From Streptomyces sp. Ag109_O5-10 (lineage in GTDB: Bacteria; Actinomycetota; Actinomycetes; Streptomycetales; Streptomycetaceae): DNA of 64,000 nucleotides. Each line of letters starts with the position of its first letter. Within the stretch, counting starts at the first letter, position 1. The notes under the pieces are model-generated. The model saw only the letters and a list, made by a program, of their open reading frames with translations, ran no database searches and was not told the DNA's origin. This document shows, piece by piece, positions 1 to 64,000 of this stretch. The DNA lies in the NCBI RefSeq assembly GCF_900105755.1, contig NZ_FNTQ01000001.1, positions 1,612,001-1,676,000 on the forward strand, written 5' to 3'. Position numbers and translations under genes: made by a program.

Positions 1-373
1 CGCAGAGGGATTCGAGGGCGGCCACGCCGGCGCTGCCCGCGTTGGCCGCCGCGAGCCGTGCCGCCTCGGCTTCCAACAGGGTGCGGACGGTGAGGAGTTG
101 ATCGGCCTCCGCCTCCGTCGGCTCGTGCACGAACGCGCCCTGTGCGGGCCGCAGGTCCACCCAGCCCTCGGTGTTCAGCCGCTGGAGCGCCTCACGGACC
201 GGCTGCCGGGAGACGCCGAGGTGCCCGGCGAGTTCGCTCTCGACGAGGTGCTGGCCGGGCTGGAGGGCGCGGGTGGTGATGAGTTCCAGCAGCGCCTCGT
301 AGACGCGGTCGCGGAGCGGTCCGGGGCGTTCGAGTCTGGGCACCGCGCCCTGCGGCAGTCCGGCTGACAACAT
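1..373 (-). CDS. GntR-family transcriptional regulator (FadR/FCD type), 3' part beyond window
   Basis: Reading the minus strand from an ATG at 373 gives MLSAGLPQGAVPRLERPG, then a GntR winged helix (RDRVYEALLELITTRALQPG, then ELAGHLGVSRQPVREALQRL and a wing ending in QGAFVHEP). This leads into what looks like the first FCD-type helix (ADQLLTVRTLLEAEAARLAA). The reading frame runs off the left edge, so about 124 residues are visible and the effector domain is mostly missing. The VSRQPVREAL recognition helix is typical of the family. The next genes are an OFA-type transporter and, divergent from it, a formate dehydrogenase operon. A 9-bp motif, GTCTACAGT, is present both upstream of this gene (432-440) and, inverted, in the divergent promoter region at 3180-3188, so it may be the local repressor. 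The DNA-binding assignment is firm; effector and targets are inferred. Confidence 0.88.
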   Translation of the reverse strand, partial: MLSAGLPQGAVPRLERPGPLRDRVYEALLELITTRALQPGQHLVESELAGHLGVSRQPVREALQRLNTEGWVDLRPAQGAFVHEPTEAEADQLLTVRTLLEAEAARLAAANAGSAGVAALESLC

Positions 374-431
374 CGGGTCCCCCTTCGGCAGACTCCCGTT
401 ACGAGCGGACACTCAGTATCGATTGTCTTTC

Positions 432-440
432 GTCTACAGT
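432..440. promoter_or_regulatory. Candidate GntR operator half-site
   Basis: GTCTACAGT lies about 60 bp upstream of the GntR start. Its reverse complement ACTGTAGAC occurs at 3180-3188 in front of the formate dehydrogenase operon. The local sequence on the minus strand contains two overlapping GTAGAC steps. GntR proteins commonly bind short palindromes of the GT-N-AC kind. The assignment is inference from the shared 9-mer. Confidence 0.35.
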
Positions 441-483
441 CTACGGCGCACAGCCGCCAGAGGAAGCGGGGGTCGGTCACATC

Positions 484-518
484 GCACCCCGCACCCCGCA
501 CCCCGCACCCCGCACCCC
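484..518. repeat. 7-bp tandem repeat (GCACCCC x5)
   Basis: Five perfect head-to-tail copies of GCACCCC end 4 bp before the 3' end of the KAS III gene, between its stop codon and the GntR gene. It looks like a slippage-prone low-complexity tract and probably varies in copy number between strains. No function is evident. Confidence 0.9.
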
Positions 519-522
519 GCTC

Positions 523-1470
523 TCAGGGACAGCGCACGACCTGCCCCGCGTACGACAGGTTGCCGCCGAAGCCGAACAGCAGGATCGGGTCGCCGCTGGA
601 CACCCGGCCCTGTTCGACCAGCTTGGAGAGGGCGAGCGGGATGCTCGCCGCCGACGTGTTCCCCGATTCGGTGACGTCACGGGCGACGACCGCGTTGACC
701 GCGCCGATCTTCGCCGCGAGCGGCTCGATGATCCGCAGGTTGGCCTGGTGCAGCACGACGGCCGCGAGGTCGGCGGGTGCCACCCCGGCCTTCTCACAGG
801 CGCGCCGGGCGATGGGCGGCAGCTGGGTGGTGGCCCAGCGGTAGACGCTCTGCCCCTCCTGCGCGAACCGGGGCGGGGTGCCCTCGATGCGTACCGCGTG
901 GCTCATCTCGGGGACGGAGCCCCACAGGACCGGTCCGATCCCGGGCTCCTCGCCGGGCCCGCAGGCCTCGACCACGGCCGCGCCCGCCCCGTCGCCGACC
1001 AGGACGCAGGTCGTACGGTCGGTCCAGTCCGTCACCTCGGACATCTTGTCGGCGCCGATGACGAGCGCCCGGGCGGCGGCGCCGGCCCGCACGGTGTGGT
1101 CGGCGGTGGCGAGCGCGTGGGTGAAACCGGCGCACACGACGTTGACGTCCATCGCGGCGGGCCGCGGGATGCCGAGCCGGGCGGCGACGCGCGCGGCCAT
1201 GTTCGGCGAGCGGTCGATCGCGGTGGAGGTGGCGACCAGGACCAGGTCGATGTCCGCGGGGGTGAGGCCGGCCGTGGCGAGGGCCTTGGCGGCGGCGTGC
1301 GCGGCCAGTTCGTCGACGGGTTCGTCGGGGCCCGCGATGTGCCGGGTGTTGATGCCCACCCGGCTGCGGATCCACTCGTCACTGGTGTCGACCATGCCCG
1401 CCAGGTCCTCGTTGGTGAGTATCCTGGCGGGCTGATAGTGGCCGACGGCGGCGATGCGCGATCCGATCAT
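523..1470 (-). CDS. 3-oxoacyl-ACP synthase III (KAS III / FabH-like)
   Basis: 315 residues from the ATG at 1470; in-frame codons further upstream encode no recognisable KAS sequence and were excluded. KAS III enzymes perform decarboxylative Claisen condensation of an acyl-CoA starter with malonyl-ACP. The full Cys-His-Asn triad is visible: Cys113 in NVVCAGF, His241 in VLHQANLRII and Asn271 in NTSAASIPLAL, plus the GFGGNLSYAG C-terminal motif. Length is normal for the family (310-340). The residues around Cys113 differ from housekeeping FabH (usually A-C-S/A-G-F), so it may use an unusual starter or act as an acyltransferase for a secondary metabolite. No acyl carrier protein or other FAS/PKS gene is adjacent, so it is not the primary fab cluster. 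Family is certain, substrate unknown. Confidence 0.9.
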   Translation of the reverse strand: MIGSRIAAVGHYQPARILTNEDLAGMVDTSDEWIRSRVGINTRHIAGPDEPVDELAAHAAAKALATAGLTPADIDLVLVATSTAIDRSPNMAARVAARLGIPRPAAMDVNVVCAGFTHALATADHTVRAGAAARALVIGADKMSEVTDWTDRTTCVLVGDGAGAAVVEACGPGEEPGIGPVLWGSVPEMSHAVRIEGTPPRFAQEGQSVYRWATTQLPPIARRACEKAGVAPADLAAVVLHQANLRIIEPLAAKIGAVNAVVARDVTESGNTSAASIPLALSKLVEQGRVSSGDPILLFGFGGNLSYAGQVVRCP

Positions 1471-1617
1471 GGGTGGTGGAGCCCCCTCGTTGCCTCGGTG
1501 TGGGTCCACCAGTCTGTTCAGTGACTCACGGGTACGACGGCATGTGAGGCCACAGGAAACGGGCGCCCGAGTTGTCGGCTTCTTGCAGACCCTCGGACGC
1601 CCGGCTATCCCCACCGG

Positions 1618-1752
1618 TCACCCGTTGAACAGCTGTGTCGCTTTCTGTACGAGTTCGTACACCCCGTAGGCGAAGGGCGCGCCGACCCAGACCCAGGCGA
1701 CGGCGATCAGCCAGCGGCGGTCCGGCTCAGGCCGGCTGCTCTCGTTCGACAT
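1618..1752 (-). CDS. Small membrane protein accompanying OFA-type MFS transporter
   Basis: A 44-residue ORF starting with ATG at 1752 and ending at TGA 1618-1620. It begins MSNESSRPEPDRRW, continues with one hydrophobic helix (LIAVAWVWVGAPFAYGVYEL) and ends VQKATQLFNG. Its start overlaps the end of the MFS gene by 26 bp in another frame, which argues for translational coupling. A short protein of this type next to oxalate/formate-antiporter-family transporters is, from memory, a recurrent actinobacterial arrangement annotated as an MFS transporter small subunit. The role (stability or assembly of the carrier) is not shown by the sequence. Confidence 0.7.
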   Translation of the reverse strand: MSNESSRPEPDRRWLIAVAWVWVGAPFAYGVYELVQKATQLFNG

Positions 1753-3055
1753 CGACGGCCTCCCTCGGGGCGGGGATGTGGTGGCGGGCATGGACGGGCC
1801 GGACCAGCTCGTTGGCGACGAAACCGACGACGAGCAGGCCGATCATGATGCCGAAGGACAGGGTGTAGAGGTCGGCGCCGTGCTTGCCGGCGCCCTTCTG
1901 GTGGTCGGCGATCCAGTTGACGATCAGCGGGCCGAGCACACCTGCCAGGGACCAGGCGGTGAGCAGCCGGCCGTGGATGGCACCGACCTGGTAGGTGCCG
2001 AAGAGGTCCTTCAGGTAGGCGGGGACGGTCGCGAAGCCGCCGCCGTAGAAGGAGAGGATCACCAGGGCGCAGAGGATGAACAGGGGTTTGGACGAGTCCC
2101 CGAACAGGGCGATGAGCAGGTACATCACGGCGCCCACGCCCAGATAGACGCGGTAGATGTTCTTGCGGCCGATCAGGTCGGAGGTGGACGACCAGCCGAT
2201 CCGGCCCGCCATGTTGGCGGCGGACAGCAGGGCGACGAAGCCGGCCGCCGCGGACGCCGACACCGGGGTGGAGCTGTCGGCGAAGAAGTCCGTGATCATC
2301 GGGGCGGCCTTCTCCAGGATGCCGATGCCGGCGGTCACGTTCATGCAGAGCACGACCCACAGGCACCAGAACTGCGGAGTGCGGATCGCGCTGTTCGCGG
2401 AGACCTGCACACCCTCGAAGGCGCTCGGCGCCGCCGCGACCGGCTTCTCGGTGCGCGGGACACGGATGAGCAGGACCCCGAGGGTCATGAAGACGGCGTA
2501 CGACAGCCCGTGCACCAGGAAGGCGAGGGCGATGCCATCGTTGTCACTGCCGAAGGACGAGAGCATCTGCGCCGACCACGGTGAGGCGATCAGCGCGCCG
2601 CCGCCGAAGCCCATGATGGCGATGCCGGTGGCCATGCCGGGCCGGTCCGGGAACCACTTGATCAGGGTGGAGACGGGCGATATGTAGCCGATGCCGAGGC
2701 CGATACCGCCGACGAAGCCGTAGCCGAGGACGATCAGCCAGTACTGCTTGGTCTCGGCGCCGAGCGCGGAGATCAGGAAGCCGGAGGAGAAGCAGATCAG
2801 GGCCACGGTCATGGCCCAGCGCGGTCCGTTGCGTTCGACGAGGGTGCCGCCGAACGCGGCCGACAGGCCGAGCATCACGATCGCGAGCTGGAAGGGCAGC
2901 GCGCTCTGGGTGCCGCTCAGGTTCAGGGCGGATTCGAGTGGCGGCTTGAACACGCTCCAGGCGTAGGCCTGGCCGATGGCGAGATGGACGGAGAGGGCGG
3001 CGGGCGGGACGAGCCAGCGGCTCCAGCCCGGAGGCGCAACAGGGGGGCTGCTCAT
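1727..3055 (-). CDS. OFA-family (oxalate/formate antiporter-like) MFS transporter
   Basis: 442 residues with about 12 hydrophobic segments and the OFA-like N-terminal region around AIGQAYAWSVFKPPLESAL. The glycine-rich stretch GIGLGIGYISPVSTLIKWFPDRPGMATGIAIMGFG is characteristic of the oxalate:formate antiporter branch. The KWFPDRPGMATG loop is strongly conserved in that branch. It sits back to back with a formate dehydrogenase operon, which fits import of a small organic acid (oxalate or a related carboxylate) with formate as product or counter-ion. No oxalyl-CoA decarboxylase or formyl-CoA transferase is in the window, so the substrate remains inferred. It is read together with the overlapping 44-residue protein downstream. 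Confidence 0.88.
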   Translation of the reverse strand: MSSPPVAPPGWSRWLVPPAALSVHLAIGQAYAWSVFKPPLESALNLSGTQSALPFQLAIVMLGLSAAFGGTLVERNGPRWAMTVALICFSSGFLISALGAETKQYWLIVLGYGFVGGIGLGIGYISPVSTLIKWFPDRPGMATGIAIMGFGGGALIASPWSAQMLSSFGSDNDGIALAFLVHGLSYAVFMTLGVLLIRVPRTEKPVAAAPSAFEGVQVSANSAIRTPQFWCLWVVLCMNVTAGIGILEKAAPMITDFFADSSTPVSASAAAGFVALLSAANMAGRIGWSSTSDLIGRKNIYRVYLGVGAVMYLLIALFGDSSKPLFILCALVILSFYGGGFATVPAYLKDLFGTYQVGAIHGRLLTAWSLAGVLGPLIVNWIADHQKGAGKHGADLYTLSFGIMIGLLVVGFVANELVRPVHARHHIPAPREAVDVEREQPA

Positions 3056-3279
3056 GAATCCCGGACGCTATGGCCCCGCAAGGGTGGTTGAGAACCCGCG
3101 AGTTCGATCGTATGCGTTGAACGGTATCCAGAATGCGCCGAACGGTCGCTGTCCGGACCCTTGTCGACCCGGACTCCATACTGTAGACAATATTTCGTCG
3201 ACATGCCTCGCGAAGGCCGACTCCGCGGCCGAGTCCGAGGCCACCTCCGCGGTATCCCTCAAACCGAACGGAGCGTTCC
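3056..3279. promoter_or_regulatory. Divergent control region, transporter / formate dehydrogenase operon
   Basis: Between the MFS transporter (minus) and the PanE-like gene (plus). On the plus strand, TTGTCG at 3161-3166, a 17-bp spacer and TAGACA at 3184-3189 form a plausible sigma-70-type promoter. The ACTGTAGAC motif shared with the GntR upstream region (3180-3188) overlaps the -10, a good position for a repressor. GGAG at 3270-3273 is the ribosome site for the GTG at 3280. Promoter and operator are predictions. Confidence 0.4.
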
Positions 3280-4251
3280 GTGAAAGTCGCAGTCCTCGGC
3301 GCCGGTGCGATCGGCGCCTACGTCGGTGCCGCGCTCCACCGCGCGGGCGCCGATGTGCATCTCATCGCCCGTGGACCCCATCTGGCGGCCATGAGGCAGT
3401 ACGGAGTACGGGTGCTCAGCCCGCGCGGCGACTTCACCGCGCACGCCCACGCCACCGACGACCCGGCCGAGGTCGGCCCGGTCGACTACGTCTTCCTGGG
3501 CCTGAAGGCCAACTCGTACGCGGCGTGCGGGCCGCTGGTCGAGCCGCTGCTGCACGAGCGCACTGCGGTGGTCGCCGCCCAGAACGGCATCCCCTGGTGG
3601 TACTTCCACCGGCACGGCGGCCCCTACGACGGCCACCGCGTCGAGAGCGTCGACCCGGACGGCACCGTCAGCGCCGTACTCGCCCCCGAACGCGCCGTCG
3701 GCTGCGTGGTGTACGCGGCCACCGAGCTCGAAGCCCCCGGCGTGGTACGGCACCTGGAGGGCACCAGGTTCTCGGTCGGCGAGCCCGACCGCAGCGTGTC
3801 CGAACGGTGTCTGCGGTTCAGCGAGGCCATGCAGACCGGCGGCCTGAAGTGCCCGGTCGAGCCCGACCTGCGCAACGACATCTGGCTCAAGCTGCTCGGC
3901 AACATCTCCTTCAACCCGATCAGCGCGCTGGCCCGCGCCACGATGCGGCAGATGTGCCTGCACGGCGGCACCCGGCGGGTCATCGAGATCATGATGCGCG
4001 AGACGCTCGACGTCGCCGAGGCGCTCGGCTGCGAGGTCGGGATCTCCATCGAACGCCGGCTGGCGGGCGCCGAGAAGGTCGGCGACCACCGCACCTCCAC
4101 GCTCCAGGACCTGGAGCGCGGCAAGCCGCTGGAACTCGACGTGCTGCTCGCGGCCGTCGTGGAGCTGGCGGAGATCACCGGCGTGCAGGTGCCCACCCTC
4201 CGCACCGTGCACGCCATCTCGGACCTGCTCGCCCTGAGGAGCGCCGCATGA
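3280..4251 (+). CDS. 2-dehydropantoate 2-reductase-family oxidoreductase (PanE/ApbA-like)
   Basis: 323 residues from GTG 3280 (GGAG six bases upstream). The N-terminal Rossmann motif is VLGAGAIGAYVG (residues 5-16), followed by the family's KANSY segment and the C-terminal helical domain with DIWLKLLGNISFNPISAL, which carries the Lys/Asn pair expected of ketopantoate reductases. The stop overlaps the start of the formate dehydrogenase catalytic gene (ATGA), so it is the first cistron of that operon. A pantothenate role is unlikely in this context. The family also contains reductases of other 2-oxo acids, so a role in metabolism of the imported carboxylate is an inference. Family firm, substrate unknown. 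Confidence 0.85.
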   Translation: MKVAVLGAGAIGAYVGAALHRAGADVHLIARGPHLAAMRQYGVRVLSPRGDFTAHAHATDDPAEVGPVDYVFLGLKANSYAACGPLVEPLLHERTAVVAAQNGIPWWYFHRHGGPYDGHRVESVDPDGTVSAVLAPERAVGCVVYAATELEAPGVVRHLEGTRFSVGEPDRSVSERCLRFSEAMQTGGLKCPVEPDLRNDIWLKLLGNISFNPISALARATMRQMCLHGGTRRVIEIMMRETLDVAEALGCEVGISIERRLAGAEKVGDHRTSTLQDLERGKPLELDVLLAAVVELAEITGVQVPTLRTVHAISDLLALRSAA

Positions 4252-6194
4252 GGAGCACGACAGGCACGAAGCGCACCCGGAAGCGCGAACCGAAGACCTA
4301 CACCCGTCTCACCCACCCGCTGGTCAGGGACTCCCGCGACGAGCCGTTCCGGCAGGCGAGCTGGGAGGAGGCGCTGGACCGCGCGGCCCGCGGCCTGGAG
4401 CGCAACCGCGAGGCGTTCGGGATGTTCTCCTGCGCCCGCGCGACCAACGAGATGAACTACGTGGCGCAGAAGTTCGCCCGGGTGGTGATGGGCACCAACA
4501 ACGTCGACTCCTGCAACCGGACCTGTCACGCCCCGAGCGTGGCCGGTCTCTCGGCGGCCTTCGGGTCCGGCGGCGGCACCTCGTCGTACGAGGAGATCGA
4601 GCACACCGACGTCATCGTGATGTGGGGTTCCAACGCCCGCTTCGCGCACCCGATCTTCTTCCAGCACGTGCTGAAGGGGATCAGGAACGGCGCCCGGATG
4701 TACGCCGTCGACCCGCGGCGCACCTCCACCGCGGAGTGGGCGGAGAGCTGGCTCGGGCTGAACGTCGGCACCGACATCCCGATGGCGCACGCGATCGGCC
4801 GGGAGATCATCCACGCGGGGCTGGTCAACGAGGCGTTCGTCGAGCGGGCCACCACCGGCTTCGAGGAGTACAAGGCCCTCGTCGAGCCGTGGACGCTGTC
4901 CCTCACAGAGAAGGTGACGGGCGTACCGGCCCGCGCGATACGGGAGTTGGCGCACGCCTACGCCCGCGCCGAGCGCGCCCAGCTGTGCTGGACCCTCGGC
5001 ATCACCGAGCACCACAACGGCACCGACAACGTCCGCGCCCTGATCAACCTCTCCCTGCTCACCGGTCAGGTGGGACGCTGGGGCGCCGGGTTGCAGCCGC
5101 TGCGCGGGCAGAACAACGTGCAGGGCGGCGGCGACATGGGCGCGATCCCCAACCGCCTGCCCGGCTTCCAGGACATCCTCGACCCGGACGCCCGGCTGAA
5201 GTTCGAGTCGGCCTGGGACACGGTCATCCCGCCGCACTACGGGCTGACCCTCACCGAGATGTTCGAGGCGATGGAGGAGGGCTCGCTCAGGGCGGTCTAC
5301 TGCATCGGTGAGAACCCGGCCCAGTCGGAGGCCGACAGCGAGCAGGCGGTGCGGCGGCTGCGGGCCCTCGACTTCCTGGTCGTCCAGGACATCTTCCTCA
5401 CGAAGACGGCGGAACTGGCGGACGTGGTGCTGCCCGCGACCGCCGGCTGGGCGGAGACCGAGGGCACCACGACCAACAGCGAGCGCCGGGTGCAGCGGGT
5501 GCGCCGTGCGGTCGCCCCGCCCGGCGAGGCCCGTGAGGACATCGACATCATCTGCGAGCTGGCGGGGCTCCTGGGCCACGACTGGAAGTACGCCGACGCG
5601 GAGGCCGTCTGGAACGAGCTCCGCTCCGTCTCCCCCGACCACTACGGCATGACGTACGACCGGCTCGTCGAGCACCAGGGCATCCAGTGGCCGTGCCCGA
5701 GCACCGAGCGGCTCGAACCGACGTACCTGCACGGCCGGTTGTGGGAGACGGACCCGGACAGGCGCGGGACACCGGCACCGTTCGGGCTGGTCCGGCACGA
5801 TCCCCCGGTCGATCTCACCGACGAGGAGTACCCGATCCGGCTCACCACCGGGCGCCGTCTCGACTCCTACAACACCGGTGTGCAGAGCGGCGGCTACGCC
5901 TCCCCGCTGCGGCGCGGCGAGTACATCGAGCTGTGCCCGGAGGACGCCGAGCGGTACGGGGTGACCGTCGGCGAGGAGGTCCAGGTGTCCTCCCGGCGGG
6001 GCGCGGTGGTGGCGCCGGTCTGGGTCGACCCGGCGCTGCGCCCCGGGCTCGCCTTCATGACCATGCACTTTCCCGACGAGGTGGACACCAACCAGCTGAC
6101 GATCGAGGCGAACTGCCCGATCGCGGGGACTGCGGAGTTCAAGGCGTCCGCGATCCGTATCGAGAAGCTCCCGGTCGCGACCATCGTGAGGTGA
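4248..6194 (+). CDS. Formate dehydrogenase catalytic subunit lacking its N-terminal Fe4S4 domain
   Basis: 648 residues; ATG 4248 overlaps the previous stop (ATGA). It contains the molybdopterin oxidoreductase core (about 25-480) and the MoCo dinucleotide-binding domain (about 535-640, from EEYPIRLTTGRRLDSYNT to NQLTIEANCPIAG). In NNVDSCNRTCHAPSVAGL, Cys93 occupies the position of the metal-ligating selenocysteine of E. coli FdhF and is followed by His94, so this is a Cys-type formate dehydrogenase. The usual N-terminal [4Fe-4S] module (CxxCxxxC...C) is missing. The protein opens directly at TYTRLTHPLVR, the point where the module would hand over, and that module is found at the C-terminus of the protein encoded at 8014-8874. 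The product should oxidise formate to CO2 and pass electrons through that partner to the NuoEF-like diaphorase. Confidence 0.9.
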   Translation: MRSTTGTKRTRKREPKTYTRLTHPLVRDSRDEPFRQASWEEALDRAARGLERNREAFGMFSCARATNEMNYVAQKFARVVMGTNNVDSCNRTCHAPSVAGLSAAFGSGGGTSSYEEIEHTDVIVMWGSNARFAHPIFFQHVLKGIRNGARMYAVDPRRTSTAEWAESWLGLNVGTDIPMAHAIGREIIHAGLVNEAFVERATTGFEEYKALVEPWTLSLTEKVTGVPARAIRELAHAYARAERAQLCWTLGITEHHNGTDNVRALINLSLLTGQVGRWGAGLQPLRGQNNVQGGGDMGAIPNRLPGFQDILDPDARLKFESAWDTVIPPHYGLTLTEMFEAMEEGSLRAVYCIGENPAQSEADSEQAVRRLRALDFLVVQDIFLTKTAELADVVLPATAGWAETEGTTTNSERRVQRVRRAVAPPGEAREDIDIICELAGLLGHDWKYADAEAVWNELRSVSPDHYGMTYDRLVEHQGIQWPCPSTERLEPTYLHGRLWETDPDRRGTPAPFGLVRHDPPVDLTDEEYPIRLTTGRRLDSYNTGVQSGGYASPLRRGEYIELCPEDAERYGVTVGEEVQVSSRRGAVVAPVWVDPALRPGLAFMTMHFPDEVDTNQLTIEANCPIAGTAEFKASAIRIEKLPVATIVR

Positions 6195-6199
6195 CGTAA

Positions 6200-8017
6200 G
6201 TGGACCTGCACTTCGGCGACAGCAAACCGACGGACGACGAACGCGCCGCCGTCGACGCCCTGCTGGGCCCTCCGGAGTCCTCCTGGGAGGGCGCCGACCG
6301 CTCCGACGCGGACCTGCGCTGGGCGCGCGGCGGCCGGGAGGCCCGGGACCGCCGCGACCTGCTGCTGCCGGGGCTGCACGCGATCAACGACCGGGTCGGC
6401 TGGATCAGCGAGGGCGCCCTCGGCTACCTCTGCCGCCGCCTGACCGTCCCCCCGGCCGAGGCGTACGGAGTCGCCACCTTCTACGCGATGTTCTCCGTCA
6501 GGCCCCGCCCGGCGACCGTCCTGCACGTCTGCACGGACCTGGCGTGCACGGCGGCCGGGGCGTCCGCACTGTGCGCCGGGGTGGAGGCGGGCCTCGGCCC
6601 CGGCGTGCACGTCGAGCGCAGCCCCTGTCTGGGCCTGTGCGAGCGGGCCCCGGCGGCCCTGGCGATCCGGGCCGGGAGCCCGGTGCGTACGGCGGTGGCG
6701 GCCCCGGCGACGGTCGAGGCGGCCGTGCTCGCGGCCACCGCGCCCGACTCGGCACAGGAGGAGCCGCCGGCCGGGGCGGCCGTACCCCAGGCGGGACAGG
6801 AGGGCCTGACCCTGCTGCAGCGGGTGGGCGTGGTCGACCCCGCCTCGCTCGACGACTACCGGGCGAACGGCGGCTACACCGCCCTGCGGCACGCCTTCGC
6901 GCTCGGCCCCGCCGGGGTCATCCGCGAGGTCACCGACTCGGGGCTGGTCGGGCGCGGCGGCGCCGCCTTCCCCACCGGCCGCAAGTGGCAGGCCACCGCT
7001 TCCCAGCCCGACCACCCGCACTACCTGGTCTGCAACGCCGACGAATCGGAGCCGGGCACCTTCAAGGACCGCGTGCTCATGGAGGGCGATCCGTACTCCC
7101 TGGTGGAGGCGATGACGATCGCGGGGTACGCGATCGGCGCCCGCCGGGGCTTCGTCTACCTCCGCGGCGAGTACCCGCGGGCGACCCGGCGTCTCCGGCA
7201 CGCGATCGACCAGGCCCGCGCCCGGGGCTTCCTCGGCGAGGACGTGCTCGGGCAGGGCTTCGCCTTCGACATCGAGATCCGGCGCGGCGCCGGGGCGTAC
7301 ATCTGCGGCGAGGAGACGGCCCTGTTCAACTCCATCGAGGGGTACCGGGGCGAGCCGCGCTCGAAGCCGCCGTTCCCGGTGGAGAAAGGGCTGTTCGGGA
7401 AGCCGACGGTCGAGAACAACGTGGAGACGCTGGTCAACGTCCTGCCGATCCTGACCATGGGCGCCCCGGCGTACGCGGCGATCGGCACCGCCAGGTCCAC
7501 CGGCCCGAAGCTCTTCTGCGTGTCCGGGAGCGTGGCCCGCCCCGGCATCTTCGAACTCCCCTTCGGCGCCACGCTCGGCGAACTCCTCCACCTGGCCGGA
7601 GTGCGCGACGGCCTGCGGGCGGTCCTGCTCGGTGGCGCCGCGGGCGGCTTCGTACGGCCGGACGAACTCGGCATCCCGCTCACCTTCGAAGGGACCCGGG
7701 AGGCCGGCACCACGCTCGGCTCCGGTGTGGTCATGGCCTTCGACGACACCGTGCCGCTGCCGCGGCTCCTGCTCCGGATCGCCCAGTTCTTCCGGGACGA
7801 GTCCTGCGGGCAGTGCGTGCCCTGCCGGGTCGGCACGGTCCGGCAGGAGGAGGCGCTGCACCGGATCGTCGAGCGCACCGGCGCCGGCGCGGCCGGGGAC
7901 GTCGCGCTGCTGCGCGAGGTCGGCCGGGCGATGCGGGACGCCTCGATCTGCGGTCTCGGGCAGACCGCGTGGAACGCCGTGGAATCCGCCATCGACCGTC
8001 TGGGGGCGTACGAATGA
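6200..8017 (+). CDS. NAD-dependent formate dehydrogenase diaphorase, NuoE-NuoF fusion
   Basis: 605 residues from GTG 6200, five bases after the previous stop. Residues 45-180 form a NuoE-like thioredoxin-fold [2Fe-2S] domain with Cys111, Cys116, Cys143 and Cys147 (CTDLAC, CLGLC). Residues 205-600 form a NuoF-like domain with the FMN loop GRGGAAFPTG (251-260), the NADH-binding stretch GAGAYICGEETAL and a [4Fe-4S] site ESCGQCVPC (Cys536, 539, 542) plus Cys584. An Ala/Pro-rich linker (about 165-205) joins them. FdsG and FdsB of soluble NAD-formate dehydrogenases are normally separate; here they are one chain. It would reduce NAD+ with electrons from the Fe-S subunit. Its stop overlaps the next start (ATGA). 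Confidence 0.92.
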   Translation: MDLHFGDSKPTDDERAAVDALLGPPESSWEGADRSDADLRWARGGREARDRRDLLLPGLHAINDRVGWISEGALGYLCRRLTVPPAEAYGVATFYAMFSVRPRPATVLHVCTDLACTAAGASALCAGVEAGLGPGVHVERSPCLGLCERAPAALAIRAGSPVRTAVAAPATVEAAVLAATAPDSAQEEPPAGAAVPQAGQEGLTLLQRVGVVDPASLDDYRANGGYTALRHAFALGPAGVIREVTDSGLVGRGGAAFPTGRKWQATASQPDHPHYLVCNADESEPGTFKDRVLMEGDPYSLVEAMTIAGYAIGARRGFVYLRGEYPRATRRLRHAIDQARARGFLGEDVLGQGFAFDIEIRRGAGAYICGEETALFNSIEGYRGEPRSKPPFPVEKGLFGKPTVENNVETLVNVLPILTMGAPAYAAIGTARSTGPKLFCVSGSVARPGIFELPFGATLGELLHLAGVRDGLRAVLLGGAAGGFVRPDELGIPLTFEGTREAGTTLGSGVVMAFDDTVPLPRLLLRIAQFFRDESCGQCVPCRVGTVRQEEALHRIVERTGAGAAGDVALLREVGRAMRDASICGLGQTAWNAVESAIDRLGAYE

Positions 8018-8874
8018 CCGTGACACCGCTGGGGATCCCGCGCCGGCTGCTGGAGTTCACCATCGACGGCGAGGAGGCGCGGGTCCCGGAGGGCTCGACG
8101 ATCCTGGACGCCTGCCGGGCGGCAGGCAAGGACGTGCCGACCCTGTGCGAGGGCGACACGCTGCGCCCGAAGAACGCCTGCCGGGTGTGCGTGGTGGAGG
8201 TGGAGGGGGCGCGGACCCTCGTGCCCGCCTGCTCCCGGAAGGCCGAGCCGGGGATGGTCGTCCGCACCGGCGGCGAACGCGTCCGGCACAGCCGCAGGAT
8301 CGTCCTGGAGCTGCTGGCCTCCTCGGTGGACCTGTCGACGACCCCCCGCGCAGCCGAGTGGATCAAGGAGTACGAGGCGAAACCGGACCGCTTCGGCCCC
8401 GACGCGGCCCGCCTGAACGAGGAACCGAGGGTCGACAACGATCTGTACGTGCGCGACTACGGCAAGTGCATCCTCTGCTACAAGTGCGTCGACGCCTGCG
8501 GCGACCAGTGGCAGAACAGCTTCGCGATCTCCGTCGCCGGGCGCGGCTTCGACGCCCGGATCGCCGTCGAGCACGACGCCCCGCTGACCGACTCGGCCTG
8601 CGTCTACTGCGGGAACTGCGTGGAGGTGTGTCCCACGGGGGCGCTGTCGTTCAAGTCGGAGTTCGACATGCGGGCGGCGGGTACCTGGGACGAGTCGAAG
8701 CAGACGGAGACGACCACGGTGTGCGCGTACTGCGGTGTGGGCTGCAACCTCACGCTCCACGTGCAGGACAATGAGATAGTCAAGGTCACCTCACCGCACG
8801 ACAACCCGGTGACCCACGGCAATCTCTGCATCAAGGGCCGTTTCGGCTACCAGCACGTACAGAACCGGGGCTGA
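8014..8874 (+). CDS. Formate dehydrogenase Fe-S subunit with displaced FdhF N-terminal domain
   Basis: 286 residues; ATG 8014 overlaps the NuoEF stop. In order: a plant-type [2Fe-2S] domain (Cys45, 56, 59, 73), a two-cluster ferredoxin domain (Cys152/155/158/162 and Cys196/199/202/206), then a molybdopterin-oxidoreductase [4Fe-4S] domain (Cys237, 240, 244, 272; VCAYCGVGC ... LCIKGRFGY) that ends abruptly at HVQNRG. In FdsA/FdhF-type enzymes this last domain continues straight into the catalytic domain; here the catalytic part is a separate upstream gene (4248-6194). The two chains must therefore associate to rebuild one electron path from the Mo centre to FMN. The last 50 residues join head to tail with the start of the upstream protein, which makes the split clear. 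Confidence 0.92.
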   Translation: MTVTPLGIPRRLLEFTIDGEEARVPEGSTILDACRAAGKDVPTLCEGDTLRPKNACRVCVVEVEGARTLVPACSRKAEPGMVVRTGGERVRHSRRIVLELLASSVDLSTTPRAAEWIKEYEAKPDRFGPDAARLNEEPRVDNDLYVRDYGKCILCYKCVDACGDQWQNSFAISVAGRGFDARIAVEHDAPLTDSACVYCGNCVEVCPTGALSFKSEFDMRAAGTWDESKQTETTTVCAYCGVGCNLTLHVQDNEIVKVTSPHDNPVTHGNLCIKGRFGYQHVQNRG

Positions 8875-8881
8875 TCAGACC

Positions 8882-9730
8882 ATGGGACGAGTCACGGAAC
8901 GACGCAAGGTCATCCGCATCCGCGACGGAGCGGTCTCCGCCCGGCCGGACACGCTCGTCGCCGAGGAACCGCTGGAGATCAGACTCAACGGGAAACCGCT
9001 CGCCATCACCATGCGCACGCCCGGCGACGACTTCGCGCTGGCGGCCGGGTTCCTGGTGAGCGAGGGGGTACTGGCGGCCGCCGCCGACCTGCAGAACATC
9101 GTGTACTGCGCGGGCGCCACGGTGGACGGTTCCAACACCTACAACGTCGTCGACGTCCGGACCACGCCGGGCGTCCGGCTCCCCGACTTCACCCTGGAAC
9201 GGAACGTCTACACGTCCTCGTCCTGCGGGCTGTGCGGCAAGGCCAGCCTGGACGCGGTGCGTACGACGGCCCGCTGGCCGATCGCCGACACTCCCCCGGT
9301 CCGGGTGGAGCCCGAGCTGCTCGCGAGCCTCCCCGACCGGCTCCGCGCGTCGCAACGGGTCTTCGACCGGACCGGGGGGCTGCACGCGGCGGCCCTGTTC
9401 GCGGAGGACGGCGAGCTGCTGGACATCCGTGAGGACGTGGGCCGGCACAACGCGGTGGACAAGCTGGTCGGCCGGGCCCTGCAGAACGGCGGCCTGCCGC
9501 TGTCCCGGGCGATCCTGCTCGTCTCCGGGCGGGCCTCCTTCGAGCTGGCGCAGAAGGCCGTGATGGCGGGCATCCCGATGCTCGCGGCCGTCTCGGCGCC
9601 GTCCTCGCTGGCGGTGGACCTGGCATTGGAGACCGGGCTGACCCTGGTCGGTTTCCTGCGCGGCAGCAACATGAACGTGTACGCGGGCGAGGACCGCATC
9701 GCCCTGCGGGCCGCGGCCGCCCAGGGCTGA
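8882..9730 (+). CDS. fdhD: Formate dehydrogenase accessory sulfurtransferase FdhD
   Basis: 282 residues, seven bases after the Fe-S subunit. FdhD passes sulfur from a cysteine desulfurase to the molybdenum cofactor, which formate dehydrogenases require. The CxxC motif is visible (SSSCGLCGKAS, Cys115 and Cys118). So are the N-terminal EEPLEIRLNG segment, the FDRTGGLHAAALF segment, DVGRHNAVDK and VSGRASFELAQKA. Length is normal. No obvious Shine-Dalgarno precedes ATG 8882, consistent with reinitiation from the upstream cistron. A hairpin follows the gene. Confidence 0.95.
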   Translation: MGRVTERRKVIRIRDGAVSARPDTLVAEEPLEIRLNGKPLAITMRTPGDDFALAAGFLVSEGVLAAAADLQNIVYCAGATVDGSNTYNVVDVRTTPGVRLPDFTLERNVYTSSSCGLCGKASLDAVRTTARWPIADTPPVRVEPELLASLPDRLRASQRVFDRTGGLHAAALFAEDGELLDIREDVGRHNAVDKLVGRALQNGGLPLSRAILLVSGRASFELAQKAVMAGIPMLAAVSAPSSLAVDLALETGLTLVGFLRGSNMNVYAGEDRIALRAAAAQG

Positions 9731-9773
9731 CGGTTCCCCGCGGCACGGCGGCGGGGCCCCGGCCGGCGGGGAG

Positions 9774-9796
9774 CGCCCCCTGCGCCGCAGGGGCCC
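9774..9796. terminator. Hairpin between convergent fdhD and LysR genes
   Basis: CCCCTGC (9777-9783), loop GCC, GCAGGGG (9787-9793) is a perfect 7-bp stem in the 105-bp gap between two convergent genes. It has no U-tract, as is usual in high-GC actinomycetes. Confidence 0.6.
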
Positions 9797-9835
9797 CGCC
9801 TCAGTCCCGTGTCCCCCGCGCCGCAACGCCCCGCC

Positions 9836-10666
9836 TCAGCCGGAGCGGGGCGCCCCGACGTCCGCCGCTGCCTCGGCGAAGGCGGCGACCAGCGCCGAGC
9901 GGCGGCCGGCCGCCCAGGCCAGCAGCACCCGGTCGGGTTCGGCGTCGACGACCGGGACGTAGACGATGTCCGGGCGGGAGTACTGCTCGGCGGCCGAGCG
10001 CGGCACCATCGTGATGGCGGTGCCGGCGGCCACGCACTCGAACTTCTCCTCGATGGTGCGCAGCGGCAGGTCGCCGGGCCGGGGGTCGTTGTAGCGCAGC
10101 CACTGCTCGCCGTCGAGGTCGGAGAGGGAGATCTCCTGCTTCCCGGCGAGCCGGTGCCGGTCCGGGAGCATGGCGACGCGGGGCTCGCTGTACAGGGCCC
10201 GCACGTCGAGACCCTCCCCCCGGACCGGGAGCCGTACGTAGGCGATGTCGACGGTGCCGTCGAGGATCAGCTGCTCCTGGTCGTCCCATTCGACCCGGAG
10301 GGCGCGCACCTCGACGTCCGGGTGGTGCGCGGTGAAGGCCCGCAGTGCCTCGGTGACCACGACACCGGCCCGGAAGCCGACGACGAGGCGGCGCCGGCCC
10401 CGCGCGGCCTGCGCGACCCGGCGCCGGGTTCCGTCGGCGACGGCCAGCAGCTGCCGTGCGTCTTCCAGGAGTTGGCGCCCCGCGTCGGTCAGGGTCACAC
10501 CGTGGCTGTCCCGTACGAACAGCTCGGCCCCCAAGTCCTTCTCCAGGGCGCGGATCTGACGGCTCAGCACGGGCTGGGCGATGTGCAGCCGCTCCGCCGC
10601 CCGGCCGAAGTGGAGGAGTTCGGCGACCGCCGCGAAGTAGCGGACCTTGCGCAGATCCAGGTCCAT
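9836..10666 (-). CDS. LysR-family transcriptional regulator
   Basis: 276 residues. The start was set at ATG 10666 because GGAAGGAG lies just upstream and the protein begins with the typical MDLDLRKVRYFAAVAELLHF. N-terminal winged helix: FGRAAERLHIAQPVLSRQIRALEKDLGAELFVR. The rest is a periplasmic-binding-like effector domain. It is divergent from an SDR gene, with a perfect 9-bp inverted repeat centred between them (10685-10713), so the SDR gene is the probable target. Effector unknown. Confidence 0.92.
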   Translation of the reverse strand: MDLDLRKVRYFAAVAELLHFGRAAERLHIAQPVLSRQIRALEKDLGAELFVRDSHGVTLTDAGRQLLEDARQLLAVADGTRRRVAQAARGRRRLVVGFRAGVVVTEALRAFTAHHPDVEVRALRVEWDDQEQLILDGTVDIAYVRLPVRGEGLDVRALYSEPRVAMLPDRHRLAGKQEISLSDLDGEQWLRYNDPRPGDLPLRTIEEKFECVAAGTAITMVPRSAAEQYSRPDIVYVPVVDAEPDRVLLAWAAGRRSALVAAFAEAAADVGAPRSG

Positions 10667-10684
10667 GACCGCGGCTCCTTCCCG

Positions 10685-10713
10685 GGTGGCGATGTCTTCA
10701 GGGTATCGCCACC
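10685..10713. promoter_or_regulatory. Candidate LysR box (T-N11-A inverted repeat)
   Basis: GGTGGCGAT (10685-10693), an 11-bp spacer, then ATCGCCACC (10705-10713). The arms are perfectly complementary and give GAT-N11-ATC, the classical T-N11-A architecture. It lies between the divergent LysR and SDR genes. Confidence 0.6.
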
Positions 10714-10803
10714 ACCGAAAGAGGTCTTGGACGGCCGATGCCACCGGACCGCAGCCTGGGGATGTCCGAACGGGACTGAAGAACGCCTGGAAAGGGATCA
10801 GCC

Positions 10804-11523
10804 ATGGGTCTGCAGGGACAGCGTGTCGTCGTCATCGGGGGTACGTCGGGCATCGGCCGCGCGGTCGCCGAGGGCGCGGCACGGGAGGGCGCGCGGGTGG
10901 TCGTCGCCTCGCGGCGGCAGGAGAGTGTCGATGCGACGCTGAAGGTGCTGCCGGAGGGCGCCGAGGGGCAGGTCCTCGACGCCACGGACGAGGACGCCGT
11001 GCGCGCCTTCTTCACGCGGATCGGGGCGTACGACCACCTGGTGTACACGGCCGGTGACTCGATCCTGCTGGAGCCGATGGCCGGGACGGACATCGCGACG
11101 GCCCGGGGCTTTCTGGACACCCGGCTGTGGGGTGCCTACGCGGCGGTGAAGCACGGCAGCGGGTCGATCCGGCCGGGCGGGTCCGTGGTGCTGACCACGG
11201 GGACCGCGGGGCAGCGGCCGCTGTCCGGATCGAGCGTCGCGTCGGCACTGTGCGGGGCGATGGAGTCGCTGACCCGGGCGCTGGCCGTGGAGCTGGCGCC
11301 GGTGCGGGTCAACGTGGTCTCGCCGGGGGTGGTGCGGACCGAGCTGTGGCGGGAGCTGCCGGAGGCGGTCCGGGAGGAGCTGTTCCGGTCGTCCGCCGAG
11401 TCGCTGCCGGTGGGGCGGATGGGCGAGCCGGCGGATGTGGCGGAGGCGTACCTGTACCTGATGCGTGGGGGGTACAGCACCGGGTCGGTGGTGGTCGTGG
11501 ACGGGGGCGGGACGCTGGTCTGA
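10804..11523 (+). CDS. SDR-family protein without the catalytic Tyr-Lys pair
   Basis: 239 residues. A complete Rossmann core is visible: VVVIGGTSGIGRAVAEGAA (TGxxxGIG type), a DATD motif after the third strand, LVYTAGD replacing the usual NNAG, VNVVSPGVVRTELW, and the C-terminal GSVVVVDGGGTLV. The active-site helix reads SSVASALCGAMESLTRALAVEL. Where the YxxxK motif should lie (two residues before the G-A-M-E-S-L-T stretch) there is neither Tyr nor Lys. The protein may therefore bind a nucleotide without normal dehydrogenase chemistry, or use an atypical mechanism. It is divergent from the LysR regulator with a palindrome between them. Confidence 0.85.
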   Translation: MGLQGQRVVVIGGTSGIGRAVAEGAAREGARVVVASRRQESVDATLKVLPEGAEGQVLDATDEDAVRAFFTRIGAYDHLVYTAGDSILLEPMAGTDIATARGFLDTRLWGAYAAVKHGSGSIRPGGSVVLTTGTAGQRPLSGSSVASALCGAMESLTRALAVELAPVRVNVVSPGVVRTELWRELPEAVREELFRSSAESLPVGRMGEPADVAEAYLYLMRGGYSTGSVVVVDGGGTLV

Positions 11524-11539
11524 CCGACCGGGCGGTCAG
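11520..11539. terminator. Bidirectional hairpin over two convergent stop codons
   Basis: CTGACCG, loop ACCGGG, CGGTCAG is a perfect 7-bp stem. It includes the stop codon of the SDR gene (11521-11523) and that of the convergent isochorismatase gene (11536-11538), so one hairpin probably ends both transcripts. Confidence 0.65.
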
Positions 11540-12063
11540 GAGGGCGTGAGGCCGAGGTCGGCGGCGGTGACGACCGTGCCGAGGCGCGGGAAGTCGAGCC
11601 GGACGGACGCCTCGTGCTCGGGGCCGGTGAGCGCGGCCATGGCGTCCTCGACGAAGACCAGGTCGTAGCCGAGGTCGGCGGCGGCGCGGGCGGTGGACTC
11701 GACGCCGAGGTTGGTGGCGATGCCGCCGAACACCAGCCGGGTGACGCCGAGCGCGCGGAGCCGGGCGTCGAGTTCCGTGCCCTGGAAGCCGCCGATCGTC
11801 CGCTTGACGATCTCCAGGTCCCCTTCCTTCCTCAGCCCGGCGACGAGTCCGCTGCCCGGCGGCTGCTCGGCGAGCGAGGGCCGTTCTACGCGGATCAGCA
11901 CCACGGGCGCGCCTGCGGCGCGGAAGGTGTGGGCCAGTTCCTCGGCGGTGTGCAGGACGTCGGTGCCCTTGCGGGGCTCCAGGGGCAGCGCGACGATGCG
12001 GTCCATCAGGTCGACGAGGACGAGGGCCGTGCGCGCCGGATCGAGCGCCAGGGGTGCGGTCAT
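11536..12063 (-). CDS. Isochorismatase-family hydrolase
   Basis: 175 residues, a single alpha/beta cysteine-hydrolase-type domain. The family Asp is in ALVLVDLMDR and the Lys in EIVKRTIGGFQGT, followed by GIATNLGVESTARAAADLGY. In catalytic members the segment is GxxTxxCVxxT; here Gly replaces Cys (NLGVEST), so classic thiol-based amidohydrolase chemistry is doubtful. It resembles the large group of isochorismatase-fold proteins of unknown substrate. It stands alone, convergent with the SDR gene. Fold certain, activity uncertain. Confidence 0.85.
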   Translation of the reverse strand: MTAPLALDPARTALVLVDLMDRIVALPLEPRKGTDVLHTAEELAHTFRAAGAPVVLIRVERPSLAEQPPGSGLVAGLRKEGDLEIVKRTIGGFQGTELDARLRALGVTRLVFGGIATNLGVESTARAAADLGYDLVFVEDAMAALTGPEHEASVRLDFPRLGTVVTAADLGLTPS

Positions 12064-12181
12064 GACGGAACGTTAGCCGTCATGAGCCGTCCGTACCGGA
12101 AATCCGGATCAACAGGCCCGTGAACCGGTCGCGTTCGGCAGCCGACGGCGGAGTGTGCGGCACCCCGGCCACGGCCGCGGC

Positions 12182-13231
12182 TCAGCGGCGGAGCGGGCCC
12201 GTGCCGACCGCGGGCCGCGACTCCGCCGCCGGGGCGGCCGGGGTCTCGGCCTCCTCCTGGGCCTCGGGGTCGTGGGCACGGCGCTTGGCGATGACCGCGC
12301 AGACCATGAGCTGCATCTGGTGGAAGAGCATCAGCGGCAGCACGGCCAGCGAGGCGTGCGCGCCGAACAGGACGCTGGCCATGGGCAGCCCGGAGGCGAG
12401 GGACTTCTTCGACCCGGCGAACTGGATGGCGATGCGGTCCCCGCGCCCGAAGCCGAGCGCCCTGGCGCCGTACCAGGTCAGCAGGAGCATCACGGCGAGC
12501 AGCACGGCCTCGACGGCGAGGAGCCCGGCCAGCCGGACCACGCTGACCTGGTGCCAGATGCCCCGGACCATGCCTTCGCTGAACGCGGTGTAGACGACGA
12601 GCAGGATGGAGCCCCGGTCGACGAGGCCGAGGATCCTCTTGTGCCGGGCGATGAAGGCCCCGATCCACCGGCGCAGCAGCTGCCCGGCGACGAACGGCAC
12701 CAGCAGCTGGAGCACGATCTTCACGATCGAGTCGGCGGAGAACCCGCCCCCGCTGTTGCCGAGCAGCGCGGCGGCGAGCAACGGTGTGAGGACGATGCCG
12801 ATCAGCGAGGAGAAGGACCCCGCGCAGATCGCGGCGGGCACGTTGCCGCGGGCGATGGAGGTGAAGGCGATGGACGACTGGATGGTGGAGGGCACCAGGG
12901 TCAGGAAGAGGAAGCCCTGGTAGAGCGGATGGGTGAGCAGGACCGGCACGAGCCCGCGGGCCGCCATGCCGAGCACCGGGAAGATCACGAAGGTACAGAC
13001 CAGGACCGTGACGTGGAGCCGCCAGTGCCGCAGCCCGTCGACGGCCTCGCGGGTGGACAGGCGGGCCCCGTAGAGGAAGAAGAGAAAGGCGATCGCGGCC
13101 GTGGAGGCGCCTGAGGCCACGTCGGCGGCCGTGTCCCGGGCCGGAAGGAGCGCGGCGAGGCACACCGTCCCGAGCAACAGCAGGACGTACGGGTCGATCG
13201 GCATCCAACTGGGCCAGCTGAGGCGTTTCAC
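12182..13231 (-). CDS. Bile acid:sodium symporter-family (SBF-like, YfeH-type) transporter
   Basis: 349 residues with about nine or ten hydrophobic helices. The first region reads PYVLLLLGTVCLAALLPARD, followed by FLFFLYGARLS and FLTLVPSTIQSSIAFTSIARGNVPAAICAGSFSSLIG, which carries the crossover-helix signature of the SBF fold. GARALGFGRGDRIAIQFAGSKKSLASGLPMASVLF matches the SBF-like branch typified by YfeH. The last 40 residues are an Ala/Pro/Glu-rich cytoplasmic tail. The gene is divergent from a LysR regulator with a T-N11-A palindrome between, so it is probably LysR-controlled. Substrate is likely an organic anion but is not determinable here. Confidence 0.88.
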   Translation of the reverse strand: MKRLSWPSWMPIDPYVLLLLGTVCLAALLPARDTAADVASGASTAAIAFLFFLYGARLSTREAVDGLRHWRLHVTVLVCTFVIFPVLGMAARGLVPVLLTHPLYQGFLFLTLVPSTIQSSIAFTSIARGNVPAAICAGSFSSLIGIVLTPLLAAALLGNSGGGFSADSIVKIVLQLLVPFVAGQLLRRWIGAFIARHKRILGLVDRGSILLVVYTAFSEGMVRGIWHQVSVVRLAGLLAVEAVLLAVMLLLTWYGARALGFGRGDRIAIQFAGSKKSLASGLPMASVLFGAHASLAVLPLMLFHQMQLMVCAVIAKRRAHDPEAQEEAETPAAPAAESRPAVGTGPLRR

Positions 13232-13363
13232 GGTGCTCCACTTGCGGGTCGGTCAGGGTGCCGTAGCCGCGGATGCGGCCGGTCTCTCGCCGGGCCCGGA
13301 AGGGCCCCCTCCATCGTCCTCCTCCACCACTTGATCGGGAATCCGGCATACCACTCTGACTGC

Positions 13364-13378
13364 CATCGCGTTCCGCGA
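13364..13378. promoter_or_regulatory. Candidate LysR operator (T-N11-A palindrome)
   Basis: ATCGCG-TTC-CGCGAT is a perfect 6-bp inverted repeat with a 3-bp centre, giving T-N11-A spacing. It ends 12 bp before the GTG start of the LysR gene and lies in the 159-bp divergent gap. Autorepression plus control of the transporter is the usual logic. Confidence 0.55.
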
Positions 13379-13390
13379 TAACATGTCGGA

Positions 13391-14254
13391 GTGTACGACC
13401 CCTCGCAGCTGCGCACCTTCCTTGCGGTGGCCCAGACGCTCAGCTTCACCCAGGCCGCCCGGCGGCTCGGGCTGCGCCAGTCCACGGTGAGCCAGCACGT
13501 GCGCCGTCTGGAGGACGCGGCCGGCCGCCAGCTGTTCTCCCGGGACACGCACTCCGTGGAGCTGACCGAGGACGGCGAGGCGATGCTCGGGTTCGCCCGC
13601 CGGATCCTGGAGGTGCACGAGCAGGCGGCGGCCTTCTTCACGGGTACCCGGGTCCGCGGCCGGCTCCGCTTCGGCGCGTCGGAGGACTTCGTCCTGACCC
13701 GGCTGCCGGAGATCCTGGAGGGCTTCCGCCATGACCACCCCGAGGTGGACCTCGAACTGACGGTGGAGCTCTCGGGCACCCTGCACGAGCGGCTGGCCGC
13801 AGGGAAGCTGGACCTGGTGCTGGCCAAGCGGCGCTCCGAGGACCCGCTGGGCGAGCTGGTCTGGCACGACGACCTGGTGTGGATCGGCGCGGAACGGCTC
13901 CGCCTGGACCCCGCGCGCCCGGTCCCGCTGATCGTCTATCCCCCGCCGGGCATCACCCGCGCGCTGGCCCTGGAGGCACTGGAGCGCCAGGGCCGCGACT
14001 GGCGCATCGTCTGCACGAGCGGCAGCCTCAACGGCCTGCTCGCGGCGGCCCAGGCCGGTCTGGGCGTGATGGCCCATTCGAAGGGCCTCATCCCCCCGGG
14101 CCTGTTCCGCGTCCCGGACCGCGCGGGCCTCCCGGAACTGGGCAGGGTCGACTTCGTCCTCGTACACGGCCCGAGACGTTCACCGGCCCAGTCGGCGGCA
14201 GACGCGCTGGCAGCAGCGATCCTGACCAGCGGAGCCCGCCTGCGACGCCCCTAG
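13391..14254 (+). CDS. LysR-family transcriptional regulator
   Basis: 287 residues from GTG 13391. N-terminal helix-turn-helix: MYDPSQLRTFLAVAQTLSFTQAARRLGLRQSTVSQHVRRLE, with the strong LysR signature. The C-terminal effector domain starts near residue 90 (RGRLRFGASEDFVLTRLPEIL). It is divergent from the SBF-like transporter gene. The effector is probably the transported compound (inference). Confidence 0.92.
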   Translation: MYDPSQLRTFLAVAQTLSFTQAARRLGLRQSTVSQHVRRLEDAAGRQLFSRDTHSVELTEDGEAMLGFARRILEVHEQAAAFFTGTRVRGRLRFGASEDFVLTRLPEILEGFRHDHPEVDLELTVELSGTLHERLAAGKLDLVLAKRRSEDPLGELVWHDDLVWIGAERLRLDPARPVPLIVYPPPGITRALALEALERQGRDWRIVCTSGSLNGLLAAAQAGLGVMAHSKGLIPPGLFRVPDRAGLPELGRVDFVLVHGPRRSPAQSAADALAAAILTSGARLRRP

Positions 14255-14583
14255 CCGGGGGGAGTGACGGAATCGGCCCTGTCGGCGCAGTCCAGAGAGG
14301 AAGCTGCGGCGCCCCGCCCCTGACCGGCGGGTAACCGGCCGGGGGCCGTAATCGGGTCGTACAGATTCCGTGGAGATTACGGTGCCGGAACTTACTGAAC
14401 CGTAAGGATTCTGTCCGGCCCTTCCCCATGTGGGCGTATTTTCCGGACGTGAGCGTGGTCATACGAGAGCAATGCTCGTTTTCGCACCCCCTCCCGATCG
14501 GTCTTCCGGTGGGGTAGCTTTCACGGCGCTGTCCGGAGCGTCACTACTACCGTCACTGTGGAGCGAGGAGCGGGGAGCGGGGT
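14255..14583. other. Intergenic region before the acyl-CoA synthetase gene
   Basis: 329 bp without a convincing gene. Visible elements: a GC-rich segment of short complementary stretches (14310-14350) that could fold as the LysR terminator; an AT-richer stretch with an inverted repeat CTTAC (14391-14395), 6 bp, GTAAG (14402-14406), a possible operator; and a purine-rich GAGCGAGGAGCGGGGAG tract just before the TTG start at 14584 that serves as ribosome site. Confidence 0.5.
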
Positions 14584-16410
14584 TTGCGCGAGTTCACCAA
14601 CCCGCCGCTGGTGTCGGCGCCGCCGGTCGGCGGTCTGGCCGACAGCGTGTTCGAGCATGCCCGGACGGACCCGCTGCACATCGCGCTGGGCCGCAAGGAC
14701 GAGCTCGGCCAGTGGCGCGACGTGACCGCCGCCGAGTTCCGCGACGAGGTCCTCGCCCTCGCCAAGGGACTCCTCGCCCGGGGCATCCGGTTCGGCGACC
14801 GGGTCGCGATCATGTCCCGCACCCGCTACGAGTGGACGCTGTTCGACTTCGCGCTGTGGACCATCGGCGCCCAGGTGGTGCCGGTCTACCCGACCTCGTC
14901 GGCGGAGCAGTGCTTCTGGATGCTGTACGACGCCGAGTGCACGGCGGCGATCGTGGAGCACGAGGACCACGCGATGACGATCGCCACCGTCATCGACCGG
15001 CTGCCGCAACTGCGCCAGCTGTGGCAGCTCGACGAGGGCGCGGTGCAGGAGCTGTATGACGCCGGCGCGCACCTGGACGACGAGGTGGTGCACCGGCACC
15101 GGCAGGCGGTGACGCCCGAATCGGTGGCCACGATCATCTACACCTCGGGCACCACGGGCCGCCCGAAGGGCTGTGTCCTGTCGCACGGCAACTTCATGTA
15201 CGAGGCGGACACGGTCGTGGCCCGCTGGGAGTCGGTGTTCCGCGCGAAGAAGGGCGAGGAGGTCTCCACCCTGCTCTTCCTGCCGCTCGCGCACGTCTTC
15301 GGGCGCATGGTGGAGGTGGCGGCGATCCGGCACGGGGTCCGCTTCGGCCATCAGCCGCAGCTGCACGCGGCGGCGCTGCTGCCCGACCTGGCCGCGTTCC
15401 GGCCTACGTTCATCCTGGCCGTGCCGTACATCTTCGAGAAGGTGTTCAACGCGGCGCGGCGCAAGGCGGAGAAGGAGGGCAAGGGCGGGCCGTTCGAGAA
15501 GGCGGTCGAGGTCGCGGTGAAGTACGCGGACGCCGTCGAGGCGAAGGCCTGGGGCACCGGGCCCGGCCCGTCGGCGTCGCTGCGCATGCAGCACCAGATC
15601 TTCGACAAGCTCGTCTACGGCAAGGTGCGGGCGGCGATGGGCGGCAGGATCCGCAACGCCATGTCCGGCGGCTCGGCGATGGACCGCCGGCTCGGCCTGT
15701 TCTTCGCCGGCGCGGGTGTGCAGATCTACGAGGGCTACGGCCTGACGGAGTCGACGGCGGCCGCCACCGCCAACCCGCCCGAGCGCACCCGGTACGGCAC
15801 GGTCGGGCAGGCCGTCCCGGGCTCTACCGTGCACATCGCGGACGACGGGGAGGTCTGGCTGCACGGCGGCCATGTCTTCCAGGGCTACCTGAACAACCAG
15901 AAGGCCACCGACGCCACCCTGCACGACGGCTGGCTGGCCACCGGCGACCTGGGCTCCCTGGACGAGGACGGCTACCTGACGATCACCGGCCGCAAGAAGG
16001 AGATCCTGGTGACCTCCGGCGGCAAGAGCGTCTCCCCCGGCGTCCTGGAGGAGCGGGTCCGCGACCATCCGCTGATCAACCAGTGCATCGTCGTCGGCAA
16101 CGACCGCCCCTACATCGCCGCCCTGGTCACCCTGGACACCGAGGCGGTCGAGCACTGGCTGCAGATGCGCGGCAAGCCCCAGATGTCCGCGGCCCAGCTG
16201 GTGCGGGACGCCGACCTGGAGACCGAGGTGCGGCGCGCGGTGGTGGCCGCCAACACCCTGGTCTCGCAGGCCGAGTCGATCCGTACGTTCCGTATCCTCG
16301 CCCAGCCGTTCACCGAGGAACACGGCTTGCTGACCCCGTCGTTGAAGCTCAAGCGCAAGGCGATCGAGAACGCCTACGCCAACGAGGTCGAGGCCCTGTA
16401 CCGGGCCTGA
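14584..16410 (+). CDS. Long-chain fatty acid-CoA ligase (AMP-forming, FadD15-like)
   Basis: 608 residues from TTG 14584. This is an ANL-superfamily enzyme that activates fatty acids via an acyl-adenylate. The phosphate-binding P-loop IIYTSGTTGRPKGC lies near residue 183. Further motifs are GYGLTESTAAA (A5), DGWLATGDLGSLDEDGYLTITGRKKE (A7/A8) and a C-terminal Lys region (LKLKRKAIENAY). An insertion with KAEKEGKGGPFEKAVEVAVKYADAVE is typical of long-chain ACSL/FadD15 proteins. Length is standard. The TTG start is kept because the protein's N-terminus (MREFTNPPLVSAPPVGGLADSVFEHA) matches the family and no other start is near. Confidence 0.92.
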   Translation: MREFTNPPLVSAPPVGGLADSVFEHARTDPLHIALGRKDELGQWRDVTAAEFRDEVLALAKGLLARGIRFGDRVAIMSRTRYEWTLFDFALWTIGAQVVPVYPTSSAEQCFWMLYDAECTAAIVEHEDHAMTIATVIDRLPQLRQLWQLDEGAVQELYDAGAHLDDEVVHRHRQAVTPESVATIIYTSGTTGRPKGCVLSHGNFMYEADTVVARWESVFRAKKGEEVSTLLFLPLAHVFGRMVEVAAIRHGVRFGHQPQLHAAALLPDLAAFRPTFILAVPYIFEKVFNAARRKAEKEGKGGPFEKAVEVAVKYADAVEAKAWGTGPGPSASLRMQHQIFDKLVYGKVRAAMGGRIRNAMSGGSAMDRRLGLFFAGAGVQIYEGYGLTESTAAATANPPERTRYGTVGQAVPGSTVHIADDGEVWLHGGHVFQGYLNNQKATDATLHDGWLATGDLGSLDEDGYLTITGRKKEILVTSGGKSVSPGVLEERVRDHPLINQCIVVGNDRPYIAALVTLDTEAVEHWLQMRGKPQMSAAQLVRDADLETEVRRAVVAANTLVSQAESIRTFRILAQPFTEEHGLLTPSLKLKRKAIENAYANEVEALYRA

Positions 16411-16417
16411 CGGCCTG

Positions 16418-18448
16418 TCAGCTGATGCTGACCCGGAAGATCTTGTCGGATCCGTCCGGCTCGTTGCCGTTGTTGTCGCAGTTGGTGGTGGACAGCCACA
16501 GCTGGTCGGCGCCCGGCACCTTGGTCACGGTCCGCAGCCGGCCGTAGGTTCCCACGTAGTACGCGGTCGGCGTGCCCACGCTCTCGTTGTCGCCGTTGAT
16601 CGGGATCCGCCACAGCCGTTCGCCGCGCAGGGACGCCATGTAGACGACGTTGCGGACGATGGCGATGCCGCTCGGGGATGCCTCGGAGACGTTCCAGGTG
16701 GCCTTGGGGTTGGTCATCCCGGCGACCGAGCAGGTGCCCTCACAGGTCGGCCAGCCGTAGTTGGCGCCCGGCTTGATGAGGTTGAGCTCGTCCTTGGAGC
16801 TGTTGCCGAACTCGGCCTCCCACAGCCGCCCGTTGCGGTCGAAGGCGAGGCCCTGCGGGTTGCGGTGGCCGAGGCTGTAGACGTAGTTGCCGAAGGGGTT
16901 GCCGGGGGCCGGTTTCCCGTCGGTCGTCATGCGCAGGATCTTGCCGTTGAGGGAGTTCTTGTCCTGGGCGAGGTCGGGTGTCTGGGCCTCCCCGGTGGAG
17001 ACGTAGAGGTAGCCGTCGGGGCCGAAGAGGAGCCGTCCGCCGTTGTGGTAGCGGTTCTTCTTGATGCCCTGGAGGAGGATCTTGTAGTCGCTGAGCCTGG
17101 TGCCGTCGTAGGTCATGCGCACGACCCGGTTGCCCTCGTCCGCGGTGTGCATGAAGTAGACGTAGTGGTTGGTGTCCCACTTGGGGTCGACGGCGACGCC
17201 GAGCAGTCCGCCCTCCCCGTTGGTGGTGACGGCGTTCGGGACGGTGCCGACCTGCGTCCTCGTGCCGTCCTTGGTCACCTTCCAGACCTTGAAGTCGTCC
17301 CGCTCGGTGACCAGGGCGGTCTTGCCGTCGGGCATCCAGTAGGTGCCCCAGGGGATGGTCCAGCCGCTGGAGAGCGTCGCGATGGAGGACGGGACGCCGC
17401 CGTCGGTCGCGCACGCCTTCGTGGTGAAGGTGACGGTGTTGCCGGCCTCGGAGACGTTGCCGGCCGCGTCCCGGGCCACGACGTTCAGGCTGTAGGGGCT
17501 GTTGCAGGCGAGCCCGGTGAGCGTGGTCGACGTGCCGCTGGTGACCGTGTCGTAGACGGTGGTGTCGCTGCGGACGTCGTAGGCGACGACCGCCTTGTCG
17601 TCGGTCGAGGCACCCCACTTGAGGTCGGCGCTGTTGGCGGTGACATTGCTCGCGGACAGCGTGCCCGGCTTGCTCGGCGGGGTGGTGTCGGAGCTGGGCC
17701 TGGTGGTGCAGTCGACGACCGGGCTGGCGGGCGAGGTGTTGCCCGCCGCGTCGCGGGCGATCACCGTGAGGTTGTAGTCGGTGTTCGGGGTGAGCCCGGT
17801 CAGCGCCTTGGAGGTCGAACTCCCCGGCGCCTCACTGATCTTGTTGCCGTGCTCGTAGATGTCGTACGCGCTCACCCCCACGTTGTCCGTGGCCGCCCCC
17901 CAGGCCAGGGTGAGGGAGTCCTCGCCGATGTCCGAGCAGCTGGGCTGTCCGGGACGGGTCGGGGCCTGGGTGTCGGCGGCCGCGTCGAGGCTGACCCGGT
18001 CGAGGTTGGGGCCCCCGTTGGCGGTGGTGGCGGTCGCCCGGATCTTGTCGGTGCCCGCGGTCAGCGGGACGTTGACGGTCTTGGTGACCCAGGTGTTCCA
18101 GTCGGCGGTGGCCGGGAAGGACACCGCGGAGGCGACGACCGTGCCGCCCACGGAGATGTCCATCGGCCGGTCGGTGGAGGTCCCGTTGGCGTAGCGCAGG
18201 GTGAGGGCGGAGGTGCCGGCGGAGGCCGCGCTCACCGTGAACTCCACGTAGGAGCCCTTGACGTTGGTGTAGTCGACGAAGCCGGTTCCGGTGTAACCGG
18301 TGTGGTTGGTGGCCACGGTGCCCTGCGAGATCTGGGCGTCCTCGGCCTGGTAGTCGGTGGCGGCCAGGGCGGTGCCCTGGCCGAGTCCGGCGAGCGGCAG
18401 CGCCAGGGCCGCCGCGACGCCGTACGGCAGAACTCTTCTGATGTTCAC
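16418..18448 (-). CDS. Secreted PQQ-dependent sugar dehydrogenase with CBM and two FnIII domains
   Basis: 676 residues from GTG 18448. Signal peptide 1-29 (LPYGVAAALALPLAGLGQGTALAA), a CBM6/35-like beta-sandwich (about 31-155, YQAEDAQISQGT ... GPNLDRVSL), two fibronectin III domains (about 161-250 and 255-345), then a GSDH/sorbosone-dehydrogenase beta-propeller (about 352-676). Propeller motifs include GEGGLLGVAVDPKW, YHNGGRLLFGPDGYLYVSTGE, NGKILRMTTDG, GHRNPQGLAFD and ANYGWPTCEG. This catalytic type corresponds to PQQ-dependent aldose/pyranose dehydrogenases (AA12-like). It is the last gene of the operon that begins with pqqA, 12 bp after the GH27-GH18 gene. It probably oxidises monosaccharides outside the cell, anchored to polysaccharide by the CBM. 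Electron acceptor unknown. Confidence 0.88.
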   Translation of the reverse strand: MNIRRVLPYGVAAALALPLAGLGQGTALAATDYQAEDAQISQGTVATNHTGYTGTGFVDYTNVKGSYVEFTVSAASAGTSALTLRYANGTSTDRPMDISVGGTVVASAVSFPATADWNTWVTKTVNVPLTAGTDKIRATATTANGGPNLDRVSLDAAADTQAPTRPGQPSCSDIGEDSLTLAWGAATDNVGVSAYDIYEHGNKISEAPGSSTSKALTGLTPNTDYNLTVIARDAAGNTSPASPVVDCTTRPSSDTTPPSKPGTLSASNVTANSADLKWGASTDDKAVVAYDVRSDTTVYDTVTSGTSTTLTGLACNSPYSLNVVARDAAGNVSEAGNTVTFTTKACATDGGVPSSIATLSSGWTIPWGTYWMPDGKTALVTERDDFKVWKVTKDGTRTQVGTVPNAVTTNGEGGLLGVAVDPKWDTNHYVYFMHTADEGNRVVRMTYDGTRLSDYKILLQGIKKNRYHNGGRLLFGPDGYLYVSTGEAQTPDLAQDKNSLNGKILRMTTDGKPAPGNPFGNYVYSLGHRNPQGLAFDRNGRLWEAEFGNSSKDELNLIKPGANYGWPTCEGTCSVAGMTNPKATWNVSEASPSGIAIVRNVVYMASLRGERLWRIPINGDNESVGTPTAYYVGTYGRLRTVTKVPGADQLWLSTTNCDNNGNEPDGSDKIFRVSIS

Positions 18449-18460
18449 GGATGTTCCCCC

Positions 18461-20710
18461 TCAGCCCGTGTACTGGGTGAAGACCTTGAGGTAGTCGTAC
18501 GGCTGCTGCGTCACGCCGCTGCAGGCGTCGCCGTCGGTGCCCGAGCCGCAGGCCCGGTCGCGGTTGACGGCCCAGTAGGTGAGCCGTCCGATGTGGTGCT
18601 GCTGGGCGTAGGCGAGCATGGTCTTGAAGTCGGCCACCCGCACGCGCTCACCGGAGTCGTCGGTCCTGCCGTTCATCGACGACAGCCCGATGTGGGTGTA
18701 GGCGGTGGCGTCGCTGTAGCCGTACGCCGACTTCACCCGGGCCTTGAGTCCTTCCATGGCCTTGGTGGTGAGGCTGCCCATGTTCGTGGTGCCGCCGCCG
18801 AAGTCGAACGGCATGATGCACCAGACGTCGTTCGCCAGACCGGAGTCGGCGGCCCGCTTGATCATGTCGACGCCGGTGGAGTCGGGGCCGCCGGAGGTGG
18901 TGCCGAAGGTGATGACGGTCTTGAGGCCCGGGTTGTTCGCCTTCACCGTCTTCAGCGCGTCGACCACCCGCTGCCGCACGGTCGCGTTGGACCACTCGGT
19001 GTTCTCGATGTCGATGTCGAGCGCCTTCAGCCGGTAGGCGTTGATCACCTTCTGGTAGGCGCCGGCGAGCGCGGAGGCGCTGGAGCACTTCTCGCCGAGC
19101 TTGTTCCCGCTCCAGCCGCCGACGGAGACGACGACGTCACCGCCCGCGCCTCTGATCGCGTTGATCGTGGACTGGTCGCTGCCTCCGGTCAGCGGGCGGG
19201 AGCCGTCCCACTTCGGGTTGCAGGTGCCGTCGGAGAGGACGAAGGCGAGGGTGAACCACTTGACGCCGGTCGCGGACATCACCGACGTGGGGCTTTGGGG
19301 GCTGCCCCAGCCGAGGTACTCGTAGGGGGCCACGGCGAACCCGGGCGAAGCGGCCGCCGCCTTCGCGGAGTTGACGGGCTTGACCCGGATGAGCCGGGTC
19401 TCGCCCGGACGCAGGGTCGCGCTGTAGGAGTCGGCGATCACGCCCTTGTGGGATCCGGACCAGAGGTCGGTGACGTCACCCGAGCCGCTGAAGCCGGCCT
19501 GCGACCAGTCCACGCTCACCGTCGCGTTGCCCGAGGTCCCGGTGTTGAACAGGGCCACGACGTACTGTCCGTCGCTCTCCTTCTTGCTCCAGACCTGTTT
19601 GACACCGCTGCTCACGATCCGCTTCGCGGCGACCCCGTCCTGGTCGACGCCGATCAGCCGGTCGTTGGTCAGCATCGCCTTGTCGACGGGGTCGAGTTGG
19701 GTGAGGTCGGTGCCGAGCAGCAGCGGGGCCGCCGCCATCGACCACAGCGTGAAGTGCGAGCGGCGCTGGTCGGCCGTCAGGCCCACCTGGTCGCCGTTGC
19801 CGATCTCCAGCGAGTCCAGGTCGTTCCAGCCGCCGGGGCCGGCGTACTGCTGCCAGGAGGCGGCCGAGTCGAACCGTTTGGAGACGTGGGACCAGTCGGT
19901 CAGCGGATAGCCGCTGCCGTTGCTCCCCGGCCCGCAGTAGCACTCGACGTCACCCTGGGTGCGCCAGCTGTTCGCCAGTTTCCGCCAGGTGGCGGCATCC
20001 GCGATCGGCAGGTTGTTGGACAGGGCGAAGTTGATGGGCCGTCCGCCGGCCCGCAGCGCCTTGTCCCAGGCCTGGACGTCGGGGATGTCGGCGCTGCCCA
20101 CCCCGTCGATCTTCAGGTAGTCGACACCCCAGGACGCGAACTGCTTGGCCCAGGAGTCGACGAACTCCTGCGCGCCCGGCTTGGAGTAGTCGATGTAGTA
20201 CATGTTCTTGCAGTTGTAGTTCTTCTCGGTCCTGGACGTGTCCGCGATGTCCTTCGCGTGGTACGAGGTCCCCTCGATCGGCGTGTTCTTGGTGACGGCG
20301 TTCTTCGCGATGCCGGGCGTGACGTAGAAGCCGAACTTCAGGCCCTTGGAGTGGATGTAGTCGGCCACCCCCTTGATGCCGTCCGGGAACTTGGCAGTGT
20401 CGACGGCCCAGCGACCGTAGCCGTCCACGGTGAAGCCGTTGGAATCGCACTTCTGCCAGAAGTCGTCGAGGTTGACGTAGACGAAGCCGTGGTCCTTCAG
20501 ACCGCTGGAGACCAGCGCGTCGGCCTGTGCCTTGATCTTCGCCTCGGTCGGTGTGCGCCGCACGAAGCTCCAGCTGGACCAGCCCATGGCGGGCCGTGCG
20601 GACTGGCCGTTGTCGGAGGCGGCCGCCTGGTGGGCGGTGCCCAGGAGCGGCACCGCCGCGGCGAGCAGCAGGCCCGCCGCCGCGACCGTGAGCGATCTGA
20701 CCCGGGTCAT
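18461..20710 (-). CDS. Secreted GH27 alpha-galactosidase-like / GH18-like fusion
   Basis: 749 residues. ATG 20710 overlaps the preceding stop (ATGA) and begins a clear signal peptide (TRVRSLTVAAAGLLLAAAVPLLGTAHQAAA). The GH27 domain (about 35-425) shows RPAMGWSSWSF, YVNLDDFWQ, VDYLKIDGVG (nucleophile Asp) and WRTQGDVECYCG (acid/base Asp), with a C-terminal beta-sandwich. A short Ala-rich linker leads to a GH18-type TIM barrel (about 435-749) with the SxGG strand VVSVGGWSGN and LDIDIEN, which keeps the D-x-D-x-E catalytic core of chitinase-like enzymes. Expected activities are removal of alpha-galactosyl residues plus hydrolysis of an N-acetylglucosamine-containing or other beta-linked glycan. 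The fusion is unusual; the GH18 half could be degenerate. Confidence 0.85.
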   Translation of the reverse strand: MTRVRSLTVAAAGLLLAAAVPLLGTAHQAAASDNGQSARPAMGWSSWSFVRRTPTEAKIKAQADALVSSGLKDHGFVYVNLDDFWQKCDSNGFTVDGYGRWAVDTAKFPDGIKGVADYIHSKGLKFGFYVTPGIAKNAVTKNTPIEGTSYHAKDIADTSRTEKNYNCKNMYYIDYSKPGAQEFVDSWAKQFASWGVDYLKIDGVGSADIPDVQAWDKALRAGGRPINFALSNNLPIADAATWRKLANSWRTQGDVECYCGPGSNGSGYPLTDWSHVSKRFDSAASWQQYAGPGGWNDLDSLEIGNGDQVGLTADQRRSHFTLWSMAAAPLLLGTDLTQLDPVDKAMLTNDRLIGVDQDGVAAKRIVSSGVKQVWSKKESDGQYVVALFNTGTSGNATVSVDWSQAGFSGSGDVTDLWSGSHKGVIADSYSATLRPGETRLIRVKPVNSAKAAAASPGFAVAPYEYLGWGSPQSPTSVMSATGVKWFTLAFVLSDGTCNPKWDGSRPLTGGSDQSTINAIRGAGGDVVVSVGGWSGNKLGEKCSSASALAGAYQKVINAYRLKALDIDIENTEWSNATVRQRVVDALKTVKANNPGLKTVITFGTTSGGPDSTGVDMIKRAADSGLANDVWCIMPFDFGGGTTNMGSLTTKAMEGLKARVKSAYGYSDATAYTHIGLSSMNGRTDDSGERVRVADFKTMLAYAQQHHIGRLTYWAVNRDRACGSGTDGDACSGVTQQPYDYLKVFTQYTG

Positions 20711-23700
20711 GACTGTCCCCCGTTCGCGGGTGTGGCGTACGACGTGCCGATCCACGCCTCGTCGACCCGCAGTCGCTTGTAGCGGGTGGTGTCGCTGGAG
20801 GCGGCCCAGGTCGTGTCGACCTCTAGCCGGACGTAGCGGGCGTTGGCCGCGGTCAGGTCGATGCCCTGGATGCCGCGGCGACTGGGCAGCTGGCCGGTCT
20901 TGACCGCGCTCCCCCAGTTGGTGCCGTCGTTGCTGACGTACACCTTGTAGTCCTTGATCCGCGCGGACTGCTCGGTGTCCGAGCGGGCGTAGGCCACGGA
21001 GTCCTCTCGCTGGTTGAGCCCGATGTACTGCACCTTCTTGGCCGAGCCGAGGTCGAAGGTGAGGTTCACGGGGAGCGTCTTGTTGTTGTCCCAGTAGGTG
21101 AGGTAGTCGCCGTCACCGGCCGCCGACGCGGCGTGCCCGCTCGCGGAGGCGCTCGCGCTGACCTTGACGCCGGTGAGGATGCCCTGGCGGCCGGCCGCCG
21201 TGACCTTGAAGACCGTGTCGTACGGGTCCCAGTTGCCGAGCCCGCTCAGGGTGAGCACGCCGCCGGACTGCGACCACGAAACGGCCGCTCCCGTGCGGAG
21301 GTTGGTGACGGAGGCGATGCGGTAGCCGTTGTCGCGCACGCGCAGAGTGCCGGTGCTGGGCGGGGTCAGGACGTGGATGTACTGCCGGTTCGCGTCGTCC
21401 TTGGCGATGGTCGTCACCCCGTACGCGCCGTCGTTCCAGGCGCCGGGCTTGAGGCCGCCGTACATGTAGCCGCCGCCCTCGGTGCCCTGCAGGGACTCCC
21501 AGATGGGGTCGAGGTAGGAGTCGGCGAAGGTGTTGAAGGATGCCTGGTTCGACGGGAACTTGCCGTTGACCTGGGCCGTCTCGGCCATCAGGGCCTTCAC
21601 CGAGGAGCCTGCGTTGGTGATGAGGCGGCCGAGGGTGAGCGCGCGGTCGACGGAGGGGTTGGAGCCGTCGTACCACCAGGCACCTGTCGAGGGCAGCTTG
21701 AAGTCGGCCTCGGTCAGGCGGGGCTGAGCGGTGTAGACGGCCTGCGGATAGTCGTAGGCCGGGGTCATGCCCGTCTTCTGCTCATTGCTGATCATGTCCA
21801 TGATCGGCGTGTCTTCGTTGTTGTTGCTGAGCGTGTAGTTCGGGCGCTTGTCGTAGATCTGCTGGTAGAGGTTGTGGCTCTCCCAGTAGGAGTTGTCGTT
21901 GTCGATCCAGAAGCCCCCGAGGTCGGGGTAGCGGTCCATGACCTCGAAGAAGTTGTCGTAACTGAACTGCCCGAAGCCGTCGTTGGTGGTGAGGTCGACG
22001 TTCTTGCCCTTGTAGGCGGAGTACGCGGCGGAGTCGAGCCACTCGTGGCCGCCCTCGTCGTGCCACTGGGGGTCGTTGGTCATGTAGAGGATGACCTTCA
22101 TGCCCTTGGCCTTGGCTGCGGTGATCAGCTCGCCGAGGAAGTCCCGCTTGGTGGAACAGGAGCCGGGGATCTTGGAGGGCCAGGGGCGGGCGTAGCCGAG
22201 CCGGCTGTGGAAGGTGGCGAGGACCAGGTACTGGGTGTGCAGCTTCTGGGCCTCGTTCACCCAGTAGTCCGGGGTCCAGCCGCCGTTCGTGACGTCGTTC
22301 TCCCAGGCGGTGCAGCTGGTGTGGGCGGGCGCGGTGCGCAGGCCCCAGTGCAGGAAGAGGCCGCCGACGGAGGCGCGGAGGAAGTCCTGGCGCGGGTTCT
22401 CCAGGTCGAGCGGCCGCGCGGCCGCGGTGCAGTCCTGACTGCCGGAGACGCGGAGCGCGCCGCCCGAGGTGGTGTGACTGTCCGTCACGCAGGCGCCGGC
22501 GACGTCCTGGAGGCCCACGTCGTACGGGGAGGCGCTGCCCTTCTGGGCGGTGAAGCGGGTGAGGCGCAGATCGCTCGCCGCGTTGGCGATGACCGCGGGC
22601 CTCCCGTCGTTCGCGGCGAACTTCACGCTGCTGTCGGTGAACTGGACGTGGTCGGCGTTGTGCAGGTACCAGCCGTAGGCGGGCCGGGTGCCGATGGCCT
22701 TGGGGTTGTAGTCGTTCGGGTCGTTGCCGGGCACGCCGGTGGACATGGTGCCGTTGCCGCCGGGGACGGTGATGTCGACGTTGTTGAAGGTCACTCCGCT
22801 GATGCGGTGGCCGCTCTCGCCCCACAGGGTCGGGCTGAAGGAGGGGCTGTTGCCGGTGGCGGTGATGTCGTCGTACGTGACATCGCTGATCGATCCGACG
22901 CCGGGGCTGTTCCCGCAGCGCTTCCGCGTCCCGATCTTCTCCATGATCGGCGAGTGCACGTTCGTCATCGTGATGTCGCGGTAGTGGACGTCGGAGATCT
23001 TCGCGCCGTCCATGGAGACCATGCCGAGGCCGGACTTGTCGGCACCGTCGATGCGGATGTTCTCGAACTGGTAGTCCGAGAAGTCGCCGCAGGTCTCGGA
23101 GCCGAACATCAGGGCGTTGCAGCACTTGGCGCCCAGGGTCGAACCGCTCACCCGAACGTGTCCGTTGGGCAGTTTGGCGCCGAGCGCGTAGTCGCTCTTG
23201 AAGACCAGGGCGTCGTCGTTGGCGTGGATGGTGGCGTTGGTGATCGTGGCGTTCGTCGTGGAGATGACGTTCCAGCCGTCGCGGTCGCTCGCGGTGTCGA
23301 TGGTCAGGTGGTCGGACGTCACGTTGGTGCAGCCGTTGATGAGGGCCGCGAAGTGGCCGCCCCGGCGCAGGGTGAGCCCGTCGCCGATCCGGAGGCCGTC
23401 GCACCGGGTCAGCGAGATGATCTTGTCGGCCTCGCCGGTCTTCGGGTTGCCGGTGATCAGGTTGCCCGCACCGTCGATGACGCCCTGGCCGACGAAGCCG
23501 ATGTCGGTGAGCCTGTCGCCGTAGATCATCGCGTCGTGGAAGTGGCTGTGCCCGTAGTCCTGGTAGGCGTCGTACGGGTTGGACTCGGCCTTGTCGTAGG
23601 TGTCCGCGCTGGATCCCTGGAGGGTGGCGCCCTTGTCGAGCTGGAGCGTCACATGGCTCTTCATGTGGAGGGTGTTCTTGGACTTGTAGGTGCCGGCGGT

Positions 23701-23943
23701 GAAGCGGACGATGCCGCCGCCCGCGGAGTTCGCGGCCGTGATCGCCTTGTCGACGGCCGGGCTGTCATTGGTGGAGCCGTCGCCCTTGGCGCCGTAGTCG
23801 CGCACGTCGTAGACGGCGCCGGCGTGTGGTGCGGCGGTGTGCTGGGCGGCGAGGGCCGCCGGATGGGAGAGGCCGAGGACGACGGCGAGGACGAAGAGGA
23901 CGATCGCGGCGGCACGGTGCCGTTCAGCGGGTGGGGGTTTCAT
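20707..23943 (-). CDS. Secreted GH28-like / GH29 alpha-L-fucosidase-like / F5-8C fusion
   Basis: 1078 residues from ATG 23943. Signal peptide 1-33, then a right-handed beta-helix of GH28 (polygalacturonase) type (about 45-480: VYDVRDYGAKGDGSTNDSPA, GQGVIDGAG, NDDALVFKSD). A GH29-like TIM barrel follows (about 505-880: VGGLFLHWGLRTAPAHTSC, LDSAAYSAYKG, and GGFWIDND with the likely nucleophile Asp), then an F5/8 type C (CBM32) domain (about 900-1070). In the helix domain the NDD pair is present, but the G-H and R-x-K motifs of standard polygalacturonases are not evident near GSETCGD, so the exact activity is uncertain. Start lies 12 bp after the lyase-like gene; stop overlaps the next start. 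Confidence 0.85.
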   Translation of the reverse strand: MKPPPAERHRAAAIVLFVLAVVLGLSHPAALAAQHTAAPHAGAVYDVRDYGAKGDGSTNDSPAVDKAITAANSAGGGIVRFTAGTYKSKNTLHMKSHVTLQLDKGATLQGSSADTYDKAESNPYDAYQDYGHSHFHDAMIYGDRLTDIGFVGQGVIDGAGNLITGNPKTGEADKIISLTRCDGLRIGDGLTLRRGGHFAALINGCTNVTSDHLTIDTASDRDGWNVISTTNATITNATIHANDDALVFKSDYALGAKLPNGHVRVSGSTLGAKCCNALMFGSETCGDFSDYQFENIRIDGADKSGLGMVSMDGAKISDVHYRDITMTNVHSPIMEKIGTRKRCGNSPGVGSISDVTYDDITATGNSPSFSPTLWGESGHRISGVTFNNVDITVPGGNGTMSTGVPGNDPNDYNPKAIGTRPAYGWYLHNADHVQFTDSSVKFAANDGRPAVIANAASDLRLTRFTAQKGSASPYDVGLQDVAGACVTDSHTTSGGALRVSGSQDCTAAARPLDLENPRQDFLRASVGGLFLHWGLRTAPAHTSCTAWENDVTNGGWTPDYWVNEAQKLHTQYLVLATFHSRLGYARPWPSKIPGSCSTKRDFLGELITAAKAKGMKVILYMTNDPQWHDEGGHEWLDSAAYSAYKGKNVDLTTNDGFGQFSYDNFFEVMDRYPDLGGFWIDNDNSYWESHNLYQQIYDKRPNYTLSNNNEDTPIMDMISNEQKTGMTPAYDYPQAVYTAQPRLTEADFKLPSTGAWWYDGSNPSVDRALTLGRLITNAGSSVKALMAETAQVNGKFPSNQASFNTFADSYLDPIWESLQGTEGGGYMYGGLKPGAWNDGAYGVTTIAKDDANRQYIHVLTPPSTGTLRVRDNGYRIASVTNLRTGAAVSWSQSGGVLTLSGLGNWDPYDTVFKVTAAGRQGILTGVKVSASASASGHAASAAGDGDYLTYWDNNKTLPVNLTFDLGSAKKVQYIGLNQREDSVAYARSDTEQSARIKDYKVYVSNDGTNWGSAVKTGQLPSRRGIQGIDLTAANARYVRLEVDTTWAASSDTTRYKRLRVDEAWIGTSYATPANGGQS

Positions 23944-23955
23944 GGTGACGGTTCC

Positions 23956-24753
23956 TCACACCTGTTGGTAGCCACGGAGGTTGGTGAGCAGGAGATAGGT
24001 GTCCTGGAGCGAGCCCGAGGTGTCGCCGAGGGAGCGGTAGATGCCCCACTTCGGGCGGACCCGGTCGGCCAGGAAGGTGTCCACGCCGGTCTTCGAGGCG
24101 TCGATCACGGTGGCGCCGCCGGACTTGAGGATCCAGCGGACCGAACCCGCCGAGCCGTTGCCGACCTTGATCTGGAAATCGACGTCGGTCCAGGAGTCGT
24201 GCAGCGGGTCGAGGTCGGCGCGGCCGACGATGATGCCGTCGGTGGCGAGGTTCAGCTCGATGGTCTGCTTGCCGTTCACCCGGCGCAGGGACTGCACGAC
24301 GATCGGCGAGGTGCCGGTGCCGGGCTGCTTCATCTGCATGATGTGGGTGAAGGTGGTGGTCGCCTTCAGCGAGCTCGGGATGTACATCGAGTAGGTGACC
24401 CGCCAGGTCTGGCCCTGGGTCCACTTGAGATAGCTGCCGGCACCCGTGCGCAGTCCGGTGACCTCCTGCCGCTGGCGGTCGGTCGAGGTGTCGCGGTCGA
24501 CCGTGTGCATGTTGAAGCGCCAGTTGTTCCCCGTGGCGTAGATGTGCGGGTGCCCGGCGGGGTGGGAGTCGGCGCGGTCGTCCTCGACGGTCTCGAAGGC
24601 GCCGAGGCCGTCACCGCTCGCCGACGGCTGCCACTTGAGCTGCCAGGACGCGGCGTGTGCGGTGGTCGCGGGCAGGCCCACGGCGGCCGTGGCGGCTCCG
24701 GCCAGCGCGGCTCCGAGGACCGCCCTTCTGGATGTAGCGCTCATGACATTCAT
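23956..24753 (-). CDS. Tat-exported polysaccharide-lyase-like protein (heparin-lyase fold)
   Basis: 265 residues. Twin-arginine signal (TSRRAVLGAALAGAATAAVGL), cleavage near AHAASW. The mature part (about 35-265) is a beta-rich jelly-roll: an N-terminal SGDGLGAFETVEDDRADSHPAG, central RVTYSMYIPSSLKATTTFTHIMQMK and C-terminal RVRPKWGIYRSLGDTSG ending in a short strand. This pattern fits the polysaccharide lyase family of heparin-lyase type (PF14099-like); I assign it by fold pattern, not by catalytic residues. The start overlaps the GH105 stop (ATGA). GH105 acts on the unsaturated uronic acids that lyases produce, so adjacency supports lyase activity on an acidic polysaccharide. Confidence 0.65.
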   Translation of the reverse strand: MNVMSATSRRAVLGAALAGAATAAVGLPATTAHAASWQLKWQPSASGDGLGAFETVEDDRADSHPAGHPHIYATGNNWRFNMHTVDRDTSTDRQRQEVTGLRTGAGSYLKWTQGQTWRVTYSMYIPSSLKATTTFTHIMQMKQPGTGTSPIVVQSLRRVNGKQTIELNLATDGIIVGRADLDPLHDSWTDVDFQIKVGNGSAGSVRWILKSGGATVIDASKTGVDTFLADRVRPKWGIYRSLGDTSGSLQDTYLLLTNLRGYQQV

Positions 24754-25952
24754 GCACCTCGCAGTTGCTCGTTCATGATCAGGAAGGCCCCGAGGCCGTG
24801 GAAGTCGTTCACGGCCCGGGTACGGGCGACGTAGTACGCGTAGTCACCGACGTTGGTGCCGATCGAGATACCGGCGAGCTCGGTACGGCCGTCCGCGCCG
24901 ACCGACAGCTCGGCGAGCACGCCCTGGTAGCCGCGGCGGGCGACGTCCGCGTAGTGCGGGTCGAGGTAGTGCTGCTGGGCGCCGCGTGAGAGGGCGTAGG
25001 TGAACATGCTGGAGCAGGAGGTCTCGGTCCAGTTGTCGCTCCGGCCGCCCTTGTCGATCACCTGGAACCAGCGGCCGGTCGCCGGGTCCTGGTACTTCTC
25101 CAGGCCGGCCGCCAACCTCTGGAAGATGCCGAGCAGTTGCGGGCGGCGTGACTGGTTCGCCGGAATCGCGTCCAGCACGTTGACGACGGCCATCGCGTAC
25201 CAGCCGACGGCGCGGCACCAGTGCTCCGGGGCGAGCCCGGTCTGCGGATCCGCCCAATTCGCGCTCTTCGACTCGTCGTAGGCGTGCTTGAGCAGGCCGC
25301 TCGCGACCTGGAGGTGACCGCCGTAGACGGCGAGCTGCCTGGCCGCCTCGGCGTCGGTGTACGCGCTGTCGCCGAACTCCCTGCCGTACTCGACCAGGAA
25401 CGGGTTCACCATGTAGACGCCGTCCGCCCAGAGTTGATGGGCGCGGCTGCTGGTGTCGGCGTGCCAGAAGCCGCCGTCGCTCGTGCGCGGGTAGGTGTTC
25501 AGCCGGTCGCGGATCTTCTGGGCCGCCTTGCGGTAGCGGTCCTGGCCGGTCTCGTGGTGCAGGATCACCAGGAGCCGGCCCGCCTGCATGCTGTCCAGGC
25601 TGTTGAAGGACTGGTTGATGGACCCGTCGCTCTTCACGAACCGGTCGACGTAGTTCTTGATGTAGGTGAGGTAGCGGGGGTCGTGGGTGCGTTTGTAGGT
25701 GAGGTACTGGCCGTAGAGGTAGAGACCGACGGGGTAGGACCAGCCGCCGATCGTGCTCGGGGTGTAGCGGGCCATGGTGGAGTCGACGACCGCGGTGGAC
25801 CAGTCGGTGGCGGCGGCGGGCCTGGTCGCGGCCGCGGCGAGGGCGGCGGGCGCGGGTGCGGCAGCGACGGCGGGCGGTACGGCCGCGGGGAGCACGGCCG
25901 GGATGGCGGTGGTGAGCGCGACGGCCACGAGGGCGGCTCGCAGGCGGTTCAT
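24750..25952 (-). CDS. GH105 unsaturated uronyl hydrolase (YteR/RhiN-like), secreted
   Basis: 400 residues from ATG 25952 (strong AAGGAGG upstream, and ATGA overlap with pqqE). Signal peptide 1-31 followed by an Ala-rich segment. The mature enzyme is an alpha6/alpha6 barrel with GGWSYPVGLYLYGQYLTYKRT, PRTSDGGFWHADTSSRAHQLWADGVYMVNPFL (catalytic Asp in the WADGVYM motif) and WCRAVGWYAMAVVNVLD. Enzymes of this family remove 4,5-unsaturated galacturonyl or glucuronyl residues from lyase products of rhamnogalacturonan or similar glycans. It is the first glycan-degrading gene in the run and is physically coupled to PQQ biosynthesis. Confidence 0.88.
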   Translation of the reverse strand: MNRLRAALVAVALTTAIPAVLPAAVPPAVAAAPAPAALAAAATRPAAATDWSTAVVDSTMARYTPSTIGGWSYPVGLYLYGQYLTYKRTHDPRYLTYIKNYVDRFVKSDGSINQSFNSLDSMQAGRLLVILHHETGQDRYRKAAQKIRDRLNTYPRTSDGGFWHADTSSRAHQLWADGVYMVNPFLVEYGREFGDSAYTDAEAARQLAVYGGHLQVASGLLKHAYDESKSANWADPQTGLAPEHWCRAVGWYAMAVVNVLDAIPANQSRRPQLLGIFQRLAAGLEKYQDPATGRWFQVIDKGGRSDNWTETSCSSMFTYALSRGAQQHYLDPHYADVARRGYQGVLAELSVGADGRTELAGISIGTNVGDYAYYVARTRAVNDFHGLGAFLIMNEQLRGA

Positions 25953-27103
25953 GGTCCTCCTTCTTCTGCAGGAGCTCCGCCGGCGGCTTCGGTCGGGAGA
26001 TCCACCGGGGCCTCTCGCGGGGCTTGCCTGGGGGCTTGTCCGGGGACCGCGGCGGCGGAGGTGCGCCGCAGGGGTGTCAGGCGGTGGTCGGGGGCGTGGC
26101 GGCAGGCCGGGTCGGTGTTGCGGGCGTCTCCGGTGAGTGCGTACGCCTGGCAGCGGCAGCCGCCGAAGTCGGCGGTGCGCAGGGCGCAGCCGCGGCAGGG
26201 CTCGCGCATCCAGGACTCGCCCCGGTAAACGTTGAAAGCCCTCGACTCCCGCCAGATCCAGGCGAGCCGACGGTTCCTGACGCTGGGCGGGTCGAGGCCC
26301 GGCAGGGTGGCGGCGGCCGGGCACGGCAGGACGGTTCCGTCGGGGGTGACGGTGAGCGAGACCCGGCCCCAGCCGCCCATGCAGGGTTTCGCCGTGCCGG
26401 TGAGGAGGTCGGGGGCGACCCAGACCAGCTCCGGTTCGTCCAGGCGCCGCCGCCAGTGCAGGACCGTCTCGCGGGCCCGCTCGACCTGTCCCGGCAGTGG
26501 CAGCAGGGCCGCGCGGTTGCGGGCGGCCCAGCCGTGGTACTGGGTGTTGGCCAGCTCGATCCGGTCCGCGCCCCAGGCCACGCCGAGTGCGATGAGGTCT
26601 TCGACGGCGTCCAGGTTGCCCCGGTGCAGGACGACGTTCAGGCCGAAGGGCAGGCCCGCCGCGCGGATCAGCCGGGCCGCACGTTCCTTGGCCGTGAACG
26701 AACGGGCGCCGGCGATGCGTTCGGCGGCCGTCGGCTGCGCGTGCTGCACGGACAGCTGCACCGCGCGCAGCCCGGCCCCGACCAGCCCTGCCAGCCGCCG
26801 CTCGGTCAGCCCGAGCCCGCTGGTGACGAGCTGGGTGTGCAGGCCGGCGGAGTCGGCGGCGCCGACCAGCTCGGGCAGATCGCGCCTGAGCAGCGGCTCG
26901 CCGCCGGACAGGTGGGTCTGGACGACGCCCAGCTCACCGGCCTGCCGGAACACCTCCGTCCACTGCGCGGTCGACAGCTCCACTGACCGACCGATCAGTC
27001 GGACGGGGTTCGAGCAATAGCCGCAGTGGAGCGGGCAGGCGTGGGTCAGCTCAGCGAGCAGTGCCCAGGGCGGCTCGGGGCCGCCCGGCTCCGCGGTCGT
27101 CAT
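25949..27103 (-). CDS. pqqE: PqqA peptide cyclase (radical SAM)
   Basis: 384 residues. ATG 27103 was chosen because it overlaps the pqqD stop (ATGA). Radical SAM motif HACPLHCGYCSNP (Cys23, 27, 30), then LSGGEPLLRRDL. The C-terminal SPASM domain has CMGGWGRVSLTVTPDGTVLPC and a Cys cluster MREPCRGCALRTADFGGCRCQ. PqqE links Glu and Tyr of PqqA by a C-C bond, the first step of PQQ formation. The last 25-30 residues are a low-complexity Ala/Pro tail that runs into the overlap with the GH105 start. Confidence 0.95.
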   Translation of the reverse strand: MTTAEPGGPEPPWALLAELTHACPLHCGYCSNPVRLIGRSVELSTAQWTEVFRQAGELGVVQTHLSGGEPLLRRDLPELVGAADSAGLHTQLVTSGLGLTERRLAGLVGAGLRAVQLSVQHAQPTAAERIAGARSFTAKERAARLIRAAGLPFGLNVVLHRGNLDAVEDLIALGVAWGADRIELANTQYHGWAARNRAALLPLPGQVERARETVLHWRRRLDEPELVWVAPDLLTGTAKPCMGGWGRVSLTVTPDGTVLPCPAAATLPGLDPPSVRNRRLAWIWRESRAFNVYRGESWMREPCRGCALRTADFGGCRCQAYALTGDARNTDPACRHAPDHRLTPLRRTSAAAVPGQAPRQAPREAPVDLPTEAAGGAPAEEGGP

Positions 27104-27354
27104 CGCAGCCATCCCTCCTTCCGTAGCGCGGTCAGAAACTCCGGGACCTCGGCCGCGACCGGGGCGCCCGGGAACGCCTCGGACAGTTCGGCGACGATCT
27201 CGGGCACCGCCCGGCTGCCGTCGCACAGCCGGAGCACACCGCCCGCCCGGCCGTGCAGCACGACCACGCGCTCGGGCAGCAGCAACAGGTCGGTGCCGCG
27301 GGCCCGGTCGTGGCGCAACACGGCCGTGCGGGCGAGGACGGGGCGCCAGGTCAT
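27100..27354 (-). CDS. pqqD: PqqD peptide chaperone (RRE protein)
   Basis: 84 residues, ATG 27354 overlapping the pqqC stop and stop overlapping pqqE. PqqD is a RiPP recognition element that holds PqqA for PqqE. Visible features: LLLPERVVVLHGRAGGVLRLCDGSRAVPEIVAELSEAF and a C-terminal helix with FLTALRKEGWLR, all typical. Length is normal. Confidence 0.93.
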   Translation of the reverse strand: MTWRPVLARTAVLRHDRARGTDLLLLPERVVVLHGRAGGVLRLCDGSRAVPEIVAELSEAFPGAPVAAEVPEFLTALRKEGWLR

Positions 27355-28115
27355 GGCCCGCCGCCGTCCGGAGCGTCGGCCCGGCCCCCGGTGTCCCCCC
27401 GGTCCACGGCGTCGAGCAGCGCCCAGAGCACCTCGCACTTGTAGGCGAGCGCGGCGACGGCGCGGTGCTGCTCCTCGCGGGTGCGGGCCCAGGACAGGAC
27501 CAGCGCGAGGGCCTCCGCGCCGTCCCGGGCGCCCTGGTCGACGCGGGTGCGGAAGTAGCCGAGACCGGCCGGGTCGATCCACGGGTAGTGGCGTTCGAAG
27601 GCGGTGATGCGGGTGCGCATCAGGCCGGGCGCGGACAGTTCGGTCAGGGAGGCGGCGACCGCGTCGAGGGCGGGGCGCAGGCGGCAGAAGGTGACGTACC
27701 CCTCGACCGCGAAGCGGACCCCGGGCAGCACCCGGGACCCGTCCCACAGCTGTTCGCGGGGGAGGCCGGCCGCCTCACCGAGGCCCAGCCAGCGCTCGAT
27801 GCCGCCCTCACCGTCGGCGGTGCCGTCGTGGTCGCGGATGCGGCGCAGCCACGGACGGCGCAGCTCGGGCCGGTCGAGCTTGGCGAGGATCAGGGCGTCC
27901 TTGACGGGGATGTGCCGCTGGTAGTGGAACCGGTTGGTGATCCAGCGGCGCAGTTCGGCCGGAGTCAACTCGCCTCGGTGCATACGCTGGTTGAAGGGGT
28001 GGTGGTCGTGGTAGCGGTCGGCGGTGACGGCGCGCAGCCGTTCGGTGAACTCCGCGACCGGCCAGGGTCCGGGGTCCGTCGCGGGGTGGACGGTGGTGGC
28101 AGCGGTGACGGTCAT
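27351..28115 (-). CDS. pqqC: Pyrroloquinoline-quinone synthase
   Basis: 254 residues, 20 bp after pqqA. PqqC closes the ring and performs the final eight-electron oxidation to PQQ. Motifs: YHDHHPFNQRMHRGELTP, WITNRFHYQRHIPVKDALILAK, RIRDHDG, GVRFAVEGYVTFCR, and the C-terminal YKCEVLWALLDAVD. His and Arg residues of the active pocket (RFHYQ, HYPW) are present. Length is normal. Confidence 0.95.
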   Translation of the reverse strand: MTVTAATTVHPATDPGPWPVAEFTERLRAVTADRYHDHHPFNQRMHRGELTPAELRRWITNRFHYQRHIPVKDALILAKLDRPELRRPWLRRIRDHDGTADGEGGIERWLGLGEAAGLPREQLWDGSRVLPGVRFAVEGYVTFCRLRPALDAVAASLTELSAPGLMRTRITAFERHYPWIDPAGLGYFRTRVDQGARDGAEALALVLSWARTREEQHRAVAALAYKCEVLWALLDAVDRGDTGGRADAPDGGGP

Positions 28116-28135
28116 GGTGGCCCGCCCGGGGCGGA

Positions 28136-28276
28136 TCAGCGGTCGCCGAGGGCGTAGCCGGTCACTTCCAGGGCGGTCTCCACGACGTGGTAGCCAGGGC
28201 TTCGCCAGAGCTTTTCATCCGATGTCTGCGGAGCGGCGGGGGTCGACTGCCGGTCCTCGGAGGTCGTCTCGTTCAT
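28136..28276 (-). CDS. pqqA: PqqA precursor peptide
   Basis: 46 residues from ATG 28276. The core near the C-terminus is TALEVTGYALGDR, with the Glu37-x3-Tyr41 pair that becomes PQQ, preceded by WRSPGYHVVE, which resembles the PqqA leader. The N-terminal 20 residues are an acidic, low-complexity extension that makes it longer than the 23-39 residues common in Gram-negative PqqA. The order pqqA-C-D-E follows; pqqB is not in the window. Confidence 0.9.
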   Translation of the reverse strand: MNETTSEDRQSTPAAPQTSDEKLWRSPGYHVVETALEVTGYALGDR

Positions 28277-28608
28277 GGGGTGGGTACCTGCTTTCCTGAG
28301 GTTGGGGGGTCTCAGAGCGCAGAGAGAGGTTTCTCGTTCACAGGGATCGATCGGGAAACCCACAGAGATGTTCACATCCCTGGACTGAGTTCATCGATAC
28401 GTCCGATGATGCGCACCAGAGTCCCGGCAGATACGGCCCCGGTCAATGGTCCGGACCCATAACGTCGGATGCATTTCCGGCCAATCTCCGTCGGCGGCGG
28501 CAGACCCACCGGTCAGTTCCGGCGGATTCCGCGGTCAGGAATGCGTCCGGGCCGGTGATCGTTGACGATGGGGGAACCACCTGTCGACAACCTAAGGATC
28601 GAGAGCTC
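28277..28608. promoter_or_regulatory. Divergent region, pqq/glycan operon and aldo/keto reductase
   Basis: 332 bp without a gene. It must contain the promoter of the minus-strand pqq operon. Candidate regulatory marks: a perfect short inverted repeat GATGT-TC-ACATC at 28367-28378 and two direct copies of GTTCACA (28336-28342, 28370-28376) 34 bp apart. On the plus side a TTGACG at 28562-28567 could be a -35 for the reductase gene; I see no convincing -10. All are predictions. Confidence 0.35.
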
Positions 28609-29445
28609 GTGAGCAGCAAGGTCCCCCCGAAAATCCTCAACAACGGTGTCGAGATGCCCCAGCTGGGCTTCGGCGTGTGGCAGGTGCCGGACGACGAGGC
28701 CGAGCGGGCCGTCGCCACGGCACTGGAGGCCGGGTACCGCAGCATCGACACAGCGGCGATCTACGGCAACGAAGAGGGCACGGGCAAGGCGATCGCCGCG
28801 TCCGGCGTACCGCGTGCGGACATCTTCGTCACCACCAAGCTCTGGAACGCCGACCACGGGTACGACGCCACGCTGCGCGCCTTCGACGCGTCGCTGGCGA
28901 AGCTGGGTCTGGACTACCTGGACCTGTACCTGATCCACTGGCCGCTGCCGGCGCGGGGCAAGTACATCGACTCGTACAAGGCGTTCGAGAAGCTGTACGC
29001 GGACGGCCGCGTCAAGGCGATCGGCGTCTCCAACTTCCTCCCGGAGCACCTGGAGAGGCTGATCGCGGAGACCTCGGTCATCCCGGCGGTCAACCAGATC
29101 GAGCTGCACCCGCACCTGCAGCAGCACGCGGCCCGCGAATACCACGACGAGCAGGGCATCGCCACCGAGGCATGGTCGCCGCTCGGCTCGGGCAAGGGTC
29201 TGCTGGAGGTGCCGGCGATCGTCGCGATCGCGCAGAAGCACAACCGCACCCCGGCCCAGGTGGTGCTGCGCTGGCACATCCAGCTCGGCAACGTCGTGAT
29301 CCCGAAGTCCGTGACCCCGTCCCGGATCAAGGAGAACATCCAGGTGTTCGACTTCAGCCTGGACACCGAGGACCTCGCGGCGATCAGCGCGCTCAACGAG
29401 GACCGGCGCATCGGTCCGGACCCGGCCACCTTCGACGTGGGCTGA
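28609..29445 (+). CDS. Aldo/keto reductase
   Basis: 278 residues from GTG 28609; the upstream in-frame part does not look like protein of this family. An AKR TIM barrel with the catalytic tetrad Asp and Tyr in RSIDTAAIYGNEEG, Lys in FVTTKLWN and His in LYLIHWPLP. NADPH-binding residues are in VIPKSVTPSRIKENIQVFDF. It closely follows the AKR5-like 2,5-diketo-D-gluconate reductase pattern (NGVEMPQLGFGVWQV). A role in reducing sugar-derived carbonyls next to the PQQ operon is possible but the gene is divergent and the reaction unproved. Confidence 0.93.
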   Translation: MSSKVPPKILNNGVEMPQLGFGVWQVPDDEAERAVATALEAGYRSIDTAAIYGNEEGTGKAIAASGVPRADIFVTTKLWNADHGYDATLRAFDASLAKLGLDYLDLYLIHWPLPARGKYIDSYKAFEKLYADGRVKAIGVSNFLPEHLERLIAETSVIPAVNQIELHPHLQQHAAREYHDEQGIATEAWSPLGSGKGLLEVPAIVAIAQKHNRTPAQVVLRWHIQLGNVVIPKSVTPSRIKENIQVFDFSLDTEDLAAISALNEDRRIGPDPATFDVG

Positions 29446-29460
29446 ACCGGAGCCCGTCCC

Positions 29461-29504
29461 GCGAACGGCCGTTCCGCCCCGCCCGGGGCGGGACGGCCGT
29501 TCGC
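29461..29504. terminator. Long bidirectional terminator hairpin
   Basis: A 44-bp region with near-perfect dyad symmetry. The outer arms GCGAACGGCCGT and ACGGCCGTTCGC pair over 12 bp, and the inner GC-rich arms continue the stem for about 8-9 bp with one wobble. It lies between the convergent aldo/keto reductase and the 29531-30142 gene. Confidence 0.85.
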
Positions 29505-29530
29505 GTTCCCGGACTCCCGTGCGGGGCACG

Positions 29531-30142
29531 TCAGTCGGCGCGGACCTCCGCGTGCAGGACCTCGAACTCCTCCAGGCCGACCACGGTCACGCGCGCCTTG
29601 GCGGCGTCCGCGCGCCGCGCCTCGGCCTGTCCGGCGCGCGAGGCGGCCATCGCGGCGCGGTCCACGAACAGCGAGCCGGCCATGCCCCGGCCCCGCTCCC
29701 GGTCGACGAACAGGGAGCACTGGGCGAAGCCGGGCAGTCCCTCCAGCCGGGGTACCGCCGAGGAGCGGAAGGTCTCGGCGAACAGGTCCGTGTCGGCGGG
29801 GTCGAACTCCACCCGGGTGGAACGCAGACCACCGCCGGTTCTCGGCGGCCGCACGGTGTGGTGGACGGCGACCTCGAAGTTCTCGACGGCGACGGTGCCC
29901 GCGAACGGTTCCAGCATCGGCCTGCGCCGCTCGCGCATCACCTGGTCGCTGTTGCGCCGGGCCGCCTCGGTGCCCCACCAGCTCACCGCGAGCAGTTTGC
30001 CCAGCTCCCGGTCGATGAAGACGCCGGCGCCCCGGTACTCGGGACGCTCTTCGAGCAGTTCGCGCCCCTCGCTGTTCAGCGCCCTGACGGCCGCCTCGAG
30101 TTTCGCCGGATCGCCGGTGACGTACACCGCGCGTACGAACAT
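29531..30142 (-). CDS. Two-repeat antibiotic-biosynthesis-monooxygenase-like protein
   Basis: 203 residues from ATG 30142 (GAGGGG just upstream). Two successive dimeric alpha/beta-barrel-type units are visible: residues 1-95 (FVRAVYVTGDPAKLEAAVRAL ... GAGVFIDRELGKLLAVSWWGTEAARRNSD) and 100-200 (STRVEFDPADTDLFAETFRSS ... QCSLFVDRERGRGMAGSLFVDRAAMAASR). This matches ABM-like proteins used in stress or polyketide oxidation and heme handling, but many have no known substrate. No export signal. Function unknown. Confidence 0.6.
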   Translation of the reverse strand: MFVRAVYVTGDPAKLEAAVRALNSEGRELLEERPEYRGAGVFIDRELGKLLAVSWWGTEAARRNSDQVMRERRRPMLEPFAGTVAVENFEVAVHHTVRPPRTGGGLRSTRVEFDPADTDLFAETFRSSAVPRLEGLPGFAQCSLFVDRERGRGMAGSLFVDRAAMAASRAGQAEARRADAAKARVTVVGLEEFEVLHAEVRAD

Positions 30143-30335
30143 GACCCCTCGCCTTCCAGGAGCCACCGGAGCCACTGCCGAACGTCCGCACGGCTCCTGA
30201 ACAGATATCCAGAATGTCTTGCCCCATCAGTCTTCCCTTGCGGCCATATCACCGCAATGCGCGAGAAATCACCGAGTTGACCTCCAGGGCTTGACGCGGA
30301 CATGCAGCCGGGTCCACCTTGTACGCGACCCGGTC

Positions 30336-30348
30336 AGGAAACTTTCCT
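30336..30348. promoter_or_regulatory. Palindromic operator upstream of chitosanase
   Basis: AGGAAA-C-TTTCCT, a perfect 13-bp palindrome 21 bp before the GTG start. From memory it resembles the operator of the ROK-family chitosanase repressor CsnR. It probably lies close to the transcription start and would block expression without chitosan oligomers. A TTGACG at 30291-30296 is a possible -35 region. Confidence 0.6.
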
Positions 30349-30369
30349 AACAGAAGGGGACCCCCCACA

Positions 30370-31062
30370 GTGCGCATCCGAACACTGACCCTTGCCGCGG
30401 CCTCCGGGGCCGCACTGCTGGCCGCCGGAGTGCTGCCCGCGAGCGCGTCCGGCGCCGTCCCGAAGTCCGCCCAGGAGGGCTCGGTCAGCGCGGCCGACCT
30501 GCTCGCCAAGGTGACGTCCTGTTCCCAGATCTCCAACGGCAAGTACAAGACCGACGACGAGACGTCGGCGACGATTCCCGTCTGCGGCAAGAACGGCGCG
30601 GTCTTCTGGAAGGCCGACATGGACATCGACTGCGACGGGCAGCGCACCACCAACTGCAACGAGAACCGCGACCCCTGGTACCAGGACGACACCGCGTTCC
30701 ACCAGTCCGACGGCAAGCCGCTGAAGGCCGAGTCGCTGCCCTACATCGTGGTCCCCAGCTCCAGCAGCATCTGGAACTACTCCAGTGCCGGCATCAAGGG
30801 CGGCGGTGTGGTCGCCGTGATCTACAACAACAAGGTCGAGTACGCGGTGGTCGGCGACACCGGCCCCACGAAGATCATCGGCGAGGCCTCCTACGCCACC
30901 GCCAAGGCGCTCGGGATCGACCCCGACCCGGCGACCGGCGGCGCCGACTCCGGCGTGACCTACATCCTGTTCAAGAACTCCAAGGTGTCCCCCATAGAGA
31001 GCCACAGCGCCGCGGTGACCCTCGGCGACCAGCTGGCCAAGCAGTTCCTGGCCAACAACTGA
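30370..31062 (+). CDS. Secreted GH75 chitosanase
   Basis: 230 residues from GTG 30370 (AGAAGGGGA upstream); in-frame TTG at 30319 has no such site. Signal peptide 1-27 (TLAAASGAALLAAGVLPASASG). The mature enzyme has the family motif FWKADMDIDCDGQRTTNCNENRDPWYQDDTAF with the Asp-x-Asp and flanking acidic residues of the active site, the PYIVVP segment, and GVVAVIYNNKVEYAVVGDTGPTKIIGEASYATAKALGI. It hydrolyses chitosan outside the cell. A palindrome sits in its upstream region and a strong hairpin follows. Confidence 0.93.
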   Translation: MRIRTLTLAAASGAALLAAGVLPASASGAVPKSAQEGSVSAADLLAKVTSCSQISNGKYKTDDETSATIPVCGKNGAVFWKADMDIDCDGQRTTNCNENRDPWYQDDTAFHQSDGKPLKAESLPYIVVPSSSSIWNYSSAGIKGGGVVAVIYNNKVEYAVVGDTGPTKIIGEASYATAKALGIDPDPATGGADSGVTYILFKNSKVSPIESHSAAVTLGDQLAKQFLANN

Positions 31063-31102
31063 CCGGGACGCTCCCGCTCTGCCACCGGCCCGGGGAGGGC
31101 GG

Positions 31103-31132
31103 ACGGCCCGGTACCGCGCGGTGCCGGGCCGT
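31103..31132. terminator. Strong hairpin between chitosanase and XRE gene
   Basis: ACGGCCCGGTACCG pairs with CGGTGCCGGGCCGT over 14 bp with one G-U wobble. It lies between the convergent chitosanase and XRE genes. Confidence 0.8.
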
Positions 31133-31141
31133 CGGGGCGGA

Positions 31142-31924
31142 CTACCCCTTCCCGGGGGCCTGACCCGCGGCAGCGGAGGGAGCCGTGGGTCCGGTGGCTG
31201 CCAGGAGCGCCTCGGCTGTCGCCGGGTCGGCCGGCAGGAACGCCTCCAGCTTCAGTTCGGCGAGTGTCACGTCGACGGCCGTCGCGAAGGTCGTCACGGT
31301 CGTCATCAGGCGCAGTTCGCCGTACGGCGACCGCAGGCGGAGCGGCACCGCGAAGCCCAGAGCCCCGGCGGACGGCTCCAGGTCGGGAACGTAACCGGCG
31401 AGTTCGGCGCGCAGCTCCTCCAGGTGCCCGAGGCCGGCCAGGATGTGGCGTGCCCATTCGGCGAGGTTGACGATGCGGGGAGCCAGGCCGTCGGGGTGCA
31501 GGGCGAGGCGGTAGACGTTCGTGCCCTCGCCCACCAGGCGGGGCGCCGCTCCCTCGGTGAGCAGGTCGAACGCGGTGTTCGCGGCGATCAGGTCACCGCC
31601 CCGGTCCACCACCAGCGCCGGATACGGCAGATGCCCGCGCAGGATGTGGCGGATCGCCGTGCGTGCGGGAGCCAGCGCCGGGTCGTCGAACGCGCTCTCG
31701 GGGTAGGCGGGTGCGTATCCCGCGGCCAGCAGCAGTTCGTTGCGCTCCCGCAGCGGCAGTTCCAGTGACTCGGCCAGGCGCACGACCATGTTCCGGCCGG
31801 GGACGGACCTGCCGGACTCGATGAAGCTGAGGTGCCGCTGGGTGGTGCCCGCCCGGAGCGCCAGGTCGAGTTGGCTGAGATGACGGCGGGTACGGCGTTC
31901 GCGGAGCGCACGGGAGAAGTCCAC
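31142..31924 (-). CDS. XRE-family regulator with MmyB-like ligand-binding domain
   Basis: 260 residues. N-terminal helix-turn-helix (RERRTRRHLSQLDLALRAGTTQRHLSFIESGRSVPGRNMVVRLAE) followed by LLLAAGYAPAYPES and the MmyB-type sensor domain (about 100-245: YPALVVDRGGDLIAANTAFDLLTEG, NLAEWARHILAGL, VTTFATAVDVTLAELKLEAFLPADPATAEALLA). The sensor is related to PAS-like MmyB domains thought to bind fatty-acid-like or flavin ligands. It is divergent from an LLM-class oxidoreductase, the likely target. It is a paralogue of the protein at 36483-37325. Confidence 0.9.
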   Translation of the reverse strand: MDFSRALRERRTRRHLSQLDLALRAGTTQRHLSFIESGRSVPGRNMVVRLAESLELPLRERNELLLAAGYAPAYPESAFDDPALAPARTAIRHILRGHLPYPALVVDRGGDLIAANTAFDLLTEGAAPRLVGEGTNVYRLALHPDGLAPRIVNLAEWARHILAGLGHLEELRAELAGYVPDLEPSAGALGFAVPLRLRSPYGELRLMTTVTTFATAVDVTLAELKLEAFLPADPATAEALLAATGPTAPSAAAGQAPGKG

Positions 31925-31958
31925 GCGCCTGTTCTAACGGCGGCGGAGCGCCGAGACC

Positions 31959-32000
31959 ATTCCCCGCAGGGAATTGCCCCCGTTCACAGCGCCCGTGAAC
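31959..32000. promoter_or_regulatory. Two inverted repeats in XRE/LLM divergent promoter
   Basis: ATTCCC-CGCA-GGGAAT (31959-31974) and GTTCAC-N7-GTGAAC (31982-32000), both perfect 6-bp dyads, fill the 85-bp gap between the divergent genes. One or both probably bind the XRE regulator. Confidence 0.45.
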
Positions 32001-32009
32001 ATCGCCGCC

Positions 32010-32984
32010 ATGGACATCGGTGTGCTGCTTCCGACCGGAACCGCCCAGTGGGGCCCGGCCGACGACCCTCGCGAGCTGGTCGCCCTCGGCCGCCGGGCCG
32101 AACGCCTGGGCTTCTCCTCGCTCTTCGTCAACGACTCCCTCGTCAGCCCGCGCATCGAGGCGCTCACGATGCTGGCCGCGCTCGCTCCCGCGACCGAGAA
32201 CGTGACGCTGGGGACGGCCGCACTGATGCCCTTCCTCCGCCGTCCCGTCCAGGCAGCGCAGGCCCTCGCCTCGATCGACCTGCTGTCCGGTGGCCGACTC
32301 ACCGTGGCCGTCGGCGCCGGCTTCCCCGGCCGCTTCGGACGGCCCCTCTACGCCCTGTCCGAGCTGCCGTGGGGCAGACGCTTCGCCCGCCTGGACGAGA
32401 CCGTCGCCCTGTGGCGGGCCCTGTGGGACGGTGCCGGTGCCTTTCACGGCGAGATCCTCAGATTCGCCGACATCCCGCCCATGACCAGGCCGTTCCGACC
32501 CGGCGGCCCGCCCGTCTGGCTCGGCGGCGCCACCCCCGCGGCGCTGGCGCGTACCGGCCGGATGTACGACGGATGGCTGCCCTACCCGCCCGAACCCGCC
32601 GACTACGCGTCCGGCCTCCGCGGCATCCACCGCGCAGCGGCCGACGCCGGACGCTCCGCCGCGGACATCACCCCCGCACTGTTCGTCTCGGTACGGATCG
32701 ACGACGACATCGAGACCGGCCGCCGAGCACTGGACGGCTACGCACGGGCCACGTACGGCATGCCGCTGGAGGAACTGGAGAAGATCCAGGCAGTCGTCGC
32801 AGGCTCCGCCGGGCAGGTGCGCGAGCGTCTCGGACAGTACGTCGCCGCCGGCGTCCGGCACCTCGTCGTACGCCTCGGCGCCCTGGGCCTGCCCGCCCAG
32901 CGCGACCAGCTCGAACGGGTCGCGGACCTGATCCCGGCCGTACGGGCAGCGGCCGATCACGCCTCCCGCTCCGACGGCTCCTGA
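32010..32984 (+). CDS. LLM-class flavin/F420-dependent oxidoreductase
   Basis: 324 residues from ATG 32010; an upstream in-frame start exists but lies inside the palindromic promoter. Luciferase-like TIM barrel: MDIGVLLPTGTAQWGPADDPRELVALGRRAERLGFSSLFVND, LAALAPATENVTLGTAALMPFLRRPVQAAQALASIDLLSGGRLTVAVGAGF, and GGPPVWLGGATPAALARTGRMYDGWLP. The cofactor could be FMN or F420; actinobacterial members often use F420. The gene is divergent from and probably regulated by the MmyB-type regulator. Substrate unknown. Confidence 0.88.
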   Translation: MDIGVLLPTGTAQWGPADDPRELVALGRRAERLGFSSLFVNDSLVSPRIEALTMLAALAPATENVTLGTAALMPFLRRPVQAAQALASIDLLSGGRLTVAVGAGFPGRFGRPLYALSELPWGRRFARLDETVALWRALWDGAGAFHGEILRFADIPPMTRPFRPGGPPVWLGGATPAALARTGRMYDGWLPYPPEPADYASGLRGIHRAAADAGRSAADITPALFVSVRIDDDIETGRRALDGYARATYGMPLEELEKIQAVVAGSAGQVRERLGQYVAAGVRHLVVRLGALGLPAQRDQLERVADLIPAVRAAADHASRSDGS

Positions 32985-33024
32985 GCCCGGCCGGGCCGCC
33001 CCGGGTGTCGAGTGCGGGACAGTT

Positions 33025-33942
33025 TCAGACGGGCCGTACCGCCGTGTGCACCGTGCGGGCGCCGAGGACGAACAGGTCGGGCCTGCGGTGCAGGCTCGCC
33101 GGGTCGGCGGGGTCGAGGAGGCGGTCCAGGGTGGCGCGGTCCTCGGCGTGGAGGTCGTCGGAGAGGGTGTCGCGGAAGCGGGCGAAGATCTCGACGGCGT
33201 AGGTGCGGGCCCGGTCGGAGGCGGGTGCGGGCAGGTCGATCAGGAAGCTGCGGGTACGCGCGTACTTCAGGCCGGCGGAGGAGAGCAGCGTGGGCCAGTC
33301 CTCGGTCTCGGCGACCGAGCCCGGCAGCTCGGCGCGCATCCGCGCGAACCACTCCTCCTGCAGCGCGTCCAGGCGGGCCTGGAGCCCGGGGCGGCCGATG
33401 CCGATGTCGCGGGGCAGGAAGCGGCCGGGCAGGCCGCCTTCGAGGATCGCCAGCGTGCCGCCGGGCGCCAGCCGCTCGGCGAAGGCGGTGAGCGCGGCCC
33501 GCTGGTCGCCGAGGTGGTGGAGGCTGTGCCCGGCCCACAGCAGGTCGGCCGGATAGTCCAACTCGTCCAGCACACCAGGGAGTTCACCGGCGAGCACGCC
33601 GAAGCGGTCGGCCACGCCCAGCCGCTCGGCACGGGCACGGGCCCGGTCCAGGAGGGGCTCGCTGCCGTCCACGGCCAGCACCCGCGCGCCCGGGAACACC
33701 TCGGCGAACAGGCACGACACCACCCCCGGCCCGCTGCCGACGTCGACGATCAGCCCCGGCTCGGTGACCTCCTTGCCGAGCCAGCCCAGCGCGCTCTCGT
33801 AGAGGGGGGCGAAGAGCTCCGCCTGCGACTCCAGGTGTCCGGCCATCTCGGCCCAGTCGAGGTCGGTGCCGGAGTGGGCGTGACCGTGGTCGTGGGTGCG
33901 GGTGTGCCGGTGGGTGTCCGTGGTGTGGTGGTGGTGCGCCAT
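33025..33942 (-). CDS. Class I SAM-dependent methyltransferase with His-rich N-terminus
   Basis: 305 residues from ATG 33942. The first 25 residues contain ten histidines in a Thr/His-rich tract (MAHHHHTTDTHRHTRTHDHG), then the methyltransferase fold: LIVDVGSGPGVVSCLFAEVFPGARVLAVDGSEPLLDRARARAERLG (motif I) and DLLWAGHSLHHLGDQRAALTAFAERLAPGGTLAILEGGLPGRFL. The substrate-binding C-terminal part is helical. The His tract could bind Ni, Zn or Co, or simply be a linker. The gene is divergent from the PhyH-like gene with a 123-bp gap. Substrate unknown. Confidence 0.85.
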   Translation of the reverse strand: MAHHHHTTDTHRHTRTHDHGHAHSGTDLDWAEMAGHLESQAELFAPLYESALGWLGKEVTEPGLIVDVGSGPGVVSCLFAEVFPGARVLAVDGSEPLLDRARARAERLGVADRFGVLAGELPGVLDELDYPADLLWAGHSLHHLGDQRAALTAFAERLAPGGTLAILEGGLPGRFLPRDIGIGRPGLQARLDALQEEWFARMRAELPGSVAETEDWPTLLSSAGLKYARTRSFLIDLPAPASDRARTYAVEIFARFRDTLSDDLHAEDRATLDRLLDPADPASLHRRPDLFVLGARTVHTAVRPV

Positions 33943-34065
33943 GGGGTCAGCCTCTCGTCCGCGTGCCGCCAGGATGCGACGGCACACCGCCAGCAGGCCA
34001 GTGCTGTTGCCGGTACGGCAAAAATCCGGATGCGGACGGCAAGGCGGACGGTCCAGGATGGCCGG

Positions 34066-34854
34066 GTGGACGACGAGCTGGTGGACCGCTTCCTGACCGA
34101 CGGTTTCGTGAAGATCGAGGGCGCGTTCCCACCGCGTGTCGCCGAGGACTGCGCCCGGCTGCTGTGGCGGGAGACAGGGTACGACCCGGAGGATCCGGGC
34201 ACCTGGAAGGACCCCGTGGTGTGGGTGGGCGGCATGGCGCAGGGCCCGTTCGCGGCGGCCGCCAACTCCGGCGCACTGCACCGGGCGTTCGATCTGCTGG
34301 TCGGCGAGGGCCGCTGGGTCCCCCGGTACTCGCTGGGGAGCTTCCCGCTGCGGTTCCCGCACCCGGAGGAGCCCGACGACGCCGGCTGGCACATAGAGGG
34401 CAGCTACCTCCCGGACGGCGTGGAGACCCGCTGGTACCACACGAACCTGCGCTCCCGTGACCGCGCCCTGCTGATGCTGTTCCTCTTCTCCGAGGTGACC
34501 GAGCAGGACGCGCCCACCCGGATCCGCGTCGGCTCGCATCTCGACATCCCGGCGGTCCTGGAGCCGTACGGCGAGGAGGGCGTCTCGATGCTGGACATCG
34601 CCCCGGAGGTCGTCGAGGCCTCCGCGCACCGCCCCCTCGCGTACGCCACCGGCCGTCCCGGTGACGTCTACCTCTGCCACCCCTTCCTGGTCCACGCGGC
34701 CCAGCCGCACCACGGCACCCGCCCCCGCTTCATGGCACAGCCGCCGTTGATGCCGGCCGCTCCCTACGAGCTGGAGCGGCCGGACGGGGCCTACTCGGCG
34801 GTGGAGCACGCGATCCGCCGGGGCCTGACCCCCGCGCCCTCGAAGGGGCGCTGA
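34066..34854 (+). CDS. Phytanoyl-CoA dioxygenase (PhyH)-like Fe(II)/2-oxoglutarate oxygenase
   Basis: 262 residues from GTG 34066 (CCAGGATGG upstream gives AGGA at 8-9 bp). N-terminal DDELVDRFLTDGFVKIEGAFPPRVAEDCARLLWRE is the PhyH start. A metal site is suggested by WHIEGSYLPDG (His-x-Glu in place of the usual His-x-Asp) and LCHPFLVHAAQPHHGTRPRF (distal His and the 2-oxoglutarate Arg). The D-to-E change is tolerated in some relatives. Substrate unknown; it may hydroxylate a lipid or secondary metabolite. Confidence 0.85.
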   Translation: MDDELVDRFLTDGFVKIEGAFPPRVAEDCARLLWRETGYDPEDPGTWKDPVVWVGGMAQGPFAAAANSGALHRAFDLLVGEGRWVPRYSLGSFPLRFPHPEEPDDAGWHIEGSYLPDGVETRWYHTNLRSRDRALLMLFLFSEVTEQDAPTRIRVGSHLDIPAVLEPYGEEGVSMLDIAPEVVEASAHRPLAYATGRPGDVYLCHPFLVHAAQPHHGTRPRFMAQPPLMPAAPYELERPDGAYSAVEHAIRRGLTPAPSKGR

Positions 34855-34862
34855 GGGTCCCC

Positions 34863-34899
34863 CCGGCCGAAGGCTGGGGGAGGAACTGCGCGACCAGCC
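34863..34899. repeat. Interspersed Streptomyces-type intergenic repeat, copy 1
   Basis: A 37-bp element reading CCGGCCGAAGGCTGGGGG followed by AGGAACTGCGCGACCAGCC. An almost identical copy is at 53006-53041. With the flanking C-run, CCCCCGGCC-GAA-GGCTGGGGG can form a 9-bp stem (one wobble), so it may also terminate the PhyH transcript. Confidence 0.75.
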
Positions 34900-35019
34900 A
34901 CCTACGGCGGGCAGCGTCGAACCCGGCTCAGCCGATCATCACGACGACGGCGGATAGGCGTCGGCCGTCAGCCGCTGGAACCGGGCGGAGAACCAGTGCC
35001 CCGACAGCGGCGCGTTCGG

Positions 35020-35247
35020 CAGCGCACCGGACTGTCTCTGTTCCCGCCGGTCGTCGGGCGGTTCGACGGCGGCCGCGGGGAATTCAACGGTGACGGCACA
35101 CACGAGGGAAGGGTGGTCCGGGTGCGGTTCGTGTGATCGGGGGTCTCCCCCGGCGGCCCGCGCTGGGAGCGGGCGTTCGTGGTGGACGGCGGGGAGACCT
35201 GGGCTACCAGCTGGACGACGGACTTCAGCAGGCCGCCGGTTTCCTGA
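35020..35247 (+). pseudogene. Remnant of a DUF1579-like protein with internal stop
   Basis: The frame reads QRTGLSLFPPVVGRFDGGRGEF, then NGDGTHEGRVVRVRFV, a TGA (35134-35136), then SGVSPGGPRWERAFVVDGGETWATSWTTDF and a stop at 35245. From memory this is the C-terminal half of a common Streptomyces DUF1579-type protein, where the stop position is normally Trp (TGG to TGA). The 5' half has no counterpart just upstream. It overlaps the end of the opposite-strand methyltransferase by 23 bp. It is a gene fragment with a nonsense mutation. Confidence 0.6.
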
Positions 35248-35992
35248 ACGCCCGCACGGCGAAGCGGGGGTCGGGGCGGCGGCGGTCCTGGTCGGGCAGG
35301 GCCGCCAGCCGGTCGGCGAAGCCCTCGGCGCGGGGGTCGTCGGGCGGGAGCATCGTGAACCAGCCGCGCCGCAGGTCGGCGAGGGTGGAGCGGGGGCTGC
35401 GGCCCTGGCCGACGCCCGTGAAGGCGGCCTGCCCTGCGGGCAGCAGGCCGCTCGCGCGGGCGTGCGCGGCGACGTCCGCGCAGGCGTCGGACGCCGGGCG
35501 GCGCGGGCGGTCGGCGAGGACGGCGTCGATGTCGCTGCCGACGTCGTGCGCGGCGGCCTTGTCGACGGTGGTGACGTACACCCCGCCCGGCCGCAGCACC
35601 CGCGCGCACTCGGCGACGATCCCGCGGACCTCGGTGCCGTCCGCTACGAGGTGGAGCAGCCAGACGGTCGTGACGGCGTCGAACGTGCCGTCGGGGAAGG
35701 GCAGTCGGCGGCTGTCGGCGAGCAGGACCGATCCCGGCAGCCGGGCCGCCGCCATCCGGGCCATGCCGGGTGCGCGGTCGGCTCCGGTGACCTGGAGCGC
35801 CGGGCGGGCGGCGGCGAGCCGGCGCGTGACGATGCCGGTGCCGCAGGCGAGGTCGAGGAGCCGGGCGGGGCGGGCGGCGCTGCCGAGATTTTCGGGGATC
35901 AGGGTGAGAACGGCCGCCGCGGCAGCCGCCGCGCGGGCCTCGCCGCCGCGTGTCGCGTCGTAGGCCCCGGCTTCCTTGTCGTAGTCGAGCAC
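35225..35992 (-). CDS. SAM-dependent methyltransferase (type 11-like)
   Basis: 255 residues from GTG 35992, placed because it follows the pterin dehydratase stop by five bases. VLDYDKEAGAYDATRGG is a typical start; motif I is RLLDLACGTGIVTRRLAAARPALQVTGADRAPGM, motif II FDAVTTVWLLHLVADG, then VLRPGGVYVTTVDK. The C-terminal half (about 160-255) is less conserved, as usual for substrate binding. Expected to be co-transcribed with the upstream dehydratase. Substrate unknown. Confidence 0.85.
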   Translation of the reverse strand: MLDYDKEAGAYDATRGGEARAAAAAAAVLTLIPENLGSAARPARLLDLACGTGIVTRRLAAARPALQVTGADRAPGMARMAAARLPGSVLLADSRRLPFPDGTFDAVTTVWLLHLVADGTEVRGIVAECARVLRPGGVYVTTVDKAAAHDVGSDIDAVLADRPRRPASDACADVAAHARASGLLPAGQAAFTGVGQGRSPRSTLADLRRGWFTMLPPDDPRAEGFADRLAALPDQDRRRPDPRFAVRAFRKPAAC

Positions 35993-35997
35993 ACGGC

Positions 35998-36303
35998 TCA
36001 GTGTGCGCCGTGGCCTGGGGCGATGTCCTCCACCCTGTGGGCGAGTTCGAAGTCCTTGGCGGTGACGGCGCCGCCCACGCTGTGCGTGTTCACGGTGAGG
36101 CTGACGGTGTGGTAGCCGAGGGTGAGGTCGGAGTGGTGGTCGAGTTCGTCCTGGATGCGGGCGATGTGCACGACCAGCGCGACGGCGGCGAAGTGCGAGT
36201 CGAGGCGGTAGGCGCGGGCGAGCCGGTCGCCGTCCAACGACCAGCCGGGCAGCTCGGCCAGCCGGTCCTCGGTCTCCTGCTGCGACAGCGGTGCGACGGC
36301 CAT
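35998..36303 (-). CDS. 4a-hydroxytetrahydrobiopterin dehydratase (PCD/DCoH-like)
   Basis: 101 residues from ATG 36303. Signature: LPGWSLDGDRLARAYRLDSHFAAVALVVHIARIQDELDHHSDLTLGYHTVSLTVNTHSVGGAVTAKDFELAHRVEDIA. The HH-x-D metal/pterin motif (DHHSDLTL) and the second His are present. It recycles pterin 4a-carbinolamine from pterin-dependent hydroxylases, or serves in molybdopterin metabolism. It forms a pair with the methyltransferase downstream. Confidence 0.93.
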   Translation of the reverse strand: MAVAPLSQQETEDRLAELPGWSLDGDRLARAYRLDSHFAAVALVVHIARIQDELDHHSDLTLGYHTVSLTVNTHSVGGAVTAKDFELAHRVEDIAPGHGAH

Positions 36304-36404
36304 GGTGCGGCTTCCTTCCCGGGGACCTTCGTCGAGTGACGTGGGCGTGGCTGCGTTCAGCCTGCCACGGACGGGCCGCCGGGGCCGCGCCGCGCGGTCG
36401 CGTG

Positions 36405-36482
36405 TCCGGTCGTCGACCACGGTCCTCGGTCACGATCCTCGGTCACGGCCGTCGGTCATCGCCGTCGGCTACGGTCGTCGGC
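36405..36482. repeat. 13-bp imperfect tandem repeats abutting the XRE start codon
   Basis: Five units of the type CACGGTCCTCGGT occupy 36418-36482, preceded by a weaker sixth at 36405-36417. The last unit ends exactly before ATG 36483, so the ribosome-binding region itself is made of repeats. Unit variants share C/T-A-C-G-G/A-T/C-C-G/C-T-C-G-G. Confidence 0.75.
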
Positions 36483-37325
36483 ATGACCCTTGTCGCCTCC
36501 GGCCCCGTCCCCTCCCGCACCAACGCCCCCGACGGCCAGGGCGTCGGCCCGCTGCTGCGCGCGTGGCGGGAGCGGCGGCGGGTGAGCCAGCTGGAGCTGG
36601 CACTGCGTGCCGACTCCTCGGCCCGGCACATCAGCTTCGTCGAGACGGGCCGGTCGCGGCCGAGCGAGGAGATGGTGCTGCGCCTGGCCGAGCACCTGGA
36701 CGTACCGGTGCGGGAGCGCAACGCGCTGCTGCTGGCGGCCGGTTACGCGCCGCACTACCCGGAGACCCCGCTGGACGACCCGGCGCTGGACGCGCTGCGC
36801 GACGGCATGGAGCGGCTGATCCGCGGCTACGAGCCGTATCCGGCGCTGGTCGTGGACGCCATGTACACGGTGGTCGCCGCCAACCGGGGTATCGCCATGC
36901 TCCTGGAGGGCGTCCCGGAGTCGCTGCTCGCGCCCGCCCCGAACGCGATGCGGCTGACCCTGCACCCGGAGGGGCTGGCGCCGCGCATCCGCAACCTCCG
37001 GGAATGGCGCGGGCACCTGCTGGAACAGATGGAACGCCAGATCGCGCTGCACCGCTCCGACGCGCTGCGGGAGCTGTACGAAGAGGTCGCCGCCTATCCG
37101 GTGCCGGCCCACGTGGACGACGCGGAACCCGGCGGACCCGGCCGGCCCGTCGCGTACTTCGCGCTGCCGCTGCGGATCGAGCACGCGGGGCAGGTGCTGT
37201 CGTTCGTGTCGTCGATCTCGACGTTCAACACGCCGATGGACGTGACGGTCGCCGAACTGGCCATCGAGACGTTCCTGCCCGCGGACCCGGCCACCACCAA
37301 GTACCTGCACTCGTTGGCAAGTTGA
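36483..37325 (+). CDS. XRE-family regulator with MmyB-like ligand-binding domain
   Basis: 280 residues. HTH (WRERRRVSQLELALRADSSARHISFVETGRSRPSEEMVLRLAEHLDVP) and LLLAAGYAPHYPETPLDDPALDALR, followed by an MmyB-like domain (YPALVVDAMYTVVAANRGIAMLLEG ... VSSISTFNTPMDVTVAELAIETFLPADPATTKYLHSLA). It is a paralogue of 31142-31924. No Shine-Dalgarno is visible because a 13-bp repeat array fills the leader. It is divergent from the pterin dehydratase/methyltransferase pair, its probable target. Confidence 0.9.
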   Translation: MTLVASGPVPSRTNAPDGQGVGPLLRAWRERRRVSQLELALRADSSARHISFVETGRSRPSEEMVLRLAEHLDVPVRERNALLLAAGYAPHYPETPLDDPALDALRDGMERLIRGYEPYPALVVDAMYTVVAANRGIAMLLEGVPESLLAPAPNAMRLTLHPEGLAPRIRNLREWRGHLLEQMERQIALHRSDALRELYEEVAAYPVPAHVDDAEPGGPGRPVAYFALPLRIEHAGQVLSFVSSISTFNTPMDVTVAELAIETFLPADPATTKYLHSLAS

Positions 37326-37411
37326 CGGAAGCAGTTCCCTCGACCAGGTGTGCGACGCGGCATCGCGTGACACACTGCTCCCCGTACTTGGGCACGTTGG
37401 GGAGGCGTGGC

Positions 37412-38272
37412 GTGAGTGAACGGCGTGCTGCGCCCACAGTGGGGCAGGTCGTGCTCGGCAAGCGGCTGCAGGAACTGCGCGAGGCGGCCGGCCTGGGCCG
37501 CGACGAGGCGGCGCGGGTCCTGCGGGTGGCCCAGGCGACCGTGCGGCGGATGGAGATGGCCGAGGTCGCGCTGAAGATCCCGTACATCCAGGTGCTCCTG
37601 GACACGTACGGGGTGGCCGAGGAGGAGCAGGCCGCGTTCATACGGCTGGCCGAGGAGGCCAACCAGCCGGGCTGGTGGCAGCGGTTCCACGACGTGCTGC
37701 CGGACTGGTTCAGCCTGTACGTGAGCCTGGAGGGCGCCGCCCGGGTCGTCCGCTCCTACGAGCCGCACTTCCTCCCCGGCCTGTTGCAGACCGAGGCGTA
37801 CGCGCGGGCCGTGATGGAGTCCGGGACGATCGGCCACAGCGATCCCACGGCCGTGGAACGGCACGTGGCGCTGCGCATGACCCGGCAGCGGCTGCTGGAG
37901 CAGGACGATCCGCCCCACCTGTGGGTGATCATGGACGAGACGGTGCTGCGGCGCCCGGCCGGCGACGCCGAGGTGATGCGCGACCAGGTCGACAAGCTCC
38001 TCGCCTACGTCGAGCGGGACCGGATAACCCTGCAGCTCGCCGAGTTCGCGAGCGGTCCGCACCCCGGCACGTACGCGCCGTTCACGCTGTTCCGGTTCGC
38101 CGAGCCCGAGCTGCCCGACATGGTCTTCACCGAGTACCTGACCGGCGCCCTGTACCTGGACTCCCGCGACGAGGTCGGGGCGCACCTGGAGGTCCTGGAC
38201 CACATGACGGCCCGCGCGGCCTCGGCACAGCGGACCGAGGAGCTGCTGCGGGAGTACCGCGACAAGCTCTGA
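37412..38272 (+). CDS. Scr1-type XRE regulator (HTH + DUF5753)
   Basis: 286 residues from GTG 37412 (GGGGAGG at -7). HTH: LGKRLQELREAAGLGRDEAARVLRVAQATVRRMEMAEV. The DUF5753 domain contains YEPHFLPGLLQTEAYARAVM, WVIMDETVLRRPAGDAEVMRDQVDKLL and TGALYLDSRDEVGAHLEVLDHM. Such regulators normally precede a DUF397 gene; here the expected partner is absent and a transposon starts right at the stop codon, whose TGA (38270-38272) is also the target duplication. The gene itself is intact. Confidence 0.92.
   Translation: MSERRAAPTVGQVVLGKRLQELREAAGLGRDEAARVLRVAQATVRRMEMAEVALKIPYIQVLLDTYGVAEEEQAAFIRLAEEANQPGWWQRFHDVLPDWFSLYVSLEGAARVVRSYEPHFLPGLLQTEAYARAVMESGTIGHSDPTAVERHVALRMTRQRLLEQDDPPHLWVIMDETVLRRPAGDAEVMRDQVDKLLAYVERDRITLQLAEFASGPHPGTYAPFTLFRFAEPELPDMVFTEYLTGALYLDSRDEVGAHLEVLDHMTARAASAQRTEELLREYRDKL
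38248..38263. repeat. 16-bp direct repeat flanking the transposon (left copy)
   Basis: GCGGGAGTACCGCGAC at 38248-38263, in the last codons of the DUF5753 gene, recurs exactly at 41108-41123 just outside the right terminus. Without the element the two copies would be 9 bp apart, a short tandem duplication. Confidence 0.85.
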
Positions 38273-38445
38273 GCTTGCCGTTTAACGTCCAGCTGCGAAC
38301 AGGTGAGCCTGACGATTACGCGTTCGCGCGGTCTGTCCGGGGCAGCAGCGCGTTCCCGAACAGAGTCAGGGAAGTGCCCCGCCATCGATGTCGGTCCCTT
38401 CGGGCATGATCTGCTCCGATCGGACTCGACGGCGGAAGACAGGGC

Positions 38446-39492
38446 ATGAGCGACTGGCGGACTGACCCGACGTACGCGATGTGCCGGGCCTTGGTGAACG
38501 GGGCAGAGCTGTCCTCGTTCGCGGACGGGCCGTTCGACGTGCGCGCGGTGGCGGCTGCGGTCCGCCCCGAAGCCAAGGACAGATTCCTACTGGACGAAGT
38601 CCCCTGGGAGAACTTCCCGCAGGGGGACCAGGTCCGGGAGGCCGTCCGCCTGCTCCGCGCCGGTGGGCCGCCCGTCCCCGCCGGCGTGGGTGTGGTGAGC
38701 GGCATGTGCGCCAACGACATGCGGGCGGCTGCCGCACTCGCCGTTGCGTTCCTGATCCGGATCGCCGCCGACCTACACCACCCTCACCGCACCGTCGCGC
38801 TCGCCGAGGTGCCCGCCCCGGCCCGCGCCCGTTACTTCGGAGTCGCCTCCCGCGCCGAATTGCTGCTCCACCGCACTGGACCCCGGCAGGACGACTACGA
38901 CGACTACGGCTCCGAGGTGACCGGGTACCCGGCGGGCTGGTCGGTCGCCGCAGCCCGGGCCGCCATTACCGCCGACGCCGCCCTCCTCCTGCCTTTGCTG
39001 CACGACCCTGCCCCGACGACCCGGATCCGTGCCGCCTACGCCCTGGCCACCGTCACCGACCTCCACGGCACGGTCCGCACCGCCCTCCGCGCCCGGTTCG
39101 CCGCCGAGCCGGCCCCGGACGTCTGTGCCGCACTGCTCCTCGCCACCGCCGAAATCACCCGTGCCCGCCCCCACTCGCCGACCACCGTCCTGCTGCGCGA
39201 GTACTGGCAGGACCACACCCGAGCCCCCGAAGTCCGGCTGGCCGCCGCGATCGGATGGCTCTGCCTCACCGACGAAGCCGCTCCCGAAGACCTGCGCGTA
39301 GCCCTCGACGGTCTCGCCACCGACGAGCGCGCCCGCACCATGGACGCCCTGCCCTGGATGGCCGCCGTTGGCGGATCCGGCGAGACGGGGCTGCAGCGCT
39401 GCCTGCGTAGGATGCTCCACCCGGAACAGCCTGATCCGATGGAGTACGACGACCCGTGGGCTCGCGACGCTGACGGCGCGAGCAGACCCTGA
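38446..39492 (+). CDS. HEAT-repeat-like passenger protein of the transposon
   Basis: 348 residues from ATG 38446 (AGACAGGGC upstream). It is rich in paired helices: LLPLLHDPAPTTRIRAAYALATVTDLHG, ALRARFAAEPAPDVCAALLLATAEITRA, LLREYWQDHTRAPEVRLAAAIGWLCLTDEAAPEDLRVALDGL, the pattern of HEAT repeats. The N-terminal region (MSDWRTDPTYAMCRALVNGAELSSFADG) has no domain I recognise. No catalytic motif or export signal. It lies between the terminal repeats and ahead of the transposase, so it travels with the element. HEAT-like solenoids usually mediate protein binding; a regulatory or protective role is only a guess. Confidence 0.75.
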   Translation: MSDWRTDPTYAMCRALVNGAELSSFADGPFDVRAVAAAVRPEAKDRFLLDEVPWENFPQGDQVREAVRLLRAGGPPVPAGVGVVSGMCANDMRAAAALAVAFLIRIAADLHHPHRTVALAEVPAPARARYFGVASRAELLLHRTGPRQDDYDDYGSEVTGYPAGWSVAAARAAITADAALLLPLLHDPAPTTRIRAAYALATVTDLHGTVRTALRARFAAEPAPDVCAALLLATAEITRARPHSPTTVLLREYWQDHTRAPEVRLAAAIGWLCLTDEAAPEDLRVALDGLATDERARTMDALPWMAAVGGSGETGLQRCLRRMLHPEQPDPMEYDDPWARDADGASRP

Positions 39493-39548
39493 CCTACGTT
39501 CGGCGGACCCGGTGATCACTCGTTCGGGTGTCTCCGGGACGTGGGCAT

Positions 39549-39604
39549 GGCCTTCGCGTGATCCTGAACTCGGTCTGAGAGGTACAGGACTTGATGCGAA
39601 GGCC
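39549..39604. repeat. 9-bp inverted repeat in transposase leader
   Basis: GGCCTTCGC (39549-39557) and GCGAAGGCC (39596-39604) flank 38 bp directly upstream of the transposase ATG at 39611. It may form a leader stem that hides the ribosome site, or be a transposase binding site inside the element. Confidence 0.5.
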
Positions 39605-39610
39605 GCAGTG

Positions 39611-41095
39611 ATGAGTGTGGTGCAGCAGGGTGTGCGGGGCGAGCCGTTGGCGGAACTGTCACGCTTCCGGGGGGTCTTCTACGACTGCCTGCTCGGGCGA
39701 CGCGACGCGCTGTTCGAGCTGACGGACGCGGTGCTGTGCAGCGACGGGCCGGTGAAGACCCTGGTCGGCCTGGCGCTCGCACCTGAGCACCGGCGCGGGC
39801 ACGGTGCCCTGTACGGCGCGCTGAACCGGGGCCGGGTGGACGTCGATCGGCTGCGGTCGGAGCTCGCCGGCCTGCCGCTGCCGCGGGCCGCCGACGGCCG
39901 CCTGGTGTTGGCGGTGGACGTCTCGCCGTGGCTGCGGCCGGACGCCGGGACCTGCCCGGACCGCTCGTTCTGCCACACCTTCGGCCGCGGCGACGCCAAG
40001 CACCAGATGATCCCGGGCTGGCCGTACTCGTTCGTGGTCGCGCTGGAGACCGGGCGAACGTCGTGGACGGCGGTGCTGGACGCGGTGCGGCTGGAACCCG
40101 GCGCCGACGTCGCGGCTACCACCGCTGCCCAACTCCGCGACGTAGTGACCCGGTTGATCGGCGCGGGGCAGTGGACGTCGGGCGATCCGGAGGTGCTCGT
40201 GGTGATGGACGCTGGCTACGACGCCCCGCGGATCGCACACCTGCTCAGCGACCTGCCGGTGCAGGTTCTCGGCCGGCTCCGTTCGGACCGGGTGATGCGC
40301 CGCCCGGCGCCCAGCCGCGCGGAGTTCGCCGCCGCGAATCCGGCCGGGGGCCGGCCGCCCAAGCACGTCGGCGAGTTCGTGTTCGGCGACCCCGCCACTT
40401 GGGGCACCGAACAGGCGGTCACCACCACCGCGACCCGCCGCTACGGCACCGCTACGGCCCGGGCCTGGGACCGGCTTCACCCCCGGCTGACCCGCCGGGC
40501 GGCATGGCTGGAACACGACGGCGAGCTGCCGCTCCTCGAAGGCACGGTGATCCGGCTCGCCGTCGAGAAGCTGCCCAGCGGCGGGGCGAACCGGCCGGTC
40601 TGGCTGTGGTGGTCGCGTACCGGTGCCAGCCCGGCCGACGTCGACCGCTGCTGGCAGGCGTTCCTCCGCCGCTTCGACGTGGAGCACACCTTCCGTCTGC
40701 TCAAGCAGACCCTCGGCTGGACCCGGCCCCGCCTGCGCGACTCGGCGGCGGCCGACCGCTGGACCTGGCTGGTGATCGCCGCCCACACCCAGCTCCGCCT
40801 TGCCCGCCCGCTCGTCGCCGATCTCCGCCATCCCTGGGAGAAGCCGGCGGAACCGAGCAAGCTCACCCCCGCCCGCGTCCGGCGCGGGTTCCGGAACCTG
40901 CACACGAAGACACCCTCACCAGCGCAAGCGCCGAAACCCACCCACCCCGGTCCTGGCCGGCCGCCCGGCCGCAGGAATCAGCGGCCCGCCGCCCGCTACG
41001 AAGTGGGCAGAGTCCTGACCACCGGCGAGGCGTACGACCGGCCCGCCCACCACAAGAAGGGCACCAAGCCCCGACGAACCACTACAAATGGTTAA
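39611..41095 (+). CDS. DDE transposase (NF041680-type, IS4/IS701-like)
   Basis: 494 residues from ATG 39611. The N-terminal half has the family opening LSRFRGVFYDCLLGRRDALFELTDAVLC and VKTLVGLALAPEHRRGHGALYGALNRG. The DDE acids are probably Asp in LVLAVDVSPWLRPD, Asp in VLVVMDAGYDAPRI and Glu in FDVEHTFRLLKQTLGW (Y/F-x-E-H-x-F-R type). The C-terminal tail is basic (KPTHPGPGRPPGRRNQRP). It is full length. The stop codon lies inside the right terminal inverted repeat. Confidence 0.92.
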   Translation: MSVVQQGVRGEPLAELSRFRGVFYDCLLGRRDALFELTDAVLCSDGPVKTLVGLALAPEHRRGHGALYGALNRGRVDVDRLRSELAGLPLPRAADGRLVLAVDVSPWLRPDAGTCPDRSFCHTFGRGDAKHQMIPGWPYSFVVALETGRTSWTAVLDAVRLEPGADVAATTAAQLRDVVTRLIGAGQWTSGDPEVLVVMDAGYDAPRIAHLLSDLPVQVLGRLRSDRVMRRPAPSRAEFAAANPAGGRPPKHVGEFVFGDPATWGTEQAVTTTATRRYGTATARAWDRLHPRLTRRAAWLEHDGELPLLEGTVIRLAVEKLPSGGANRPVWLWWSRTGASPADVDRCWQAFLRRFDVEHTFRLLKQTLGWTRPRLRDSAAADRWTWLVIAAHTQLRLARPLVADLRHPWEKPAEPSKLTPARVRRGFRNLHTKTPSPAQAPKPTHPGPGRPPGRRNQRPAARYEVGRVLTTGEAYDRPAHHKKGTKPRRTTTNG

Positions 41096-41107
41096 ACGGC
41101 AAGCTGA

Positions 41108-41123
41108 GCGGGAGTACCGCGAC
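41108..41123. repeat. 16-bp direct repeat flanking the transposon (right copy)
   Basis: GCGGGAGTACCGCGAC, identical to 38248-38263, immediately beyond the duplicated TGA on the right side of the element. Confidence 0.85.
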
Positions 41124-41153
41124 CGACAGCCCCTGATCCGAGGAGCACAGGCT

Positions 41154-41457
41154 GTGAGCGCAGCCGAGCCCGCCCCGACCTCGATCGGCACGAGCCGGCC
41201 GCGTCCGGCGCGGGTGCACGACCGGTCACCCCGGACCTCAGCCCGGAGGCGGTCGAGCGGGCGGCCGTGAACTTCCGGCGCAGCGGCACGCCCTTCCACC
41301 CGCGCTCGCTGCCCGCGTTCCACCGCTTCTTCGACGGCCTGGAGCTGCTCGGCCCGGGGGTGATCCCGGTCTCCGGCCGGCGTCCGGAGCCGGCGGACGT
41401 GGCCGTCCAGGCGGAGGGCGCCGTGCCGGTGTACGGCCGGTCGCCCGCAAGGTCTGA
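41154..41457 (+). pseudogene. DUF574 SAM-methyltransferase, internally deleted
   Basis: After GAGGAGCACAG, GTG 41154 starts VSAAEPAPTSIGTSRPRPARVHD, the N-terminus typical of DUF574 (PF04672) proteins (DTSRPHPARVYD). Directly after, in another frame, comes the C-terminal region SPEAVERAAVNFRRSGTPFHPRSLPAFHRFFDGLELLGPGVIPV ... GAVPVYG. The normal middle (about 150 residues, including the SAM site) is missing. One more base is missing near the end: restoring it gives VARKV and a TGA at 41455-41457, the usual terminus. As it stands the frame runs to 41503. In intact loci this gene often neighbours a DUF5753 regulator, as here before the transposon arrived. Confidence 0.75.
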
Positions 41458-41535
41458 CCCGTCCGGGCGCCCTGAACAGGTGCGTTCCCGGGCCCGCCCC
41501 TAGCGTCGAAGCGACGGGTGAGCGAGGGAGCGGAC

Positions 41536-44500
41536 GTGACCGACACGCGGACACCGCCGAAGGAGCCGGGCGCGGCGCTGCTGAGCGCCGCCCGGTTCTT
41601 CCGGCCGGGCACGCCCGCGCCCGGTCCGCACAGCGTGACCCCGACCGGCGGCCGGGAGACGGACGCCTTCTCCCGGGACCGCTGGAGCCACGACGAGGTG
41701 GTCCGCTCCTCCCACGGGGTGACCTGCACCGGCTCGTGCCGCTGGGAGGCGTACGTCAGAGACGGGAGCATCACCTGGGAGACCCAGGAGACGGACCACC
41801 CGTCGGCCGGCTCCGACCGTCCCGGGTACGAGTTCCGCGGCTGCCCGCGGGGGGCCGCGTTCTCCTGGTACACGTACTCGCCGACCCGGGTGCGCCACCC
41901 CTACGTCCGGGGCGTGCTCCTGGAGATGTACCGGGAGGCCAGGCGGCGGCTGCGGGACCCGGTGCTGGCCTGGGCGGACCTCCAGAACGACCCGGAGCGC
42001 CGCCGCCGTTACCAGCGGGCGCGCGGCAGCGGCGGCCTGGTGCGGGCGAGTTGGGACGAGGCGCTGGAGATCGTGGCCGCCGCGCAGGTGCACACGATCA
42101 AGACGTACGGCCCGGACCGGATCGCGGGTCTCTCCCCCGTCCCCGCGATGTCGATCGTGTCGCACGCGGCCGGCGCCCGCTACCACTCCCTGATCGGCGC
42201 TGCGATGCTGTCGTTCCACGACGGGTACGCGGACCTGGCCTCGCCGCAGGTCTTCGGCGACCGGACGGACGGGCCGGAGTCGGGTGACTGGTGGGACGCG
42301 GCCTATCTGATGATGTGGGGCTCGAACGTCCCGGTGACCCGCACCCCGGACGCGCACTGGCTGGCGGAGGCCCGCTACCGCGGCCAGAAGGTGGTGGCGG
42401 TCTCCCCGGACCGCGCGGGCGACGCGAGGTTCGCCGACGAGTGGCTGCACCCGCACCCCGGCACCGACGGCGCGCTGGCCCTCGCGATGGGCCACGTGAT
42501 CCTCAAGGAGTTCTTCGTCGACCGCGAGACGCCGTTCTTCGCGGACTACGTACGGAAGTTCACCGACCTGCCGTTCCTGGTGACCCTCACCGAGCGGGAC
42601 GGCGCGTACGTGCCGGGCAAGTTCCTGCGCGCCACCGACCTCGGGCAGCAGGGCGAGGGCGCCGAGTGGAAGACGGTCGTCCTGGACGCCGCCTCCGGCC
42701 GCGCGGTCGTCCCGAACGGCTCCCTCGGCTTCCGCTGGACGGACTCGGGCAAGGGGCGCTGGAACCTCGAACTCGGCGCGATCGAACCGCAGTTGACCCT
42801 GTACGGCAGTGAGGTCGCGGCCGGGGTGGAGGTGCTGCTCCCCCGCTTCGACACCGCCGGCGGCGGGCACGGCCGGGGCAGCGGGGGCGTCCTGCGGCGC
42901 GGGGTGCCGGCGACCCGCCTCGGCGGCGCGCACGGCCCGCTGGTGACGACCGTCCACGACCTGCTGCTCGCCCAGTACGGCGTGTGGCGGCACGGGCTGC
43001 CGGGCGGCTGGCCCACCCACTACGAGGATGCCGACGCCCCGGGCACTCCCGCCTGGCAGGAGCGGCACACCTCGGTCCCGGCCGCCAAGTGCGTCGAGAT
43101 CGCCAGGGAGTTCGCGCGGACCGCCGAGCGCTCCAAGGGCCGCTGCATGATCCTGATGGGCGCCGGCACCGACCACTGGTTCCACTCCGAGACCATCTAC
43201 CGCGCCTTCCTCGCCCTGCTCCAGCTCACCGGCTGCCAGGGCCGCAACGGCGGCGGCTGGGCGCACCACGCCGGCCAGGAGAAGTGCCGTCCGGTCACCG
43301 GCTGGGCCTGCCTGGCCACCGCCGACGACTGGTCCCGGCCGCCACGCCGGATGATCGGCACGGCCTACTGGTTCCTGAACGCAGACCAGTGGCGCTACGA
43401 CCGGTTCGGCGCCGACCTCCTGGCCTCGCCGCTGGGTGCGGGCAGGTTCGCCGGGATGACCGGCGCCGACTGCCTGGCGCTGTCGGTCCGTGCGGGGTGG
43501 ACGCCGTCGTACCCGACCTTCGACCGCAATCCGCTCGAACTGGGCGAGGTGTCCGGTGACCCGGTGGCCGGGGCGGTGGCCGGACTCAAGGCGGGGACCC
43601 TGAAGTTCGCGTGCGAGGACCCGGACGCCCCGGAGAACTGGCCGCGCGTCCTGACCCTCTGGCGGGCCGACCTCCTCGGCTCCTCGGCGGAGGGCGCCGC
43701 GTACTTCACCAAGCACCTCCTCGGCACGCACTCCTCCCTGCGTGCCGAGGAGGCGGCCCCGCAGCGGCGCCCTCGGGACGTGACCTGGCGGGACGAGGCA
43801 CCCGAGGGCAAGCTCGACCTGCTGCTCTCCCTCGACTTCCGGCAGACCTCCTCCACCCTGCTCTCCGACGTCGTGCTGCCGGCCGCCACCTGGGACGAGA
43901 AGCACGACCTGTCGTCCACCGACACGCATCCCCACGTGCACGCCCTCACCCCGGCCGTGGACCCGCCCTGGCAGGCGCGCACCGACTTCGACATCTTCAA
44001 GGCGCTCGCGGAGCGGCTGAGCGGGCTGGCCGTGCGGCATCTAGGGATGCGCAGGGACCTGGTGGCCGTGCCGCTGCAGCACGACACCCCGGGCGAGACC
44101 GCCCAGCCCGGCGGGGTGGTGCGGGACTGGAAGCGCGGGGAGTGCGAGCCGGTGCCCGGCGAGACCATGGCGAACCTGAGCGTGGTGGAGCGGGACTACA
44201 CGGCGATCGGCGGCAAGTTCGCGGCGCTCGGCCCGCTGGTGGAGGAGCTGGGGCTGCCCGCCAAGGGGATCGTCCTCAGGCCGGACCAGGAGGTCGCGCG
44301 GTTGCGGGAGTCGCACGGGGTCGGCTTCCAGGGCCGTCCCTCGCTCGACACGGCGGTGAAGGCGGCCGACGCGGTCCTCGCGCTCTCCGGCACCACCAAC
44401 GGCCGTCTCGCCACGCAGGGTTTCCGCACCCTGGAGCAACGCACCGGGCAGGAGACGGCCCACCTGACCGCCGAGCACGAGGGCAAGCGGGTCACGTATG

Positions 44501-45212
44501 CGGACACGCGGGCCGCGCCGGTCCAGGTGATCACCTCGCCGGAGTGGTCCGGCAGCGCGTCCGGCGGCCGCAGGTACACGGCGTACACCCTCAGCACCGA
44601 GCACCTCAAGCCCTGGCACACGCTCACCGGCCGCCAGCACTTCTTCCTCGACCACGACTGGATCCACGAGCTCGGCGAGGCGCTGCCCGTGTACCGGCCG
44701 CCGCTGGACGTGCACAAGCTGTTCGACGAGCCGCGTATCGGTCCCGACGGGCAGCGAGAGGTGACGGTGCGTCATCTCACCCCGCACGGCAAGTGGTCGA
44801 TCCACTCCGAGTATCAGGACAACCTGTTCGTGCCGGCCCTCTCCGGGAGCGGCCAGAACATCTGGATGTCCCCGCAGGACGCGGACGCGATCGGGGTCGG
44901 GGACGACGACTGGGTGGAGGCGGTCAACCGGAACGGTGTGGTGGTGGCCCGCGCGGTCGTCTCGCACCGGATGCCGGCCGGCACGGTGTACGTGCGCCAC
45001 GCCCAGGAGCGCACGGTGGCCGTCCCGAAGACGGAGGCCACCGGCATGCGCGGCGGCATCCACAACGCGCCGACCCGACCGGTCCTCAAGCCCTCGCATC
45101 TGATCGGCGGCTACGCCCAGCTGTCCTGGGCCTTCGACTACGTGGGCCCGACGGGTGACCAGCGCGACGAGGTGACGGTGATCCGGCGCCGTGCCCAGGA
45201 GGTCGAGTACTG

Positions 45213-45213
<1 letters not shown>
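41536..45213 (+). CDS. narG: Respiratory nitrate reductase alpha subunit
   Basis: 1225 residues. GTG 41536 was chosen over GTG 41518 because GGGAG precedes it at 6 bp. It reduces nitrate to nitrite at a Mo-bisMGD site. The FS0 [4Fe-4S] ligands are His60, Cys64, Cys68 and Cys103 (SSHGVTCTGSC ... RGCPRG). Asp233 in FHDGYADLASPQVFG corresponds to the Mo-ligating Asp222 of E. coli NarG. The VPESADWY-like region (GPESGDWWDAAYLMMWGSNVPVTRTPDAHW) is conserved, as are the C-terminal MGD-binding motifs (VYVRHAQERTVAVPKT, RGGIHNAPTRP). No Tat signal, so it faces the cytoplasm. Its normal membrane partner NarI is broken in this operon. Confidence 0.95.
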
Positions 45214-46816
<1,603 letters not shown>

Positions 46817-46817
<1 letters not shown>

Positions 46818-47311
46818 TGCCCTCGGACGCGGTGTTCTACCAGGCGGCGGCGCTCTGTCTGACCTACCCGGACGACGACTTCGTCGCCCGGCTGCCGCTG
46901 CTGCGCGAAGCCGCCCCGCAACTGCGGGAGTTCACCGACCACGCGACGGTGACCCCACCGCAGGAGCTGGCCGCGCACTACGTGCAGGTCTTCGACTTCA
47001 AGAACCGGCACACCCTCTACCTCAGCTGGTGGCGGGACGGCGACACCAGCCGCCGGGGCATGTCCCTGGTCCGGTTCCAGGACCTCTACAAGGCGTACGG
47101 CATGGAGTTCACCGGCGAGGAGCTGCCGGACTTCCTCCCCGCCGTCCTGGAGTTCACGGCCCGCACCGGCAACACCGACCTCCTCACCGAGCACCGCGAC
47201 TGCCTGACGCAACTCCGCGGCAGGCTGACCGACTTCGGCACCCCCTACGCGTGTGTCCTGGACGCGGTCTGCGCCGCCCTGCCGGCCCCGCCCGGCGGAG
47301 TGCGCCCGTGA
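46817..47311 (+). CDS. narJ: Nitrate reductase molybdenum cofactor assembly chaperone, short
   Basis: 164 residues; ATG 46817 overlaps the narH stop. NarJ binds apo-NarG during cofactor insertion. YVQVFDFKNRHTLYLSWWRDGDTSRRGMSLVRFQDLYKAYGMEF and ELPDFLPAVLEFTA are the core signatures. Actinobacterial NarJ usually has about 20-40 more C-terminal residues after CAALPAP; the missing end coincides with the start of narI (GTGA overlap). It is probably functional as chaperone, but the truncation is noteworthy next to the damaged narI. Confidence 0.85.
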
Positions 47312-47537
47312 CCGCCTTCCTGTGGGGCGCCCTGCCGTACGTCGCCTGCGCCCTCCCCATCGGCCTGGTCCCCTGCACCCGCCTGGTGCACACGTTCAGC
47401 GCCCCGGTGCAGTACCTGTTCCGCCCGTACCCGGTGTACCGGTCGCGGGAACCGAGACAACCGAGCCCCCGCCCCGAACCACACCACCCTTCCCGCCGCA
47501 CCGGCGCTCAGCCACGACGGCGCAGCCCGGCGGTGCC

Positions 47538-49391
<1,854 letters not shown>

Positions 49392-49437
49392 GTCCGTCCC
49401 CTTTCCGCCCGGGCGCTTCCCCGACTCCAGCACAAAA

Positions 49438-49458
49438 CTTGAGCGAGCCGTTGTCAAT
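49438..49458. promoter_or_regulatory. Imperfect HAIR-like element / promoter of dnaK
   Basis: Plus-strand CTTGAGC-GAGCCGT-TGTCAAT resembles the HspR HAIR consensus CTTGAGT-N7-ACTCAAG: 6/7 in one half, 4/7 in the other. On the minus strand the same DNA supplies TTGACA and, 17 bp on, TGTGCT as a weak promoter, so a repressor here would block it. The match is partial. Confidence 0.4.
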
Positions 49459-49531
49459 GCCGGGGACCCCGGGAACGACGCTGCCGCGCCCCCTCGGACG
49501 AGGGGGCGCGGCAGCGCGGCGGGCGGGACGG

Positions 49532-49957
49532 TCAGGCGAGCTTCGCGTCCAGGGTGATCGTGGTCCCGGTCAGGGCCTGGCTGACCGGGCAGTTCTTCTT
49601 GGCGTCCTCGGCGGCGGCGACGAAGCCGTCCGCGTCCAGGCCGGGGACGGTGCCCTCGACGGTCAGGTGGATGCCGGTGATGCCGGTGCCCGGCTGGAAG
49701 GTGACGTCGGCGTTGGTGACCAGCTTGGTGGGCGGGGTCCCGGCCCCGGTCAGGGCGTGCGAGAGCGCCATGGAGAAGCAGCTGGAGTGGGCGGCCGCGA
49801 TCAGCTCCTCGGGGCTGGTCTTGCCGTTCGCCTCCTGGGAGCGCGAGGCCCACGTGACGGGCTGCTCGCCGATACCGGAGGAGTCGAAGGTGATGACACC
49901 GTTGCCCTCGGTCAGGCTGCCTTCCCAGACGGTGTGTGCGGTGCGCGTGGTAGCCAC
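49532..49957 (-). CDS. OsmC/Ohr-family peroxiredoxin
   Basis: 141 residues from GTG 49957 (AAAGGAA at 6 bp). OsmC fold with both redox cysteines: [22 protein letters not shown] and [27 protein letters not shown]. It reduces organic hydroperoxides, possibly using mycothiol or lipoyl donors. The [17 protein letters not shown] segment is characteristic of the OsmC subgroup. Single gene. Confidence 0.92.
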
Positions 49958-50024
49958 GGTTGTTCCTTTCGGCGATGAAGGCGAATGAACCGGTTCGCTC
50001 GCCCCCATCCGATCACATCAGGGC

Positions 50025-51824
50025 TCACCGCACCCGGAAGACCGGCCCACGGGGGGTGAACGGCAGGCGACGTCCGTCCGGGATCAGATAGGCGTGCTCA
50101 CGGCGCACCCGCAGGACGTCGCACCAGCCGTCGGTGATCACCAGGACCGGCGCGGCGGGCGGGAAGTCGTCGGCGCGCTGGAGCAGGTCGATGCCGGGCT
50201 GCAGGACCGTACCGCCGCGGCCGTGCACCCGGACCCGGCCGGCGATGTCGGTGGTCGGGAGGTAGCCGGCGTCGTGCGGGGCCGCGTCGCAGAAGACGAC
50301 ACGCGCGGCGGGTACGTCACGGGCCTCGGCGTAGGAGGCGATCGCGCCGAGGGCCTTGCCGAGCAGGGTGCGGTCCATGGAGCCGGAGGTGTCGAGGACC
50401 ACGCCGAAGGTGCAGCGGGCGACCTCCTCGGGCGGGAAGTACCGGCCGGCGCGCGGGATGTCCGGGGTGGACGACTGCCGGCGCGAGGGGCGGGCGTACG
50501 ACCGTACGGCCTCCGGGCGCGGCACGTACTCGTCGAACCAGCGGGCGAGCCGGGCGTCCCAGGGCAGCGGCGGATGGCTGAGGGCGCGGATCTCCTCGAC
50601 CAGCCCGCCGGGCAGCAGCCCCCGGTCCTGCGTCTGGTGCAGGTCGAGCCCCTGGCACAGTCCGCGCCGGTAGAACTCGTCGAGGTCGACGTAGGCGCCG
50701 GGCTGCCCGAGCGGCGCGCCCAGCACGTCACCGCGTCCCTTGCCGCGCAGGGTGGCGAGCCGCCGCATCCGCCTCAGGTCGACGGCGATCCGGTCGTACA
50801 CCTCCTCGGCCGACAGCCCCTTCAACCCGGCGTCGTACAGCAGCCCTTCGGGCATGGTGCCGACGCGCATCTCGACCAGCCAGCCGTTGATGACGTAGTC
50901 GCAGGCGATGTTGAAGAGGTAGTGGTCGCGGACGCCGAGGCGGTCGCCGTGGCGCAGGGCGGCGTGCAGCATCTCGTGGGCGAGGACGAACCGCCACTCC
51001 TCGTCGCTCATGGTCCGCAGCGGGTTGACGTAGATCTCGCCGGCCTCGGGGTTGACGGCGGCGACGGCGATGTCGTGGGCGCGGGCCAGTTCGGCGTCGG
51101 CGACGAGCCTGATGCCGGCCGCGATGCCGCCGAGCAGCGGGTAGGAGGAGACGAACCAGCTCAGCGCCTGTTCCCAGGGGCGCAGCGGAGTGGGCGGGCC
51201 GGACATGGAGGTGCGGCGGCCGCCGGCCAGGTCCATCGCCCGGGACATGGTGCGGGTCAGCGCGTGCGCGAACCCCACCTGCCAGTCGGGCACCTGCCCG
51301 GCCCACTTGTTCCAGGAGAGGAGGAGCTGGTCAGGCTCGCCGCCGTTCGTCCCCCCGCGCTCGTACGCTGCCGGGATGCCACCGGTCCGGCGCCAGCCGG
51401 CGGCGAGCCGCTCCTCGTCGCCCTCCGGGTAGGAGGCGGGCAGGTGGTCGGGGGCCTCGCCGACCGGGAAGGTCTCCAGGAAGCGGTTGACGACGGTGCA
51501 GCGGGCGGCGAGATCGTAACGGTCGGGCTGGTCACGCGGCCCGGTGGCGGCCGGGAGGTGCCCGAAGCCCAGATGAATGGTGCAGTGCGCCAGCGCCCAG
51601 GCCCATTCGGCGGGTTCGGCCAGCCGGGTGGCGTGCGCGTGCAGCACGCCGTCGGAGTCCGCGCGCACCAGCCCCTGCTGGGGGGCGAGTTCGCACTTCT
51701 CGTGCCGGCAGATCGTGAACTCCACGGCCCGCAGGGCTGGATTGGCCCGCAGCAGCTCCACACCAGCCGCGAAGTTCTCGGCGGCGGGGTCCTTCTTCTT
51801 GCGCGCGGCGGCGGCCCGGCTCAT
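50025..51824 (-). CDS. VWA-like metallopeptidase domain protein (DUF2201-type)
   Basis: 599 residues; ATG 51824 overlaps the MoxR stop. The N-terminal half is a predicted zinc-metallopeptidase domain with EEWRFVLAHEMLHAALRHGDRLGVRDH (HExxH). The C-terminal half is a VWA-like domain with VVLDTSGSMDRTLLGKALG (MIDAS DxSxS) and GRGGTVLQPGIDLL, VLVITDGWCDV. Paired MoxR ATPase and VWA protein typically form a chaperone-like machine that assembles or activates a metal-containing complex. No client gene is adjacent. Confidence 0.85.
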   Translation of the reverse strand: MSRAAAARKKKDPAAENFAAGVELLRANPALRAVEFTICRHEKCELAPQQGLVRADSDGVLHAHATRLAEPAEWAWALAHCTIHLGFGHLPAATGPRDQPDRYDLAARCTVVNRFLETFPVGEAPDHLPASYPEGDEERLAAGWRRTGGIPAAYERGGTNGGEPDQLLLSWNKWAGQVPDWQVGFAHALTRTMSRAMDLAGGRRTSMSGPPTPLRPWEQALSWFVSSYPLLGGIAAGIRLVADAELARAHDIAVAAVNPEAGEIYVNPLRTMSDEEWRFVLAHEMLHAALRHGDRLGVRDHYLFNIACDYVINGWLVEMRVGTMPEGLLYDAGLKGLSAEEVYDRIAVDLRRMRRLATLRGKGRGDVLGAPLGQPGAYVDLDEFYRRGLCQGLDLHQTQDRGLLPGGLVEEIRALSHPPLPWDARLARWFDEYVPRPEAVRSYARPSRRQSSTPDIPRAGRYFPPEEVARCTFGVVLDTSGSMDRTLLGKALGAIASYAEARDVPAARVVFCDAAPHDAGYLPTTDIAGRVRVHGRGGTVLQPGIDLLQRADDFPPAAPVLVITDGWCDVLRVRREHAYLIPDGRRLPFTPRGPVFRVR

Positions 51825-52882
51825 CGCCGGGCCTCCACCAGCCGGGGCATGTCCCGGGCCGCCTCGATCAGGAACCAGGCCGGCAGGACGGGGTTGCCGT
51901 CGGCGTCGGAGGCGATGACGGTCTGGGCGACCTCGACGGAGATCTCGGCCAGCTGCACCAGCAGCGACTTGGCCCGGTAGGCGGTCTGCCGGCCGTTCGC
52001 CGACATGTGCTCCTTGTCGACGGGCAGTTCCTTGACCAGCCGCCCCCGGAACGACTCGGCGAGGTAGTAGAGCAGGTCGCGGTCCTCGATCCGGGGCGGC
52101 CAGCCCGCGTCCCCCTTCAGGATGGCCTCGATCCCGAACCGGCTGCGCACGATCTTGACGTATCCGCAGAAGGCGGTGGCGTGCGCGGGGGTCAGCGTGC
52201 CGTGCGCCAGTACCTTGAGCGTCTCCTCGTCCAGGTCACGGCCGAAGGAGTGCAGGGCGTCGGAGAGCATGTGCCAGGAGCGCGGGGTGGAGAACGGCTC
52301 CTCGGTCTTCGGCGGCTTGGACCACAGGTGGTCGGGCCGGTCGGTGAGGTGGTCCAGGATCCACGGGTGGATGCCGGCCGCCCCGGCCCAGGCGAGCCAG
52401 TCGTGCGCGGAGGCCTCCAGGTGGACGTGGGTCAGCCGGTTGACGAGCGCGGAGGCGATGGGCCGGGCGAGGGCGTTGTCGGTGGCCCGGTTGCCGGCGC
52501 CGATGACGATCGAGCCCTTGGGCAGTTCGTAGTTCCCGATGCGCCGGTCGAGGATCAGCGAGTAGAACGCCTTCTGCACGTCGGGCGTGGCCGCGTTCAA
52601 CTCGTCGAGGAAGAGACAGTAGGGCTCGTCCCGGGCGATCGCTTCGGGCGGACAGAACACGGACCGCCCGTCCCGGATCTGCGGGACCCCGATGAGGTCC
52701 TCGGGCGCGAGCTGCGTGCCCAGCAGGCTCACGCACTCCAGCCCGAGCGACTCGGCGAACTCCCGCACCAGGGAGGACTTCCCGATGCCGGGCGCCCCCC
52801 AGATGAACACGGGCCGGACGGTGGCGAGACCGAGAAGAAGCTCGGGAATGCGAGAGGGCGTGACGGTCACGGCTGCCTGCAA
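51821..52882 (-). CDS. MoxR-family AAA+ ATPase
   Basis: 353 residues. TTG 52882 was chosen because AAGGAG lies 7 bp upstream; codons further upstream encode low-complexity sequence. Walker A FIWGAPGIGKSSLVREFAESL, Walker B YCLFLDELNAATPDVQKAFYSLILDRR, sensor 1 VIGAGNRATDNALARPIASALVNR. The C-terminal part contains a helical lid and LAESFRGRLVKELPVDKEHMSANG. It is translationally coupled with the VWA protein (ATGA). Function of the pair is unknown. Confidence 0.9.
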   Translation of the reverse strand: MQAAVTVTPSRIPELLLGLATVRPVFIWGAPGIGKSSLVREFAESLGLECVSLLGTQLAPEDLIGVPQIRDGRSVFCPPEAIARDEPYCLFLDELNAATPDVQKAFYSLILDRRIGNYELPKGSIVIGAGNRATDNALARPIASALVNRLTHVHLEASAHDWLAWAGAAGIHPWILDHLTDRPDHLWSKPPKTEEPFSTPRSWHMLSDALHSFGRDLDEETLKVLAHGTLTPAHATAFCGYVKIVRSRFGIEAILKGDAGWPPRIEDRDLLYYLAESFRGRLVKELPVDKEHMSANGRQTAYRAKSLLVQLAEISVEVAQTVIASDADGNPVLPAWFLIEAARDMPRLVEARR

Positions 52883-53005
52883 GAGGCTGCTCCTTGGGGA
52901 AGTCCGAGAGAGGTGCGACTCGAACAGTGTGAGCCGGGAGCGGAAGGAACGCAGCCGATTATTCGCCGGTGAGGACGCGCTCCGACAGGGGCGCCGGGGG
53001 TACCA

Positions 53006-53041
53006 CCGGCCGAAGGCTGGGGAGGAACTGCGCGACCAGCC
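53006..53041. repeat. Interspersed Streptomyces-type intergenic repeat, copy 2
   Basis: CCGGCCGAAGGCTGGGG followed by AGGAACTGCGCGACCAGCC. It matches 34863-34899 apart from one G in the run. It lies between the MoxR gene and the end of the phosphodiesterase gene. Confidence 0.75.
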
Positions 53042-53064
53042 CCCACCCATCCGCACCCGACCGG

Positions 53065-55140
53065 CTACGCGGCCCTCTCCCCCTCCGCGGACAAGGGAAC
53101 CTGCGGCCCGTCCGCCTCTTGAAGCCACCGCCGCAGCACTCGATGCACGGCCTCGGCCCCCACGAGCTCTTCTCCGTCCCCTGCCGGCTCGGAGACACGG
53201 ACCGGCGACAACAGGAACGGCCGCCCCTGCGCGCCCCCCAACCCCCCGTGCGACCCGATCTGCTCCTCGAACGCGAGGACTTCGCCGCTCTCCGGGTCGT
53301 ACCAGGAGTTGACCATGATGTCGGCGGTGTGCGGAAAGGAGTGCGTCCGCCGCACCGCGTCGGCGGCGCCCGCCCCGAACACGGCCAGCGGCCCCGCGTG
53401 GCCGTCCAGCCGGTCGAGCGGGATCTCCGCGCCGTACGCGCCGAGCACCACCCCGCCGTGCACCTCGCTGCGCACCAGCAGGAACCCGACGCCGGGATGG
53501 TTGGCGAGAGTGGTGAGCAGCGCGGGGTGGCGGGCGTCCAGCTCCTCCTTGGTCATGCGGTGCGGCACGTCAGGGAAGGAGACCAGGCCGAGGTTGCCGG
53601 AGGCGAGCACGACCGGCTCCGAGTGCCGGGTCGGCCGGTGCTTCTCGCCGCCCTCCTCGACCGGCCTGCGCAGCGCCGCGCGGACGGCGGCCCGTGCCTC
53701 CGTGCCGCTGTGGGTGCGCTCGGCCCTGCGCGGCACGTGCAGTCCGCAGCCGGCCCGGACCAGGTCGCCGAGGCTGAGTCCGTAGCGGGTGTGGAAGGTC
53801 TCGCCGGGGCTCTGACCGTGGTCGGAGAGGACGACGATCCGGTACGGGCGGGGGGCGTGTTCCGCGGCCTTCTCGATCAGGGCGAGGGCGCGGTCCAGGC
53901 GTTGCAGCACCTTCTCGGCGTCCCGGCTGTGCGGTCCCGAGTGGTGGGCGACCTCGTCGTAGGCGACCAGGTCGGCGTAGACGGCGGTGCGGCCGACGAG
54001 CAGGTCTCCCATGACCGCGGCGACGACGACGTCCCGTTCGACGACGGTCGCGAAGGCGCGGACGAAGGGGTAGAGGCCGCCCCGTTTGACGCGCGGGCGC
54101 TGCTTGCGGAGCCGGGCCGCGGTGGACTGGCCGATCTCGCGGCCGACCTCGGCGAAGAAGGAGAGCGCGGTGCGCACGGCGTTGGCCGGGTCGGCGAAGT
54201 ACGCGAAGTAACCGGCGCGGGAACGGTTCTCCCGGCCGCGGCGGCGGGTGGCTATGGACAGGACGAGGGCCTGTTCGTCGGCGCCGCCGCCGAAGAGGTT
54301 GCCACGGCTGGCGCCGTCCAGGGAGAGCAGTCCCCCGTCGGCGGTGCGCTCGGTGGCCCGGCGCTGGAGTTCGGCGGCGCTGGTCGGCCGGTTGCAGACC
54401 ATCACCTCGCTGCTGTCCTTCTCGTACCAGCGGAAGGCGGGGACGTCGAAGGTGGAGCCGTGCAGGATGCCGAGCTGGCTGGCACCGGTCTGGCTGGACC
54501 AGTCGGTGCGCCAGGGGGTGAGCCGGTGGGTGGGTGGTGCCCCGCCCGCGCCCAGCCAGCCGGCCACGGTCGGCATCAGGCCCTTGGCGACGGCGGCGGT
54601 CAGGACGTCGTGGCCGACGCCGTCGAGCTGCAGGAAGACGGTGCCGGGGGTGGCCCGGCAGGGCGGGTGGGATCTGCGGCGGCGGGTGGCGAGCCGGGAG
54701 AGCCGGCGGCGGTAGGCGTCGTCGTCGCGGACGGCGAGGGCACCGCCGGTGGCGGAGGCGACGGCGGACATCACGGCGGCCACGATCACGGCGGTCTCCG
54801 GTGCGGCCTCGCTCTGCCCGGAGGGGTTGATGCGCAGGGCGAGGAGGAGCAGGGAGCCGTTGAGGAAGAAGACCAGCAGGCCGAGGACGAGGGCGGGGAC
54901 CAGCAGCAGGAGCCGTACAAGAAGGGGCCAGACGACGGCCGAGAGCACACCGAAGGCACCGGCGCCGAAGGCCGCGGTCATCGCGATGCGGGTCGCGCTG
55001 TCACCGTCGGGTGACTGGAGCTGGAAGTCGGGCAGGAGACCGGCGAGGACCAGCATGGTGACGGTGGACACCGCCCACACCGTGACGCTCCGCCCGACCT
55101 GACTGACGACCCGCCGCCACCGCACGCCCCGCCACCGCAC
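53065..55140 (-). CDS. Membrane-anchored type I phosphodiesterase / alkaline phosphatase-fold protein
   Basis: 691 residues from GTG 55140. The N-terminal third (15-140) contains about four transmembrane helices in a holin-like arrangement (VWAVSTVTMLVLAGLLPDFQLQSPDG, LLVRLLLLVPALVLGLLVFFLNGSLLLLAL). The remainder is an alkaline-phosphatase-superfamily domain: TVFLQLDGVGHDVLTAAVAKGLMPTVAGWL (metal Asp), TDWSSQTGASQLGILHG (nucleophile probably Thr or Ser here), YADLVAYDEVAHHSGPHS, IVVLSDHGQSPGETF (D-H-G). The C-terminal part has HSFPHTADIMVNSWYDPESGEVLAFEEQIGSHGGLGGAQ. It may hydrolyse a phosphodiester in membranes or cell-wall polymers. Substrate unknown. Confidence 0.85.
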   Translation of the reverse strand: MRWRGVRWRRVVSQVGRSVTVWAVSTVTMLVLAGLLPDFQLQSPDGDSATRIAMTAAFGAGAFGVLSAVVWPLLVRLLLLVPALVLGLLVFFLNGSLLLLALRINPSGQSEAAPETAVIVAAVMSAVASATGGALAVRDDDAYRRRLSRLATRRRRSHPPCRATPGTVFLQLDGVGHDVLTAAVAKGLMPTVAGWLGAGGAPPTHRLTPWRTDWSSQTGASQLGILHGSTFDVPAFRWYEKDSSEVMVCNRPTSAAELQRRATERTADGGLLSLDGASRGNLFGGGADEQALVLSIATRRRGRENRSRAGYFAYFADPANAVRTALSFFAEVGREIGQSTAARLRKQRPRVKRGGLYPFVRAFATVVERDVVVAAVMGDLLVGRTAVYADLVAYDEVAHHSGPHSRDAEKVLQRLDRALALIEKAAEHAPRPYRIVVLSDHGQSPGETFHTRYGLSLGDLVRAGCGLHVPRRAERTHSGTEARAAVRAALRRPVEEGGEKHRPTRHSEPVVLASGNLGLVSFPDVPHRMTKEELDARHPALLTTLANHPGVGFLLVRSEVHGGVVLGAYGAEIPLDRLDGHAGPLAVFGAGAADAVRRTHSFPHTADIMVNSWYDPESGEVLAFEEQIGSHGGLGGAQGRPFLLSPVRVSEPAGDGEELVGAEAVHRVLRRWLQEADGPQVPLSAEGERAA

Positions 55141-55535
55141 GCCCCACCGACCTCACGTCCGCGCCCCCGCCGGATGCGGGTCTGCTCGCGTCAACACTGT
55201 CACACGGGGGCGGCCCGGAAGCGGTCGACCAGGGTGCGTTGGGCAGCACCAGCCGCCCCGGTGGGGGGCGGTACCCTCGCGGCGGACGCGGGCACCCCGA
55301 CGCTCTGGACAATCCAGCGCGGTCTCGGCCCCCCTCCCCCCGAACCCCCCACGGAGGCCGCGCACCGTCACGGCGCACGCAGGCGACCCGATGCGCTCGA
55401 CAAGGCCGTGCGGTGTCGGCACTCCGCATCCGCCGCGGCGGTGCTCAGCCACGCCGGCGGGGGCCGGCGGCGCCGTGGCCACGGCTGCCCGGCCGGCAGG
55501 GCGCGGCGCGGCTCCGCCGCTCGGCGGTTCCGGCC
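55141..55535. other. Intergenic region without recognised gene
   Basis: 395 bp. All open frames here are GC-skewed shadows. A possible -35 (TTGACG) for the phosphodiesterase occurs on the minus strand near 55190. GC-rich complementary stretches (for example around 55480-55520) may fold. I see nothing else. Confidence 0.4.
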
Positions 55536-55967
55536 CTACCGGCCGTCGTAACCCGCCGTCGGCATGGAGAGCCTGCGGTGGACGCGGGCCTTCATCTGGG
55601 CGTCGTAGCAGGGCTCGGCCCGCCCCACCGTCTCCACCCGGACACCGCGTCTCGCGCACTCCGCCATGAAGTCCTCGACCGACGACAGCGCGCTCTCCAG
55701 GACCCGTCTGCTCGGGGCGACGAAGACGTCCAGACCGGGCCGGACGCCGGCCCACAGGGCGCTGTGGTCGGGGCGCAGGCCGCGGACGAGGAGTTCGCGG
55801 GCGATGACGTAGCCGTGCTCCACGGCCCAGCGCGCGCACATCGCGTGCTGGCTGCGGGAGTCGACCAGGAAGGGGTCGATCTCCAGGTCCTCCAAGGGCG
55901 TCAGACTCGCGATCGCGGTCACCCGCACCGGCGCGAGCCCGCCGGAGGCACCCCGTACCTGTCCCAT
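55536..55967 (-). CDS. Hypothetical protein with resolvase-like pattern
   Basis: 143 residues from ATG 55967. It reads MGQVRGASGGLAPVRVTAIASL, then DSRSQHAMCARWAVEHGYVIARELLVRGLRPDHSALWAGVRPGLDVFVAPSRRVLESALSSVEDFMAECARRGVRVETVGRAEP. The alternation RWAVEHGYVIARELLV and DVFVAPSRRVLESALSS resembles the catalytic-domain fold of serine recombinases, but no catalytic Ser-Arg set is evident. It is alone between the phosphodiesterase and the plus-strand MBL gene. Function unknown. Confidence 0.5.
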   Translation of the reverse strand: MGQVRGASGGLAPVRVTAIASLTPLEDLEIDPFLVDSRSQHAMCARWAVEHGYVIARELLVRGLRPDHSALWAGVRPGLDVFVAPSRRVLESALSSVEDFMAECARRGVRVETVGRAEPCYDAQMKARVHRRLSMPTAGYDGR

Positions 55968-56050
55968 GGCGTCCCCCTCACCTCCGGGTTTCGCCGCCGA
56001 CCCTACTCCTGCACGTAGGCTTCGGGGAGTCGCGCGAAGGAGGCAAAGAG

Positions 56051-56824
56051 GTGCCGGTGGAGATCACCTGGTGGGGTCACGCCACCTGCACGATCGAGGA
56101 TTCGGGCGTACGCCTGCTCACCGATCCTCTGTTCGCGCGCCGGCTCGCCCACCTGCGCCGCCGCCGGGGCGCCCCGCCGCCGCCCGCGGCCCGCCGCGCG
56201 GACCTCGCGCTCGTCTCCCACCTGCACGCGGACCATCTGCACGTCCCCTCGCTCGCCGGGCTCGCCCCGGGCACGCGCCTGCTCGTGCCCCGGGGCGCAC
56301 CACGGGCGGTCCCCGCGCTCCGACGCCTCCGTCAGCTGCGGATCACCGAGGTGGGCGTCGGGGACGAGATACGCGTCGGCCCCCTCCTCGTACGGGCCGT
56401 CCCCGCGCTGCACGACGGCCGCCGGCTGCCCCTCGGACCGCACCGCTCGCCCGCCCTCGGGTACGTCGTCGAGGGCGCGGCGCGGACGTACTTCGCCGGG
56501 GACACCGGGCTGTTCGACGAGATGGCCGCGGCGGTCGGGCCGGTGGACGTGGCCCTGCTGCCGGTCGGCGGCTGGGGCCCGTACCTCGGGGAGGGCCACC
56601 TGGACGCCGGGCGGGCGGCACGCGCGCTGGCGCGGCTGGCGCCGCGCAGCGCGGTGCCGGTGCACTACGGGACGTACTGGCCGATCGGCATGGACGGGGT
56701 GCGCCCGCACGAGTTCCACACGCCCGGCGACGAGTTCGTGCGCCTCGCGGCCGAGTACGCGCCGCACGTGGCGGTGCACCGGCTCGGCCACGGGGAGAGC
56801 GTGCGGCTGGAGGTCGCGCGGTGA
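56051..56824 (+). CDS. Metallo-beta-lactamase-fold hydrolase (UlaG/RomA-like)
   Basis: 257 residues from GTG 56051 (AAGGAGG at about 7 bp). Motifs: ITWWGHATCTIEDSGVRLLTDP, LALVSHLHADHLHVPSLAG (HxHxDH), GYVVEGAARTYFAGDTGLFDEMA, LLPVGGWGPYLGEGHLDAGRAARALARLAPRSAVPVHYGTYWP. It has the full set of metal ligands expected for the class. The stop overlaps the DedA start (GTGA), so the two are co-translated. Substrate unknown. Confidence 0.88.
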   Translation: MPVEITWWGHATCTIEDSGVRLLTDPLFARRLAHLRRRRGAPPPPAARRADLALVSHLHADHLHVPSLAGLAPGTRLLVPRGAPRAVPALRRLRQLRITEVGVGDEIRVGPLLVRAVPALHDGRRLPLGPHRSPALGYVVEGAARTYFAGDTGLFDEMAAAVGPVDVALLPVGGWGPYLGEGHLDAGRAARALARLAPRSAVPVHYGTYWPIGMDGVRPHEFHTPGDEFVRLAAEYAPHVAVHRLGHGESVRLEVAR

Positions 56825-57474
56825 GACTGCTGGTGGTCATGGCGGCCGCCGCCGGCTCCACCGCGGCGACCTCGTCGTCGACCGAGTCCGCGCAGCAGGC
56901 GATCGGGTATCCGACGCTGTTCCTGCTGGTGCTCATCGGGGCGTTGGTGCCGGTGATACCGACGGGGGCGCTGGTGAGCTCGGCGGCGGTGGTGGCGTTC
57001 CATCAGACGGCGCCGTTCGCGCTGGTGCTGGTGTTCGTGACGGCGTCGCTGGCGGCCTTCCTGGGGGACGCGGCGCTGTACTGGCTGGGACGGCGGGGGC
57101 TGCGGTCGAAGAACGGGTCGCGGTGGCTGGAGGCGCTACGGGCGCGGGCGCCGGAGGAACGGCTGGAACAGGCGCAGGGGAAGCTGGCCGAGCACGGGGT
57201 CGCCGTGCTGGTGCTGTCCCGGCTGGTGCCGGCCGGCCGGATACCCGTGATGCTGGCGTGTCTGCTGGCGGAGTGGCCGTTGCGGCGGTTCGCGCGGGGG
57301 AACGTGGCGGCGTGCCTGGCGTGGGCGGTGACGTATCAGGTGATCGGGATTCTGGGCGGGTCGCTGTTTCCGGAGCCGTGGGAAGGGGTGGTGGCGGCGG
57401 TGGGGCTGACCGTCGTCATCAGTGTGGCGCCCGGTGTGTGGCGGCGGGTTCGGGGTGGTGCGGTGCGTGCGTAG
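56821..57474 (+). CDS. DedA-family membrane protein
   Basis: 217 residues from GTG 56821. Typical segments: YPTLFLLVLIGALVPVIPTGALVSSAAVVAFHQ, FLGDAALYWLGRRGLRSKNGSRWLEALR, VAVLVLSRLVPAGRIPVMLACLLAEWPLRRFARGNVAACLAWAVTYQVIGILGGSLFPEPW. The R-x-(V/I)-P-A-G-R motif is present. DedA proteins are thought to act as lipid flippases for undecaprenyl phosphate or phosphatidylethanolamine. Coupled with the upstream MBL-fold gene. Confidence 0.88.
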   Translation: MRLLVVMAAAAGSTAATSSSTESAQQAIGYPTLFLLVLIGALVPVIPTGALVSSAAVVAFHQTAPFALVLVFVTASLAAFLGDAALYWLGRRGLRSKNGSRWLEALRARAPEERLEQAQGKLAEHGVAVLVLSRLVPAGRIPVMLACLLAEWPLRRFARGNVAACLAWAVTYQVIGILGGSLFPEPWEGVVAAVGLTVVISVAPGVWRRVRGGAVRA

Positions 57475-57490
57475 CCGCGGGCGGGTGGGG

Positions 57491-57517
57491 GCCGGCCGCG
57501 CGGTTCCCCGCGCCCCC
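57491..57517. repeat. Interspersed hairpin repeat (GCGCGGTTCCCCGCGC type)
   Basis: GCGCGG (57498-57503), TTCC, CCGCGC (57508-57513) within a GC-rich block common between Streptomyces genes. It probably also serves as a terminator between the convergent DedA and MBL genes. Confidence 0.65.
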
Positions 57518-57528
57518 AGGAGGGCGCT

Positions 57529-58641
57529 CTAGTCGGCGGCGCTCCGAAGTGAGGTCCGTTCCAGGACCCTCGACCCGCCCACCGGCAGGTCCCACAGGTC
57601 CTCCCGGGCCAGCTCCGCCTTCTCCCAGGCCGCCCGCACCCGGGTCAGCGGCTCCAGGACCGGCTCCGCCGAGAGGATGAAGGTGCCCCAGTGCATGGGG
57701 GCCATCCGCCTCGCTCCGAGGTCCTGCGTCGCCTGTACCGCCTCCTCGGGGTCCAGGTGGACGTCGCTGAGCCACCAGCGGGGGTCGTAGGCGCCGATGG
57801 GCATGAGGGCGAGGTCGATGCCGGGGTAGCGGCGGCCGATGCGGGAGAACCAGTGGCCGTAGCCGGTGTCGCCGGCGAAGTAGACGCGGCCGCCGTCGGG
57901 GGCGGTGAGGACCCAGCCGCCCCACAGGCTGTGGCAGGTGTCGATGAGGGTGCGCTTGGACCAGTGGTGGGCGGGGACGAAGTCGAAGCGGACCCCGGAC
58001 AGTTCGGCCGCCTCCCACCAGTCCAGCTCGGTGACGGTGGTGAAGCGGCGGCGCCGGAACCAGCGGCCGAGACCGGCCGGCACGAACACCGGGGTGTCGC
58101 GCGGGAGGCGGCGCAGGGTGGGGGCGTCCAGGTGGTCGTAGTGGTTGTGGCTGATGACGACCGCGTCGACGCGCGGCAGGGTCTCCCAGGGGACACCGAC
58201 CGGGGTGACGCGGGCCGGGGTGCCGAGGATGCGGCGGGACCAGACCGGGTCGGTGAGGACGGTCAGACCGCCGGTCCGGACCACCCAACTGGCGTGTCCC
58301 GCCCAGGTAACGGCGACGGTGTCGACGTCCGCGCCGGGCAGCGGGCCCGGTTCGCAGGGCAGCCGGCCGACGTCGGCGAGGCCCTCCCGGCCGGGGCGGA
58401 CGGAGCCCTCGCGGGCGAACCGGGCCATGGCCTTGAGGCCGGGCAGCGGGGCGGTCAGCCGGTCGTGGAAGGTCCGCGGCCAGACTCGGAGTTCGCCCAG
58501 CGGGCGGGGTTCGGCGAGCGGCGGGAACGGCGGCGTGCGGGTGGCGGTAGCGGCTTCGCCGGTGGTCGTGGCAGTCGTCGTGGTGACGGGCGTCGTGGTG
58601 GCAGTCGTCGTGGACCCTGGCTCATGCGTCTGCTGCGTCAT
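57529..58641 (-). CDS. Metallo-beta-lactamase-fold hydrolase (NAPE-PLD-like)
   Basis: 370 residues from ATG 58641 (GGGAG at 8 bp; the ATG at 58656 has none). A Thr-rich N-terminus (TTTATTTPVTTTTATTT) precedes LRVWPRTFHDRLTAPLPGLKAMARF. Then VAVTWAGHASWVVRTGGLTVLTDPVWS, VDAVVISHNHYDHLDAPTLRRL (HxHxDH), RFDFVPAHHWSKR, RVYFAGDTGYGHWFSRIG and MAPMHWGTF. This is the N-acyl-phosphatidylethanolamine-hydrolysing phospholipase D-like group. ATG overlaps the preceding aminotransferase-like gene's stop. Confidence 0.88.
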   Translation of the reverse strand: MTQQTHEPGSTTTATTTPVTTTTATTTGEAATATRTPPFPPLAEPRPLGELRVWPRTFHDRLTAPLPGLKAMARFAREGSVRPGREGLADVGRLPCEPGPLPGADVDTVAVTWAGHASWVVRTGGLTVLTDPVWSRRILGTPARVTPVGVPWETLPRVDAVVISHNHYDHLDAPTLRRLPRDTPVFVPAGLGRWFRRRRFTTVTELDWWEAAELSGVRFDFVPAHHWSKRTLIDTCHSLWGGWVLTAPDGGRVYFAGDTGYGHWFSRIGRRYPGIDLALMPIGAYDPRWWLSDVHLDPEEAVQATQDLGARRMAPMHWGTFILSAEPVLEPLTRVRAAWEKAELAREDLWDLPVGGSRVLERTSLRSAAD

Positions 58642-59942
58642 CGAGGAGGCTCCCATCGCTGAGCGTCGTCGCGGAGATCGTCGAGTACCGACCCCAAGGA
58701 CATCAACGCGCGTTGCACGTGCGGCAGTTCCAACGGTGCGGGTGACGTGAGGCATTCCAGGCGTTCCGCGTCGGTGCCGCCCAGCAGCGGGCCGGTGGCG
58801 AGCCGGACGCGCAGCGCGCCGAGGTCGTCGCCGAAGCGGTGGCCGCCGGGCGCGGGCATGCCGAGGCGGGCGGTGAGGAAGTCCTCCAACTCCTGTGCGT
58901 CGCCGACTCCGTGGGCGTCGAGCGCGGCGCGCAGCGGTTCCAGGTCGGCGTACAGGTGACGGCCGGCCTGCGGGGGCCGGGCCAGGGCGCCGCCGGCGAC
59001 GACCGAGACGTGCACGGCGGCGGCCACGCGCGCGTGCAGCCGTACGACGGCCTCCCGGCGCGCGGTGACGGGCCCGGGCTCGTCGAGCGCGTACCTCGCG
59101 GCGACCGCGACCGGTCCGGCGAGGCGGGCGCCCAGCGCCGTGAGGATGTCGAGCACGCGCGCGTGCAGGGCCCTGCCGGTGGCGCCCTCCGGGAACCGGG
59201 CGACGGCGGCGGGCCAGCCGGCCGGCAGCAGGGCACCGGCCAGGTCGGTGACGACGGTGACCCGGTCCGGGAGCATCTCGGCGGGGCTGAGCAGCACCGT
59301 GGCGTCCGGGGCGTGCAGGGTGTCGCGCCAGGTCTCGTCACTGACCAGGTGCAGTCCCGCGCCGGTCGCGGCCTCCACGGTCTCGTGCAGCAGTTCGGGC
59401 GGGGCGACGGTGGCGGTGGGGTCGTCGGCGACGGAGAGCACGAGCAGCCGGGGGTCGCCGCCCTCGTCCCGGACCCGGCGCACGGTCTCCAGCAGCGCGT
59501 ACGGGTCGGGGGCGCCGCCGGACTCGGCCGGGGTGGCCACGTGGAAGACGGGCCGGCCGAGGAGGCGGGCGTACGGCGCCCACCAGGCGGCGCAGGGACG
59601 CGGCACGAGGACGTCGCCGCCGAGCGCGGCGGTGAGCGCGAGGAGCAGGGCGGGGGCGCCGGGGCCCGCGGTCACCCGGCCTGGCGGCGCGGACAGCCCG
59701 CGGCGTTCCCAGTAGCCGCGGGCCGCGTCCAGCAGCGCCGGTCCGCCGCCGACGGGCTCCTCCGCGCCCAGGTTCGCGGCGGCGGCCAGGACGGCGGCGA
59801 GCTCGGGCAGGACGGGCAGCCCGTCGTCGGGCAGGGGCGGGCCGTAGCGGACGGGTCCGTGGCCTTCCGGTGACACCGGTCCGCGCTCCCGCGCGGAGCC
59901 GCCGTCCGCCGGTCCGTGGGCCCCGGGATCCGTCCGCCGCAT
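58638..59942 (-). CDS. Aminotransferase class I/II-fold protein lacking the PLP lysine
   Basis: 434 residues from ATG 59942. Domain pattern of fold-type I enzymes: PVLPELAAVLAAAANLGAEEPVGGGPALLDAARGYWERRGL, GLHLVSDETWRDTLHAPDATVLLS (PLP-N1 Asp in SDETW) and C-terminal GHRFGDDLGALRVRLATGPL. In the place of the Schiff-base lysine (usually S-L-S-K-x-x-x-x-G-W-R) is VTVVTDLAGALLPAGWPAAVARF, without Lys. NNPTG is DDPTATVA. It is therefore probably not a conventional transaminase. Coupled with the MBL-fold gene downstream. Confidence 0.85.
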   Translation of the reverse strand: MRRTDPGAHGPADGGSARERGPVSPEGHGPVRYGPPLPDDGLPVLPELAAVLAAAANLGAEEPVGGGPALLDAARGYWERRGLSAPPGRVTAGPGAPALLLALTAALGGDVLVPRPCAAWWAPYARLLGRPVFHVATPAESGGAPDPYALLETVRRVRDEGGDPRLLVLSVADDPTATVAPPELLHETVEAATGAGLHLVSDETWRDTLHAPDATVLLSPAEMLPDRVTVVTDLAGALLPAGWPAAVARFPEGATGRALHARVLDILTALGARLAGPVAVAARYALDEPGPVTARREAVVRLHARVAAAVHVSVVAGGALARPPQAGRHLYADLEPLRAALDAHGVGDAQELEDFLTARLGMPAPGGHRFGDDLGALRVRLATGPLLGGTDAERLECLTSPAPLELPHVQRALMSLGSVLDDLRDDAQRWEPPR

Positions 59943-60039
59943 CTCCGCCTCCGCGCAGTCCGTGGTGCCGTGTGCTGTCCGGTCCGGGTCGTGCGTACGG
60001 TGCCGGAGCGGTCGCTCCGGGTACCCGGCGGCGACCCGG

Positions 60040-61149
60040 TCACCCGTCCGCGCCGGACCTCCCGGCCCACAGCCGGTACGCCCGCCCGCCCCACAGTCGG
60101 TACGCGGCGCCGCAGCAGGCGGCCGCGATCAGCATCCCGCCCGCCACCAGCGCCGGTACGGACGTGTTGTAGGCGCCCCCGTCCCCGGCCGCCACCCCGT
60201 GCTGCACACCCGTCGCGGCGCAGGCGCCGTCACCGTCCCGGGCCGCGCCGCACTCCTGCCCGTCAACGCCCCCGCCGCCTCCGCACGACTGCTGCCCGCC
60301 GGAACAGGGTCGCTCGCCGCTCCCGTGCGGGACGCCGCCCTCATCTCCACGGGGGTCCGCGGCGCCGACGTCACCGCGGGCGGCCGCATCACCTTCACCA
60401 CGGTCACCGTGGAGGGCCGTGCCGTCGTCCCCACGATCACCGGGAGGGGCCGTGCCGACGTCCCCACGGACGCCGCCGCCCTCGTCGTCGCGGGCCGACA
60501 TGCCGTCGTCCCCGCGAGGGGCGGTTCCGTCGTCCACGCGCGGGGCCGTGCCGACGTCCCCGCCGGTGACGGTCCCGCCGTCCACCGGGGGCACCGCGCC
60601 ATCGTCGATCCGCGGCACGGTTCCGCCCCCGGTCTCCGGCACGGCCCCGCCCCCGGTCTCCGGTACGGCCCCGCCGCCGACCTCCGGCACAGCCCCGCCG
60701 CCTGCCTCCGGCGGGGACCCGCCTCCGCTCTGGAGGAACGGGCCGCCGTCTCCAGCGGAAGCCGTACCGCCGCCGTCCGGCGTCACGGCCGACCGCGCGT
60801 TTGCGGCCTGTCCCTGCTGCCCGCTCGCCGTCGGGCAGGTCCCGTCGACGGTGCGGGTGCCGTCCGGCCCGGCACCCGCCCTGTCCCCGGCGACGCCGCC
60901 CGCGGCCGCGTCACCCTCCGTGTAGGTCGCCGGCCGGTCGCCGGAGGCGGTCTGCGCGGGCGCCTGCCCGCCGGCCCGGCCGTCGGCGGCCGTCGCGCAG
61001 GTCGCCGGGACGGTGACGACGGCGCCGGGCCGGGTGCCGCCGGAGCCGGTCTCCGCGGCGTGGCCGGCGGCCGCGGCGGCCGTGCCGGTGGCGCCGAACG
61101 CGGCACCCGCCAGGACGGCGACGGACAGGGTGCGAACGCTGCGGCGCAT
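60040..61149 (-). CDS. Secreted repeat-rich Gly/Asp protein with C-terminal anchor helix
   Basis: 369 residues from ATG 61149 (AAGGAG upstream). Signal peptide 1-27 (VAVLAGAAFGATGTAAAAAG). Residues 130-190 carry the motif GGGAVPE in tandem (PPEAGGGAVPEVGGGAVPETGGGAVPETGGG), then a long Gly/Asp/Arg-rich region with DDGTAP/GDDG repeats. Near the C-terminus SVPALVAGGMLIAAACCGAAYRLW is a hydrophobic helix followed by a basic tail. No LPxTG. It is probably an extracellular, flexible, membrane-anchored stalk; function unknown. The repeats are visible at DNA level around 60590-60720. Confidence 0.7.
   Translation of the reverse strand: MRRSVRTLSVAVLAGAAFGATGTAAAAAGHAAETGSGGTRPGAVVTVPATCATAADGRAGGQAPAQTASGDRPATYTEGDAAAGGVAGDRAGAGPDGTRTVDGTCPTASGQQGQAANARSAVTPDGGGTASAGDGGPFLQSGGGSPPEAGGGAVPEVGGGAVPETGGGAVPETGGGTVPRIDDGAVPPVDGGTVTGGDVGTAPRVDDGTAPRGDDGMSARDDEGGGVRGDVGTAPPGDRGDDGTALHGDRGEGDAAARGDVGAADPRGDEGGVPHGSGERPCSGGQQSCGGGGGVDGQECGAARDGDGACAATGVQHGVAAGDGGAYNTSVPALVAGGMLIAAACCGAAYRLWGGRAYRLWAGRSGADG
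60590..60722. repeat. Tandem repeats encoding GGGAVPE units
   Basis: Four to five imperfect copies of a 21-24 bp unit containing GGCACGGCCCCGCC and a CCGGTCTCC stretch lie inside the secreted protein gene. Copy number may vary between strains. Confidence 0.65.
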
Positions 61150-61324
61150 GGGAGGAGCTCCTTGCACGGACGACTCGGAGGCACGGGGCCCGTACCCCCG
61201 CAGCCATCACAGCCCGGCCCGCGCGGGGCCGCGCGCGGCCGGACCCATTCGCGGGACACGCCTCCCCTTTCGGGTGACGTCACGGCCCCGTCGCGGCGGG
61301 TCGGAAACGGCCGGGCAGATCCCC

Positions 61325-61349
61325 GTGTCGGTCACCTGTCCCCGGGTAC
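61325..61349 (+). promoter_or_regulatory. SigB-type promoter
   Basis: GTGT (61325-61328), a 15-bp spacer, GGGTAC (61344-61349) matches the streptomycete SigB-type consensus GNNT-N14-16-GGGTAC/T. The DUF2795 gene starts 37 bp downstream. Confidence 0.5.
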
Positions 61350-61385
61350 GCGGTGCGCACCCCCTGACGTACCTGGAGGGAGAAC

Positions 61386-61766
61386 ATGCAGCGAGGCAGT
61401 GCCCGGCTGAACGTGCACCGGGACGAAGAGATGAAACACGAGCTCCAGGGCCTGCTCCGGTCCGGGCATCCGACGCGCACCGAGGACTGGAACGACCCCG
61501 AGCCGCCGGCCGAGGACGATCCGGAGGTGTACCGCGGTGCGCTGATGCCGGGGACCGGTGAGCAGCCGGCGCCGGAGAGCGTACGTCTGGAGTTGTCCAG
61601 GTACCTGACCCGGCACGACTTCCCGGCGGCGGCGCGCGAGCTGGCCGGCGTGCTGGGGCGCAGGAACGCCCCCGACATCCTGGTCGAGCGGGTTTCCCGG
61701 CTGCCGCGCTCGGCAACCTACGGCAGCCTGCTGGCGCTGGCCGAGGCGGTGACCGGCGGGAAGTGA
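61386..61766 (+). CDS. DUF2795 protein
   Basis: 126 residues from ATG 61386 (GGAGGGAGAAC upstream). The C-terminal 65 residues follow the DUF2795 pattern: ESVRLELSRYLTRHDFPAAARELAGVLGRRNAPDILVERVSRLPRSATYGSLLALAEAV. The N-terminal half is acidic and Pro-rich (TRTEDWNDPEPPAEDDPEVY). A SigB-type promoter lies upstream and a strong hairpin downstream, so it is a single-gene, probably stress-responsive, unit. Molecular role unknown. Confidence 0.85.
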   Translation: MQRGSARLNVHRDEEMKHELQGLLRSGHPTRTEDWNDPEPPAEDDPEVYRGALMPGTGEQPAPESVRLELSRYLTRHDFPAAARELAGVLGRRNAPDILVERVSRLPRSATYGSLLALAEAVTGGK

Positions 61767-61792
61767 GCCGGGCCCGGAGAATGGACCAAGGC

Positions 61793-61824
61793 GCGCACCG
61801 GCGGGCCCCCACCCGCCGGTGCGC
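61793..61824. terminator. Strong hairpin after the DUF2795 gene
   Basis: GCGCACCGGCGGG, loop CCCCCA, CCCGCCGGTGCGC: a perfect 13-bp stem. It separates the DUF2795 and PfpI-like genes. Confidence 0.85.
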
Positions 61825-61844
61825 CTCGGAAGGGAGTAAGCATC

Positions 61845-62378
61845 ATGCGTGTCGCTTTTCTGTCCGCGCCCGAGGGCGTCGAGCAGGTGGAGCTGACCGA
61901 GCCGTGGAAGGCGGTCTCCGACGCCGGGCACGAGCCGGTGCTGGTGTCGACGGAGTCGGGGCGGATCCAGGCCTTCGACCACCTGGACAAGGCGGAGACG
62001 TTCCCGGTGGACGAGGTGGTCGGCGAGACGTCGGCGGACTCGTTCGGGGCGCTCGTGCTGCCCGGCGGGGTGGCGAACCCGGACTTCCTGCGGACGGACG
62101 ACAAGGCCGTGGCGTTCGTGAAGGACTTCTTCGACGGCGGCCGGCCGGTCGCGGCGATCTGCCACGCGCCGTGGACCCTGGTCGAGGCGGACGTGCTGCG
62201 CGGCCGGACGCTGACCTCCTGGCCGAGTCTGCGGACCGACATCCGCAATGCGGGCGGCACCTGGGTCGACGAGCAGGTCAAGGTCTGCGACAGCGGCCCG
62301 AACAAGCTGGTCACCAGCCGTAAGCCGGACGATCTCAAGGCGTTCTGCGAGGCCTTCCTAGACGTCCTCGCCGAGTAG
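61845..62378 (+). CDS. DJ-1/PfpI-family protein (type 1 glutamine amidotransferase-like)
   Basis: 177 residues from ATG 61845 (GAAGGGAG upstream). MRVAFLSAPEGVEQVELTEPW, ALVLPGGVANPDFLR and PVAAICHAPWTLVEADVLRG (nucleophile Cys in the elbow AICHAPW, followed by His). This is the pattern of deglycase/chaperone/protease PfpI-like proteins (YhbO/general stress protein 18). It likely protects against stress or glycation. Confidence 0.9.
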   Translation: MRVAFLSAPEGVEQVELTEPWKAVSDAGHEPVLVSTESGRIQAFDHLDKAETFPVDEVVGETSADSFGALVLPGGVANPDFLRTDDKAVAFVKDFFDGGRPVAAICHAPWTLVEADVLRGRTLTSWPSLRTDIRNAGGTWVDEQVKVCDSGPNKLVTSRKPDDLKAFCEAFLDVLAE

Positions 62379-62416
62379 CCCGCGATCCGGTAGGCCGGAA
62401 CCAGGGCGCCGTGGCC

Positions 62417-62674
62417 TCAGCCGGCCGCGGCGCCCGGCGTCGCCGTCTCGGCGCAGTTCCGCTCCCGGGCACCCTCCCGGGTCCGGCCGGCGGCGACCAC
62501 ACGGCGCGGGTTACGCCGCAGGTACTCGCCCTCCAGCTGGGCCATGCGCTCGTTGTGGGCGCGCAGCGCGTCGTTCGAGCCGTACAGCAGGGTGTCGTGG
62601 CGCGTCCGGTGGATGGTCTCCAGCTCCTTCATGAGCTGCTGGTCGTCCAGCCGGCTGGGGTCGACTCCGGTCAT
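62417..62674 (-). CDS. DUF6158-like small protein
   Basis: 85 residues from ATG 62674. MTGVDPSRLDDQQLMKELETIHRTRHDTLLYGSNDALRAHNERMAQLEGEYLRRNPRRVVAAGRTREGARER matches, from memory, the conserved actinobacterial family DUF6158. It is all-helical and probably forms a coiled pair. Function unknown. Confidence 0.78.
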   Translation of the reverse strand: MTGVDPSRLDDQQLMKELETIHRTRHDTLLYGSNDALRAHNERMAQLEGEYLRRNPRRVVAAGRTREGARERNCAETATPGAAAG

Positions 62675-62781
62675 GGTGGTACCCCGCTCGTCGTGTGGGT
62701 CCCGGCGGTCCGGATTCCTGCCTCCACTGTACGAACATCCGGCCGCGCGGGCCTCCCTGGGGGCCGGCCCGCCGCCCGGCC

Positions 62782-64000
62782 CTACCGCACCCGCTCCACC
62801 CGGCGCTCGTCCCACACCGGCTCCGCGGTCTCGCGGACCCGGCCGTCGCTGCCGAAGACCAGGTAGCGGTCGAAGGAGCGGGCGAACCAGCGGTCGTGGG
62901 TGACGGCGAGCACCGTGCCGTCGAACGCCTCAAGACCCTCCTGGAGGGCCTCGGCGGACTCCAGGTCCAGGTTGTCGGTCGGCTCGTCCAGGAGCAGTGC
63001 CGTCACGCCCTGCAGCTCCAGCAACAGGATCTGGAACCGGGCCTGCTGGCCGCCCGACAGCCGATCGAAGTTCTGTTCGGCCTGCTGGGTGAGTTCGTAG
63101 CGGCGCAGGCGGGACATCGCCGCGCCGCGGTCCTGGGAGTGTTCCGTCCACAGGATGTCCAGCAGGGTCCGGCCCTCCAGCTCGGGGTGGGCGTGGGTCT
63201 GCGCGAAGTGCCCCGGGACCACGCGCGCGCCCAGCTTCCACTGCCCCTCGTGTGCCACCTCCTCGCCGGCCAGCAGGCGCAGGAAGTGCGACTTGCCGGA
63301 GCCGTTGGAGCCGAGGACGGCGACCCGTTCGCCGTAGAAGACCTCCAGGTCGAAGGGTTTCATCAGGCCGGTGAGTTCGAGCTGTGCGCAGGTCACGGCC
63401 CGTACGCCGGTACGGCCGCCCTTGATGCGCATCCTGATGTCCTGCTCGCGCGGCGGCTCCGGCGGCGGCCCGGCCTCCTCGAACTTGCGCAGGCGGGTCT
63501 GGGCGGCCGCGTACCGGGACGCCAACTCGTGCGAGATGGAGGCGGCCTGACGCAGGCTCAGCACCAGCTTCTTGAGCTGGGCGTGCTTCTCGTCCCAGCG
63601 CCGGCGCAGCTCCTCGAAGCGGGCGAAGCGTTCGCGGCGGGCCTCGTGGTAGGTGGCGAAGCCGCCGCCGTGTACCCAGGCGTCGGCACCGGTCGGCGAG
63701 GGCTCCACGGAGACGATCTTCTCGGCGGCGCGGGCGAGGAGTTCACGGTCGTGGGAGACGAACAGGACCGTCTTGCGGGTCTCCTTCAGCTGCTGCTCCA
63801 GCCAGCGCTTGCCGGGCACGTCGAGGTAGTTGTCCGGCTCGTCGAGCAGCAGCACCTCGTCGGTGCCCCGGAACAGCGCCTCGAGGACCAGCCGCTTCTG
63901 CTCGCCGCCGGAGAGGGTGCGCACCTGCCGCCACTGGGCCTTCTCGTACGGCACCCCGAGCGCGGCCATGGTGCACATGTCCCACAGGGTCTCGTGCTCG
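62782..64000 (-). CDS. ABC-F family ATPase, N-terminus beyond window
   Basis: The frame is open to the right edge (about 406 residues seen). The visible part holds the end of the first ABC domain (TLSGGEQKRLVLEALFRGTDEVLLLDEPDNYLDVPGKRWLEQQL), a linker of about 80 residues with coiled-coil features (ERFARFEELRRRWDEKHAQLKKLVLSL), then a complete second ABC domain: Walker A GSNGSGKSHFL, signature LSGGQQARFQILLLEL, Walker B ALLLDEPTDNLDLESAEAL. No membrane segments. ABC-F proteins act on the ribosome (translation or antibiotic protection). The first Walker A must lie upstream of the edge. Confidence 0.92.
   Translation of the reverse strand, partial: EHETLWDMCTMAALGVPYEKAQWRQVRTLSGGEQKRLVLEALFRGTDEVLLLDEPDNYLDVPGKRWLEQQLKETRKTVLFVSHDRELLARAAEKIVSVEPSPTGADAWVHGGGFATYHEARRERFARFEELRRRWDEKHAQLKKLVLSLRQAASISHELASRYAAAQTRLRKFEEAGPPPEPPREQDIRMRIKGGRTGVRAVTCAQLELTGLMKPFDLEVFYGERVAVLGSNGSGKSHFLRLLAGEEVAHEGQWKLGARVVPGHFAQTHAHPELEGRTLLDILWTEHSQDRGAAMSRLRRYELTQQAEQNFDRLSGGQQARFQILLLELQGVTALLLDEPTDNLDLESAEALQEGLEAFDGTVLAVTHDRWFARSFDRYLVFGSDGRVRETAEPVWDERRVERVR

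Follow-up and report, generated by a model that had tools for sequence, protein, structure and literature searches.

Insertion sequences (ISs) that carry genes unrelated to transposition have been described as transporter ISs and mobile insertion cassettes (available part of PMC3129680). In the IS231 subgroup of IS4, according to the part of a 2008 survey that was accessible (PMC2266710), elements of 1450-5400 bp carry varied passenger genes between the left repeat and the transposase. These elements belong to the Bacillus cereus group, produce 10-12-bp duplications and have 5'-CAT ends and a full YREK motif. In the same part of that survey, IS701 is characterised by a 4-bp duplication, the end consensus ---YACT-Y--YR and a YREK motif that usually lacks its Y. 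There, extra DNA is regarded as still unusual among ISs and as not so far observed in any group other than the IS231 subgroup, a gap put down to the lack of systematic searching.

The window examined here is a stretch of 64,000 nucleotides from the genome of Streptomyces sp. Ag109_O5-10 (9.46 Mb, 2 contigs). It contains an element of 2832 bp at 38273-41104, in which two plus-strand genes, one for a HEAT-like repeat protein (P0001) and one for a transposase (P0002), lie between perfect 14-bp inverted repeats (Table 1). The HEAT gene is upstream of the transposase and codirectional with it, at a spacing of 118 bp. A first-pass annotation had proposed such perfect ends around a HEAT-like gene and an intact transposase, with the transposase stop inside the right repeat; the coordinates and open frames agree with this, the TAA being at 41093-41095. 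At two mismatches or fewer, the repeat has one further match in the 64 kb (24267, 2 mismatches; chance expectation 0.10). HEAT occurs once in the genome; for the transposase there are an intact copy, a broken relative and a weak match of 60 residues, and copy number thus gives no sign of mobility in this genome. The element is probably a passenger-carrying ('transporter') IS of the NF041680 group, in which the HEAT cargo became enclosed by a duplicated left end.

Table 1. Positions of the features in and beside the element, in window coordinates.
Feature	Positions	Strand	Evidence
Sco1979-family transcriptional regulator (HTH + DUF5753), its TGA stop being the insertion target; start approximate	37412-38272	+	NF058600 432.6 bits, cut-off 350
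Left TGA target duplication copy, 3 bp	38270-38272	.	
Left terminal inverted repeat GCTTGCCGTTTAAC	38273-38286	+	repeat search
Subterminal stretch of the outer left end, tested over 45 bp; homologous to relatives' transposase leader	38287-38331	+	
HEAT upstream region common to some HEAT loci without a detected IS end	38380-38445	+	
Passenger gene P0001, 348 aa, HEAT-like repeat protein	38446-39492	+	
Inner left-end leader, terminal inverted repeat lost; aligns to L123 leader positions 31-137	39503-39610	+	
Transposase P0002, 494 aa, NF041680-family DDE	39611-41095	+	
Right terminal inverted repeat, reverse complement of GCTTGCCGTTTAAC; holds the transposase stop codon	41091-41104	-	repeat search
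Right TGA target duplication copy, 3 bp	41105-41107	.	

With 573.5 bits (cut-off 440), P0002 falls within the NCBIfam equivalog NF041680, a model that names a protein only; against DDE_5 it scores 206 bits. The putative catalytic residues, assigned by motif and by eye, are D103, D200 and E358, and the motif F351-R354-E358-K365 reads F-x2-R-x3-E-x6-K, with F replacing the Y of YREK. Two NCBI IS701 models give 48.6 bits (cut-off 170; E 5.5e-13) and 35.6 bits (cut-off 150; E 6.2e-9). The likeness to IS701, as the available part of the survey presents it (PMC2266710), therefore consists of a weak transposase similarity, a YREK motif without its tyrosine, as is usual there, and a minimal size near 1.5 kb. 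The differences are scores far under the cut-offs, a duplication of 3 bp (TGA) instead of 4 bp, an end GCTTGCCGTTTAAC that departs from the IS701 consensus, and the passengers. The complete YREK and 10-12-bp duplication of IS4/IS231 are likewise absent, with F for Y and 3 bp. By these scores and motifs, P0002 is an NF041680 transposase, a distant relative of IS701 and IS4 that stands outside IS701. In a tree of 41 transposases, its nearest neighbour is that of locus L093 from Kitasatospora mediocidica (87% identical, joint support 98/99). L093 has a pair of ends, a Fic-like gene downstream of the transposase and no HEAT gene, and its unequal flanking triplets (TCA, TGA) leave its transposition as a unit unproven. 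Locus L123, with a transposase 90% identical in pieces, is also without HEAT and has an end pair with unequal flanking triplets; the unequal triplets of these two nearest transposases count against the reading given above.

Relatives were delimited by a rule that asks for a CTTG core, for one end spaced from the transposase in the usual way and for the same 3 bp duplicated on both flanks; elements of any other form are missed. Applied to 157 chained transposase matches, the rule gave 58 pairs of ends, or 48 after the removal of redundancy. The 157 matches come from loci selected because they resemble proteins or ends of the window, some copies having been fetched twice from two collections, and the passenger fraction is valid for the set of 48 pairs only. 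These pairs represent 46 places, since two places enter twice with alternative ends, namely L239 and the place that appears as L088 and L103 of one genome. Six decoy runs with a shifted duplication yielded 0-2 pairs each and seven with scrambled or reversed ends yielded none, which speaks against the earlier worry that the 14-bp ends might be chance matches.

A passenger-free form with clean ends and target site duplications (TSDs) makes up 6 of the 48 pairs (1581-1599 bp). The other 42 (1847-5754 bp) have room for cargo; in 23 of them (type A) the extra DNA follows the transposase on its downstream side, and in 19 (type B) it lies upstream. At least one open reading frame that does not overlap the transposase was called by a codon model in 25 of these 42. 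The first-pass annotation had considered a passenger unusual in such a simple IS-like element; for the delimited set this view did not survive, given that 42 of its 48 pairs exceed the passenger-free form of about 1.58 kb. It had also advised looking for copies without the passenger. Such copies exist, but they belong to other lineages and do not refute the HEAT-bearing copies.

The cargo was examined by scanning 20 passenger proteins, including ones from elements outside the 48 (L048, L093, L111 and L123). For 14 of them, Pfam gave a match with an E no higher than 0.01: SUKH, Fic, four GNAT, NmrA, APH, DUF1877, glyoxalase, glutaredoxin, uridine-kinase-like, DUF6882 and a weak SUKH match below the cut-off. 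Related cargo recurs in dissimilar elements, as for SUKH in L112 (type A) and L134 (type B), which are 62% identical, and for the pairs L098/L223 (63%) and L106/L136 (51%). As a bare count, the label for passenger side (A, B or none) requires 10 changes or more over 39 labelled tree rows. Inside the delimited pairs, a P0001 match is found in the window's alone (1/48).

IS231 is, by comparison, the nearest known system in behaviour. As far as the accessible part of the survey goes (PMC2266710), the two share a wide size range, varied cargo, a conserved left end that extends past the repeat and distantly related DDE transposases. The elements described here differ in their 3-bp TNA duplications, GCTTG ends, F for Y, actinomycete hosts and passengers on either side. 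The likeness to transporter ISs and cassettes, in the part of PMC3129680 available, is seen in a derivative in genome G111 and in a Fic cassette (L051), which retain both ends plus a TSD and lack an intact NF041680 transposase. The difference is that here a single group is involved, with cargo room in most delimited pairs and on both sides of the transposase.

Matches to P0001 occur in 67 of 297 genomes of the family, many of them weak and within long proteins. Among 23 HEAT loci that were fetched, the transposase is adjacent in two (G213 and G111); at L071, a separate passenger-free element lies about 3 kb from the HEAT gene. In G213, the HEAT gene is 90% identical and the transposase is broken. 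In G111, the HEAT gene (about 73%) is in two frames and the transposase is reduced to its first 94 or so codons, and this 1647-bp derivative is bounded by both ends and by a TGA duplication of its own, at a site different from the window's. When 392 genomes were searched for the left end joined to the HEAT start, 27 gave a match; those of G581, G588 and the window begin at the first base. In G581, the HEAT frame looks intact and the transposase is present as two fragments; in G588, HEAT is split in two and nothing within 9.2 kb matches the transposase. At both loci one end repeat stands where it would be expected, and a matching end pair was found in neither. The search for the same ends and HEAT gene elsewhere, which the first-pass annotation had recommended, was thus fruitful: the left end with HEAT is present in G213, G111, G581 and G588, one of which (G111) has both ends. 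A gene unrelated to transposition therefore lies inside TSD-flanked ends in the window and in G111, and is joined to the left end in three more genomes. That TSDs flank two copies in separate places suggests a passenger that moves with the IS.

All five copies align through the left end, G111 with a deletion. In the HEAT tree, they form one side of a weakly supported branch (43/89; 49% of 200 bootstrap trees), and a single capture of the HEAT gene is possible. The border of the passenger can be placed approximately at 38380-38403, because, in HEAT loci without a detected IS end, similarity to the window reaches no further than about 66 bp upstream of the start codon. This shared upstream region is seen in L062 and L067, while the matches in G491 and G471 begin at query positions 108 and 114.

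The element has two left ends. The inner leader, in front of the transposase, aligns to the L123 left end with a score of 134 (0/300 random windows), and its repeat is absent. The outer left end was not detected in an earlier unanchored leader test (61/300 random), and its direct unanchored local alignment to the inner one is weak (12/200 shuffles reach the score), so that the argument for two left ends depends on how they compare with those of other elements. An anchored test, run after both of these, gave a score of 30 against a 99% null of 14, reached by 2/2000 random sequences; the test is strict, since the random pool contains loci with such elements. The outer end is in register with the leaders of other elements in the window, G213, G581 and G588, and that of G111 fails the anchored test (1740/2000). 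Loci L087 and L088 have an equal layout of two left ends with other cargo. At L239, two near-identical full IS copies in direct order surround one gene, which we take to be LLM-type oxidoreductase-like, with TGA at the outer borders. A composite transposon, with two full IS copies around its cargo, is not what the window has: there is one transposase and the remnant of a second left end.

These observations suggest how the cargo could have been gained. The HEAT gene would have turned into cargo once there was a second left end on its upstream side, possibly by way of two direct IS copies flanking the gene, followed by loss of the upstream transposase. The inner left repeat would then have decayed, leaving the outer end alone usable. 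The transposase would act at the two outer repeats and join the 2.8-kb unit as a whole to target DNA at TNA; joining would duplicate 3 bp, and an upstream gene would stay whole when the TNA is its stop codon. The HEAT protein itself would be cargo acting in the host, not a transposition factor. By the anchored test, this route of capture is not general, because 15 of the 18 upstream-passenger rows other than the window's have no duplicated left end, one of the three positives (L087, L088 and L239) is L239 matching itself, and a duplicated right end, looked for in the downstream-passenger elements, was found in 0 of 23 rows.

The insertion target was compared with relatives that have an empty site. 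Fifteen were looped over and six were read in frame (L174, L175, L176, L179, L180 and L181); several of the remainder are on the other strand, so that the wrong gene end was displayed. In all six, TGA ends the regulator gene at the corresponding position, with C before it in 6/6 and G after it in 4/6. In one of them (L175, genome G221), the regulator is directly followed by a gene start that by eye resembles the one at about 41537 in the window, past the element plus a gene remnant. Because relatives without the insert end the regulator at the same codon, the insertion is, on this comparison, in the native stop codon. The proposal that the TGA duplication is the upstream gene's stop, and that this gene was left whole, is therefore upheld, the stop codon having been duplicated. 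Across the 48 end pairs, for which an equal 3-bp flank was itself a selection criterion, the duplications are TGA (21), TCA (11), TTA (8), TAA (7) and CTA (1). TNA thus accounts for 47 of 48, with a chance of about 1e-77 at the 2.1% background frequency of TNA, and any TNA triplet reads as a stop codon on one of the two strands. In 41 classed insertions, C precedes in 32 and G follows in 27. The conserved bases outside the duplication differ between the two sides.

P0001 scores 16.3 bits against Pfam HEAT, below the cut-off of 23.5, and a profile of 24 relatives matches HEAT-type designed and adaptor proteins over the whole chain (E 1.5e-6), with no single stretch significant. A single-sequence structure model is poor (pLDDT 42.7) and was set aside. 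Comparison of the window with G213 (dN 0.054, dS 0.174) and with L062 (0.19/0.48) suggests that the gene is under mild constraint. A role as a defence protein was considered and rejected, as PADLOC gave no match to P0001; two scans of viral contigs found no HEAT gene. Ten proteins that neighbour HEAT loci include SUKH, DUF2716, DUF2199, NACHT and HerA, a mix too varied to indicate function. SUKH-type proteins are immunity-like. Because some of the cargo and of the HEAT neighbours (SUKH) are of this type, the HEAT cargo might be an orphan immunity or interaction protein, a guess more likely wrong than right.

Other accounts of the element's structure have to be weighed. That the repeats pair by chance around unrelated genes, the true IS being the transposase alone, has nothing in its favour except the shortness of the repeats. 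The decoys returned two pairs at most, the repeats are perfect and accompanied by a TSD, the left end is joined to HEAT in five genomes, and there is no inner left repeat before the transposase; the probability of this account is negligible. More attention is due to one-ended or alternative-end transposition, in which a chance repeat upstream of HEAT enclosed the cargo without any second IS copy. It would suit the 15 of 19 upstream-passenger rows in which the far end has no leader past the 14-bp repeat, but in the HEAT lineage the outer end has an in-register leader in 4 of 5 copies, as a chance repeat would not. For this element such a capture is unlikely, and enclosure by a duplicated left end is preferred.

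The HEAT protein could instead be an accessory factor that aids or regulates transposition. Its gene lies just upstream of the transposase in the same direction and is mildly constrained. Against this, passenger-free elements have clean ends and TSDs, the window's is the sole delimited pair with a P0001 match, and HEAT relatives mostly occur without such a transposase (adjacent in 2 of 23 fetched loci). With HEAT missing from L093, whose transposase is the nearest, and from the other delimited elements, it is unlikely that the protein takes part in transposition, and as a full explanation the accessory factor is very improbable. The first-pass annotation had offered modulation of transposition or a function for the host; the former loses ground, and the latter remains a candidate. 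It had also spoken of an element that reuses a stop codon as its target site. The insertion is indeed on a stop codon, but this landing follows from the preference for TNA, a rule that accounts for the apparent targeting without special machinery. Active seeking of stop codons as safe sites, above the TNA preference, could be read into the 4 of 41 insertions that strike called-gene stop codons, against 1.51 expected, an excess that is not significant (P=0.064). The expectation was derived from TNA sites with the same context in the same flanks, and a simple codon model supplied the gene calls. Of the 48 rows, seven, the window's included, were dropped for short or masked flanks, and the L239 place is counted twice among the 41. 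Intergenic insertions (32/41, against 20.2 expected) can be explained by selection against gene disruption. Stop-codon seeking is thus rejected for now and quite unlikely to be correct.

Passenger-bearing ISs are already known, and they blur the boundary between ISs and transposons. A literature search, with most subscription papers outside its scope, found no paper naming NF041680 and none joining HEAT repeat, insertion sequence and passenger. Beyond PMC2266710, the papers retrieved for IS701 and passenger genes (PMC7371123 and PMC11092175, as far as available) concern Tn3 transposons or transposons generally. Here a single group in Streptomyces and other actinomycetes, that of NF041680, has cargo room in most delimited copies and on both sides of the transposase. 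It may offer single genes a route between these actinomycete chromosomes, and the two-left-end anatomy makes the gain of IS cargo directly testable. It is tempting to speculate that the NF041680 elements, short and TNA-targeting, serve Streptomyces and its relatives generally for capturing and dispersing single genes. Host genes would be taken up singly, to one side or the other of the transposase, partly through left-end duplication and silencing of the inner end, and cargo would be swapped between close transposases in an integron-like manner; this broader reading is tentative and, on balance, doubtful. The cargo cited in connection with single-gene capture comprises immunity-type SUKH proteins, acetyltransferases, a phosphotransferase, Fic, HEAT and others.

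Both ends and the flanking TGA duplication that bound such elements also enclose units lacking an intact NF041680-family transposase (see table). The Fic-like cargo of one of these, at locus L051, equals that of L093, the Kitasatospora mediocidica element, at 499 of 512 residues, and this unit also encloses a piece of another transposase-like gene.

Related cargo recurs in unlike elements. In one lineage the SUKH-type cargo lies 3' of the transposase, in another 5' of it (62% identical). Two cargo families, neither of them matching Pfam, are each common to different elements of the NF041680 group, one in L106 and L136 (51% identical) and the other in L098 and L223 (63% identical). At L239, two near-identical NF041680 elements stand in direct repeat on either side of a gene that we take to encode an LLM-type oxidoreductase-like protein, an arrangement that may represent a capture intermediate. 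The window's own genome carries a second NF041680 transposase, which is broken (identity 65-75%).

Features of related elements and of the element's flanks
Feature	Location	Remarks
Non-autonomous HEAT derivative, 1647 bp	L061 5875-7521	both ends, TGA duplication
Fic-like cargo unit without NF041680 transposase	L051 3892-5978	both ends, TGA duplication
SUKH-type cargo elements	L112 5864-8137; L134 5121-7456; L135 5122-7456	
Broken second NF041680 transposase	L059 5444-6063 (G000:C1:267443-268065)	window's genome
Two NF041680 elements around one gene	L239 2888-7453	TGA at outer borders
16-bp direct repeat GCGGGAGTACCGCGAC	window 38248-38263 and 41108-41123	one copy per element flank, outside target duplication
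Methyltransferase-like gene	window 41154-41503	right of element; apparent internally deleted remnant

Past the regulator's stop codon, none of the six relatives that were read there showed the 16-bp repeat that flanks the window's element. The gene to the right, presumably methyltransferase-like, seems to be a remnant with an internal deletion: compared by eye, its start resembles that of the gene following the regulator in L174, L179, L182 and L187, after which the reading switches to a different end.
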